Assembly (NCBI GenBank): GCA_024641785.1
Contig: JAHECK010000011.1
Coordinates: 1-43,113, forward strand
Origin: Flavobacteriales bacterium
Lineage (GTDB): Bacteria; Bacteroidota; Bacteroidia; Flavobacteriales_D; JAHECK01
Direction: 5' to 3'
Length of the DNA stretch: 43,113 nt
Made by a program: the position numbers and the translations under genes. This document shows positions 1 to 43,113 of this stretch, piece after piece (positions within the stretch are counted from its first letter, which is position 1; every line of letters starts with the position of its first letter). The notes beneath the pieces are model-generated. The model had not been told where the DNA came from. It was given only the letters and a program-made list of their open reading frames with translations, and ran no database searches.

Positions 1-1141
1 TGGAGGGATCTCTCTTATTCGTGCAGCAGCAAAAAATTATAAAGATGTTGTCATTGTACCTTCAAAAAAACAATATCAAACTTTAGTTGATCTGCTCAAT
101 GTTAATAAGGGAGCGACAAGTTTAAATGAAAGGAAAAAATTAGCTTCTGAAGCTTTCGCAATTTCTTCTCATTATGATTCTGCCATTTTTAATTACCTAA
201 AAGAGGATAGCAAAAAACTTCGCATAAGCGAAGATCAATATAATGTGCTTCGCTATGGAGAAAACCCTCATCAAACGGGTATTTTTTATGGTGATTTAAA
301 TGCTTTATTTACCAAGGTTCACGGCAAAGAGCTTTCCTACAATAATCTATTGGATGTGGATGCAGCTGTTAATCTAATGGCTGAATTTAAAGATGAAGAA
401 CCCACTTTTGCTATTTTAAAACACAATAATGCTTGCGGTTTATCTACAAGAAAAAATATTAAACAAGCCTATATCGATGCATTAGCAGGTGATCCTGTTT
501 CTGCTTTTGGTGGAGTTTTAATTAGCAACGCCCCAATTGACGAAGGATGTGCGCAAGAAATTGATAAGTTATTTTGTGAAGTTGTTATCGCTCCTGAGTA
601 TTTAGGTAAATCACTCGAGATTTTAAGCTCCAAAAAGAATCGAATTATTCTTATCCAGAAACAGACCCCATTGCCTATTACTCAAATTCGAACAGCACTT
701 AATGGTTTCCTATTCCAAGATAAAGATAAAATAAGTGACCATTCTGTTGATTTTAAAAAGGTTACAAATAAAGTAATTAGCAAAGAACAAGCGGAAGACC
801 TTGTTTTTGCTTCAAAATTAGCGAAACATACAAAATCCAATACCATTGTACTTGCTAAAGGCAAACAACTATTAGCGAGTGGTACTGGCCAAACTTCAAG
901 AATTGATGCACTTAAGCAGGCGATAGATAAAGCGATTAATTTTGATTTTGATTTAAAAGGGGCTGTTTTAGCTTCTGACGCTTTTTTTCCATTTGCTGAC
1001 AGTGTTGAAATTGCAAATAAAGCTGGAATAGTTGCCGTAGTCCAGCCCGGTGGATCGATAAAAGACCAACTTTCAATCGATTATTGTAATGCAAACAATA
1101 TGGCTATGGTATTTACAGGTATTCGACATTTTAAACACTAA
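1..1141 (+). CDS. purH: PurH, bifunctional AICAR transformylase/IMP cyclohydrolase (5' partial)
   Basis: This catalyses the last two steps of purine synthesis, formylation of AICAR and ring closure to IMP, in the cytosol. The reading frame is open from base 2, so about 379 residues are visible and roughly the first 130 of a ~510-residue family, most of the IMP cyclohydrolase domain, lie outside the window. A GTG at 245 lies inside the gene at the LRYGENPHQ signature that opens the transformylase domain and is not a start. The transformylase motif KHNNACG and the family C-terminus TGIRHFKH are present. mreB starts 8 bases after the stop, so purH probably heads the mre transcript, an order common in Bacteroidota. 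Confidence 0.96.
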   Translation, partial: GGISLIRAAAKNYKDVVIVPSKKQYQTLVDLLNVNKGATSLNERKKLASEAFAISSHYDSAIFNYLKEDSKKLRISEDQYNVLRYGENPHQTGIFYGDLNALFTKVHGKELSYNNLLDVDAAVNLMAEFKDEEPTFAILKHNNACGLSTRKNIKQAYIDALAGDPVSAFGGVLISNAPIDEGCAQEIDKLFCEVVIAPEYLGKSLEILSSKKNRIILIQKQTPLPITQIRTALNGFLFQDKDKISDHSVDFKKVTNKVISKEQAEDLVFASKLAKHTKSNTIVLAKGKQLLASGTGQTSRIDALKQAIDKAINFDFDLKGAVLASDAFFPFADSVEIANKAGIVAVVQPGGSIKDQLSIDYCNANNMAMVFTGIRHFKH

Positions 1142-1149
1142 CGTTTTAT

Positions 1150-2175
1150 ATGGGATTATTTAATTTCTTCACTCAGGAAATCGCCATTGATCTTGGCACA
1201 GCAAATACACTAATTATCTATAAAGATAAAATTGTAGTAGATGAACCTTCCATTGTTGCTCAGCATAGGAATACGGAAAAAGTAATCGCTATTGGAAAAG
1301 AAGCTCAGAAAATGCATGGGAAAACCCATGATAAGATTCGAACCATTCGACCTTTGAAAGATGGGGTAATAGCAGATTTTCAAATGGCTGAAGCGATGAT
1401 TCGAGGAATGATAAAAAAGATCGAACCTTTAAAAGGCTTTTTTAATCCATCTCTAAGAATGGTTATTTGTATTCCTTCCGGTATTACGGAAGTTGAAAAA
1501 AGAGCAGTAAGAGATTCGGCCGAACATGCCGGAGCAAAAGAAGTTTATCTTATCCATGAACCGATGGCTGCTGCAATTGGTATGGGTATCGATGTTGAAG
1601 AGCCAAATGGGAATATGATTATTGATATTGGAGGAGGAACATGTGAAATTGCGGTTATTGCACTAGGAGGAATAATATGTGATAAAAATATTCGTGTTGC
1701 CGGTGATGAATTCAATAAGGAAATTGAGGAGTTTATGCGAAAGCAACATAATATCCTAATTGGAGAAAGAACTGCCGAAAGAATTAAGATCGAGGTGGGT
1801 TCAGCACTCCCTGAATTAGATGATCCGCCGGAAGATTACGCTGTTAGAGGCCGTGATTTAATGACTGGAATTCCAAAAGAAATTAAAGTTTCCTATAAAG
1901 AAATTGCTCATGCTTTAGATAAATCAATTTCTAAAATTGAAGACTCTATTTTAAGTGCCCTTGAAATGACTCCACCTGAATTATCTGCTGATATTTATAG
2001 GACCGGAATCTATCTGGCTGGTGGAGGAGCAATGCTACGTGGACTTGATAAAAGGATCTCTCAAAAAACAAAATTACCTGTTCATATCGCAGAGGATCCA
2101 CTTCGAGCAGTTGCAAGAGGTACTGGAATCGCATTGAAGAACATTGATAAATTCCTTTTCTTAATGAAAGAATAA
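1150..2175 (+). CDS. mreB: MreB, rod-shape-determining actin homologue
   Basis: This actin-like ATPase polymerises on the inner face of the cytoplasmic membrane and steers the elongasome. Its 341 residues are normal length. The phosphate-1 motif DLGTANT is at residues 14-20 and the phosphate-2 motif DIGGGTCE starts at D159. The Cys in GGGTCE is a small departure from the usual GGGTTE. An amphipathic N-terminus (MGLFNFF) fits membrane binding. It is the first gene of mreB-mreC-mreD-mrdA-rodA, and with purH only 8 bases upstream no separate promoter is obvious. Confidence 0.97.
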   Translation: MGLFNFFTQEIAIDLGTANTLIIYKDKIVVDEPSIVAQHRNTEKVIAIGKEAQKMHGKTHDKIRTIRPLKDGVIADFQMAEAMIRGMIKKIEPLKGFFNPSLRMVICIPSGITEVEKRAVRDSAEHAGAKEVYLIHEPMAAAIGMGIDVEEPNGNMIIDIGGGTCEIAVIALGGIICDKNIRVAGDEFNKEIEEFMRKQHNILIGERTAERIKIEVGSALPELDDPPEDYAVRGRDLMTGIPKEIKVSYKEIAHALDKSISKIEDSILSALEMTPPELSADIYRTGIYLAGGGAMLRGLDKRISQKTKLPVHIAEDPLRAVARGTGIALKNIDKFLFLMKE

Positions 2176-2191
2176 TAGAGATTGTTACTGA

Positions 2192-3016
2192 ATGAAAAAC
2201 CTAATTCAATTTGTTATCCAAAATGGGTATCCTCTCGTATTCATTTTTCTTCAGGTAATTGCCTTTTATATCATATTTAATTATAATTATTTTCAGCAAT
2301 CCGCTATTTACAGGTCTGGAAGTGAGATCACTGGAAGCATCAGCAAAAAAAAATCATCTATTACTGATTATTTAAATTTAGCTGATGCGAATGTTCGCTT
2401 AGCAAGCGAAAATGCTCTGTTGCACAATCAGAAATTAAGTTCTTTTATCGTTGTAAACAAGGAGTTTAGAGTTATAAACGATACACTTTATAAAATTAAA
2501 TATCGTTATGCTCCTGCAAAAGTGGTCAATTCGACCTATTCTAAAATTTCTAATTATTTAACCATTGACAAAGGCTCATTGGATGGTTTTAAGGAAAACA
2601 TGGGAGTAATTAATGACAATGGCTTGGTCGGAGTAATCACATCCATTTCAAAAAACTTTTCTATTGTCATGCCGGTGATTCACCCAAAATCGCTCTTAAG
2701 TGTAATGGTTAAAGACAAACATTATTATGGCCTTTTAAAATGGGATGGTAAAAATTATAATGTAACAAAAATGAATGATGTCTCGAATCATGCAGTTCTT
2801 TCAATTGGAGATACAATCATTACTCGAGAAACAACTATTTTTCCTGAGGGAATCCCAGTTGGAAGAATTAAAAAATTTGAAAAAATTACAGGTTCAAATT
2901 TTTTAAATATTTATATAGAATTGTTTGTTGATTACAGTAAGATTTATCAAGTATATTGTATTGAAAATCTTATGGCAGAAGAGCAAATGGAACTTGAAAA
3001 CCAAGCAACAGAATGA
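2192..3016 (+). CDS. mreC: MreC, elongasome scaffold protein
   Basis: A bitopic periplasmic protein that links MreB/MreD to PBP2. A single N-terminal membrane anchor lies at about residues 13-33, followed by a short coiled coil (about 58-95, with the LASENALLHNQ register) and a beta-rich C-terminal domain. The length of 274 residues is usual for Bacteroidota. It begins 16 bases after mreB. Its stop overlaps the mreD start by 4 bases (ATGA), which suggests translational coupling. Primary sequence conservation is low in this family, so the call rests on topology plus fixed gene order. Confidence 0.93.
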   Translation: MKNLIQFVIQNGYPLVFIFLQVIAFYIIFNYNYFQQSAIYRSGSEITGSISKKKSSITDYLNLADANVRLASENALLHNQKLSSFIVVNKEFRVINDTLYKIKYRYAPAKVVNSTYSKISNYLTIDKGSLDGFKENMGVINDNGLVGVITSISKNFSIVMPVIHPKSLLSVMVKDKHYYGLLKWDGKNYNVTKMNDVSNHAVLSIGDTIITRETTIFPEGIPVGRIKKFEKITGSNFLNIYIELFVDYSKIYQVYCIENLMAEEQMELENQATE

Positions 3017-3528
3017 TCGGATTACTGGCTCAAAATATATTACGATTTATTGTACTTATCCTTTTTCAATTTATTGTAGTTGATGAAATAACCTTGTTTG
3101 ATGGCTGGGCACAACCCTTTATCTATATTTATTTCATTCTTGTTTTACCATTTAATCTTCCAAAACGAATTTTATTGCCTATTGGATTCATTACTGGCCT
3201 CACAATGGACTTCTTTACGCATACGCCTGGAATCCATACTTCTGCTGTGCTTACAATGACTTTTGCAAGACCATATGTACTTAAAGCTTTAAGACCTCGT
3301 GAGGGTTTTGAATCCAATGTTCCATCAGCACAAAATATGGGGTTTTCCAAATTTTATACTTATGCTATTATCTTAATATTGATTCATCATATTTGGTTAT
3401 TTAGTCTACTTTACTTTTCGAGTAATCTTTGGTTTTATATATTAGGACATGCCTTAATAAGTGCATTATTTACCTTTTTACTTACTTTCTTACTTCAGTT
3501 ATTCGCTCAAAAACAAAAATTTGTTTGA
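3013..3528 (+). CDS. mreD: MreD, rod-shape-determining membrane protein
   Basis: A small polytopic inner-membrane protein of the elongasome, 171 residues with about five hydrophobic segments and a short basic C-terminus. The start codon overlaps the mreC stop (ATGA). The central GLTMDFFTHTPGIHTSA stretch resembles MreD of related bacteria, in which a membrane-embedded Asp followed by a small-residue run is typical. Position between mreC and mrdA makes the assignment secure although sequence motifs in this family are weak. Confidence 0.9.
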   Translation: MIGLLAQNILRFIVLILFQFIVVDEITLFDGWAQPFIYIYFILVLPFNLPKRILLPIGFITGLTMDFFTHTPGIHTSAVLTMTFARPYVLKALRPREGFESNVPSAQNMGFSKFYTYAIILILIHHIWLFSLLYFSSNLWFYILGHALISALFTFLLTFLLQLFAQKQKFV

Positions 3529-3531
3529 CAT

Positions 3532-5361
3532 ATGGAATTTAAGGAACGCAGATGGGTAATTATATTGATTTTTCTATCTGTCGGTTTTGTATTCATTCTT
3601 CGTCTCTTTTTTATTCAAGTTGTAAGTGATAAATGGGCCGCTAAAGCAGCCGGTATAACTGAGAAAAAAATAACTACTTATCCTGCCAGAGGACTTATTT
3701 ATGATCGGAATAATAATTTAATGGTGGCTAATAAGGCCATCTACGATTTAATGGTAGTCCCTTCTGAAGTAAAAAAAGATATCGATAAAGAAGCTTTTTG
3801 TAATCTATTAAATATTTCTTTAGAAGAATATGAAAGTGGCTTAGCATTCGCACGTAAATATTCACTTTATAAACCAAGTACCCTTATTAGCCAAATTCCC
3901 GCTGAAGAATTTGGTAAAATTGCGGATCAATTAATTTATTATCCCGGATTTATTGCTTCTCCGCGAACTTTAAGAGATTATCCATTACCAATTGCATCTC
4001 ATACTTTGGGATACATTAGTGAAGTTTCTCAAAAACAGATAGAAAATAATTCTTATTATAAGTCGGGAGATTACATTGGAACATCCGGTGTTGAGCAGAC
4101 ATACGAAGAAGAATTACGAGGAAAACGTGGCGTTCGCTATATTGTTGTAGACGTGTTTAATAATGAAATTGAATCATATAAAAATGGAAGTTATGATACT
4201 GCAGCTTTTTCTGGTGATAATTTAATATTGACACTAGATGCCTACTTACAGGCATATGGCGAAAAATTAATGCAAAATAAAAAGGGGAGTATTGTTGCTA
4301 TCGAGCCGAGTACTGGTGAAATTTTAGCGATGGTATCATCACCTGGTTATGATCCAAATTTATTAGTAGGTAGAGATCGCTCTCGTAATTATAAAGAACT
4401 TGCACAAAATGATTCTTTAGGCCCATTATTTAACAGGGCTATTAATGCTCAGTACAGACCAGGATCCATATTTAAGCTCGTAGAATCCCTTATCTCTTTA
4501 AATGAAGGCATCATCGTTCCTTCTACTAGAATTCGTTGTAACAGGTCTATTATTAATTGTCATGGTGCCCATTCAAATGATGATCTGATGAATGCGATCA
4601 TACATTCTTGTAACCCTTATTTTCGTGAAGTTTATAAAAGATTGATTCAAAGAGGTGAATATGCTTCCATATATAAAGATAGTGAGGCCGGACTGGCTAA
4701 ATGGCGAGATGCCGTAATGAAATTTGGCTTTGGGAAACCTCTTAATCTTGATATTAGAGGTGAGAAAGGGGGGCAGGTTCCAGGTGTATCCTTATATAAT
4801 AAATGGTATGGTGAAGGCGGATGGGCTTTTTCTACCATCTATTCGAACTCAATCGGTGAAGGAGAACTCCTCGTTGTACCGCTTCAAATGGCTAATTTAG
4901 CAGCAGCAATCGCTAATAAGGGATATTTTTACACTCCTCATCTAGTTAAATCGTTTGGTGAGAATAAAGCGATAAGAGAGGAATACACCATTAAAAATAA
5001 TACCGGTATTAAACCCGAGTACTTCGATTTAGTTCATGAAGCGATGTATAAAGTAGTAAGTGAAACTGGCGGAACTGCAAGAAGAGCAAGAACAAAAGAT
5101 ATTGAAGTTTGCGGAAAAACAGGTACAGTGCAAAATGGAGATTTTCCTGACCATTCCGTATTTATCGCTTTTGCGCCAAAAGATGATCCGAAAATAGCTA
5201 TTGCAGTTTATGTTGAGTATGCAGGATTTGGAGGGACATGGGCTGCTCCTATTTCTTCTCTTATGATTGAAAAATATTTAAAAGGAGAAGTAACAGATAT
5301 TCAAAAAGAGAAAAGAATTGTAGAATTTGAAAATCTTTATATCGTAAAGAAAAAGGAATGA
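3532..5361 (+). CDS. mrdA: Penicillin-binding protein 2, elongasome transpeptidase
   Basis: This class B PBP crosslinks peptidoglycan during side-wall growth, in complex with RodA and MreC. There is one N-terminal membrane anchor (about residues 8-28), a PBP dimerisation/pedestal region, then the transpeptidase domain. Active-site motifs are complete: SxxK with nucleophile S312 (PGSIFK), SxN at S359-C-N361, and KTG at K529 (GKTGT). The 609-residue length is typical. It starts 3 bases after mreD and overlaps rodA by 4 bases. The Ile in PGSIFK, where Thr is usual, is conservative and does not touch the catalytic residues. Confidence 0.97.
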   Translation: MEFKERRWVIILIFLSVGFVFILRLFFIQVVSDKWAAKAAGITEKKITTYPARGLIYDRNNNLMVANKAIYDLMVVPSEVKKDIDKEAFCNLLNISLEEYESGLAFARKYSLYKPSTLISQIPAEEFGKIADQLIYYPGFIASPRTLRDYPLPIASHTLGYISEVSQKQIENNSYYKSGDYIGTSGVEQTYEEELRGKRGVRYIVVDVFNNEIESYKNGSYDTAAFSGDNLILTLDAYLQAYGEKLMQNKKGSIVAIEPSTGEILAMVSSPGYDPNLLVGRDRSRNYKELAQNDSLGPLFNRAINAQYRPGSIFKLVESLISLNEGIIVPSTRIRCNRSIINCHGAHSNDDLMNAIIHSCNPYFREVYKRLIQRGEYASIYKDSEAGLAKWRDAVMKFGFGKPLNLDIRGEKGGQVPGVSLYNKWYGEGGWAFSTIYSNSIGEGELLVVPLQMANLAAAIANKGYFYTPHLVKSFGENKAIREEYTIKNNTGIKPEYFDLVHEAMYKVVSETGGTARRARTKDIEVCGKTGTVQNGDFPDHSVFIAFAPKDDPKIAIAVYVEYAGFGGTWAAPISSLMIEKYLKGEVTDIQKEKRIVEFENLYIVKKKE

Positions 5362-6680
5362 GGGTTCAAGGAATATCAAAACATATCGATTGGTTTATTA
5401 TTGGATTATACGCGATACTCGTATTTCTTGGCTGGATAAACATTTATGCTGCTAATTATCAAATTGAACATCCAAATATATTTGATAATAGTATGGAATA
5501 TGGAAAACAATTTATTTGGATAATTGGAGCTATTATCCTCATCATTGCCATCCTCCTACTAGATTCAGGATTTATTACTAATTCATCTGTGTTTATCTAT
5601 GGTGGAATTGTTGGATTATTGATTATGGTATTGCTTTTTGGTAAAGAAGTTAATGGTGCAAAATCTTGGTTTGGTGTTGGAAGTTTTGGTATTCAACCTT
5701 CTGAGTTTGCGAAATTTGGGACTGCTCTTGCTATTGCACGTTTTTTAAGTTGGCCCGGAATAAAATTTAATAAAAATAGCACGAAATTAAAAGCTTACGC
5801 AATCATAGCTATACCCGCTTTACTTATATTGTTACAACCTGACGCCGGAACAGTATTGGTTTTTATAGGATTTGTTTTTGTTTTGTATAGAGAAGGTCTT
5901 TCAGGAAATATTCTTCTTTTAGGTCTTCTTTCAATCGTTTTAGGAGTCCTTTCTTTATTGTTTAAGCCAATCATGGTTGTCATTCCTTTTACAGACTATG
6001 CTGTTCCAGGCCAATATATTATGATGTTTATTATCGTATTAATAGGCATAATAGTTTTTTTTCTAATGATGAAATTTCTGGTCCCACGAGCAAGGAAAGG
6101 AAAAGCTCAACTATTGATATTTTCAGTTTTAGGTAGTTTACTTTTTTTAGCATCCGTAGATCAAATTTTCGAAAAAGGCCTTGATGATCACCAAAAGAAA
6201 CGTATTAATATTTTATTGGGGCTAGAAGATGATCCTTTAGGAGCAGGATATAATGTAAATCAATCAAAGACTGCTATTGGGTCTGGAGAGTTTTTTGGGA
6301 AAGGTTTTTTAAAAGGACAGCTGACAAAATACAAATATGTTCCGATGCAAAGTACCGACTTTATATTTTGTACGGTTGGAGAAGAGTGGGGATTTTTTGG
6401 CAGTTCTATTGTTGTTCTTTTATTTGTAATGCTGATGGTAAGAATAATACTTGTAGCAGAAAGGCAAAAACTAATTTTTTCACGAATATATGGCTATGCT
6501 GTTGCCTCTATTTTATTTATGCATTTTCTAATTAATATAGGAATGGCAATTGGTCTGGCTCCAGTAATTGGTATACCACTACCCTTCTTTAGTTATGGAG
6601 GAAGTTCATTATGGGGTTTTACAATTCTTATTTTCTTCTTTATTAGATTGGATGCGGATCGAATAAACGTGTTAGCTTAA
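5358..6680 (+). CDS. rodA: RodA, peptidoglycan glycosyltransferase (SEDS family)
   Basis: This polytopic membrane enzyme polymerises lipid II into glycan strands and works with PBP2. It has 440 residues with about ten membrane spans and starts inside the mrdA stop (ATGA overlap). SEDS hallmarks are visible: the periplasmic loop with DDPLGAGYN preceded by HQKKRI, and the C-terminal PLPFFSYGGSS signature. Two extra hydrophobic segments in the middle, followed by RARKGKAQ, make it longer than the E. coli protein, as is usual in Bacteroidota. It is the last gene of the operon and converges on ppiD. Confidence 0.96.
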   Translation: MRVQGISKHIDWFIIGLYAILVFLGWINIYAANYQIEHPNIFDNSMEYGKQFIWIIGAIILIIAILLLDSGFITNSSVFIYGGIVGLLIMVLLFGKEVNGAKSWFGVGSFGIQPSEFAKFGTALAIARFLSWPGIKFNKNSTKLKAYAIIAIPALLILLQPDAGTVLVFIGFVFVLYREGLSGNILLLGLLSIVLGVLSLLFKPIMVVIPFTDYAVPGQYIMMFIIVLIGIIVFFLMMKFLVPRARKGKAQLLIFSVLGSLLFLASVDQIFEKGLDDHQKKRINILLGLEDDPLGAGYNVNQSKTAIGSGEFFGKGFLKGQLTKYKYVPMQSTDFIFCTVGEEWGFFGSSIVVLLFVMLMVRIILVAERQKLIFSRIYGYAVASILFMHFLINIGMAIGLAPVIGIPLPFFSYGGSSLWGFTILIFFFIRLDADRINVLA

Positions 6681-6692
6681 TTTCATAAAAAA

Positions 6693-6714
6693 AGCCGGAA
6701 GAAAACTTCCGGCT
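6693..6714 (-). terminator. Intrinsic terminator of ppiD
   Basis: A perfect 9-bp stem (AGCCGGAAG/CTTCCGGCT) with an AAAA loop. On the minus strand the stem is followed by a run of seven Ts, so it terminates ppiD. On the plus strand, which carries rodA, no T-run follows, so termination there should be weaker. Confidence 0.9.
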
Positions 6715-6741
6715 AAAATAATTCAAACAATATAAAGTGAA

Positions 6742-8814
6742 TTAATAGAAATTTAATCTATTATCTTCCACATTAGCGTCTAGTTTCAAGGCATTAAATA
6801 CACCTGTATTTACTCTATTATTATAATTATTATCTGCATCCTCGGCAAATAATTCAGGGTCGATGTCTTCAATAGGAACAATAACTTTATCTGTTAACTC
6901 AATAACATATACTCCATCTTTTCCTTCCATTGGAATTGAAACGTCTCCAACCTCTAAAGTAAAAATCTTTCCAATAACTTCTTGTTCGTTGCTTCCAGCT
7001 CCTGGGATAGCATTTGAACTAAATGGAATATTACTGGCATTTTGAACTTGAACATTCAAGTTTGCAGCTAATTCATCTAAATCCACTATACCGCTCATTT
7101 CTTTAACTGCCATCTCCGCTTTCTTTTCTCTTATTACGAGATTTTTGAATTGCTCTGAGATAGCATTATAATTTGGAATTCCTTTTTCAGTAATATTAAT
7201 AAGAATAGCAACAACCATAACATCTTCTAATTCAATTGGTGTTGAAACCTCATCCATTTTGGCATTATTTGCCCATCTCACTAGCTCTTCAGCATTAGCC
7301 ATTCCAGGTACACCTTTTGCTGATTTTATAATTCTTTTAGCTTCATTAACTGTATAACCCAACTCATTAGCAGAAGCTTCAAACGTTTCTAAATCCCCAC
7401 TATTAATAGAGAAATCAGTAGCTAATGCATAAACATTATCATAAGTCTCTTTACTTGGCGAAATTAATTTACTTACCACTGCTGTTACAGGTAAACGATT
7501 ATTTCTCTGTCCTAAAATTTCTACTATATGATAACCATAGGTCGTTTTAACAGATTTCATTTGACCAATCTTCCCATTAAAAGAAAAGTCATTAAATTCA
7601 GCTACCATTCTCCCTTCTGGAAACCAATCATAAACTCCACCATCCTTAACAGAAGCTACATCATCAGAAAATTCAGTAACCATTTCTTCGAAATTCTTTT
7701 TTCTTTTGATCACATTCATAATACTGTCAGCTCTAGCTTCAACTTCAGCATCATTTACACCATTCGTACGAAGTAAAATATGTCGCACTCTAGCTTCTTT
7801 TTCAAATTCATCTCCTGTAATTTTTACAAGATTTATATTATCTCCATCTACAAAGGGCCCTACTACAGTACCTAATGATGAATTAATAACAAGTGAATCA
7901 AATTCGTAAGGAAAACCACCCGCTCTATATACTTGATTGTATGCCTGTCTATTATCAGAATTATTGATTACAAACAATGAATCATTATCTGTGTTCTGAA
8001 AGTCAGATAATAACAAGTCCATTTGATTATTTAAAAATGAAATGTCAGATTCACTTGGAGCAACAGGGAAACTTACATATTTAATTCCACGGCTAGCTTG
8101 TTGCTTATACTGATTTTCATCTTTATGCTTATTGTAATAAGATTTAATATCTGCATCAGATACTGCAACAGTACTATCAGGAATAGAAGCATATCTTTTT
8201 AATACAAAATTGAAAGAAACTCTATTATCATTTGATCCAGCAATTGCGATTGATTCGAGACTATTTGCTTTCAAGCCTTTAGAAATTGCATAATAGTACT
8301 TATTATAAATCTGGCTTTCAACTAACTGTTGTTGTTGAATTTTAGCATAAAGCGGATAATTTTGCTTTATTGCGTTGAAGTAATTTTTTACTTGATTAGG
8401 ATCAAATATACCATCGGGGCTAAATGTTTTGTCATTTAAAAATACCGGGTTTACATTATCTCCCCAACGAATATCATCATATTCTCCTTGTGTAACAACA
8501 AAACCAGCTTCTTCAATTTCTTTTCCAACCGTTTGCTCTTGGATCATATTGTTCCAAATTCTTTGACGAATTTGATCCGTTTGTTGAGGATTTGGACTTT
8601 GATTAATGCTTCTTAAAGATTCAACTTCCTCACTAACTCGGTTCTCATATTCGAATCGATCGATTCCCTTTCCATTTACCGATCCTATCTCTTGCGCTTG
8701 TCGACCAGATCCTGATGGACGAAAAAAGTCACCAAGGATAAATGCTCCCATACCCAATCCGATAACAATAAGTACCAATCCCGATTGTTGTCTTATTTTT
8801 GTAATTGTTGCCAT
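6742..8814 (-). CDS. ppiD: PpiD-like membrane-anchored periplasmic peptidyl-prolyl isomerase
   Basis: A periplasmic folding factor expected to assist outer-membrane protein maturation near the Sec translocon. A single N-terminal membrane segment (about residues 12-31) is followed by a SurA/PpiD-type N-terminal chaperone region and a parvulin domain at about 340-435, recognisable from VRHILL, the DGGVYDWFPEG stretch and TTYGYHIVEI. The length of 690 residues is typical for Bacteroidota, somewhat longer than E. coli PpiD. The ATG at 8814 places the basic residues directly before the membrane segment. A possible -7 element TATATTCG lies at 8849-8842. It stands 132 bases from the next upstream gene and may be transcribed on its own. 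Confidence 0.9.
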   Translation of the reverse strand: MATITKIRQQSGLVLIVIGLGMGAFILGDFFRPSGSGRQAQEIGSVNGKGIDRFEYENRVSEEVESLRSINQSPNPQQTDQIRQRIWNNMIQEQTVGKEIEEAGFVVTQGEYDDIRWGDNVNPVFLNDKTFSPDGIFDPNQVKNYFNAIKQNYPLYAKIQQQQLVESQIYNKYYYAISKGLKANSLESIAIAGSNDNRVSFNFVLKRYASIPDSTVAVSDADIKSYYNKHKDENQYKQQASRGIKYVSFPVAPSESDISFLNNQMDLLLSDFQNTDNDSLFVINNSDNRQAYNQVYRAGGFPYEFDSLVINSSLGTVVGPFVDGDNINLVKITGDEFEKEARVRHILLRTNGVNDAEVEARADSIMNVIKRKKNFEEMVTEFSDDVASVKDGGVYDWFPEGRMVAEFNDFSFNGKIGQMKSVKTTYGYHIVEILGQRNNRLPVTAVVSKLISPSKETYDNVYALATDFSINSGDLETFEASANELGYTVNEAKRIIKSAKGVPGMANAEELVRWANNAKMDEVSTPIELEDVMVVAILINITEKGIPNYNAISEQFKNLVIREKKAEMAVKEMSGIVDLDELAANLNVQVQNASNIPFSSNAIPGAGSNEQEVIGKIFTLEVGDVSIPMEGKDGVYVIELTDKVIVPIEDIDPELFAEDADNNYNNRVNTGVFNALKLDANVEDNRLNFY

Positions 8815-8946
8815 TCGTTTTAACTTAATTTTTGAAGGTCGCGAATATACAATAAATCATATAAAATGAGGCCTATAAGGATTTATTATTAATGATTTGA
8901 TTAAAAAGTACATATTGGCTGTTTTTTAAACTAAAGAAAACATCTT

Positions 8947-10218
8947 TTATCCTTCAACAGATTGTTTAAGTGTAAATTGGACTTCTTCGATTTTGGGACC
9001 ATCAATTTTTAGAATACTAATGATATAATGATCTGTTTCTATTATCGTTCCAATTGAAGGTAAACCTTCATATTCATAGATGATGTATCCCGCAAGAGTT
9101 TCATAATCATCCTCTTCCGGGATTCCTAACTCATATTCATCATTTAAGTAATTCACTTCATGTCTTGCCGAAAAAATATAATTTTTATCATCAATTTTCC
9201 TTTCAGTTAGATCTTCTTTATCATGTTCATCTTCAATTTCTCCAAAAATCTCTTCAACTAAATCTTCCAAGGTTACCATACCAGCGGTTCCTCCAAATTC
9301 ATCTACTACAACTGCAATATTTCTTTTCTCTTTTATAAATAATTGCAAAACATCTTTTGCTGGGGTCGCTTCTGGTACGATAGAAATTGGTCGTAATATC
9401 TTTTTTACAGACTCAGGATTTTTAAACATTTCTAAGGAATGAACATAACCTATAATATTGTCAATAGACCCTCTATATACAAGTACTTTAGAATGCCCTG
9501 TGCTAATAAATTTTTGAATTACTGTTTCATTGGATTCTGAAATATCAATTGCTTCAATTTCATTTCTTGGTGACATTGATTCTCGCACTTTCACATCCCT
9601 AAAATCTAATGCATTTTGAAAAATCTCAATCTCAGGTTCAATTTCATCACCACTATTATTCTTATTTTCTGTTTTTACACGGACTAGATTATTAAGATCT
9701 ATCCTACCCAATTCATATTTGTCCGAATTAACTTTTACTCGAAACAATGTTTTCAATATCCACTCTGATAATCCTATTGTAAATTTTGTAGGTAACCAAA
9801 GTAAATAGTAAATAAGTCCTAAAAGCCATGAAAAGCCTACTAGCCAGCGTTTAGGGTTTAATTGAAAAACAACTTTTGGGATAAACTCAGCGGCAAATAA
9901 TATAAACATTGTAGAAAATACTACTTGAATAAAAAGTATCAGTCCTGGTGAACTAATGAAATTTTGAATAACTGGTTCGAAAACATTAGCCATCAATATT
10001 CCATAAATAACCAGAGAAATATTATTTCCTAATAACATGGTCCCAATGAACATTCCAGGATTACTGAAAAAATGGGTTAAAATATTTCCCGATCGCTTAC
10101 TATTTTTAATAGCAAGTTCCATTTCAAGTTTGTTGGAAGAAATAAAAGCAATCTCCATTCCCGAGAAAAATGCCGAAGCCAGAAGGGTAAACAAAATGTA
10201 AATGATTAAAGAGCTCAT
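8947..10218 (-). CDS. CNNM/CorC-family membrane protein with CBS pair
   Basis: A hemolysin C/CorC-type protein, a family linked to magnesium or cobalt efflux. The 423 residues hold a DUF21 (CNNM) membrane domain at about 1-185 beginning SGMEIAFISSNK, a tandem CBS pair at about 205-325 containing the VVVDEFGGTAGMVTLEDLVEEIFGEI region, and a C-terminal CorC_HlyC domain. The gliding protein GldE belongs to the same family, but it normally sits with gldD, and here the neighbours are lptC and ppiD, so no gld symbol is given. It lies 38 bases after the small membrane-protein gene and probably shares its transcript. Confidence 0.9.
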   Translation of the reverse strand: MSSLIIYILFTLLASAFFSGMEIAFISSNKLEMELAIKNSKRSGNILTHFFSNPGMFIGTMLLGNNISLVIYGILMANVFEPVIQNFISSPGLILFIQVVFSTMFILFAAEFIPKVVFQLNPKRWLVGFSWLLGLIYYLLWLPTKFTIGLSEWILKTLFRVKVNSDKYELGRIDLNNLVRVKTENKNNSGDEIEPEIEIFQNALDFRDVKVRESMSPRNEIEAIDISESNETVIQKFISTGHSKVLVYRGSIDNIIGYVHSLEMFKNPESVKKILRPISIVPEATPAKDVLQLFIKEKRNIAVVVDEFGGTAGMVTLEDLVEEIFGEIEDEHDKEDLTERKIDDKNYIFSARHEVNYLNDEYELGIPEEDDYETLAGYIIYEYEGLPSIGTIIETDHYIISILKIDGPKIEEVQFTLKQSVEG

Positions 10219-10256
10219 TTATATTCCTTAATTATTAATGTGAAATTATACTTCAT

Positions 10257-10448
10257 TTAATAACGATCTTTAAATTTAGAATACATACTTCTTCTGAAAA
10301 CATACATTGTAATTGATATTATTGGTAATAAAATTAATATTAAATTATTTTCAGTACCGTAATAGATGTAATAAATTACAACAAAAACTACCGATAGAAT
10401 TGAAACTATCAGCCAAAACATTTCTAAGAATTTGTTAATACGATTCAT
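10257..10448 (-). CDS. Small two-span membrane protein, conserved in Bacteroidota
   Basis: About 63 residues with two hydrophobic segments (starting EMFWLIVSILSVVF and LILILLPIISITMY) separated by a short polar loop, and a basic C-terminal tail (RRSMYSKFKDRY). Function is unknown. Small proteins of this shape are commonly found between lptC and the CorC-type gene in this phylum. The ATG at 10448 (MNRINKF) is preferred. ATG 10457 and GTG 10463 are in frame, but they fall on or beside a predicted transcription start. It is 24 bases downstream of lptC. Confidence 0.75.
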   Translation of the reverse strand: MNRINKFLEMFWLIVSILSVVFVVIYYIYYGTENNLILILLPIISITMYVFRRSMYSKFKDRY

Positions 10449-10462
10449 GCTATTCATAAACA

Positions 10463-10470
10463 CAAATCTA
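10463..10470 (-). promoter_or_regulatory. Possible internal promoter, -7 element TAGATTTG
   Basis: On the minus strand this 8-mer matches the Bacteroidota -7 consensus TAnnTTTG exactly. Transcription would start near 10459, just before the small membrane-protein gene. No convincing -33 TTTG is visible. It would let the small gene and corC be expressed independently of lptC. Confidence 0.45.
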
Positions 10471-10487
10471 AGGATATAAAATAAAGA

Positions 10488-11069
10488 TTATAATTTTTCA
10501 TCTTCTTCATCATTTCCACCAAAATCATCATTCAAATAATATTGACCAGTTACCTTTTTGATCGTGTACTGAGAGAAGTCTTCATTCGATTCAAACCCTT
10601 TTCCATGTATTACAACATCTTTACGTTTTATCTTAATGTATTTATCAGTATATATTTTCGCACTGTCTTGTTGCCAAATAAGTTCTTCTGTATATAATTC
10701 TTCTTTTTTGAAATTAACTAATATAACACTGTCTCGTGCGATCATCAATCCTTTACTTGAAATGATCTCGCCGTATTTAGCTTCAAGGTATGCAGTAGGA
10801 ACTAAATTAGAATCTAAGAATTCCAATTTAAAGCCATTTGGCATTATTGTATTCTTATTTTTATATTGATAAACTAAAGGTGCAAACAATCGGTTTCCAA
10901 CTCGTCCATTTAAAGATCGAAGATAAGTAACATCAAAGGATTCTTTCATTGGCAACTCTTCAAATTCACCAATCTCTTTGACTTCGTTGATCGTGTTTTT
11001 GCATGAAAAAAGCACTATCATCAGAAAGATGATAGTGCTCAATTTAAATATCTTCAAATATGAAATCAA
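10488..11069 (-). CDS. lptC: LptC-like LPS export lipoprotein
   Basis: Expected to be the periplasmic bridge component of the Lpt machine that moves lipopolysaccharide from the inner to the outer membrane. The 193 residues start with a lipoprotein signal peptide (lipobox VLFSC, C23), as is usual for Bacteroidota LptC, followed by a beta-rich LptC/OstA-like domain whose ends are hard to place by eye. The start is TTG at 11069, three bases after the TPR gene's stop. The first in-frame ATG (codon 17) would destroy the signal peptide. The signal-peptide codons form a 12-bp terminator-like hairpin, annotated separately. Confidence 0.82.
   Translation of the reverse strand: MISYLKIFKLSTIIFLMIVLFSCKNTINEVKEIGEFEELPMKESFDVTYLRSLNGRVGNRLFAPLVYQYKNKNTIMPNGFKLEFLDSNLVPTAYLEAKYGEIISSKGLMIARDSVILVNFKKEELYTEELIWQQDSAKIYTDKYIKIKRKDVVIHGKGFESNEDFSQYTIKKVTGQYYLNDDFGGNDEEDEKL
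11006..11039 (-). terminator. Terminator-like hairpin inside the lptC coding sequence
   Basis: On the minus strand the RNA would form a perfect 12-bp stem (AGCACTATCATC/GATGATAGTGCT) with a 5-base TTTCT loop, followed directly by TTTTTC. It starts 30 bases after the TTG start of lptC and encodes the hydrophobic part of the signal peptide. Shape and T-run match an intrinsic terminator. Whether it acts as an attenuator is inference. Confidence 0.6.
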
Positions 11070-11072
11070 TTG

Positions 11073-12422
11073 TTAATCATTAATTTTCACTTTTGTGCTT
11101 TCACCCCAACATGAAACTTCATAAGTATCTCCTACTTTTAAATTTTGGAAGAAAAGCGCTTCTTTTCCAGCAAAATATTTTTGATATGTTGCAATGTATT
11201 TATTAGCTTGATCTGCAACGGAAGGATCGACTGATTTTGCTTTATAAAAATAATCTGTTGCTAACCAATACACTCCAGATTTTGCAATTGGATCAGATCC
11301 ACAATCTTCTGCACTTCCAGCGATTGCCATTCCAATTGTTAAATAAGCATCACCACTATTTGGGTTTAGTTTTAGTGCTTCCCTCGCATAATAAACAGCC
11401 TTTTTATTTTGGTTTTCAAAATAGGTCGCTTTAGCGGCCTTTAATAAATATCTTTCTCTGTCTGGGCAATCTCCACATAATTCTACCGCTTGTATTAAGT
11501 ATTTTGCAGATAATGAATATTCTTTTCTTTTACTCATAAGCAAACCAAGTCCATATGCAGATCTGGCTGAAGGTTCCATCTCATATAATTTTTTCGCTAC
11601 AGTAGCAAAAATCTCGCTGTCAGTGCACTCTCTTTTAGATAGGAGATAACTAGCAACTCTTAATGTCTGGAGATCATTCGGATTATCTTTTACTCGACTT
11701 TCAATGATAGGTTCAATATCTTCACATAAAGCGACCTTAATAAAAATATCATCAGCAGTGAGTTTTGCTGAATTATATTGTTCCATATCAGCAATATAAC
11801 CAGCTTTTTTATCTTCACTAGTAGTTTCTAACATATTAGCTTCAGCATCAAATAAAGCCCCATCAATAAATTCAGAAATAGGAATAAACTCCTCAATAAG
11901 AACAGATTTTTCGAGTTGTTTGTCTGTATATAATTTATAAATAATTTGATAATAGGTTGCTAAAACACCCGCTTCACTATTTTGTTTTCCAAGGTATACT
12001 GATTTTTTAAGTGTTTCATAAGCAGCCATCAGATTATCTTCATCATACTTTGCCATATCACTTCCTTTTCTTCCTAATACATAAGCATCTTGATGAAAAT
12101 ATTCGATTCTTCGATCATAGATTAAGTATAAAGTATCAATAAGACCTCTTTTTACAATTGGATCTTTTGCTTCATCAATAAAGTCACGATACATATAAAC
12201 ACCATTTATATATATTGATTTTTGGGACTGTGGACAGATATTAAAAACTTTTATCCAACCTGCTTTAGCATCTTTATAATTCTTTTGTTTAAAGTGCTCT
12301 TTATAAAGAGAAATGTTAGTTACACATTTAATGCTATCCTCTTCTGTATTTCCATACTTACCTTGACCAAACAAATTTCCTGTAAGTATCATTAAAGTGA
12401 AAATCCAAATCTTTGCTTTCAT
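11073..12422 (-). CDS. Periplasmic TPR-repeat protein
   Basis: 449 residues with an N-terminal signal peptide (about 1-19, ending LFGQ) and tetratricopeptide-like helical repeats. The clearest TPR stretch is about residues 285-385, with AKYLIQAVELCGDC and AVYYAREALKLNPNSGDAYLTIGMAIAG. The C-terminus (about 425-449) is a short beta segment. Precise function is unknown. TPR proteins of this kind act as scaffolds for envelope complexes. It is 17 bases from the outer-membrane protein gene and 3 bases from lptC, so it is probably co-transcribed with both. Confidence 0.8.
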   Translation of the reverse strand: MKAKIWIFTLMILTGNLFGQGKYGNTEEDSIKCVTNISLYKEHFKQKNYKDAKAGWIKVFNICPQSQKSIYINGVYMYRDFIDEAKDPIVKRGLIDTLYLIYDRRIEYFHQDAYVLGRKGSDMAKYDEDNLMAAYETLKKSVYLGKQNSEAGVLATYYQIIYKLYTDKQLEKSVLIEEFIPISEFIDGALFDAEANMLETTSEDKKAGYIADMEQYNSAKLTADDIFIKVALCEDIEPIIESRVKDNPNDLQTLRVASYLLSKRECTDSEIFATVAKKLYEMEPSARSAYGLGLLMSKRKEYSLSAKYLIQAVELCGDCPDRERYLLKAAKATYFENQNKKAVYYAREALKLNPNSGDAYLTIGMAIAGSAEDCGSDPIAKSGVYWLATDYFYKAKSVDPSVADQANKYIATYQKYFAGKEALFFQNLKVGDTYEVSCWGESTKVKIND

Positions 12423-12439
12423 AATATTCTTATTGCATT

Positions 12440-13813
12440 TTAGTTATATTTCTTCTTCTGGAACCATCTATTAAAGCGATGTGGTAGTAAAATAATTCCC
12501 ACCATAATATTAGTATAATCCTGCTTTATTAGACCGTTCTCTGTTGTCCCTTGGGTGCCAAATTCCATGCCAAAATTGACACTTGAATAAGATTGGGATT
12601 TTGACAATGGGAAGTTAAATCCAAAACTTATTGCTTTATCATCTAGTTGATAGTCCTGAAATTTCAAATAGTTGGTCGTGTATCTTCCTCCAAGCCGATA
12701 AGTAATCGTTTTAAGGTAAGAAGTATTCATTTTTCGGATCGTCAATGGTACCATCGTATACTGCAGACCGGCAGAAATTCTCCACGAATCGGTAACATTA
12801 TTATTTGGAATTTCAAATCCATTAACCACTTGCTTAAAATCATTCCAATTTTGTTTTTCGTAGTCTACACCAATTTGGAACTGATTATTGATGTCAACCA
12901 TTAATCCAATACCTAATCTAAGAGGAATATAGGTGTCTCCTTTTAAATCATCTGAATAAAAAATAGTATCCTGAGGAAAAATTTGCTCAAGAGCATCATA
13001 GGTGTAGGTATAGTAATTTGATTTCCATGTAGTATTAAGATTTTTTGGGATATTAAAAGTAACACCCAGGGAAAGGTTAATATAATTACTTGGAGATATC
13101 TTTTTAAGGTAGGTTTGATATTGAAGACCAAGATCAAAACCAAAATCAGATATTATTTGAGATTCTTCGAATCGGGTATTGTAATATGAAAAATCACCTG
13201 AATCATAAATTACATCGTAGAGTGATCGTTTATTCCCATTGTAATAATTAATATTTATACCTGCACTTAATGAAGACATTTGCCCAAGAATCGTATCTTT
13301 CTTTTCAAATATTTCATAAGAAAACCCCATATACAATTTAGTGTAACCTCCATCACCTTCGAAATTATAGATTAATGGGAATTCCTTTCCATTTCCATCC
13401 GTGAAACGATCTGTGACAATAATTTTATACCCAACAGTAGTTGCCGGATTAAATCCAAAAGCCCAACCAATCTTTGATCCTAATTTAAACCCTAATGCTA
13501 TATTATTGATCGTTCCATTATTTAATTCTTGAGAATTCAAAGAGGATGAAACCTTCAGAAACTGACCCTTATACCCTACTTGAAAAATAGGATTATACTT
13601 TTTAAAATGACTATATGAAGCCGGATTCATAGGGTTTATTGATAGGGAATCATTAAACGCGTAACCAATCCCACCCATTGCAAATGAATAATCATATCCT
13701 TGAGGTACAAGCTCTCCTAATCCAAACCCTGAATAGGGTGAAATGGATGTTGTCTGCCCTAACAATAGATTTGGAACAAAAACAATAATAATTAATAAGT
13801 ATTTCAATCTCAT
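12440..13813 (-). CDS. Outer-membrane beta-barrel protein of unknown function
   Basis: 457 residues with a signal peptide (about 1-19, cleavage likely at LLGQ/TTS). Alternating hydrophobic/polar strands run through the rest, with many Tyr/Gly/Asn and aromatic-ended segments, as in barrel proteins of the FadL/PorV-like kind in Bacteroidota. Motifs near the N-terminus (SPYSGFGLGEL, MGGIGYAF, SINPMNPASYS) resemble that group. It overlaps coaX by 4 bases and is followed by the TPR gene, an arrangement repeated in many genomes of the phylum. Whether it is a channel, a secretion accessory or a structural barrel cannot be told from sequence alone. Confidence 0.75.
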   Translation of the reverse strand: MRLKYLLIIIVFVPNLLLGQTTSISPYSGFGLGELVPQGYDYSFAMGGIGYAFNDSLSINPMNPASYSHFKKYNPIFQVGYKGQFLKVSSSLNSQELNNGTINNIALGFKLGSKIGWAFGFNPATTVGYKIIVTDRFTDGNGKEFPLIYNFEGDGGYTKLYMGFSYEIFEKKDTILGQMSSLSAGININYYNGNKRSLYDVIYDSGDFSYYNTRFEESQIISDFGFDLGLQYQTYLKKISPSNYINLSLGVTFNIPKNLNTTWKSNYYTYTYDALEQIFPQDTIFYSDDLKGDTYIPLRLGIGLMVDINNQFQIGVDYEKQNWNDFKQVVNGFEIPNNNVTDSWRISAGLQYTMVPLTIRKMNTSYLKTITYRLGGRYTTNYLKFQDYQLDDKAISFGFNFPLSKSQSYSSVNFGMEFGTQGTTENGLIKQDYTNIMVGIILLPHRFNRWFQKKKYN

Positions 13814-14541
13814 TTATCTACCTGAAAATTCAAAATTTCATTTAATCCTCGTAGGGTCAAATATGGGTCCGCAAAGATGTGATTTTTTAGGACTTTTTCA
13901 AAGTATATGGAAAAGCCTCCTGTTAATACTACTTCTATATCGATAAATTGGCTTCTGTATTGTTCAATGAAGTAATTTATTTCCCCAATAATTCCGTAAT
14001 AAGCACCGGAAATCATAGAATTAGAAGTAGAATCTCCAATAATTTCAGTCCCAATAGCCGGATCTAAAAGAGGTAACTGATCTGTAAAATGATGCATTGA
14101 ATCCAATCTCATTTTATAGCCTGGTGATATTGATCCCCCTAAATATCTTTTTTCTTTCGTAATAAAATCAAATTTATTACATGTCCCCATATCTATAATC
14201 AATACATTCTTATTTGGAAAAATAGTATTTGCAGCAACTGCATTACATATTCTATCATTCCCAAGACTCAAGGGTGTTTTGTAGTCAATATGAATCGGAA
14301 GATTACTTCCGTTAAACTTTAATAAAAAAATTAAAATTTCTTTTTTGTCTAAATATTTTTGAAATTTTTTTGGGATTTCTTTAACTTTTGTAATTCCAAT
14401 TTTTTCTATTTCAAACCCATTCGCAATTTCAATCAATTGATTTAGATTATCATAACTTATATAATTAAAGGTTTTAAGAGTCTTTTTATCAAAGATTCCC
14501 ACCTTTATTTGTGTATTCCCAAAATCAATAATCAGATTCAT
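13810..14541 (-). CDS. coaX: CoaX, type III pantothenate kinase
   Basis: It phosphorylates pantothenate in the first step of coenzyme A synthesis. At 243 residues it is the usual size for the ASKHA-fold type III enzyme. Visible motifs are the phosphate-binding DFGNTQIK at residues 6-13, the G-N-D-R segment carrying the catalytic Asp (SLGNDRICNAVAAN), DMGTCNKFDFI, and GGSISPGYKMRLDSM. It is the first gene of the leftward envelope block and overlaps the next start by 4 bases (ATGA). A -7 element ends four bases upstream of the ATG, so the mRNA may have almost no leader. Confidence 0.93.
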   Translation of the reverse strand: MNLIIDFGNTQIKVGIFDKKTLKTFNYISYDNLNQLIEIANGFEIEKIGITKVKEIPKKFQKYLDKKEILIFLLKFNGSNLPIHIDYKTPLSLGNDRICNAVAANTIFPNKNVLIIDMGTCNKFDFITKEKRYLGGSISPGYKMRLDSMHHFTDQLPLLDPAIGTEIIGDSTSNSMISGAYYGIIGEINYFIEQYRSQFIDIEVVLTGGFSIYFEKVLKNHIFADPYLTLRGLNEILNFQVDK

Positions 14542-14545
14542 TTCC

Positions 14546-14553
14546 CAAAATTA
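14546..14553 (-). promoter_or_regulatory. Promoter -7 element of coaX
   Basis: TAATTTTG on the minus strand fits TAnnTTTG. The predicted transcription start falls at about 14542, one base before the coaX ATG. Confidence 0.55.
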
Positions 14554-14619
14554 ACATTAAAGATTTATAGCTTGGTAAAAAATAAATCGATTATTTATTT
14601 ACATAAAAAGAAATTATTC

Positions 14620-14627
14620 TACATTTG
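14620..14627 (+). promoter_or_regulatory. Promoter -7 element of tRNA-Phe
   Basis: TACATTTG fits TAnnTTTG and would start transcription near 14631, 13 bases before the mature tRNA 5' end. It diverges from the coaX promoter. A -33 TTTG is not evident. Confidence 0.6.
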
Positions 14628-14643
14628 CGCTCCCAAAATAGCT

Positions 14644-14719
14644 GGTGCCATAGCTCAGTTGGTAGAGCAAAGGACTGAAAATCCTTGTGTCCCTGGTTCG
14701 AATCCAGGTGGCACCACCA
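14644..14719 (+). tRNA. tRNA-Phe (GAA)
   Basis: A 76-base tRNA including an encoded CCA. The acceptor arms GGTGCCA/TGGCACC pair fully. The D arm is GCTC/GAGC, the anticodon arm AAGGA/TCCTT encloses the loop CTGAAAA with anticodon GAA, and the T arm is CCTGG/CCAGG with TTCGAAT. The discriminator is A at 14716, followed by CCA at 14717-14719. Confidence 0.98.
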
Positions 14720-14724
14720 GCTCG

Positions 14725-14758
14725 AAAAGGGTTTCGAATAATCGGAACCCTTTTTTTT
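14725..14758 (+). terminator. Intrinsic terminator of tRNA-Phe
   Basis: Stem AAAAGGGTT (14725-14733) pairs with AACCCTTTT (14746-14754), extended inward by TCGA/TCGG pairing, and is followed by a run of Ts to 14758. It starts six bases after the tRNA. Confidence 0.9.
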
Positions 14759-14803
14759 AATATTTATAATATAAATTCTCATTTTGAGAATTATATTCCC
14801 AAA

Positions 14804-14914
14804 ATGACTCATACGTTGACATTTAAATTAAACTACTCTCTTGATATACAGATAGATAGATATTTTAATTTTTCTGGCACACTTTTCTCTATGAAGTATA
14901 TAGGTTTAGGTTAG
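14804..14914 (+). CDS. Possible 36-residue small ORF (doubtful)
   Basis: ATG to TAG, starting MTHTLTFKLNYS and ending MKYIGLG. It lies in the gene-free stretch between the tRNA-Phe terminator and the hairpin at 14949, and its stop codon lies inside the first copy of the 21-base repeat. There is no recognisable domain, no signal sequence, and only weak promoter evidence (TATATTCC at 14793). A perfect 8-bp inverted repeat (AATTCTCA/TGAGAATT, 14774-14792) lies upstream. Reported because it belongs to a repeated module; it may well be non-coding. Confidence 0.15.
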   Translation: MTHTLTFKLNYSLDIQIDRYFNFSGTLFSMKYIGLG

Positions 14915-14923
14915 TTTTCATAA
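14903..14923 (+). repeat. Direct repeat copy 1 (21 bases)
   Basis: Sequence family GGTTTAGGTWAGTTTWCAT followed by AA. It matches the copy at 15085 at 19 of 21 positions, with the two differences both T/A. A shorter, related GGTTAGTTGTTA motif follows at 14935. Each copy lies 25-30 bases before a terminator-like hairpin. Confidence 0.7.
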
Positions 14924-14948
14924 CTGATTAGTTTGGTTAGTTGTTAGT

Positions 14949-14984
14949 AATAAGGGACGTGTTATCACGTCCCTTATTCTTTTT
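14949..14984 (+). terminator. Strong terminator hairpin with no assigned gene upstream
   Basis: A perfect 13-bp stem (AATAAGGGACGTG/CACGTCCCTTATT) with loop TTAT, followed by CTTTTT. The tRNA-Phe transcript already has its own terminator 190 bases earlier, so this one implies a separate transcript ending here. Confidence 0.85.
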
Positions 14985-15017
14985 AATCGCTTTTTTCATG
15001 CTACTCATCAGTAGCAA

Positions 15018-15095
15018 ATGAGCAATAAGTCTATTTTCAAAGCCTTCCCTTTGTGGTCCGGGATATTTAAAATATTTTTAAAACGGTTTAGGTAA
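15018..15095 (+). CDS. Possible 25-residue cationic small ORF (doubtful)
   Basis: ATG to TAA, starting MSNKSIFKAFPLW and ending FLKRFR. It is rich in Phe/Ile/Leu and Lys/Arg, as in amphipathic peptides. A 6-bp hairpin (GCTACT/AGTAGC, 15000-15015) sits just before the ATG and could mask initiation. The stop codon lies inside the second copy of the 21-base repeat, and a terminator follows at 15136. No domain is recognised. With 25 codons, chance occurrence is quite possible. Confidence 0.17.
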   Translation: MSNKSIFKAFPLWSGIFKIFLKRFR

Positions 15096-15105
15096 GTTTA
15101 CATAA
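15085..15105 (+). repeat. Direct repeat copy 2 (21 bases)
   Basis: Second copy of the 21-base element, 182 bases after the first and 19/21 identical. It is again followed by a related shorter motif (GGTAAGTTTTTA at 15113) and then by a terminator-like hairpin. Confidence 0.7.
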
Positions 15106-15135
15106 TAAGAAAGGTAAGTTTTTATAACATACCAG

Positions 15136-15165
15136 AATGGGTGATTTAATTATCACCCATTTTTT
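15136..15165 (+). terminator. Second terminator hairpin in the gene-free stretch
   Basis: A 10-bp stem (AATGGGTGAT/ATCACCCATT) with loop TTAATT, followed by TTTT. It ends the second repeat module. The stem is unrelated in sequence to the hairpin at 14949. Confidence 0.8.
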
Positions 15166-15211
15166 ATTTATCATAAAAAATATTTTACCTTGTTCCTATT
15201 AACTAAACCAA

Positions 15212-15697
15212 ATGCCAGTAATTAATCGATTTCTTTTATTTTTCCTTTTTTTAGGTCTCAATACCCCCATGTTTTCCCAAAGTCCTCCTAACTATGAAAA
15301 TTTAAAAATTATTGGAAGAATTATGGATAAAGGAAAGACAGTAGAAAATCAAGCTGTTATTGTTTTTGAAAATAATAAAAGAATCGACACATTATTGAGT
15401 AAATCAAATGGCAAATTCGAATATACCGTTAAATTGAATAGTTATTATACCTTGGTGCTACCAGGTCAAAATCAAAATATCATTTCCTTAGTTTTTGACA
15501 CCTCTATACCGGAAGGATTTTATTATATCCCGATCTATAAATGTATCATTCAAATGGATGAAGATATCGATGATGAACTCACTGAAAAACACAGATACGA
15601 GGATTTTCCATTAGGAATAGTAAAATATGATTCCGAAAATCTTCGATTTGAATTGGATTATCATTATTTCAGAAGTAGAATAAAAGAAATTAAATGA
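15212..15697 (+). CDS. Small secreted protein with a carboxypeptidase-regulatory-like fold
   Basis: 161 residues. An N-terminal signal peptide (about 1-23, cleavage likely MFSQ/SPP) is followed by a beta-rich segment (about 28-95: IIGRIMDKGKTVENQAVIVF, SNGKFEYTVKLNSYYTLVLPG) that reads like a CarboxypepD_reg/Cna-B type domain, often seen in Bacteroidota surface proteins. The C-terminal third is acidic, then aromatic, and unrecognised. Function is unknown. A near-consensus -7 element (TACCTTG, one base short) lies at 15186. It stands alone between the repeat modules and the sugar-nucleotide cluster. No sorting domain is seen. Confidence 0.7.
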   Translation: MPVINRFLLFFLFLGLNTPMFSQSPPNYENLKIIGRIMDKGKTVENQAVIVFENNKRIDTLLSKSNGKFEYTVKLNSYYTLVLPGQNQNIISLVFDTSIPEGFYYIPIYKCIIQMDEDIDDELTEKHRYEDFPLGIVKYDSENLRFELDYHYFRSRIKEIK

Positions 15698-15758
15698 TTG
15701 CTTAAATCCTATGTATCCGCTGATATTTTGGGTATTTTCGCGGTCAAAATAGCCTTAA

Positions 15759-16700
15759 ATGAGTAAAAGAATTTTAGTTACTGGCGGAGCTGGATTTTTA
15801 GGTTCCCACTTATGTGAACGATTATTAAAAGAGGGAAACGAAGTTATCGCACTTGATAATTATTTTACGGGTCATAAAGAAAATATTTATCATTTAATGG
15901 ATTTTAAAACTTTTGAAATAGTTCGACATGATGTGACCATGCCTTACTTTGCGGAAGTGGATGAAATCTATAATTTGGCTTGTCCGGCTTCTCCTATTCA
16001 TTATCAATATAATCCTATAAAAACAATTAAAACTTCTGTAATGGGAGCTATTAATATGCTGGGTTTAGGTAAAAGGGTTAAGGCTAAAGTCTTTCAGGCT
16101 TCAACTAGTGAAGTTTATGGAGATCCTCATGTGCATCCTCAAACGGAAGATTATTGGGGAAATGTGAATCCAATTGGACCAAGAGCATGTTATGATGAAG
16201 GAAAAAGGAGTGCAGAAACATTATTTACATCTTATCATGAACAGAATGGTCTTGAAATTCGAATAGCAAGAATATTTAACACTTATGGTCCCAGAATGGA
16301 CATGAATGACGGAAGAGTTGTGTCAAACTTTATCGTTCAAGCATTAAAAGGAGAAGATATAACTGTTTATGGGAAAGGAGATCAAACGAGGAGTTTCTGT
16401 TATGTTGACGATCTCATTGATGGATTCATCAAATTAATGAATTATTCAGAAAACTATCCTTTACCGGTTAATCTTGGCAATCCCAGTGAGTTCACTATCC
16501 TTGAACTTGCAGCTAAAGTGATCGATCTTACCGGATCTAAATCAAAATTAATTTATAGTCCATTACCTCAGGATGATCCTATGCAAAGAAAACCAAACAT
16601 CGAAAGAGCACAAAAACTCTTAAATTGGCAACCTACGATTGAATTAGAACAAGGACTTATAAGTACAATCAATTATTTCGAAAATAAATTGAAAAAATAA
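15759..16700 (+). CDS. UDP-glucuronate decarboxylase (UDP-xylose synthase), SDR family
   Basis: It converts UDP-glucuronate to UDP-xylose, a precursor for surface polysaccharide. In its 313 residues the NAD-binding GGAGFLG lies at 9-15, and the catalytic YDEGK places Tyr145 and Lys149. The segments [23 protein letters not shown] and [12 protein letters not shown] are characteristic of the UXS subfamily and separate it from dTDP-glucose dehydratase. It starts the rightward cluster. A possible -7 element TATTTTCG is at 15733. Its stop shares one base with the rfbA start, so translation is probably coupled. Confidence 0.9.
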
Positions 16701-17596
16701 TGAAAGGAATTATTCTCGCAGGAGGTTCTGGCACTCGATTATATCCTGTTACTCTAAGTATTTCAAAACAACTTATACCAATTTATGATAAACCGATGAT
16801 CTATTATCCGTTATCGGTTTTAATGCTTGCCGGGATCCGAGAAATTCTAATCATTTCCACTCCTGAAGACCTCCCTCGTTTTGAAAGTCTATTTGGTACC
16901 GGAGAAAATATTGGTGTCAAATTTAGCTATGCTGTTCAGCCATCCCCTGACGGTCTAGCTCAAGCTTTTATTATTGGAGAAGAATTTATTGGAAAAGATT
17001 CTGTTTCGTTGATCCTTGGAGATAATATTTTCTTTGGTTATCAATTCTCTAAGGCATTAAAACCTGCAGCAAATTTAACCCAAGGAGCCAAAGTATTTGG
17101 ATATTATGTTAATGATCCTGAACGTTATGGTGTTGTTGAATTTGATGAAAGTGGAAAAGTGATCGATCTAGTTGAAAAACCGGAGAATCCCAAATCTCAT
17201 TATGCTGTTACGGGATTATATTTTTACGATAATACCGTTGTTGAAAAAGCAAAATCACTGAAGCCCTCTAAAAGAGGAGAGTTAGAAATTACTGACTTAA
17301 ATAAATTATATCTTAAAGAAGGCAGTTTAAAAGTAAAATTAATGGGTAGAGGGATGGCCTGGTTAGATACCGGTACTCATAAATCTCTTATGGAAGCATC
17401 TAATTTTATTGCAACTATTGAGGAGCGTCAAGGTTTAAAAGTAGCTTGTATAGAAGAGATTGCATTTAGAAAAGGCTATATCAATGCTGAACAATTAAAT
17501 GAATTAGCAAAACCTCTAGCTAAAAATAATTATGGTCAGTACTTATTAAATCTACTAAAAGATCCACCAATAAATATTGAGGATGACATTGACTGA
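16700..17596 (+). CDS. rfbA: RfbA, glucose-1-phosphate thymidylyltransferase
   Basis: First step of dTDP-L-rhamnose synthesis, joining dTTP and glucose-1-phosphate. The 298 residues carry the nucleotidyltransferase signature GGSGTRLYP near the N-terminus, then [18 protein letters not shown], the metal-binding LGDNIFFG and the RmlA-typical [11 protein letters not shown]. The length is normal. It overlaps the upstream decarboxylase by one base and rfbC by 14 bases. The order A-C-D-B differs from the classical rfbBDAC order but all four genes are present and intact. Confidence 0.95.
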
Positions 17597-18131
17597 GACT
17601 GGATTTGAAGGATTATTAATTATAGAACCACGGGTATTTGAAGATTCGAGAGGTTATTTTATGGAGTCATATAATAAAGATCTATTCAATAAATTGGGGA
17701 TTAAAAACCAATGGGTACAGGATAATCAATCAAAATCTATTAGAGGTGTTGTAAGAGGATTGCATTATCAACTTAACCCAAGATCTCAAGCTAAATTAAT
17801 CAGAGTTATAGAAGGTATTATTTACGATGTTGCTCTTGATTTGAGAAAAGATTCTAAAACATTTGGCAAGTACTTCGGAATTGAATTATCCGCTGAGAAT
17901 AAAAAACAATTTCTAGTCCCGCATGGATTTGCACATGGCTTCTCTGTTTTATCTAAAACGGCCACCGTACTTTATAAATGTGACGAACTTTATAGCCCAT
18001 CTGAAGAAAGGGGAATAAACCCAAAAGATCCGATGCTGGGAATTAATTGGAATCTGGATGAGAATGAAATGATATTATCTGAAAAAGACCTTAATAATCC
18101 AATATTTAAAGATTCCGAATATAATTTTTAA
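17583..18131 (+). CDS. rfbC: RfbC, dTDP-4-dehydrorhamnose 3,5-epimerase
   Basis: Third step of dTDP-rhamnose synthesis, a cupin-fold double epimerase. The call of 182 residues uses ATG 17583, which gives the usual N-terminus ([19 protein letters not shown]). A TTG six bases earlier is also in frame. Family motifs are [13 protein letters not shown], the catalytic His region [19 protein letters not shown], and [15 protein letters not shown]. It overlaps rfbA by 14 bases and rfbD by one base. Confidence 0.94.
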
Positions 18132-19006
18132 TGACTAAAGTATTAATAACAGGTGCTGATGGCCAACTAGGGAAATCCCTTGAAAAATGTTCCCATCAAA
18201 AAAAAGATCACTTTTTATTTACAAATTCAAAGGAACTCGACATCTGTGATCCTATATCGATCCGAACTGTTCTAGGTTCTTTTAAGCCTGATTATATTAT
18301 TAATTGCGCTGCATATACTGCAGTTGATAAAGCTGAAGAAGATAAAATAAAAGCCTTTCTGGTAAATAGAGATGGTGTTATTAATTTAATAGAGGAAAGT
18401 GCATCCCTTAAATGTAAAATAATACATATTTCAACCGATTATGTTTTCAGTGGAAATGCTAAGCATCCATATAAGGAAGATGATGAATTAGACCCTCAAT
18501 CAATTTATGGGTATTCGAAAGCTGAAGGAGAAAAAGCATTATTAGAATTAGCAGAAACTCGTTCTATTATTATAAGAACTTCTTGGTTATACTCAGAATT
18601 CGGTCATAATTTTTTAAAAACTATGCTTCGTTTGGGCGCTGAAAAAGAGAGCATAAATGTAGTGAACGATCAACTTGGAACCCCAACCTATGCAAGCGAT
18701 CTAGCGAATGCAATTCTTATGATCATTGATAAGAATATTGCCTTTGGAAAACATTCAAACCTACTACACTTTTCAAATTCTGGTCTAACTAACTGGTACG
18801 AATTTGCAATCGCCATAATGAAGTTTTCCGATTTAAAATGTAAAGTCAATCCAATCCCAACCTCTTCTTATCCAACAGCTGCTAAACGTCCCGCTTATAG
18901 CGAATTAAATTGTCAGAAAATTGAAGGATTATTAAATTATAAAATAAGGGATTGGGAATTAGCTTTAAAAGAGTGCCTTTTTGAAATTAATTTAGAAACA
19001 AAATGA
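18131..19006 (+). CDS. rfbD: RfbD, dTDP-4-dehydrorhamnose reductase
   Basis: Last step of dTDP-L-rhamnose synthesis, NAD(P)H-dependent reduction. The 291-residue SDR-fold protein has the nucleotide-binding TGADGQLG near the N-terminus, then IINCAAYTAVDKAEED, STDYVFSG, and the catalytic YGYSKAEGE (Tyr-x3-Lys). The GTPTYASDLA segment is typical of RmlD. Start overlaps the rfbC stop by one base and the end overlaps rfbB by 4 bases (ATGA). Confidence 0.95.
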   Translation: MTKVLITGADGQLGKSLEKCSHQKKDHFLFTNSKELDICDPISIRTVLGSFKPDYIINCAAYTAVDKAEEDKIKAFLVNRDGVINLIEESASLKCKIIHISTDYVFSGNAKHPYKEDDELDPQSIYGYSKAEGEKALLELAETRSIIIRTSWLYSEFGHNFLKTMLRLGAEKESINVVNDQLGTPTYASDLANAILMIIDKNIAFGKHSNLLHFSNSGLTNWYEFAIAIMKFSDLKCKVNPIPTSSYPTAAKRPAYSELNCQKIEGLLNYKIRDWELALKECLFEINLETK

Positions 19007-20022
19007 AAAATATTCTTGTCACCGGAGGAGCCGGATTTATAGGCTCTAATTTCGTCGAATACTTTTGTAATAAATATCCGGATTACCATCTTGTTAACCT
19101 TGATAAACTTACTTACGCAGGGAATCTGGAAAATTTAAAAGAAGTTGAAAATAAATCGAACTATACTTTTATCAAAGGGGATATCACCGATAAAGAACTT
19201 GTGAAACATTTATTCGAAAAGTATTCTTTTCAAGGTGTGATCCATTTTGCAGCTGAATCTCATGTTGACAATTCAATTGAAGGACCGGCTGAATTTATTG
19301 AAACGAATATTGTAGGTTCATTTATTCTCCTAGAAACGGCAAGAAATCAATGGATGAAAGGTCCGGGTGAAGTAAGAAAAGAATATGAAAATGCCCGTTT
19401 CTTGCATGTAAGCACCGATGAAGTATATGGCAGTTTAGGTGCCAAAGGATTATTTAGTGAAACTACTCCTTATGCTCCAAATAGTCCATATAGTGCCAGT
19501 AAAGCTTCCAGTGATTTTATTGTTAGAAGTTATTTTCATACTTACAAAATGCCTGTAGTCACTACAAATTGCTCTAATAATTATGGGCCAAAGCAACATG
19601 ATGAAAAGCTAATTCCGACGATTATCAGAAAAGCGTTAAGCAATGAGATCATTCCAATTTATGGAGATGGTACAAATATCAGGGATTGGTTATACGTACT
19701 TGATCATTGCAAAGGAATAGATCTCGCGTTTCACAATGGTAGATATGGTGAAACCTATAATATTGGAGGAAGAAATGAGCGAAATAATAATCAAATAGCA
19801 GATAAAATATGTGCTATTCTTGATAGTATTTACCCTAAAAAAGATGGCTCATCATATAGTAAATTAATTCACTTTGTAAAAGATAGAGCGGGACATGACC
19901 AAAGATATGCTATTGATGCAGATAAAATTGAAAGTGAATTAGGCTGGAAAGCAGATGAAAATTTCGATAGTGGTATTTTAAAAACGATTAACTGGTATTT
20001 AAATAAATACAAAAATCAATAG
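19003..20022 (+). CDS. rfbB: RfbB, dTDP-glucose 4,6-dehydratase
   Basis: Second step of dTDP-rhamnose synthesis. The 339-residue SDR enzyme has GGAGFIGSNFVEY at the N-terminus, THVDNSI-type substrate residues in ESHVDNSIEGP, STDEVYGSL carrying the catalytic Asp-Glu pair, YSASKASSD (Tyr-x3-Lys), and RDWLYVLDHCKGI. These separate it from the related decarboxylase at the start of the cluster. The length is normal. Confidence 0.95.
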   Translation: MKNILVTGGAGFIGSNFVEYFCNKYPDYHLVNLDKLTYAGNLENLKEVENKSNYTFIKGDITDKELVKHLFEKYSFQGVIHFAAESHVDNSIEGPAEFIETNIVGSFILLETARNQWMKGPGEVRKEYENARFLHVSTDEVYGSLGAKGLFSETTPYAPNSPYSASKASSDFIVRSYFHTYKMPVVTTNCSNNYGPKQHDEKLIPTIIRKALSNEIIPIYGDGTNIRDWLYVLDHCKGIDLAFHNGRYGETYNIGGRNERNNNQIADKICAILDSIYPKKDGSSYSKLIHFVKDRAGHDQRYAIDADKIESELGWKADENFDSGILKTINWYLNKYKNQ

Positions 20023-20024
20023 TG

Positions 20025-21725
20025 ATGAGATCGTCATTAAGTAAAGCTAAGGAATGGTTAGATCCTTTTTTCGACCAGAAAAGTAGAATCATAGTACAAA
20101 ATTGGGTCGATCAAGATTCTCCTGAACTGGAAGAAGCATTTTATAAGGATCTTGAATTCGGCACAGGAGGAATGAGAGGGATAATGGGTGTTGGAACGAA
20201 TCGAATAAATAAGTATTCGATTGGAAAAGCAACACTAGGATTAGCTAATTATCTGATTGAACATTTTCCTAATCAAGAATTATCAGTTGCAATTGCATTT
20301 GATTGCAGAAATAATTCTCTCAATTTTGCGCAATATGCTGCTAATGTACTTTCCTCAAAAGGAATAAAAGCATATTTATTCGAAGAGCTTAGACCTACTC
20401 CATTATTAAGTTTTGCAGTTAGATACCTTAAATGCAATGCCGGAATTGTGATTACAGCTTCGCATAATCCTAAAGAATATAATGGGTACAAAGTATATTG
20501 GAATGATGGCGCTCAATTAGTCTCTCCAAATGATAAAGGAGTTTTAAGTGCCGTAAATGAAATTAGATCCTTTAAAGAAATAGATTTTAAAGGAGACGAA
20601 AATTTAATTAAAATCATTGATTCGTCTGTGGAAGCGGCTTATTTTGAAAAAGTAAAAGCGCTAATTTTTGATACCCAAAAAATCGATAAGTCTATACCGA
20701 TCGTATTTACATCTATACATGGGACGGGTGAAACAATGATTCCAAAGCTAATGGCCCAGCTTGGATTTACTCATTTTCAAAGTGTTTCAGAGCAATCAGA
20801 ACCTAATGGTAATTTCCCGACTGTGGAATCCCCTAACCCCGAAGAAAGATCCGCGTTGAGTATGGCTATTGATCTTGCCAAAGAGCAAAATGCAGAACTC
20901 GTTTTAGGGACTGATCCGGATACAGATCGTGTTGGACTAGCAATTAAAAATAATGAAGGAGAATGGATTTTATTAAATGGTAACCAAGCGGGAAGTATTT
21001 TAATAAATTATTTACTAGAGAAGTTGAATCCTTCAGAATATGAACGCTCCTTTATTTGCAAAACCATCGTTACAACTCAGTTAATAGAAGAAATTGCCAG
21101 TTCATATAATGTAAAGTGTATAAATACCTTAACTGGATTTAAATATATAGCACAAGTCATTAGAGAACAAGAAGGGAAAATGAAATTCATAGGGGGTGGA
21201 GAAGAAAGTTTTGGTTATTTAGCAGGTGATTTCGTTAGAGATAAAGATGCGGTAATGGCAGTTGCTATTTTTTCTCAAATTGCCGGTATATGCAAGGCCA
21301 ATGGTACTAGTTTATATCAATATCTCCTTTCTATTTATAAGAAACATGGAGTTTATAAAGAGAGGTTGCTTTCCATTAGCAAAAAGGGGAAAGCCGGATT
21401 AGAAGCGATTATCCAGTTAATGGAAAATTACAGAACAAATACCCCAAAAGAACTTGCTGGAGAAAAAGTGATTTCATTTTTTGATTATTTAAGTGGAGTT
21501 AAGAAAAACATAATTAATGGAAATGAAGAACAAATTGGTCTTGAGAAATCAAATGTGCTTCAATTTTTGACTGAAAATGGATCGCTTATAACTGTTCGAC
21601 CTTCCGGAACAGAGCCCAAAATAAAATACTATTTTAGTGTAAAAGAAGATGGAAATAATTCCATTGAAAATCTACTTATCGAAGCTGAACTGCATTTGGA
21701 TCGATTAGAAAAAGAGTTTATATAG
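20025..21725 (+). CDS. Phosphohexomutase (phosphoglucomutase/phosphomannomutase family)
   Basis: It likely interconverts glucose-6-phosphate and glucose-1-phosphate, feeding rfbA. The protein has 567 residues by ATG 20025, plus one if GTG 20022 is used, which would overlap the rfbB stop by one base. All four alpha-D-phosphohexomutase loops are present: TASHNP with phosphoserine S146, metal-binding DPDTD at D297/D299/D301, GEESFGY with E393-E394-S395, and phosphate-binding RPSGTEPK near 525. The early GTGGMRG motif places it in the large PgcA/PGM2-like subgroup. Specificity (glucose, mannose or pentose) is not determined by sequence alone; cluster context favours glucose. Confidence 0.9.
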   Translation: MRSSLSKAKEWLDPFFDQKSRIIVQNWVDQDSPELEEAFYKDLEFGTGGMRGIMGVGTNRINKYSIGKATLGLANYLIEHFPNQELSVAIAFDCRNNSLNFAQYAANVLSSKGIKAYLFEELRPTPLLSFAVRYLKCNAGIVITASHNPKEYNGYKVYWNDGAQLVSPNDKGVLSAVNEIRSFKEIDFKGDENLIKIIDSSVEAAYFEKVKALIFDTQKIDKSIPIVFTSIHGTGETMIPKLMAQLGFTHFQSVSEQSEPNGNFPTVESPNPEERSALSMAIDLAKEQNAELVLGTDPDTDRVGLAIKNNEGEWILLNGNQAGSILINYLLEKLNPSEYERSFICKTIVTTQLIEEIASSYNVKCINTLTGFKYIAQVIREQEGKMKFIGGGEESFGYLAGDFVRDKDAVMAVAIFSQIAGICKANGTSLYQYLLSIYKKHGVYKERLLSISKKGKAGLEAIIQLMENYRTNTPKELAGEKVISFFDYLSGVKKNIINGNEEQIGLEKSNVLQFLTENGSLITVRPSGTEPKIKYYFSVKEDGNNSIENLLIEAELHLDRLEKEFI

Positions 21726-21727
21726 CT

Positions 21728-22180
21728 TTGGATATTAGCGGTTTAACCGAATGGGGTTATATAGGGATGTTTTTAGCCGGCCTATTAGCCGGAACTGTGG
21801 TCCCATTTAGCAGTGAAGTTGTTTTAGTCAGTTTGCTATTACTTGGATTTCAAGGCTTCCCATTGCTCATAGTAGCAAGTATTGGCAACTGGATCGGAGG
21901 GATGTCTACTTATTATGTAGGTTTCCTTGGAAAAACCGAATGGCTTGAAAAATATTTTGGAGTTGCAAAAGAAAAAATTATTGCCTTTAAAGCAAAGCTA
22001 AATAAATGGGGCTCTTTTTGGGCATTACTGAGTTGGGTTCCAGTAGGTGGAAATGTAATTACTGCAGCTCTAGGCTTTTTTAAAGTTCCTATTATCCCTG
22101 TAGCAATTTATATGATGATCGGTAAAGTTATTCGTTATGCAATCATCATTTATATCACTTTAGAATCGATGCAAAATTAA
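21728..22180 (+). CDS. YqaA/DedA-like (VTT-domain) membrane protein
   Basis: 150 residues, polytopic, related to the YqaA branch of the DedA/VTT superfamily, which is implicated in lipid scrambling and envelope homeostasis. Typical features are VVPFSSEVVL in the first hairpin and the SWVPVGGNVITAALGFFKVP stretch, with the Gly/Pro-containing re-entrant region. The start is TTG 21728, two bases after the mutase stop. The next in-frame ATG (codon 14) would remove part of the first membrane segment, so TTG is preferred. It converges on pyk, and the two stops share the tetranucleotide TTAA. Confidence 0.82.
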   Translation: MDISGLTEWGYIGMFLAGLLAGTVVPFSSEVVLVSLLLLGFQGFPLLIVASIGNWIGGMSTYYVGFLGKTEWLEKYFGVAKEKIIAFKAKLNKWGSFWALLSWVPVGGNVITAALGFFKVPIIPVAIYMMIGKVIRYAIIIYITLESMQN

Positions 22181-23601
22181 ACTCGGCTTAGCTTCATCAT
22201 ATTTGACATTCCCGTTTCCTTAACAGGCATACTAGCAATATTCACAATAAGATCTCCTTTTTTAACATCATTATCCTTAGTCAGGCGCTCTATGATATCA
22301 AAAATAGTTTCATCTGTACTTACGTTTCTATCATAATACTTGCATTCAACTCCTCTAACTAAGCTTAATTGGGAAAGCAGTTTTCTATTGGATGTAAAAG
22401 CAAAAATATTCGCTTTTGGACGCATACTGGAAATTCGATAAGCAGAATAACCGGAATGAGTCATGATCACTATCGCTTTTGCTGCTACTTTATCACTTAA
22501 TTCGGCTGTTGAGAAACAAATTGAATCTGTAATAAAGCGCTCATTTTGATAATTTAAATTCTTTTTAGTCTCTACTCTGTCTTGTTTATATTCTTCAATT
22601 CGAGTAATTATCTGAGACATTGCAAGAACAGTTTCAACAGGATATTTTCCGACAGAGGTCTCTGCGCTAAGCATTACCGCGTCAGCACTATCAAGAACAG
22701 CATTCGCCACATCATTTACTTCTGCTCTTGTTGGTGTTGGGCTTTCGATCATACTCTCCATCATTTGAGTTGCTACGATGGTAGGCTTGGCCATTTTCTT
22801 ACAAAGTCTGATAATCCTTTTTTGAACCAAAGGAACATCCTGCATTGGAATTTCAACACCCAGATCACCACGTGCGATCATAATAGCATCAGAATATCGT
22901 ATAATTTCTTTTATATGTTTTATTGCTTCCGGCTTTTCAATTTTAGCTACAACTCTTGCATGCTTATTCTTTGCATTAATCAAATTCTTAAGTTGAATTA
23001 CATCTTCCGGTTCCCTGACAAAAGAGAGTCCTATCCAATCAAAATCCATATCTAAGGCAAACTGAAGGTCTTTTAAATCTTTTTCAGTAAGACTAGGAAT
23101 TGAAACTTTGGTATCAGGCAGATTCACTCCTTTTCTTGAAGAAACGATTCCATCATTTAAAAATTTAGCTGTTACCCATTTATCATTATCTGTGGTAAGA
23201 ATTTCAAGCTTTAGTTTGCCATCATCAATTAAAATCACTTCTCCCACTTCTACATCTTTTGGGAAATCCAGATGAGTAATAGATAATCGATCTTTATTTC
23301 CGACCAAGTCTTCAATCCCAAAAAGGATTTCGTCTCCTTTTTTCACTGAAAAAGAACCATTTTCAACCTCCCCTATTCGTAATTTTGGCCCTTGCAGATC
23401 TGCTAATATTGCTGTATGAACATTTAATTCTTCATCGATCGATCTTAACATCTCCACAAGTAATTTATAATCCTGGTGTTTGCCATGAGAAAAATTAATT
23501 CGACATACATTCATTCCCACCTGAATCATTCTTTTAAGGACCTCTCTATTGTTAGTTGAGGGTCCCATAGTGGCCACTATTTTTGTTTTCTTCTTAATCA
23601 T
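22177..23601 (-). CDS. pyk: Pyruvate kinase
   Basis: It converts phosphoenolpyruvate and ADP to pyruvate and ATP in glycolysis. At 474 residues it is the short form without the C-terminal PEP-utiliser-like extension. Conserved blocks are KTKIVATMGPS, RINFSHG (substrate), VVAKIEKPEAI with the catalytic Lys-Glu, IARGDLGVEIP (metal), and ATQMMESMI. It overlaps the upstream IPExxxVDY gene by 4 bases and is the last gene of the acpP-fabF-rnc operon. No terminator hairpin follows. Its stop codon overlaps that of the convergent gene. Confidence 0.97.
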   Translation of the reverse strand: MIKKKTKIVATMGPSTNNREVLKRMIQVGMNVCRINFSHGKHQDYKLLVEMLRSIDEELNVHTAILADLQGPKLRIGEVENGSFSVKKGDEILFGIEDLVGNKDRLSITHLDFPKDVEVGEVILIDDGKLKLEILTTDNDKWVTAKFLNDGIVSSRKGVNLPDTKVSIPSLTEKDLKDLQFALDMDFDWIGLSFVREPEDVIQLKNLINAKNKHARVVAKIEKPEAIKHIKEIIRYSDAIMIARGDLGVEIPMQDVPLVQKRIIRLCKKMAKPTIVATQMMESMIESPTPTRAEVNDVANAVLDSADAVMLSAETSVGKYPVETVLAMSQIITRIEEYKQDRVETKKNLNYQNERFITDSICFSTAELSDKVAAKAIVIMTHSGYSAYRISSMRPKANIFAFTSNRKLLSQLSLVRGVECKYYDRNVSTDETIFDIIERLTKDNDVKKGDLIVNIASMPVKETGMSNMMKLSRV

Positions 23602-24020
23602 ATGTATAAAAGATTCTGTCTTGATCGAAGCGAATTTACATCAATTTCGAATGCCATGTTTATAAGATTCGATTTTCTAAGAGCAATAATTAATTCATCA
23701 AGCGACTTACTATAGAAATCGCTTACTTTTAAAAAATAATCTGCTGCTTTTAGTTCTGGAATGAGAAAACCCTGTTCATGTCTATTACAAATTAGTTCAA
23801 ATTCAACTTCAGAATCAATATCCTGGTAGTAATAGTTTGAAAAACATAATGGTTCATCCCCTTTATTTAATCTAATAATAATTTCCGCATCACTCTTTAT
23901 CAGATCAAGACCTAAAGTTCTATTTACGGTCCAACAAAGTCTATAATCCTGAACATGAGAGGAGATTCCCAATAATTTAAAATCAAATTCGATCTCTTCT
24001 TCCAGTGTAAACTTCGCCAT
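23598..24020 (-). CDS. IPExxxVDY family protein
   Basis: 140 residues, a family nearly restricted to Bacteroidota and named for a C-terminal motif, seen here as IPELKAADY (the Val replaced by Ala). No enzymatic motif, signal peptide or membrane segment is visible, and function is unknown. It sits between rnc and pyk, separated from rnc by 2 bases and overlapping pyk by 4, which is its usual location in the phylum and the main support for the family call. Confidence 0.88.
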   Translation of the reverse strand: MAKFTLEEEIEFDFKLLGISSHVQDYRLCWTVNRTLGLDLIKSDAEIIIRLNKGDEPLCFSNYYYQDIDSEVEFELICNRHEQGFLIPELKAADYFLKVSDFYSKSLDELIIALRKSNLINMAFEIDVNSLRSRQNLLYI

Positions 24021-24022
24021 TA

Positions 24023-24742
24023 TTAGGTGTTTTCAGTTATATCCAGCAGTTTTATTGCCTTTTGACTTGCTGCTTGTTCGGCAGATTTAATTGTAGATCC
24101 CCTCGCTTTACAAAGCAAGGCATTATCTATATATAATTCTACTTCAAATGTAAGTTTATGAACTATTTCGATTGAATTAAACTTAAGTTCCTTTTTATTC
24201 TTTTGAACCCATTGATAAATTTGAGATTTAAAATCATCATCAATAAAAAGATAATTATCAATCTCTGTAAACCGTTTTAAAAGTAAAATAAATCTTTTTT
24301 GAATAAAAGGATATCCTTTTCTTAAATAGATCGCTCCAATCAATGCTTCAAATGCATTCCCGGAAAGATTGAGCATTGCATTTTTATTTTTAACATCAGA
24401 AACTAATAAATTATCAAGTCCTGTTGATCGAGCCAGATGTCCCAGATGTTTTCTACTTACTAGTTTGGATCTTGCCTTTGTTAAGAATCCTTCATTCTCA
24501 TTTGGGTAATAATGATAAAGATAATCACTAATTATTGAATCGATAACGGCATCGCCTAAAAACTCTAATCTCTCATTTGAATGGCGTACTCCAGCGACTT
24601 TACTGGATGTCATCGATTTATGAAGTAAGGCTTGTCGATATAATTGTAAATAGTAGGGAGAAAACCCAAAATACTCTTTCAAATAGCGTTTCAATAATCT
24701 ATCTGAATCGCTTTTTAAGGAAAAAAAAGCGTTTATTTCCAA
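24023..24742 (-). CDS. rnc: Ribonuclease III
   Basis: It cleaves double-stranded RNA in rRNA maturation and mRNA turnover. The 239 residues hold the endonuclease domain with signature ERLEFLGDA at 57-65 (E57 and D64 match the metal ligands E38 and D45 of the E. coli enzyme) and a C-terminal double-stranded-RNA-binding domain at about 160-235. At the position of E. coli D114 it has Asn129 (GNAFEALIGA), with the following catalytic Glu at E132 retained. The Asn may be lineage-typical. It lies 5 bases after fabF. Confidence 0.94.
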   Translation of the reverse strand: MEINAFFSLKSDSDRLLKRYLKEYFGFSPYYLQLYRQALLHKSMTSSKVAGVRHSNERLEFLGDAVIDSIISDYLYHYYPNENEGFLTKARSKLVSRKHLGHLARSTGLDNLLVSDVKNKNAMLNLSGNAFEALIGAIYLRKGYPFIQKRFILLLKRFTEIDNYLFIDDDFKSQIYQWVQKNKKELKFNSIEIVHKLTFEVELYIDNALLCKARGSTIKSAEQAASQKAIKLLDITENT

Positions 24743-24747
24743 AGGTA

Positions 24748-26001
24748 CTAACCGTTAAATTTTCTAAATACAACGGAGGTGTTATGACCTCCAAAACCAA
24801 AAGTATTGCTAATAGCTACGTTTACTACTCTTTCTTGACCTACATTAAAAGTAAGATTCAACTTAGCATCTATTTCCGGATCGTCTGTAAAATGGTTGAT
24901 CGTAGGAGGTACAAAATTATTCCTTATTGCTAAAACAGAGGCTATTGCTTCAACCGCTCCTGCACCACCAAGAAGATGGCCGGTCATCGATTTTGTAGAA
25001 CTTATATTCATTTTATAAGCCTGATCCCCAAAAACATCTTTAATTGCTAGTGTTTCTGCAATATCACCAAGAGGTGTTGACGTTCCATGAACATTAATAT
25101 AGTCCACTTCACTTGTATTCAATTGAGCATCATTAAGAGCATCGATCATTACCAATTTTGCACCTAATCCTTCCGGATGAGGGGCCGTCATATGATAAGC
25201 ATCAGAAGATAATCCTCCTCCAATTAATTCACATAATATCGTTGCTCCTCGTTTTTTTGCATGCTCAAGCTCCTCTAAAATTAAAGCTCCACCACCTTCT
25301 CCTAAAACAAAACCATCTCTGTCTTTGTCAAAAGGTCGAGAAGCGGTTTCTGGACTTTCATTTCTTGTAGATAAGGCATGCATTGAATTAAATCCACCTA
25401 TCCCTGCTTCACAAACAGCTGCTTCAGATCCTCCACTAATAAATACATCAGCTTTACCCAGACGGATATAATTAAAAGCATCAATAATGGCATTCGAAGC
25501 AGAAGCACAAGCAGAAACCGTTGAATAGTTGGGTCCGTGAAAACCGTACCTCATGGAGATTTGTCCAGAAGCCATATCGGCGATCATTTTTGGGATAAAA
25601 AACGGATTGAATCTTGGTGTTCCGTCGCCTTGTGCAAAAGTGACACATTCGTTTTGGAATGTTTCTAAACCTCCAATTCCGGAACCCCAAATAACTCCTG
25701 CTCTTATTTTATTTAATTTATCAAGATCGATTCCTGAATTCCTCAATGCTTCTTCAGAAGCAGCAATTGCGAAATGTGTAAATCGATCCATTTTTCGCGC
25801 CTCTTTTTTGGAAACAAATTCCTCAATGTCAAAATTTTTGACTTCGCAAGCGAATTGTGTTTTAAAAAGAGAGGCATTAAAAAGGGTTATTGGAGCAGCT
25901 CCACTTCGGCCATGAACAAGTCCATCCCAAAAGGATTCAACATTATTCCCAATAGGAGTAATGGCACCTAGACCTGTAACAACAACCCTTTTTAATTCCA
26001 T
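24748..26001 (-). CDS. fabF: FabF, beta-ketoacyl-ACP synthase II
   Basis: Elongating condensing enzyme of type II fatty acid synthesis. The 417 residues include the active-site Cys165 (SACASASNA), the first catalytic His in NVHGTSTPLGD and the second in STGHLLGGAGAVEA. The N-terminus (RVVVTGLGAITPIG) and the glycine-rich end (NTFGFGGHN) are typical of the family. It lies 16 bases downstream of acpP and 5 bases upstream of rnc. The acpP-fabF-rnc order is widely conserved. Confidence 0.97.
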   Translation of the reverse strand: MELKRVVVTGLGAITPIGNNVESFWDGLVHGRSGAAPITLFNASLFKTQFACEVKNFDIEEFVSKKEARKMDRFTHFAIAASEEALRNSGIDLDKLNKIRAGVIWGSGIGGLETFQNECVTFAQGDGTPRFNPFFIPKMIADMASGQISMRYGFHGPNYSTVSACASASNAIIDAFNYIRLGKADVFISGGSEAAVCEAGIGGFNSMHALSTRNESPETASRPFDKDRDGFVLGEGGGALILEELEHAKKRGATILCELIGGGLSSDAYHMTAPHPEGLGAKLVMIDALNDAQLNTSEVDYINVHGTSTPLGDIAETLAIKDVFGDQAYKMNISSTKSMTGHLLGGAGAVEAIASVLAIRNNFVPPTINHFTDDPEIDAKLNLTFNVGQERVVNVAISNTFGFGGHNTSVVFRKFNG

Positions 26002-26017
26002 AAATTAATTAAAATAT

Positions 26018-26254
26018 TTATTTCGTGTTTTCTTCGATATACTCTACAGCTTGCGCTACAGTTTGGATTTTTTCAGCTTGGTCATCTGGAATAGCAATAT
26101 TAAATTCCTTTTCAAATTCCATGATCAATTCAACTGTATCCAGTGAATCAGCTCCAAGGTCATTTGTGAAGCTTGCTTCAGCTGTAACTTCACTTTCGTC
26201 AACACCTAATTTGTCAACAATGATTTCAATAACTTTAACTTTAACGTCAGACAT
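26018..26254 (-). CDS. acpP: Acyl carrier protein
   Basis: A 78-residue acidic carrier. The phosphopantetheine attachment site is Ser37 in [12 protein letters not shown]. Four-helix composition and length are standard. It is first in the leftward operon acpP-fabF-rnc-IPExxxVDY-pyk. A near-consensus -7 element (TTTCTTTG on the minus strand, 26291-26284) may drive it. Confidence 0.97.
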
Positions 26255-26319
26255 ATCTATTTTTATTAGATTATTTCAAGCCGCAAAGAAAATACATTTA
26301 AGGATAATATAAAATTATT

Positions 26320-26985
26320 TCAATTATAAATCGATAAAACCTGTTCTATTGATTTTCTTTTCAGATGAGGAACGCTTGCATTTTCCGTCGGGTAACCAAT
26401 AGGTATCAACAAAAATGCCTTTTCATTCTCAGGTCTATTTAACACTTTTTCTAAAAAATTCATTGGGCTTGGAGTATGCGTTAAAGCAACTAAACCAGCA
26501 TTATGGATGGCACTTAACAAGAATCCAACTGCAATTCCTACCGATTCGCTTATATAATAATTTTTCTTTTTCTCATTATTTACCAAGTCAAAGGGTTTTT
26601 TAAAAACGACGATAATCCAGGGAGCGATATCAATAAATGGTTTATTATAATCGGTTTCAAATGGTTCAAGATCTTTTAACCATTCTTCACTCATTCTACC
26701 ATTGTAACTTTTATACTCTTCTTCTTCTGCCGCTATTCTAATTTTATGCTTTAACTCCGGATTTGAAACTGCACAAAATGACCAGGGTTGTTTATGAGCT
26801 CCCGATGGAGCAGAAGAGGCTGTCATCACAATGTTCTCAATTATTTCTTGAGGCACTTTTTTATTGGAAAACTCTCTTACACTTCTGCGTTTATCCATTT
26901 TCTTATAAAAATCATGGCTATTCTCAAGCATTTTTTCTTCACTTTGAAACTCAAAGTTTAAATCAATAAATTTTTGCTTATTCAT
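26320..26985 (-). CDS. Iodotyrosine-deiodinase-like flavoprotein (nitroreductase superfamily)
   Basis: An FMN-dependent reductase of 221 residues that follows the IYD subgroup rather than general nitroreductases. FMN-binding RRSVREFS is at 33-40, followed by APSGAHKQPW at 59-68. The substrate-lid triad that holds the amino-acid zwitterion in IYD is present with the correct spacing: E90, Y94 and K115, matching E157, Y161 and K182 of the human enzyme. LTHTPSPMNFL and IPIGYPTENASVPHLKRK also match. It resembles bacterial homologues such as the characterised Haliscomenobacter enzyme, as I recall that sequence. It is divergent from purN and 65 bases from acpP. The native substrate is unknown; halotyrosine reduction is inferred. 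Confidence 0.8.
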   Translation of the reverse strand: MNKQKFIDLNFEFQSEEKMLENSHDFYKKMDKRRSVREFSNKKVPQEIIENIVMTASSAPSGAHKQPWSFCAVSNPELKHKIRIAAEEEEYKSYNGRMSEEWLKDLEPFETDYNKPFIDIAPWIIVVFKKPFDLVNNEKKKNYYISESVGIAVGFLLSAIHNAGLVALTHTPSPMNFLEKVLNRPENEKAFLLIPIGYPTENASVPHLKRKSIEQVLSIYN

Positions 26986-27070
26986 ACCGTGTTTATTAGC
27001 GTATTTACTATTGTAAATAAATTATTGTGATATTTTATAGCAAAATATAATTAATTGAATTCAATCGTTC

Positions 27071-27078
27071 TACTTTTG
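27071..27078 (+). promoter_or_regulatory. Promoter -7 element of purN
   Basis: TACTTTTG fits TAnnTTTG and predicts a start near 27082, about 15 bases before the purN ATG. No -33 TTTG is found at the normal spacing. Confidence 0.55.
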
Positions 27079-27096
27079 TCGCAAATAATCAACTAA

Positions 27097-27657
27097 ATGA
27101 AGCGAATAGTAATTTTTGCATCTGGATCAGGAAGCAATGCTGAAAACATAATAGAATATTTTTGGAGACGTCCATCTTTATCGATCCAATTTGAAGTTTA
27201 CACCAATAACGAAAAGGCCGGAGTAGTCGATCGTTGCAGGAAACTTCATATTCCCTGCATTCTTATTGACAAAGATCAATTTAATGATAAGTCATTTTTA
27301 GAAATGATCGGAAATCCGGATCTTATTATTCTCGCCGGTTTCTTATGGTTAGTACCATCTTACTTTGTAAACCATTTTACTGATAAGATCATAAACATCC
27401 ATCCGGCATTACTTCCGCTTTATGGCGGTAAAGGAATGTATGGTGATAAGGTTCATCAAAGTGTTTTAAAGAATAAGGATCTTCAAACAGGTATTACAAT
27501 TCATTTTGTAAATGAAAAGTATGATGAAGGAAAGATATTGCTACAAGCTAGATGTGATGTGAATGAAAATGATGATATTGAATCATTAAGTAAAAAAGTT
27601 CATAAACTAGAGCATACCTACTTCCCGATACTAATAGAGCAATTAATTAACGACTGA
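27097..27657 (+). CDS. purN: PurN, phosphoribosylglycinamide formyltransferase
   Basis: It formylates GAR from 10-formyl-THF, the third step of purine synthesis. The 186-residue enzyme has the N-terminal FASGSGSNAENI, and the catalytic triad residues N100, H102 (INIHPALLP) and D143 (EKYDEG) are in place. The YGGKGMYG segment is typical of Bacteroidota PurN. It overlaps the marC-like gene by one base. The other purine gene in the window, purH, is about 26 kb away, so purine genes are dispersed here. Confidence 0.96.
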   Translation: MKRIVIFASGSGSNAENIIEYFWRRPSLSIQFEVYTNNEKAGVVDRCRKLHIPCILIDKDQFNDKSFLEMIGNPDLIILAGFLWLVPSYFVNHFTDKIINIHPALLPLYGGKGMYGDKVHQSVLKNKDLQTGITIHFVNEKYDEGKILLQARCDVNENDDIESLSKKVHKLEHTYFPILIEQLIND

Positions 27658-28256
27658 TGTTTGAACTGGTTAACCTCAAAGAAATAGGGGCTGCATTTAT
27701 GATCTTATTTGCAGTGATTGATATTATTGGGTCCATTCCATTGATTGTAGAAATAAAACGCAAAAGCGGAGAACTTCATCCCGCTAGAACAACATTTGTA
27801 AGTTTTATAATAATGATCTTATTTCTATTCCTTGGGTTAGAGATCATCCACATCATTGGGATTGACGTAAATTCATTTGCTGTTGCCGGTTCTTTTGTGC
27901 TTTTTTTCTTGGCATTAGAGATGGTATTGGGGATTCAACTTTTCAAAGAAGATGAAAAGGCTCCTAAAGGAACTTCGAGTATCGTTCCTTTAGCATTTCC
28001 AATTATTGCCGGTGCGGGGTCAATGACGACAATTATATCGATAAAAGCAGAATATGAATCCATTAATATTGCGATTGCAATATTTTTAAATATGATTATT
28101 GTATTTGTGGTGTTGATATTGACACGACGAATAGAAAAGTTTTTGGGTGTGGGTGGAATTGCGGTATTAAGAAAAATATTTGGTGTCATATTATTGGCAA
28201 TAGCGGTAAAACTTTTTACTAGCCACGCTGTTCCTTTAATGAATTTCAAAGGATAA
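27657..28256 (+). CDS. MarC-family integral membrane protein
   Basis: 199 residues with about six membrane spans in two similar halves. Family features include FAVIDIIGSIPLIVEI near the N-terminus and PLAFPIIAGAGSMTTIIS in the middle. The name comes from a historical link with multiple antibiotic resistance that is not supported for most members, and the transport substrate is unknown. It overlaps purN by one base and lies one base before rnhA, so the three genes are probably one transcript. Confidence 0.88.
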   Translation: MFELVNLKEIGAAFMILFAVIDIIGSIPLIVEIKRKSGELHPARTTFVSFIIMILFLFLGLEIIHIIGIDVNSFAVAGSFVLFFLALEMVLGIQLFKEDEKAPKGTSSIVPLAFPIIAGAGSMTTIISIKAEYESINIAIAIFLNMIIVFVVLILTRRIEKFLGVGGIAVLRKIFGVILLAIAVKLFTSHAVPLMNFKG

Positions 28257-28257
28257 A

Positions 28258-28737
28258 ATGAATGAAATTCAAATATTCACTGATGGCTCATCTTTAGGTA
28301 ATCCCGGACCTGGCGGTTATGGTATTATATTGAAAAGTGGGAAGCATTATAAGGAACTCTATCAGGGATATCGACTTACTACTAATAATCGAATGGAATT
28401 ATTGGCAGTAATTGTTGCCTTAGAATCAATTAAGAAAGAAAACAGTAACATTCAGATTTTTACTGATTCGAAATATGTAGTGGATGCTATAAATAAAAAC
28501 TGGCTGGAAAATTGGCAAAAGAAAAACTTCAAAGGGAAAAAGAATATAGATCTTTGGAAACGATTTTTATTAATTAGTCCAAAACAAAATGTGAAATTCA
28601 ATTGGGTCAAAGGACATGCCGGTCATGAGTTTAATGAGAAATGTGATGTATTAGCTGTAAATGCGGCTAACGGTAAAGACTTGTTAGTAGACGAAGGATA
28701 TGAGGATGAAATAGAAAAAAATAAAGGCCTTTTTTGA
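28258..28737 (+). CDS. rnhA: Ribonuclease HI
   Basis: It degrades RNA in RNA/DNA hybrids. In 159 residues the catalytic carboxylates are D9 (FTDGSSLGNPGPGGYG), E47 (NNRMELLA), D70 (FTDSKYV) and D130 (EKCDVLA), with His120 or His123 on the flexible loop (WVKGHAGHEFNE). It is bacterial-type without an N-terminal hybrid-binding domain. It is the last gene of the purN transcript, and the ribosomal protein promoter begins 60 bases later. Confidence 0.95.
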   Translation: MNEIQIFTDGSSLGNPGPGGYGIILKSGKHYKELYQGYRLTTNNRMELLAVIVALESIKKENSNIQIFTDSKYVVDAINKNWLENWQKKNFKGKKNIDLWKRFLLISPKQNVKFNWVKGHAGHEFNEKCDVLAVNAANGKDLLVDEGYEDEIEKNKGLF

Positions 28738-28798
28738 TCTTTTTTCGAAGTGCTTTTAAAATAAATTTAAAACTAATTGCAGAAAAGAAGCTACAATG

Positions 28799-28829
28799 TT
28801 TGGACGAATTAAAAAAGCTTGTAAATTTG
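28799..28829 (+). promoter_or_regulatory. Promoter of the rplM operon, -33 and -7 elements
   Basis: TTTG at 28799-28802 and TAAATTTG at 28822-28829, separated by 19 bases. It is the only promoter in the window in which I find both elements of the Bacteroidota consensus at proper spacing, as expected for a highly expressed ribosomal operon. Predicted start is near 28833. Confidence 0.8.
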
Positions 28830-28832
28830 CAC

Positions 28833-28874
28833 CCCAATTTTTGGGTATAAAGTACGTAATATAAAACTGGTAAG
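28833..28874 (+). promoter_or_regulatory. Candidate 5' leader of rplM
   Basis: The predicted 42-base leader begins directly with a hairpin, CCCAA/TTGGG with loop TTT (28833-28845), followed by an unpaired AT-rich stretch containing AAGTACGTAAT. L13 autoregulatory leaders have been described in Bacteroidia, but I cannot match this one to that consensus from memory. The function is inference. Confidence 0.4.
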
Positions 28875-29330
28875 GTGAATACATTAAGCTACAAAACGAT
28901 ATCGGCAAATAGGGAAACCGTTAATAAAGAATGGTTATTAGTCGATGCAGAAAATGAAACTTTAGGCCGATTGGCCAGTAAGGTAGCCAAGTTAATCAGA
29001 GGGAAATACAAAACTAATTTCACCCCTCATGTTGATTGTGGAGATAATGTAGTGGTAATCAATGCTGAGAAGATCAATCTAACAGGGAATAAAATGACTG
29101 ATAAGACGTATACTCGTCATACTGGTTATCCTGGAGGACAGCGTTTTACAACTGCACAAGAAATGATGGATAAAAAACCTGAAGCTTTAATTGAAAAAGC
29201 GGTAAGAGGAATGCTTCCAAAAACGAAATTAGGCCGTGCATTATTCAATAATTTGTATGTGTATACTGGTGTAGAGCACAATCAAGAAGCACAAAAGCCA
29301 AAAGCAATTAATTTAAACGATCTTAAATAA
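28875..29330 (+). CDS. rplM: Ribosomal protein L13
   Basis: A primary-binding 50S subunit protein, 151 residues. The N-terminus [20 protein letters not shown] is the usual Bacteroidota form and requires the GTG at 28875 as start. Conserved segments are [31 protein letters not shown] and [11 protein letters not shown]. It is followed after 5 bases by rpsI, as in nearly all bacteria. Confidence 0.97.
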
Positions 29331-29335
29331 ATACG

Positions 29336-29722
29336 ATGGAAGTAATCAATACCATTGGAAGAAGAAAAACTGCTGTTGCCAGAGTTTATCTAAGTGAGGG
29401 AAAAGGAAATGTTACTGTAAACAAAAAGGATTACAAAGATTACTTTCCAATTCCAACCCTTCAGTATAAAGTTAACCAACCCTTCAATATTACAGGAACT
29501 TTAGGTCAATATGATGTAAAAGTAAATGTAGACGGGGGAGGAATCACAGGTCAGGTTGAAGCTATTCGATTAGCAATATCTAGAGCTTTAGTTGAAATTA
29601 ATGAGGAATATAAAACCTTATTAAAGAAAGAAGGCTTAATGACTCGTGACCCACGTATGGTTGAGCGTAAAAAACCTGGACAAAAGAAAGCACGTAAGAA
29701 ATTCCAGTTCAGTAAACGATAA
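29336..29722 (+). CDS. rpsI: Ribosomal protein S9
   Basis: 128-residue 30S subunit protein. The N-terminal [12 protein letters not shown], the central [19 protein letters not shown] and the basic C-terminal tail ending QFSKR (which reaches the P-site tRNA in the ribosome) are all present. It is co-transcribed with rplM and followed by a 91-base spacer with a possible regulatory fold before rpsB. Confidence 0.97.
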
Positions 29723-29729
29723 TTATTTG

Positions 29730-29807
29730 TAAACTAAGTTTAGTATCCAAATTGTCAGGACTACTGTAAAGTGCTACCTGGGGATTGAGGTTAGTGAACG
29801 TAAACTT
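29730..29807 (+). promoter_or_regulatory. Candidate rpsB leader with alternative pairings
   Basis: The segment AAGTTTA (29736-29742) can pair either with TAAACT just upstream (29730-29735) or with TAAACTT at 29801-29807, which lies 7-13 bases before the rpsB ATG. A CAGG/CCTG stem (29756-29780) lies between. Mutually exclusive pairing near a start codon suggests feedback control by S2. This is read from sequence only. Confidence 0.4.
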
Positions 29808-29813
29808 TAAATT

Positions 29814-30629
29814 ATGCCAAGAACAAGTTTCGATGAATTACTCGAAGCGGGAGTACACTTTGGACACTTAAAAAGAAAGTGGAATCCAAATATGGCTCCT
29901 TACATTTTCACAGAAAAAAAGGGGATTCATGTTATCGATCTTAACAAGACTATTGTTAAGTTAGAAGACGCTGCAAATGCAATGAAACAAATTGCAAAAT
30001 CAGGTCGCAAGATCTTATTTGTAGCTACAAAAAAACAAGCAAAAGATATTGTTGCTGAAAGTGCTAAAGCGATGAACATGCCTTTCGTAACTGAAAGATG
30101 GTCAGGAGGGATGTTAACTAACTTTGCTACTATTCGAAAAGCGATCAAAAAAATGACGCAGATCGATAAGATGGAAGCAGACGGTACTCTTAATACTCTT
30201 TCTAAAAGAGAAAGACTTCAAATTTCACGTCAACGAGCTAAATTGGAAAAAAACTTAGGTTCTATTGCTGAACTTACAAGAATTCCATCTGCTATATTTA
30301 TTGTTGATGTATTAAATGAAAAAATCGCAGTTGCTGAAGCTAATAAATTAGGAATCACCACTTTTGCGATCGTTGATACAAACAGTGATCCAACGAACAT
30401 CGACTTCCCTATTCCTGCTAATGATGATGCTACTAAATCAATTTCATTGATTATGAAAGTTATCACAGAAGCAATTTCTGAAGGAATTTCTGAAAGAAAA
30501 AATGATAGAGAAAAGCAAAAGCCAAGCAAGCCTAAAAAGACAGCCACTGATGCAAAAGTTGCTACTAAGGCAAAAGTTAAGGAAGTGAGTGAAGAGGTAG
30601 TTGCAGAAGAAGAAAAATCAGAAGATTAA
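29814..30629 (+). CDS. rpsB: Ribosomal protein S2
   Basis: A 271-residue 30S subunit protein. The core has EAGVHFGHLKRKWNPNMAPYIF, FVATKKQAKDIV, RWSGGMLTNF and DTNSDP. The last ~45 residues form a Lys/Glu/Ala-rich low-complexity tail, a common extension in Bacteroidota. It is followed 30 bases later by tsf, the standard partner. Confidence 0.97.
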   Translation: MPRTSFDELLEAGVHFGHLKRKWNPNMAPYIFTEKKGIHVIDLNKTIVKLEDAANAMKQIAKSGRKILFVATKKQAKDIVAESAKAMNMPFVTERWSGGMLTNFATIRKAIKKMTQIDKMEADGTLNTLSKRERLQISRQRAKLEKNLGSIAELTRIPSAIFIVDVLNEKIAVAEANKLGITTFAIVDTNSDPTNIDFPIPANDDATKSISLIMKVITEAISEGISERKNDREKQKPSKPKKTATDAKVATKAKVKEVSEEVVAEEEKSED

Positions 30630-30659
30630 AAAATACAAACCCTTATTTTAATTACTAAA

Positions 30660-31484
30660 ATGGTTAAAGTTACAGCACAAGAAGTTAATGCTCTTCGTCA
30701 AAAAACGGGAGCTGGTATGATGGATTGTAAAAAAGCCTTGGTAGAAGCCGAGGGCGATATTGACTTAGCAATTGATATTCTTCGTAAAAAAGGACAGAAA
30801 GTTGCTGCAAAGAGAGGTGATCGTGAAGCTAAAGAAGGCTATGTTACTGCAAGAGTAAATTCAGCAGGAACTATTGGATATGTATTCTCTGTAAATTGCG
30901 AAACTGACTTTGTTGCAAAAAATGCAGATTTTCAATCATTTGCAGAAAAAGTAATGGATGTTGTTGTTTCAAATGACCCTAAAAATGTTGAGGAAGCAAA
31001 TTCTTTAAAATTCGAAGGAACAAGAACAGTTGCAGATGTAATAAATGATCAAACCGGAAAAATTGGAGAAAAAATCGAAATCGGTTCTTTTGAAAGATTA
31101 GAAGGAAACAGTCTAGCTATCTACGTTCATCCAGGGAACCAAGTTGTAACAATGGTTGCTACAAATAAAGCAAATCCGGTTGTTGCGAGAGATGTTGCAA
31201 TGCAAGCTGCAGCAATGGCTCCTATTGCCTTAGATGAAGATCAAGTTGCTCAAGAAATTCTTGACAAAGAACTTGAGATCGGAAAAGAATTAGCTATACA
31301 AGAAGGGAAACCTGAAGCAATGGCTGAAAATATTTCTAAAGGAAGATTAAGTAAATTTTTAAAAGAGAACACGCTATTAAATCAAATGTTTGTAAAAGAT
31401 AATAAAATATCTATTAAGCAATACGTGAAGCAGGCCGGCGACGGACTTGAAGTCACGGGATTTAAAAGAGTCTCAATTCAATAA
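30660..31484 (+). CDS. tsf: Elongation factor Ts
   Basis: Nucleotide exchange factor for EF-Tu, 274 residues. The N-terminal UBA-like domain contains TGAGMMDCKKALVEAEGD, followed by the core with NCETDFVAKN and the coiled-coil dimer region. Length and order after rpsB are typical. A strong terminator ends the transcript 9 bases after the stop. Confidence 0.97.
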   Translation: MVKVTAQEVNALRQKTGAGMMDCKKALVEAEGDIDLAIDILRKKGQKVAAKRGDREAKEGYVTARVNSAGTIGYVFSVNCETDFVAKNADFQSFAEKVMDVVVSNDPKNVEEANSLKFEGTRTVADVINDQTGKIGEKIEIGSFERLEGNSLAIYVHPGNQVVTMVATNKANPVVARDVAMQAAAMAPIALDEDQVAQEILDKELEIGKELAIQEGKPEAMAENISKGRLSKFLKENTLLNQMFVKDNKISIKQYVKQAGDGLEVTGFKRVSIQ

Positions 31485-31492
31485 ATTAATTT

Positions 31493-31518
31493 AAAGGGAA
31501 CATCAGTTCCCTTTTTTT
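31493..31518 (+). terminator. Intrinsic terminator after tsf
   Basis: A 9-bp stem AAAGGGAAC/GTTCCCTTT with an ATCA loop, then more Ts to 31518. It ends the rplM-rpsI-rpsB-tsf transcript. Confidence 0.9.
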
Positions 31519-31531
31519 ATGCCTACAAGTT

Positions 31532-31539
31532 TATATTTG
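31532..31539 (+). promoter_or_regulatory. Promoter -7 element of pyrH
   Basis: TATATTTG fits TAnnTTTG. The predicted start near 31543 gives a leader of about 26 bases. It lies directly after the tsf terminator, which supports separate transcription. Confidence 0.6.
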
Positions 31540-31568
31540 TATTAAGAAAACATCAAAAACTCAATTTC

Positions 31569-32276
31569 ATGAAATTCAAAAGAATCTTATTAAAACTAAG
31601 TGGAGAAGCATTGATGGGGAATCAAGAGTTTGGGATAGACAATGCTCGACTTAAACAATATGCAGAAGAAATAAGTGAGATCATTGAATTAGGTATCGAA
31701 ATAGCTATTGTAGTAGGAGGAGGAAATATATTTAGAGGCGTTCAGGCAGAAAAAGGAGGGATGGAAAGAACTCAGGGAGATTATATGGGGATGTTAGCCA
31801 CAATGATCAATTCAATGGCATTACAGTCGTCATTAGAAGCATTAAACATTCAAACCCGACTTATGTCTGCCATTAAAATGGAACAGATAGCAGAACCCTT
31901 TATTAGACGAAGAGCAGTTCGTCATTTGGAAAAAGGGAGAGTAGTAATATTTGGTGCAGGAACCGGAAATCCTTATTTCACTACTGATACAGCAGCTTCA
32001 CTTCGGGCTATTGAAATAGAAGCAGATGTTATTCTAAAGGGTACTCGTGTTGATGGAATCTATAGTGCAGATCCTGAAAAAGAATCTAATGCCATAAAAT
32101 TTCCAAAAATCACATTTAAGGAAGTTTTTGAAAAGGGCCTTAATATTATGGATATGACGGCAATTACCTTATGTAGTGAAAATGATCTTCCAATTATCGT
32201 TTTTGATATGAATAAAAAAGGAAACTTAAAAGCGATATTGAAAGGAGAACCTGTAGGTTCAGTTGTTTCTAATTGA
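31569..32276 (+). CDS. pyrH: UMP kinase
   Basis: Phosphorylates UMP to UDP, a bacterial-type hexameric amino acid kinase fold unlike eukaryotic UMP kinases. In 235 residues the N-terminal [37 protein letters not shown] and VDGIYSADP blocks are conserved. Order between tsf and frr is as in most bacteria, but a terminator and a promoter separate it from tsf here. Confidence 0.97.
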
Positions 32277-32302
32277 AAAAAGCCAAGTTCAGTTAATTAT
32301 CC

Positions 32303-32322
32303 TGGGAATTACTCCCGTTTTT
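32303..32322 (+). terminator. Possible weak terminator after pyrH
   Basis: A short GGGA/TCCC stem with a flanking T-G pair and a 5-base ATTAC loop, followed by five Ts. It is short but well placed between pyrH and the frr promoter. Confidence 0.4.
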
Positions 32323-32366
32323 AATAAAAATTGAGTTTTAGAATCTTCTAAATAAAGAGCTTTTGG

Positions 32367-32374
32367 TATATTTG
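32367..32374 (+). promoter_or_regulatory. Promoter -7 element of frr
   Basis: TATATTTG fits TAnnTTTG, identical to the pyrH element. The predicted leader before the frr ATG is about 17 bases. Confidence 0.6.
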
Positions 32375-32394
32375 AACTTTCGAATAAATAGTCT

Positions 32395-32958
32395 ATGGAA
32401 GAAGAAATTCAGTTAATTTTAGAAGAAACTAATGAGATGATGACGAAATCAATTTCACATCTCGAAAAAGAATTACTTAAAATAACAACGGGAAAAGCAA
32501 ATCCAGCAATGCTTCAAAGCGTTATGGTCGATTATTATGGCTCTAAAACTCCATTAAGTCAAGTAGCTAATATTAGCACTCCTGATCCAAAAACAATTAC
32601 AGTTCAACCTTGGGAAAAGGCAATGTTAGAGCCCTGTTCTACTGCTATTATTTATGCGAATCTTGGACTAAACCCACAAAATAATGGCGAGATGCTTATC
32701 ATTAGTATCCCTATTTTAACAGAGGAACGACGACTTGATCTTGTTAAAATAGCCAAAAACGAAGGTGAAGAAGCTAAAATTGGGATTAGAAATGCACGTC
32801 ATCATGCTTTAGATCAAGTAAAACAACTTCAAAAAAATGGTCTTTCTGAAGACTTAGCAAAAGATCTAGAAGCAGAAATACAGACTATAACCAATACTTT
32901 CACAAAGAATATTGAAGGACATGTAGATAAAAAGGACAAAGATATAATGACTATCTAA
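32395..32958 (+). CDS. frr: Ribosome recycling factor
   Basis: Splits post-termination ribosomes with EF-G. The 187 residues show the three-helix-bundle pattern, with KITTGKANPAMLQSVMVDYYGSKTPL, NISTPDPKTITVQPWEK and EERRLDLVKIAKNEGEEAKIGIRNARH. The length is normal. Its stop overlaps that of the convergent radical SAM gene by 4 bases, with no terminator hairpin between. Confidence 0.96.
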   Translation: MEEEIQLILEETNEMMTKSISHLEKELLKITTGKANPAMLQSVMVDYYGSKTPLSQVANISTPDPKTITVQPWEKAMLEPCSTAIIYANLGLNPQNNGEMLIISIPILTEERRLDLVKIAKNEGEEAKIGIRNARHHALDQVKQLQKNGLSEDLAKDLEAEIQTITNTFTKNIEGHVDKKDKDIMTI

Positions 32959-33974
32959 TTCCAAACTTTAACTCCTTCACTACAATTTTTACAAATATCA
33001 ATTGACTTCCGATCAGAAAAAAGTTGTTTTCTGAATGATGCTAATCTCGTATTCTGCCAAACTTTCTTAAAACTACCTGAAGAGCTTACATTTCCCATTG
33101 CATGGTCTGCATCTTTATCGAAACAACAAGGGATTAACTCCCCGTCTTGCGTTATTACCGGAGAGGACCACATTCGCCAACATCGGTTTGGCAATTTCAA
33201 ATCCAAAGAGTAACTCCCATTTGCATATTTGTATCTGCTTAATTTTGGATCCTTTGGCAATAAATCATTTTCTTCAGGTTGAGAAACCTGAGCCGTTTTT
33301 ATTAATACCTGATCAACTCCCCATTCTTTTTTTAAAGATTTAATTTCATCTAATTCATGTTCATTGTGTGAAAACGCGATCGTTTGAACAATAATAAAGG
33401 GAGTGTCAGAATTTAATTTCTTTTTTGCAAGTACCAATGTTTTTATTCCATTTTCTACTTTAATCAAATCGCCTCCTACTCTATATTTCGAGTAACTCTC
33501 TTCACTTATTCCATCTAAGCTAATGATCAGTCTATCTAAGCCGGATTGGATTGTATTTATACAATTTTCTTCACATAGATAATGTGCATTTGTACTTGTT
33601 GTAGTAAACATTTTAGCCTTTTTTGCATAGGCTACCATCTCAAAAAACGAAGGATTCAGGTAAGGTTCTCCTTGAAAATAAAGTGTTAAATAACTTACAT
33701 GTCGTTTCACCTGATCGATAAGAGACTTAAATTTTGAAAGATCTGCATTTCCTGTAGGTCTGGAAAACGACCGAAGACCGGAAGGACATTCGGGGCATCT
33801 TAAATTGCAAGAAGTTGTGGGCTCAAAAGCGATACTTAGCGGATAACCCCAGTGTACTGGTCGTCTTAGAGCATAAGAAACCAAATAGCTTGAGTATAGT
33901 TTTAGCGCGTTAATTAATCTAAGAAAAGTAAAACTCTTTATTAATTTCAGTCGTTCTTTCCAAATGAATTCCAT
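32955..33974 (-). CDS. Radical SAM/SPASM-domain protein
   Basis: 339 residues. The [4Fe-4S]-SAM motif CxxxCxxC is C56, C60 and C63 (SCNLRCPECPSG). The partial TIM barrel includes YFQGEPYLNP and the SLDG segment. The C-terminal SPASM-type Cys set is visible as C-W-R-M-W, the Cys-Cys pair in IPCCFD, and ICKNC near the end. An amphipathic N-terminal helix (1-35) precedes the barrel. Substrate is unknown: no precursor peptide gene is adjacent, and family members modify peptides, cofactors and lipids. The only reasonable start is ATG 33974, two bases after the predicted transcription start. It is divergent from the RND-type gene. Confidence 0.85.
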   Translation of the reverse strand: MEFIWKERLKLIKSFTFLRLINALKLYSSYLVSYALRRPVHWGYPLSIAFEPTTSCNLRCPECPSGLRSFSRPTGNADLSKFKSLIDQVKRHVSYLTLYFQGEPYLNPSFFEMVAYAKKAKMFTTTSTNAHYLCEENCINTIQSGLDRLIISLDGISEESYSKYRVGGDLIKVENGIKTLVLAKKKLNSDTPFIIVQTIAFSHNEHELDEIKSLKKEWGVDQVLIKTAQVSQPEENDLLPKDPKLSRYKYANGSYSLDLKLPNRCWRMWSSPVITQDGELIPCCFDKDADHAMGNVSSSGSFKKVWQNTRLASFRKQLFSDRKSIDICKNCSEGVKVWN

Positions 33975-33979
33975 GGTTT

Positions 33980-33987
33980 CAAAAATA
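33980..33987 (-). promoter_or_regulatory. Promoter -7 element of the radical SAM gene
   Basis: TATTTTTG on the minus strand fits TAnnTTTG. Only five bases separate it from the ATG, so the transcript would be nearly leaderless. Confidence 0.5.
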
Positions 33988-34066
33988 CTTAAATCAAAAC
34001 GAGTAAAAATTCAATATCTGTAAATAATTATATTAATTCAATTTCTAATAAACATTTAAATAATTC

Positions 34067-34074
34067 TACCTTTG
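34067..34074 (+). promoter_or_regulatory. Promoter -7 element of the RND/MMPL gene
   Basis: TACCTTTG fits TAnnTTTG. The predicted start near 34078 leaves a 20-base leader before ATG 34098 and argues against the upstream in-frame TTG at 34086. Confidence 0.6.
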
Positions 34075-34097
34075 TCGAACCTGAATTGAATCTGGAC

Positions 34098-36524
34098 ATG
34101 TCCAATTTTTTTGCCCGCTTTATTCTTCGTTACCGAATTTCTATACTTATCGTTTTAGGGGGTGTAACTGTATTTATGGCTTTTCAAGGAAGAAAAGTAG
34201 AACTCAGTTACGATTTTGCTGAATTACTTCCAGAAGACGATACTACATTCACAGATTACGAATTATTTAAATCGTTTTTTCACCAAGATGGCAATCAGCT
34301 TATCTTAGGCGGTAACTATGATCAATTAAAGGATATAGAACACTTTAATTCGTGGTTGGAACTTGGGAACGAAATAAAAAAAATAAATGTTCCCAAAACG
34401 ACTTGGCAAAAAAATCATTGGGAAATAGAGAATATTGATGCGGTCGATTCTGTTTTTTCCATCGCTAATTTATATACTCTTCAAAAAAACACCGATACTA
34501 AATCATTTGATTTCGTTAAAGTAAACAATCGAGTACCAAAAAATCAAGCTGAATTAGATTCTGTATTTAATATAGTGAAGAGCTTACCCTTTTATGATGG
34601 GCTTATTTATAATGAGGAATCAAACTCCTCATTGATGATCATTTTTGTGAACAGGGAAGTTCTTAATTCAAATGCAAGACAAGCATTTGTTGATGAATTA
34701 GTTCTTTTATTAAAAGAACACGAAAAAATATTAGGTCCAATCCATCGAACAGGTTTACCTTATATTAGGACAATAATAACAATGAAAACAAAGAAAGAGC
34801 TTCGTTTTTTCATTATTGCTTCCTTATTAGTAACTGCTACTTTACTCTATTTATTTTTCAGGTCTTTTAAAGTGGTGATCTATTCAATGCTGGTAGTTGG
34901 AATTGGGGTCATTTGGTCGATGGGGGTAATTGGGATGTTAGATTATAAACTAACTGCTTTAATGGGCCTTATACCACCTCTGATCATTGTGATTGGAGTA
35001 CCCAATTCGGTCTATCTAATAAATAAGTACCACCAGGAATACCGAGAACATGGGAATAAGATAAAAGCATTAAACCGAGTGATCAGAAAGGTTGGAGGAG
35101 CTACCTTATTAACCAATGTAACTACTGCCCTTGGTTTTGGTACTTTTATTTTCACTCAAAGTAAGATCCTTGTTGAGTTTGGTGTTGCTGCTTCGATAAA
35201 TATTCTTTTAGTTTTTATTCTTACCATTTTTATTATCCCAATTGTATTTAGTCTGCTTGGAAACCCAAAACCTAGACATATAAAACATTTAGATCGACAA
35301 TGGTTAGTTAAATATGTAAAGTATTTGATCTATCTGGTTTCAAACCATCGCACAAAAATTTATTGGGTTTCACTTTTTGTATTTCTAATTAGTCTTTTTG
35401 GAATTACAAAAATTGTTACTACTGGGAATATAGTAGATGATTTGCCGAAAGGAGATCAAGTAAAAGAAGATCTAATGTATTTTGAAGAGCATTATGGAGG
35501 TGTAATGCCATTTGAGGTACTAGTAGACACTAAAAAACCAGGGAAAGCTATAAATACAAATACTTTAAAAAAAATAGAATCTCTTCAAGAATACTTTGAT
35601 AGTATCCCAGTTTTTTCCAGATCCTTATCCATCACAGATGCTATTAAATTTGCTAAACAAGCTTATTACAATGGACGACCTGAAAAATACAGTTTGATTT
35701 CCGGAAGTGAAAAATCATTTATTGCTCCCTATTTGAAATTGAAAAATAATGATGAAAGTGGTGTAGGAGAAAATAATAAAGACATTTCCGGTGGATTCCT
35801 TGATCCTGAAAAAAGGTATGTACGAATCAGTCTTCAAGTTGCTGATCTTGGTACTGAAGAAATGGAAGCGCTTTTAAGTCAAATACAACCCAGGGTTAAT
35901 CAAATTTTTCCACGTTCTGAATACCGTGTAATTTTCACCGGTAGTAATGTAACCTACTTAAAAGGAACGAACTATCTGGTGAAAAATCTATTTATCAGTC
36001 TAATCATTGCTATTGGGCTGATCGCAATAATTATGGCGTTTTTATTCCGCTCCTGGCGAATGGTTTTGATCTCTCTGGTCCCAAATATTTTACCTCTGGT
36101 TTTTACAGGTGGAATAATGGGTTGGTTTGGAGTTCCTTTAAAACCGTCAACCATTTTGGTTTTTAGTATTGCTTTTGGAATTTCGATTGACGACACCATA
36201 CACTATTTAGCCAAATTCAGGCAAGAACTTCATGGCCGGCATCATAAGATCACTCCTTCGGTTTTGAATGCTTTAAGAGAAACCGGAGTAAGTATGTTTT
36301 ATACTTCAATAATTTTATTCTTTGGATTTTCAGTTTTTGCATTATCAGATTTTGGAAGCACCATTGCCATGGGAATATTGGTAAGCTTAACGCTTTTAGT
36401 TGCTATGTTCGCTAACCTACTATTACTTCCATCTCTAATATTAACACTCGATAAACGAATCATGTTAAAAGCAATGGAAGAACCTACATTAAAGGTTTTT
36501 GATGAAAAAGATGATCCTATATAG
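34098..36524 (+). CDS. RND-superfamily (MMPL/patched-like) transporter
   Basis: About 808 residues with the duplicated RND plan: one membrane segment, a large periplasmic domain and five further spans in each half. The two spans-4-like segments carry GMLDYKLTALMGLIPPLIIVIG and FSIAFGISIDDTIHYLAKFRQE. The latter keeps the acidic pair (DD) expected for proton coupling. It is shorter than AcrB-type pumps and resembles the MMPL/SSD-type exporters that move lipids or hydrophobic molecules. The substrate is unknown. It is divergent from the radical SAM gene and convergent with trxA. Confidence 0.85.
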   Translation: MSNFFARFILRYRISILIVLGGVTVFMAFQGRKVELSYDFAELLPEDDTTFTDYELFKSFFHQDGNQLILGGNYDQLKDIEHFNSWLELGNEIKKINVPKTTWQKNHWEIENIDAVDSVFSIANLYTLQKNTDTKSFDFVKVNNRVPKNQAELDSVFNIVKSLPFYDGLIYNEESNSSLMIIFVNREVLNSNARQAFVDELVLLLKEHEKILGPIHRTGLPYIRTIITMKTKKELRFFIIASLLVTATLLYLFFRSFKVVIYSMLVVGIGVIWSMGVIGMLDYKLTALMGLIPPLIIVIGVPNSVYLINKYHQEYREHGNKIKALNRVIRKVGGATLLTNVTTALGFGTFIFTQSKILVEFGVAASINILLVFILTIFIIPIVFSLLGNPKPRHIKHLDRQWLVKYVKYLIYLVSNHRTKIYWVSLFVFLISLFGITKIVTTGNIVDDLPKGDQVKEDLMYFEEHYGGVMPFEVLVDTKKPGKAINTNTLKKIESLQEYFDSIPVFSRSLSITDAIKFAKQAYYNGRPEKYSLISGSEKSFIAPYLKLKNNDESGVGENNKDISGGFLDPEKRYVRISLQVADLGTEEMEALLSQIQPRVNQIFPRSEYRVIFTGSNVTYLKGTNYLVKNLFISLIIAIGLIAIIMAFLFRSWRMVLISLVPNILPLVFTGGIMGWFGVPLKPSTILVFSIAFGISIDDTIHYLAKFRQELHGRHHKITPSVLNALRETGVSMFYTSIILFFGFSVFALSDFGSTIAMGILVSLTLLVAMFANLLLLPSLILTLDKRIMLKAMEEPTLKVFDEKDDPI

Positions 36525-36530
36525 AAATAA

Positions 36531-36558
36531 AAAAAGCCCATTAAAAAATGGGCTTTTT
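36531..36558. terminator. Bidirectional terminator between RND gene and trxA
   Basis: A 12-bp stem (AAAAAGCCCATT/AATGGGCTTTTT) around an AAAA loop. A tract of A/T pairs at the base gives a T-run on both strands, so it can end both convergent transcripts. Confidence 0.92.
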
Positions 36559-36580
36559 CGATTTAATATAGAAACTCAAC

Positions 36581-36952
36581 TTATGCTTCTAGTTTTTCAT
36601 TTAGAAGTTCTTCTTTTATCACTTTAACAAAAACATCTTTTGGAAGTGCTCCTGGTTGCATCATCGGTTGACCTTCTTTTGGTATAAAAAGAATCGAAGG
36701 GATACTTCTGATTCCAAAAACAGAAGATAACTCTTGTTCAACTTCGGTGTTTACTTTATAGATATTAATTTTACCTTCAAACTCTTCAGAAAGCTCTTCA
36801 AGTATAGGAGCTACCATTTTACATGGTTGACACCAATCAGCATAAAAGTCAATTATTGCAGGAGTATCTCCTGAAAAAGACCATTCACTACTTTTAGTAT
36901 AGTCGAATATTTTATCCTTAAAATCCTGTGTACTTAATTTAATCGTCGCCAT
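36581..36952 (-). CDS. trxA: Thioredoxin
   Basis: A 123-residue thioredoxin-fold disulfide reductase, cytosolic with no signal peptide. The active site is C41-Q-P-C44 in DWCQPCKMVAPIL, where Gly is usual at the second position. The cis-proline loop (IRSIPSILF) and the N-terminal beta-alpha segment are present. A ~15-residue N-terminal extension and a C-terminal helix give slightly more than the classical 105-110 residues. A TAnnTTTG element lies about 39 bases upstream. Confidence 0.93.
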   Translation of the reverse strand: MATIKLSTQDFKDKIFDYTKSSEWSFSGDTPAIIDFYADWCQPCKMVAPILEELSEEFEGKINIYKVNTEVEQELSSVFGIRSIPSILFIPKEGQPMMQPGALPKDVFVKVIKEELLNEKLEA

Positions 36953-36990
36953 ATTTTAATTTCAAATGTTAATTTCAATTATTTAGGGCA

Positions 36991-36998
36991 CAAAGGTA
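36991..36998 (-). promoter_or_regulatory. Promoter -7 element of trxA
   Basis: TACCTTTG on the minus strand fits TAnnTTTG, giving a leader of about 35 bases. Confidence 0.55.
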
Positions 36999-37233
36999 AG
37001 GTTTTAGCTATTTTGTAGTCAGTAACAATTCTTACAATAGAATAAATGAACTTTAATGACCTCTTTTTCTAATTTGATTAATCTTCTACTTTTAAGACTG
37101 AAATCAATTTCGATTATTAAGCAATATAGTCTCCTTTACATTTCACTATATTTAACCATAAAATAAAGGAATTTTGGACTTTTTGACGTATCTTTATAAG
37201 GATAGGTATATTGTTTAATTAAAACTAGAAAAA

Positions 37234-37494
37234 ATGAAAGATGTGTCAAAAATGATGATGTTGCTTGGAGCTGGATTTTTAGCTGGAGCGGTTGCCGGGA
37301 TTTTATTTGCCCCTGATAAAGGTGAAAAAACAAGAGATCGTATCCGATCAAAAGCAAGTGAATTTGGTGAGGATATTGAAAAAACCTACGAAGATGAAAT
37401 TGAACGTTTAAAAGGTAAAATTGAAAAAGTTAAACATCAATTTTCAAAAAAAGCAGCAGATATAGTTAAGGATGCTGAAGTAAACGCTAATTAA
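37234..37494 (+). CDS. YtxH-domain membrane protein
   Basis: 86 residues. A glycine-rich membrane segment (about 8-26, LGAGFLAGAVAGILFAP) is followed by a charged helix likely to form a coiled coil (about 35-80). The GILFAPDKGEKTRDRI segment is the YtxH signature. Members are general-stress or envelope-associated proteins without known enzymatic activity. It is the first of three small genes. An imperfect -7 element (TATCTTTA) lies at 37189. Confidence 0.85.
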   Translation: MKDVSKMMMLLGAGFLAGAVAGILFAPDKGEKTRDRIRSKASEFGEDIEKTYEDEIERLKGKIEKVKHQFSKKAADIVKDAEVNAN

Positions 37495-37546
37495 GACTTA
37501 AAGTATTATTTATTTTTTAGCCAAAAATTAGTAATTGAATTTTTTC

Positions 37547-37960
37547 ATGATTAAAGAAAAGATAGTAGAGATTATTATGGAAATCCCAGAGCGATTTAAA
37601 GGGATAACTAAGGCGCATTATGAATATTATAAGGCAGCCACTTACGAACAATTCGTAATAGTCATTTCTGGGATTTCAATTCTTGCTATATTATTCTTAA
37701 TCACTAGTTTATTTCTTGTATTCTTTACTTTTGGATTGGCATTTTATATTGGTTTTTTATTAGGCAATTATGCCTGGGGTTTTATGATTCTGTCCGGGGT
37801 TTATCTATTATCCGGAATCATCATTTATAGAAAAAGAGGTCCATGGATCGTCGATCCTGTCGTTAGAACATTAGAATTAGTTTTTTATTCGGATAGCGGT
37901 CTTTTTGATAATTTAATAAAAAGAAGGCGTAAAAAAGAAAATGAAAAATCCAAAAAATAG
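37547..37960 (+). CDS. Holin-superfamily-like two-span membrane protein (YqjE-like)
   Basis: 137 residues from ATG 37547. A TTG 12 bases upstream is in frame but gives no better match. An N-terminal amphipathic helix precedes a helical hairpin in the membrane (about 40-65 and 70-100), followed by a very basic tail (KRRRKKENEKSKK). It resembles the Phage_holin_3_6 family, to which E. coli YqjE belongs. Those chromosomal proteins sit next to YqjD/ElaB-like membrane proteins and are not lysis genes. It overlaps the next gene by 20 bases. Confidence 0.75.
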   Translation: MIKEKIVEIIMEIPERFKGITKAHYEYYKAATYEQFVIVISGISILAILFLITSLFLVFFTFGLAFYIGFLLGNYAWGFMILSGVYLLSGIIIYRKRGPWIVDPVVRTLELVFYSDSGLFDNLIKRRRKKENEKSKK

Positions 37961-38192
37961 AATTTATACGCTCGAGGATGTCAGAAAGTGGCGTGAATTA
38001 AAAAAAGATGAACTGGACCTGGAAATGTTGAAATTCCACGCTGAAAAAGACTTTATAAGTTCAACGATCAAAAATGACATAAAAAAATTTCTTTTTTATG
38101 AAGGACTGATAATTGTTGGTGAAAAACTGTTGTCCTATTTTCTTAAGTCTACTTTTTCTTCCTCTAAAAAGGAAAAGAAGGAAAAAAAATAA
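37941..38192 (+). CDS. Small lysine-rich protein, third gene of the YtxH-holin triad
   Basis: 83 residues, with about one third Lys/Glu/Asp. One moderately hydrophobic segment (about 50-68, FLFYEGLIIVGEKLLSYFL) and a basic C-terminus (SSSKKEKKEKK) are the only features. I do not recognise a family. Position and size parallel YqjK in the E. coli yqjD-yqjE-yqjK set, without visible sequence similarity. The 20-base overlap with the previous gene suggests coupled translation. A hairpin without a T-run (GAC-AAATAG/CTATTT-GTC, 38198-38221) and an AT-rich inverted repeat (38222-38245) follow. Confidence 0.6.
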   Translation: MKNPKNRIYTLEDVRKWRELKKDELDLEMLKFHAEKDFISSTIKNDIKKFLFYEGLIIVGEKLLSYFLKSTFSSSKKEKKEKK

Positions 38193-38264
38193 ATCTAGAC
38201 GAAATAGCTTCCTATTTAGTCAAATAATATTCCCTTAAATTATTTTTATAATACTCCACGTATT

Positions 38265-38278
38265 TTGATGAAGATCAA
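38265..38278. promoter_or_regulatory. FNR/CRP-type operator upstream of ccoI
   Basis: TTGATGAAGATCAA is an exact match to the FNR consensus TTGAT-N4-ATCAA. Its centre is about 92 bases before the predicted ccoI transcription start, a spacing compatible with class I activation. Binding is inferred. Confidence 0.6.
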
Positions 38279-38350
38279 ACCATTTGAAAATAATGGCTGT
38301 TATTGCATTAATTGAAGCTGATCGCTCTTCCTCCAAACCTTAAAATAATG

Positions 38351-38358
38351 TAGTTTTG
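38351..38358 (+). promoter_or_regulatory. Promoter -7 element of ccoI
   Basis: TAGTTTTG fits TAnnTTTG, with a leader of about 21 bases to the ATG. No -33 element is present, as might be expected for an activator-dependent promoter. Confidence 0.55.
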
Positions 38359-38382
38359 GGGACTTCATAAACTGCTTTTTAA

Positions 38383-40773
38383 ATGGCTGAAAAATGCTTC
38401 CATTGTAGCGAAGATTGTATAGATAAAACGATTCGATTCGAAGATCATTCGTTTTGCTGTGAAGGGTGCAAAACAGTATATTCCATTCTAAAAAATAGCG
38501 ATCTTGGTGGTTTTTATACCCTTGAAGAAAAGGGAGGAAGCAAAACCTTATTATTTTCTCAAAATAAATATGCTTATTTAGATGAGCCTGAAATAATAGA
38601 AAAACTAATCGATTATCAGGATGATGAGATATGCATGATCCACTTTTACATTCCTAAAATTCATTGCTCTTCTTGTATTTGGTTATTAGAAAAGCTCTAC
38701 AAACTTAAAAAAGGCATCAAAGTATCTACTGTTAATTTCACCAAAAAAACAGTTCGGATCTCATTTAACCCTGAGGAAATTTCGTTAAGGCAAATTGTAG
38801 AAACATTACATTCTATCGGATACGAGCCTTCAATAAATTTTAATGATCTTGATAAAAGCAAAAGTCCTCCAGGAATTCAAAAAAGTTTATGGTATAAAAT
38901 TGGTGTAGCTGGATTTGCATTTGGAAATATTATGCTTGCGGCTCTTCCAGAATATTTCGCTAGCCCTTTACAACCAATCGATCCAAAGTTTGCTGAATTA
39001 TTCCAATACCTAAGTTTAATTCTTTCTTTGCCCGTGATCTTTTATAGTGCTTCCGACTATTTTACAAGTGCATATCAAGCGATAAAACATAGAGGAATTA
39101 ATATTGATATTCCCATTGCTATAGGTGTAGCAACATTGTTTTTAAGAAGTTCTTACGAAGTAGTATTCATGCATCAGCCGGGTTATTTCGATTCATTGGC
39201 AGGTTTAGTATTCTATCTTCTTATTGGAAAAGCATATCAAAGTAAAACCTATTCCAATATCTCCTTTGATCGCGATTATAAGTCCTATTTCCCTATATCA
39301 GTGGTTAAGTTAAATGATGGGAAAGAATATGTTATTCCATTGACACATCTCAAAATAGCTGATCGATTATTGATCAGAAATGATGAGATCATTCCTGCAG
39401 ATTCTATTTTAATAAGCAAAGAAGCTACGATCGATAGTAGTTTTATTACCGGTGAAGAGCGACACCACCATAAAAAAAGCGGCGAAAAAATATTTGCAGG
39501 AAGTAAACAAATTGGGACAGCCATTGAAGTGGAAGTTATAAAAACAATTAGCCAAAGCGAATTGACCTCTTTATGGAACGATTCCAACTTAATGGATAAT
39601 AAGAGGCATCAAAATTTCCAAAGTATTACGAGTAAAATAAGCACTTATTTCACCGTAGCTATTTTAATAATTGCCTTAGGGGCTTTACTTTTTTGGCTTC
39701 AAGAAAATACTTCATTTGCCATTAATGTATTTACATCTGTATTAATTGTTGCTTGTCCGTGTGCATTAGCTCTTTCTGCCCCTATCAGTTTCGGTTTAGC
39801 TATTCGAAGTATGGGGAAGGCCAAACTCTATTTTAAAGATACTGCATCTGTTGAACGCTTTGGAAATATCGATCAGATCGTTTTCGATAAAACTGGTACG
39901 ATAACCCAATCCCAAAGTTCGATGATTGAGTATAAAGGAATTGCCTTAAATGAACCTGAATTTATTGATATAAAATCAGGTTTAAGAAACTCCTATCATC
40001 CCTTATCTCTTGCTTTATATAATCACTTGACTGATGTTTCGATTGAAGAAATATCCAAATTTGAGGAACATATTGGGAAGGGAATCGAATTCTCTATAAA
40101 CAATCATCATTATCGAATGGGTTCAGCCGGCTTTTGCGGATTTGATCAAGAACATATCGACTCACTACAAACGAGGATCTATATTAGTAAAGATGATGCG
40201 AATCTTGGGTTTTATTCATTTTCAAATGAATATCGAAGTGAATTAAAAAAAGTAATTCAATCATTAAAAGCGTATCCCCTATCGATAATTACCGGGGATA
40301 ATGAAAGTGAAAAAGGAAACTTAAACACCCTTTTTGGAAAGCAATCCAAGATTCTTTTTAACCAGAGTCCATTGGATAAATTAAAATTTATTAAGTCAAT
40401 TCAAGAAAACGAGCAGAGTGTTCTTATGATCGGCGATGGATTGAATGATGCAGGTGCACTCGCTCAAAGTGATGTAGGGATAAGTATTGCAGAGGACACC
40501 AATAATTTTTCTCCGGCATGTGATGCTATATTAGATGCTAGTAATTTTCATTTGCTTCCGAAGTATCTAGCTTTTTCCAAGAATACCATTCGAACAGTGA
40601 TTATAAGTATGATCATCTCATTATTGTATAATGTTGTGGGTTTGAGTTTTGCCGTACAAGGACTGCTTTCTCCCTTGTTTTCGAGTATCCTAATGCCTAC
40701 AAGTTCAATCACTGTGGTTTTAATAAGTACATTGTTGATCAATTATTATAGTCGTACTCTTAAAAACCAATGA
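38383..40773 (+). CDS. ccoI: CcoI/FixI-type copper P-type ATPase
   Basis: A 796-residue P1B ATPase of the type that exports copper for cytochrome cbb3 oxidase assembly. The N-terminus has a Cys-rich metal-binding domain (CFHCSEDC and FCCEGC, residues 5-29), then an HMA domain with C95-S-S-C98. Eight membrane spans are expected. The metal-site motif CPC is C458-P-C460, the phosphorylation site is D502 (DKTGTIT), and the hinge is GDGLNDAGAL. The FCCEGC domain before HMA is the hallmark of the CcoI branch over plain CopA. ccoS and the ccoNO oxidase genes are not downstream. Confidence 0.9.
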   Translation: MAEKCFHCSEDCIDKTIRFEDHSFCCEGCKTVYSILKNSDLGGFYTLEEKGGSKTLLFSQNKYAYLDEPEIIEKLIDYQDDEICMIHFYIPKIHCSSCIWLLEKLYKLKKGIKVSTVNFTKKTVRISFNPEEISLRQIVETLHSIGYEPSINFNDLDKSKSPPGIQKSLWYKIGVAGFAFGNIMLAALPEYFASPLQPIDPKFAELFQYLSLILSLPVIFYSASDYFTSAYQAIKHRGINIDIPIAIGVATLFLRSSYEVVFMHQPGYFDSLAGLVFYLLIGKAYQSKTYSNISFDRDYKSYFPISVVKLNDGKEYVIPLTHLKIADRLLIRNDEIIPADSILISKEATIDSSFITGEERHHHKKSGEKIFAGSKQIGTAIEVEVIKTISQSELTSLWNDSNLMDNKRHQNFQSITSKISTYFTVAILIIALGALLFWLQENTSFAINVFTSVLIVACPCALALSAPISFGLAIRSMGKAKLYFKDTASVERFGNIDQIVFDKTGTITQSQSSMIEYKGIALNEPEFIDIKSGLRNSYHPLSLALYNHLTDVSIEEISKFEEHIGKGIEFSINNHHYRMGSAGFCGFDQEHIDSLQTRIYISKDDANLGFYSFSNEYRSELKKVIQSLKAYPLSIITGDNESEKGNLNTLFGKQSKILFNQSPLDKLKFIKSIQENEQSVLMIGDGLNDAGALAQSDVGISIAEDTNNFSPACDAILDASNFHLLPKYLAFSKNTIRTVIISMIISLLYNVVGLSFAVQGLLSPLFSSILMPTSSITVVLISTLLINYYSRTLKNQ

Positions 40774-40823
40774 AAAGGCATTATTTTAACCAATAATAAA
40801 AAGAATACTAAAAGAGGTAAAAT

Positions 40824-42059
40824 TTGAAACTTCCATTTTATATAGCGCGTCGATATCTTTTTTCGAAAAAAAATCGGAATGTAGTTAACCTCATCTCAGG
40901 TATATCTGCTTTTGTTATTGGTTTGGTGACCTTATCAATGGTAGTTGTTTTATCCGCAATAAATGGCATAGAAGACCTAATAGATAGTCTCTACACCTCT
41001 TTTGATTCAGAAATATACATTTACCCCACTGAAGGCAGAAGTATCGCAACAGATAGCTTAAATCTTGAAGAACTACTAAATCTCGAAGGTGTTTTAGCTT
41101 TAAGTCCTGTAATCGAAGATGCTGTATTAATAGAATATGGTGATCAGCGTCAGATCGCAAAACTAAAAGCCTTTTATCCTGACTTCATTAATTATTCCGG
41201 AATTGATACAATGATCGTTTGGGGAGAAAGTAAGCTAAAGAATAAAAACGCGTCCAGAGCTTTATTAGGTTATGGCTTAAAATATTATTTAGGGATCCCT
41301 GGTGATCCTGTTTATGCCTTAAAATTATATGCCCCCACCAGAGGCAGGTCCATAAAGAAATACAAGGAAAAGGCATTCGAAAAGATTCCGATAGATATTG
41401 GAGGGATCTACTCTATAAGCGTTGAATTTGATTCAAAATACATCATCACTCCACTGGATTTTGCCGAGAAATTATTTGATCGTGAAAATGATTATACACA
41501 GATAGAAATACGAACACATCAGGATATCGATAGGAAAGAACTCGCTCAAACGATCGAATCTATAGTTGGAAAGCAATATCATGTTGTAACTAGGGAACAA
41601 AAAAATGAATTGATCTTTCAAACGACGCAATCGGAGAAATGGGCATCATTTGCCATCATCACTTTTGTAATGTTGATTGCCGTTTTTAATGTCATTGCCA
41701 GTTTAACGATGTTAATTTTAGAAAAGAGAAAAGATATTTTCTCACTTCAGGCTATGGGTGCTGAAGCATCCATGATCCGTAAAATATTCTTTTTTGAAGG
41801 AGTACTTATCAATGTTTTTGGAGCGATAAGTGGGATCATTCTCGGAATAATATTAGTTATCCTTCAGCAAGCTTTCCACCTTATACCATTAGAAGGTTCG
41901 ATAATCGACTACTATCCGGTTGCATTAAAAATAGGTGATCTGGGAATCATACTTATTACCGTAGTAATAATGGGGGCCATTTCTACTTATATACCGGTAA
42001 TGTATTTGAGTAGAAAGTATTTAATGAATATGAATGCTGAGGAATACAAAAAAGATTAA
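40824..42059 (+). CDS. LolE/LolC-like FtsX-family ABC permease
   Basis: A 411-residue membrane component related to the lipoprotein-release system LolCDE and other MacB/FtsX permeases. One N-terminal span (about 22-46), a large periplasmic domain (about 47-270) and three C-terminal spans match the FtsX layout. The opening MKLPFYIARRYLFSKKNRNVVN is characteristic of Bacteroidota LolC/E-type proteins and requires the TTG start at 40824, which follows a good AGAGG sequence. No ATPase (lolD) gene is adjacent. The stop overlaps that of dusB by 4 bases. Confidence 0.85.
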   Translation: MKLPFYIARRYLFSKKNRNVVNLISGISAFVIGLVTLSMVVVLSAINGIEDLIDSLYTSFDSEIYIYPTEGRSIATDSLNLEELLNLEGVLALSPVIEDAVLIEYGDQRQIAKLKAFYPDFINYSGIDTMIVWGESKLKNKNASRALLGYGLKYYLGIPGDPVYALKLYAPTRGRSIKKYKEKAFEKIPIDIGGIYSISVEFDSKYIITPLDFAEKLFDRENDYTQIEIRTHQDIDRKELAQTIESIVGKQYHVVTREQKNELIFQTTQSEKWASFAIITFVMLIAVFNVIASLTMLILEKRKDIFSLQAMGAEASMIRKIFFFEGVLINVFGAISGIILGIILVILQQAFHLIPLEGSIIDYYPVALKIGDLGIILITVVIMGAISTYIPVMYLSRKYLMNMNAEEYKKD

Positions 42060-43057
42060 TTCACCTCTTCAAAAATAAAATCTCCGAATTCATTCTCAAT
42101 TTCTTTAAGTGTAAAAAGCACTTCTTCGATAGTATCTGTGGTAACCAATCGCATTCGAAAGGGCTTAAAATGAGGAATCCCTTTAAAATAATTCGCATAA
42201 TGACGTCTCATTTCCAGCACTCCTAATCCATCCCCTTTCCATTCTACAGAGTGTTTTAAATGTTGCCGGGCGGCTTCAATTCTATCTACGATTGTAGGAA
42301 CATTTGGCAATTCACCCCTACTTAAAAGATGTTTTATTTCATTAAATATCCAAGGATAACCAATACTTGCTCTACCGATCATTACGCCATCTACCCCATA
42401 TCTATTCTTCATTTCAATGGCCTTATGAGGACTATCAATATCTCCATTTCCAAATACCGGAATATTCATTCGCGGATTATTTTTCACATCACCAATTAAA
42501 GTCCAATCGGCACTCCCTTTATACATTTGAGTACGCGTTCTTCCGTGTATGGAGATCGCTTTGATTCCGACGTCCTGCAATCGCTCTGCCACTTCAACGA
42601 TAAATCTGGAATCATGATCCCAACCTAATCTGGTTTTAACGGTTACAGGTAAATTAGTCGCGTTGACTAAGGTTTGGGTAAGACGAACCATTTTAGGAAT
42701 GTCTTTAAGAATGGCCGCTCCACCACCCTTACAAACTACTTTTTTTACAGGGCAACCAAAATTAATATCGATCAGATCCGGATTAGCGGCTTCAATTCGA
42801 TTAACCGCTTCGACCATATTATCGATATCATTTCCAAAAACCTGAATCCCAATGGGTCGTTCGTAGTCATAAATATCAAGTTTTTGAACACTTTTATAGG
42901 CATCACGAATCAATCCTTCGGAGGAAATAAATTCCGTATACATCAGGTCTGCACCGTGCTGCTTGCATAAAGCTCTGAAAGGGGGGTCACTTACATCCTC
43001 CATTGGAGCAAGCAATAAAGGGAAGTCCCCTAGCTCAATATTACCTATCTTTACCAT
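42056..43057 (-). CDS. dusB: tRNA-dihydrouridine synthase (DusB-like)
   Basis: FMN-dependent reduction of uridines in the tRNA D-loop. In 333 residues the catalytic Cys102 lies in DINFGCPVKKVVCKGGGAA, with LLAPMEDVSDPPFR at the FMN-binding N-terminus, TVKTRLGWD, SIHGRTRTQMYKG and DGVMIGRASIGYPWIF. Which uridine positions it modifies is not evident; DusB is the usual name for the single Bacteroidota enzyme. It converges on the LolE-like gene and has its own promoter. Confidence 0.95.
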   Translation of the reverse strand: MVKIGNIELGDFPLLLAPMEDVSDPPFRALCKQHGADLMYTEFISSEGLIRDAYKSVQKLDIYDYERPIGIQVFGNDIDNMVEAVNRIEAANPDLIDINFGCPVKKVVCKGGGAAILKDIPKMVRLTQTLVNATNLPVTVKTRLGWDHDSRFIVEVAERLQDVGIKAISIHGRTRTQMYKGSADWTLIGDVKNNPRMNIPVFGNGDIDSPHKAIEMKNRYGVDGVMIGRASIGYPWIFNEIKHLLSRGELPNVPTIVDRIEAARQHLKHSVEWKGDGLGVLEMRRHYANYFKGIPHFKPFRMRLVTTDTIEEVLFTLKEIENEFGDFIFEEVN

Positions 43058-43072
43058 CTTTTAAACTCGTGG

Positions 43073-43080
43073 CAAAATTA
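43073..43080 (-). promoter_or_regulatory. Promoter -7 element of dusB
   Basis: TAATTTTG on the minus strand fits TAnnTTTG, giving a leader of about 12 bases. Confidence 0.5.
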
Positions 43081-43113
43081 TCAATTAATTTCGTCATTTA
43101 GTACAGGGCTTAT

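Follow-up and report, generated by a model that had tools for sequence, protein, structure and literature searches.

A hairpin followed by a run of T's lies in the signal-peptide codons of lptC in the window (the whole stretch of 43,113 nt analysed here), and this hairpin is a real feature and not a product of chance. Across related genomes its presence tracks the TPR-protein gene located upstream rather than lptC, and it is better called the terminator of the TPR unit. Judging from the conservation of the sequence, it is probably an intrinsic terminator that goes with the TPR gene and is built into lptC, where it would cause a leaky step-down of transcription between the two genes.

The lptC gene, encoding the LPS export lipoprotein, is an open reading frame at positions 10488-11069 of the minus strand, assigned by TIGR04409 (57.1 bits, cut-off 38) and also matched by PF06835. 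Its start codon is the TTG at 11069-11067, TTG being the only kind of in-frame start 5' of the stem, and the codon of the lipobox cysteine is at 11003-11001. Three bases separate the TTG from the stop codon (11075-11073) of the TPR-protein gene (11073-12422, minus strand), whose presence predicts the hairpin. Further upstream on the same strand are a bamG family gene (12440-13813, NF053685), which adjoins lptC in relatives that carry neither the TPR gene nor the hairpin, and coaX (13810-14541, PF03309), which encodes type III pantothenate kinase and opens the run. The BAM complex of Bacteroidota, described recently, includes BamG; that description mentions neither lptC nor operons (PMC12611786). 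At the head of the coaX-side run, a tRNA gene was observed at 14644-14716 on the plus strand, and spurious ORFs on either strand overlap it.

The hairpin comprises positions 11010-11040 of the minus strand, as established by folding, scanning and covariation. Its 5' arm (11040-11028, GAGCACTATCATC) and its 3' arm (11022-11010, GATGATAGTGCTT) enclose a 5-nt loop, TTTCT (11027-11023), and form a 13-bp stem of 12 Watson-Crick pairs and one outer G-U pair, with five GC pairs. As in intrinsic terminators, a T-run is found immediately 3' of this G+C-containing hairpin: the U-tract consists of six T's (11006-11011) and is read as the lipobox code CTT TTT TCA. The distance from the TPR stop codon to the hairpin is 32 nt, and the stem proper starts 30 nt after the TTG. 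The preliminary description, made from the sequence of the window, had reported a 12-bp stem with a 5-base loop and a T-run 30 bases after the TTG, which matches the minus strand exactly, and its statement that the same bases encode the signal peptide and lipobox of LptC was borne out.

The folding energy of the hairpin is -19.5 kcal/mol, and the 111-nt region around it gives z = -5.2, with none of 200 shuffles folding equally well. A 10-kb scan returned 12 terminator-like sites, this hairpin among them, where 4.7 were expected, and within the first 150 nt of sense ORFs across the window it is the sole strong terminator-like hairpin. When the signal peptide was recoded without altering the protein, just one of 2000 recodings scored as high. 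Regarding Rfam, only a tRNA was above threshold in the window and the hairpin had no curated family match, so a known Rfam element was rejected as its identity.

A relative of the same genus (G001, the Flavobacteriales MAG JAUVAY010000039.1) has an lptC gene 71% identical to that of the window, with the hairpin at the same place. The two stems differ by three double-compensatory pairs, one G-U/A-U switch and two broken pairs, a pair count that is weak alone, being reached by 77 of 500 shuffles. A comparison of two sequences proves little, and therefore a wider set was collected, with 110 loci of the order Flavobacteriales, about 90 of the class and the named ones. The order loci are mostly the best matches to the LptC of the window, so this sample leans towards its relatives; many loci come from metagenome assemblies, the thresholds of the hairpin score were set by us, and the family and genus labels (f63, f27, g-numbers) are codes.

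In this set the hairpin has a well-defined position. Of 106 order loci, 52 have a strong hairpin with a T-run in a single 50-nt bin, the one that precedes the codon of the lipobox cysteine, and all other bins together (about 2.5 kb in the same loci) held two. Bearers, one of which is Cryomorpha ignava, have stems with a median length of 13 bp and, within the order, a median stem energy of -19.5 kcal/mol. In Flavobacteriales the median distance from the TPR stop codon to the start of the stem is 32 nt (range 22-44); outside the order it is 28 nt. Under codon shuffling that maintains the protein, p is below 0.05 for 50 of the 51 loci, and these shuffles and the position peak rule out a chance origin. 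As a general observation, 380 kb of the genome G019 contain seven terminators inside ORFs versus 35 intergenic ones.

Where the TPR gene is directly upstream of lptC, the hairpin is present in 53 of 59 Flavobacteriales loci, versus none of the 46 in which bamG occupies that place (Fisher 1e-23). Counted by genus, the ratio with and without hairpin is 32:1 for TPR upstream versus 0:14 for bamG upstream, and outside the order the hairpin was found in 32 of 46 TPR-upstream loci versus 4 of 39 bamG-upstream loci. The preliminary description was correct in seeing a terminator-like element in lptC, but its presence follows the TPR gene and not lptC, to which it had been ascribed. On phylogenetic trees, about six changes in the presence of the TPR gene are counted for the order and 25 for the class sample; in no case does the hairpin change in the opposite direction, with only three to five well-supported independent pairs, a number that is not significant. 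Relocation of the TPR gene to another place in bamG-type genomes was also considered and discarded, as a profile search of 24 such genomes gave no convincing TPR relative and a single weak match to a generic repeat.

The hairpin is dispensable, because some TPR loci (five or six in Flavobacteriales and 14 of 46 outside the order) and the reduced genome G028, which was read by eye, do without it. The locus L069, counted as lacking the hairpin, shows a visible one just below threshold. All four exceptions outside the order that have the hairpin and no TPR gene directly upstream belong to the family f63 (L112, L113, L114 and L118); bamG adjoins lptC in them, and the hairpin is shorter in three of the four. 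Members of f63 with the TPR gene have longer stems, and three of the exceptions are possibly remnants left after TPR loss. Moreover, an intergenic form exists in the Cyclobacteriaceae-type loci L160-L164, with hairpin and U-tract in the gap between the TPR gene and the ATG of lptC, and the f27 loci L133, L190, L191, L195, L196 and L238 present a hairpin and T-run 3' of the TPR stop codon. In most loci of both groups the hairpin lies 5' of the lptC start codon.

Concerning the overlap with the protein code, covariation was analysed in loci picked by a proline at -11 or -12 and a glycine at -5, ignoring third letters. In the commonest geometry, third codon positions pair with third codon positions. 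At the best (outer) wobble pair, Watson-Crick pairing holds for 22/22 and 15/15 loci, where shuffling leads one to expect 7-10, and the letters are T-A, A-T or C-G; with one locus per genus the counts are 15/15 and 9/9, and shifted control pairs are mostly unpaired. The question raised in the preliminary description, whether compensatory synonymous changes preserve the stem, is thus answered in the affirmative by the double-compensatory pairs of G001 and by wobble positions that covary across genera. To judge from the Pro...Gly peptide pattern, present in 34 of 54 bearers versus 0 of 43 bamG-type loci, the signal peptide is also shaped by the hairpin.

The U-tract behaves in a similar way. The eight bases before the Cys codon contain 6.1 T's in bearers versus 3.7 in bamG-type loci, and the lipobox Phe codons at -3 and -2 of bearers are TTT in 63 cases and TTC in one, with a TTT:TTC ratio of 284:139 elsewhere in the same genes. 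In addition, Phe is found at -2 in 41 of 53 bearers versus 5 of 43 bamG-type loci. Codon and residue choice therefore show that the U-tract is under selection at both the synonymous and the amino-acid level, and the stem, with its wobble covariation, is likewise maintained by selection, as would be the case for an intrinsic terminator.

Taken together, the hairpin and T-run would constitute a Rho-independent terminator linked to the TPR-protein gene. Because in most bearers lptC begins where the TPR gene stops (offset of 0 nt at the median, 10-90% from -5 to +7), this terminator would fall within lptC and double as code for the signal peptide and lipobox. Relatives keep the hairpin at this site, between lptC and the genes upstream of it, where the preliminary description had placed the cut in the transcript, and with a start at the TPR stop a ribosome could affect the hairpin. 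The start codon is 5' of the stem, so any lptC mRNA encoding the signal peptide must cross it, which implies a leaky or conditional terminator. The hairpin is located between co-directional genes, and no promoter of lptC lies after it. Its likeliest job would be a fixed step-down, yielding much mRNA for TPR and less for lptC and later genes, and ribosomes passing from TPR to lptC may tune termination. We infer that termination occurs in the cell and that it is partial; partial termination has been recorded in Flavobacterium psychrophilum (PMC9723704). Codon usage, taken as a proxy of expression, fits what a step-down would predict in G019, where TPR is at the 94th percentile, ribosomal-like, and lptC at the 10th. 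A second member of its genus agrees, with the 95th and 25th percentiles, and a third does so less well, with the 57th and 10th; the contrast was seen in this one genus and is absent from the AT-rich genome of the window.

The terminator could instead be gated by translation, with the hairpin melted by ribosomes that complete TPR and initiate again on lptC, and transcription stopping when they fail. This attenuator is possible, if on balance doubtful. The lptC start at the TPR stop with the stem about 30 nt later would suit it, as would the many bearers with TTG or GTG starts only, and ribosomes of E. coli are described as blocking intrinsic terminator hairpins (PMC5021804). However, in L160-L164 and f27 the terminator precedes the lptC start, beyond the reach of lptC translation, which speaks against gating as the general purpose of the element. 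Nor was a conserved antiterminator pairing detected between the upstream 70 nt and the 5' arm (the duplexes have a mean z of -0.03, and no value falls below -2), and a leader-type attenuator of that kind was rejected. The suggestion of the preliminary description that weak initiation at the TTG permits termination amounts to a trend: ATG is missing from the likely start range in 32 of 54 bearers versus 17 of 43 bamG-type order loci, a non-significant enrichment (P=0.07). A class-wide, dual-coding terminator of this type, with lptC and later genes transcribed only upon the passage of ribosomes from TPR to lptC, seems rather unlikely. If the translation-gated reading were true, LPS-export supply would be tied to the translation of the outer-membrane biogenesis operon.

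The hairpin might also act on mRNA stability or translation and not on termination, by protecting the 3' end of the TPR mRNA, by RNase processing or by slowing ribosomes during signal-peptide synthesis. A strong stem soon after a stop codon and within signal-peptide codons is what such roles would use, but none of them needs the selected U-tract directly 3' of the stem, and a role in the signal peptide should be independent of the upstream TPR gene. We consider this improbable, and intrinsic termination is favoured because a hairpin of another role does not need the selection seen on the U-tract. Finally, a conserved peptide prone to palindromes, I-P-A...A-G-I-F-F-S-C, could yield the hairpin as a by-product, and in many bearers its amino acids do make first and second codon positions pair. 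This is scarcely credible, since third positions covary far beyond shuffles, recoding destroys the hairpin, and the pattern accompanies the hairpin in part of the bearers and never occurs in bamG-type loci, other bearers including the window using different peptides. As a full account, the by-product is refuted by the third-position covariation.

The rplL-rpoB attenuator and the rpsU-dnaG terminator of E. coli are partial terminators within operons, located in intergenic or leader RNA, and the frdD-ampC attenuator is the terminator of one gene that attenuates the next from within its leader. The proposed lptC element would resemble the former two as a leaky intrinsic terminator lowering a downstream essential gene, and frdD-ampC as the terminator of one gene attenuating the next. 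Unlike rplL-rpoB and rpsU-dnaG, it consists of signal-peptide codons that belong to the downstream gene itself, and across a class it is present or absent together with the upstream gene; unlike frdD-ampC, it lies inside the downstream coding sequence. Functional internal terminators that set unequal expression within operons are also described in Methanococcus maripaludis (PMC10450193), a shared principle with archaeal RNA polymerase and signals and another operon, and the abstract of that work contains no dual-coding hairpin. In E. coli, 3' ends inside ORFs have been mapped (PMC7815308); premature ends within coding regions would be common to both cases, but those are measured RNA ends and the lptC hairpin is known from the conservation of its dual-coding stem. 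No description of this element was found in the literature, with subscription journals and supplements incompletely covered.

The lptC hairpin may be a remarkably clear example of codons that carry a transcription signal and a protein signal at once. The gene concerned belongs to the LPS-export machinery, and paired synonymous changes have preserved the dual code through long evolution. Expression within an envelope-biogenesis operon of Bacteroidota, beside the recently named bamG, is predicted to be unequal, and a TPR protein about which little is known becomes linked to that operon. Furthermore, the hairpin offers a natural test case for transcription-translation coupling in Bacteroidota, and annotation tools that assume terminator-free coding regions would overlook such an element.

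Downstream of lptC, a small membrane-protein gene (10257-10463, minus strand) lies before corC/gldE; it has no Pfam or NCBIfam match, and small genes occupy the equivalent place in G001 (L003) and G028 (L247). Just 5' of it, TAGATTTG (10471-10464, minus strand) fits the Bacteroidota -7 motif; the internal promoter that the preliminary description had placed here was rejected, as the sister genome G001 has no such motif there. A compact terminator, AGCCGGAAGTTTTCTTCCGGCT followed by TTTTTT (6693-6714, minus strand), is found directly 3' of a PpiD-like gene and likely marks the end of the run.
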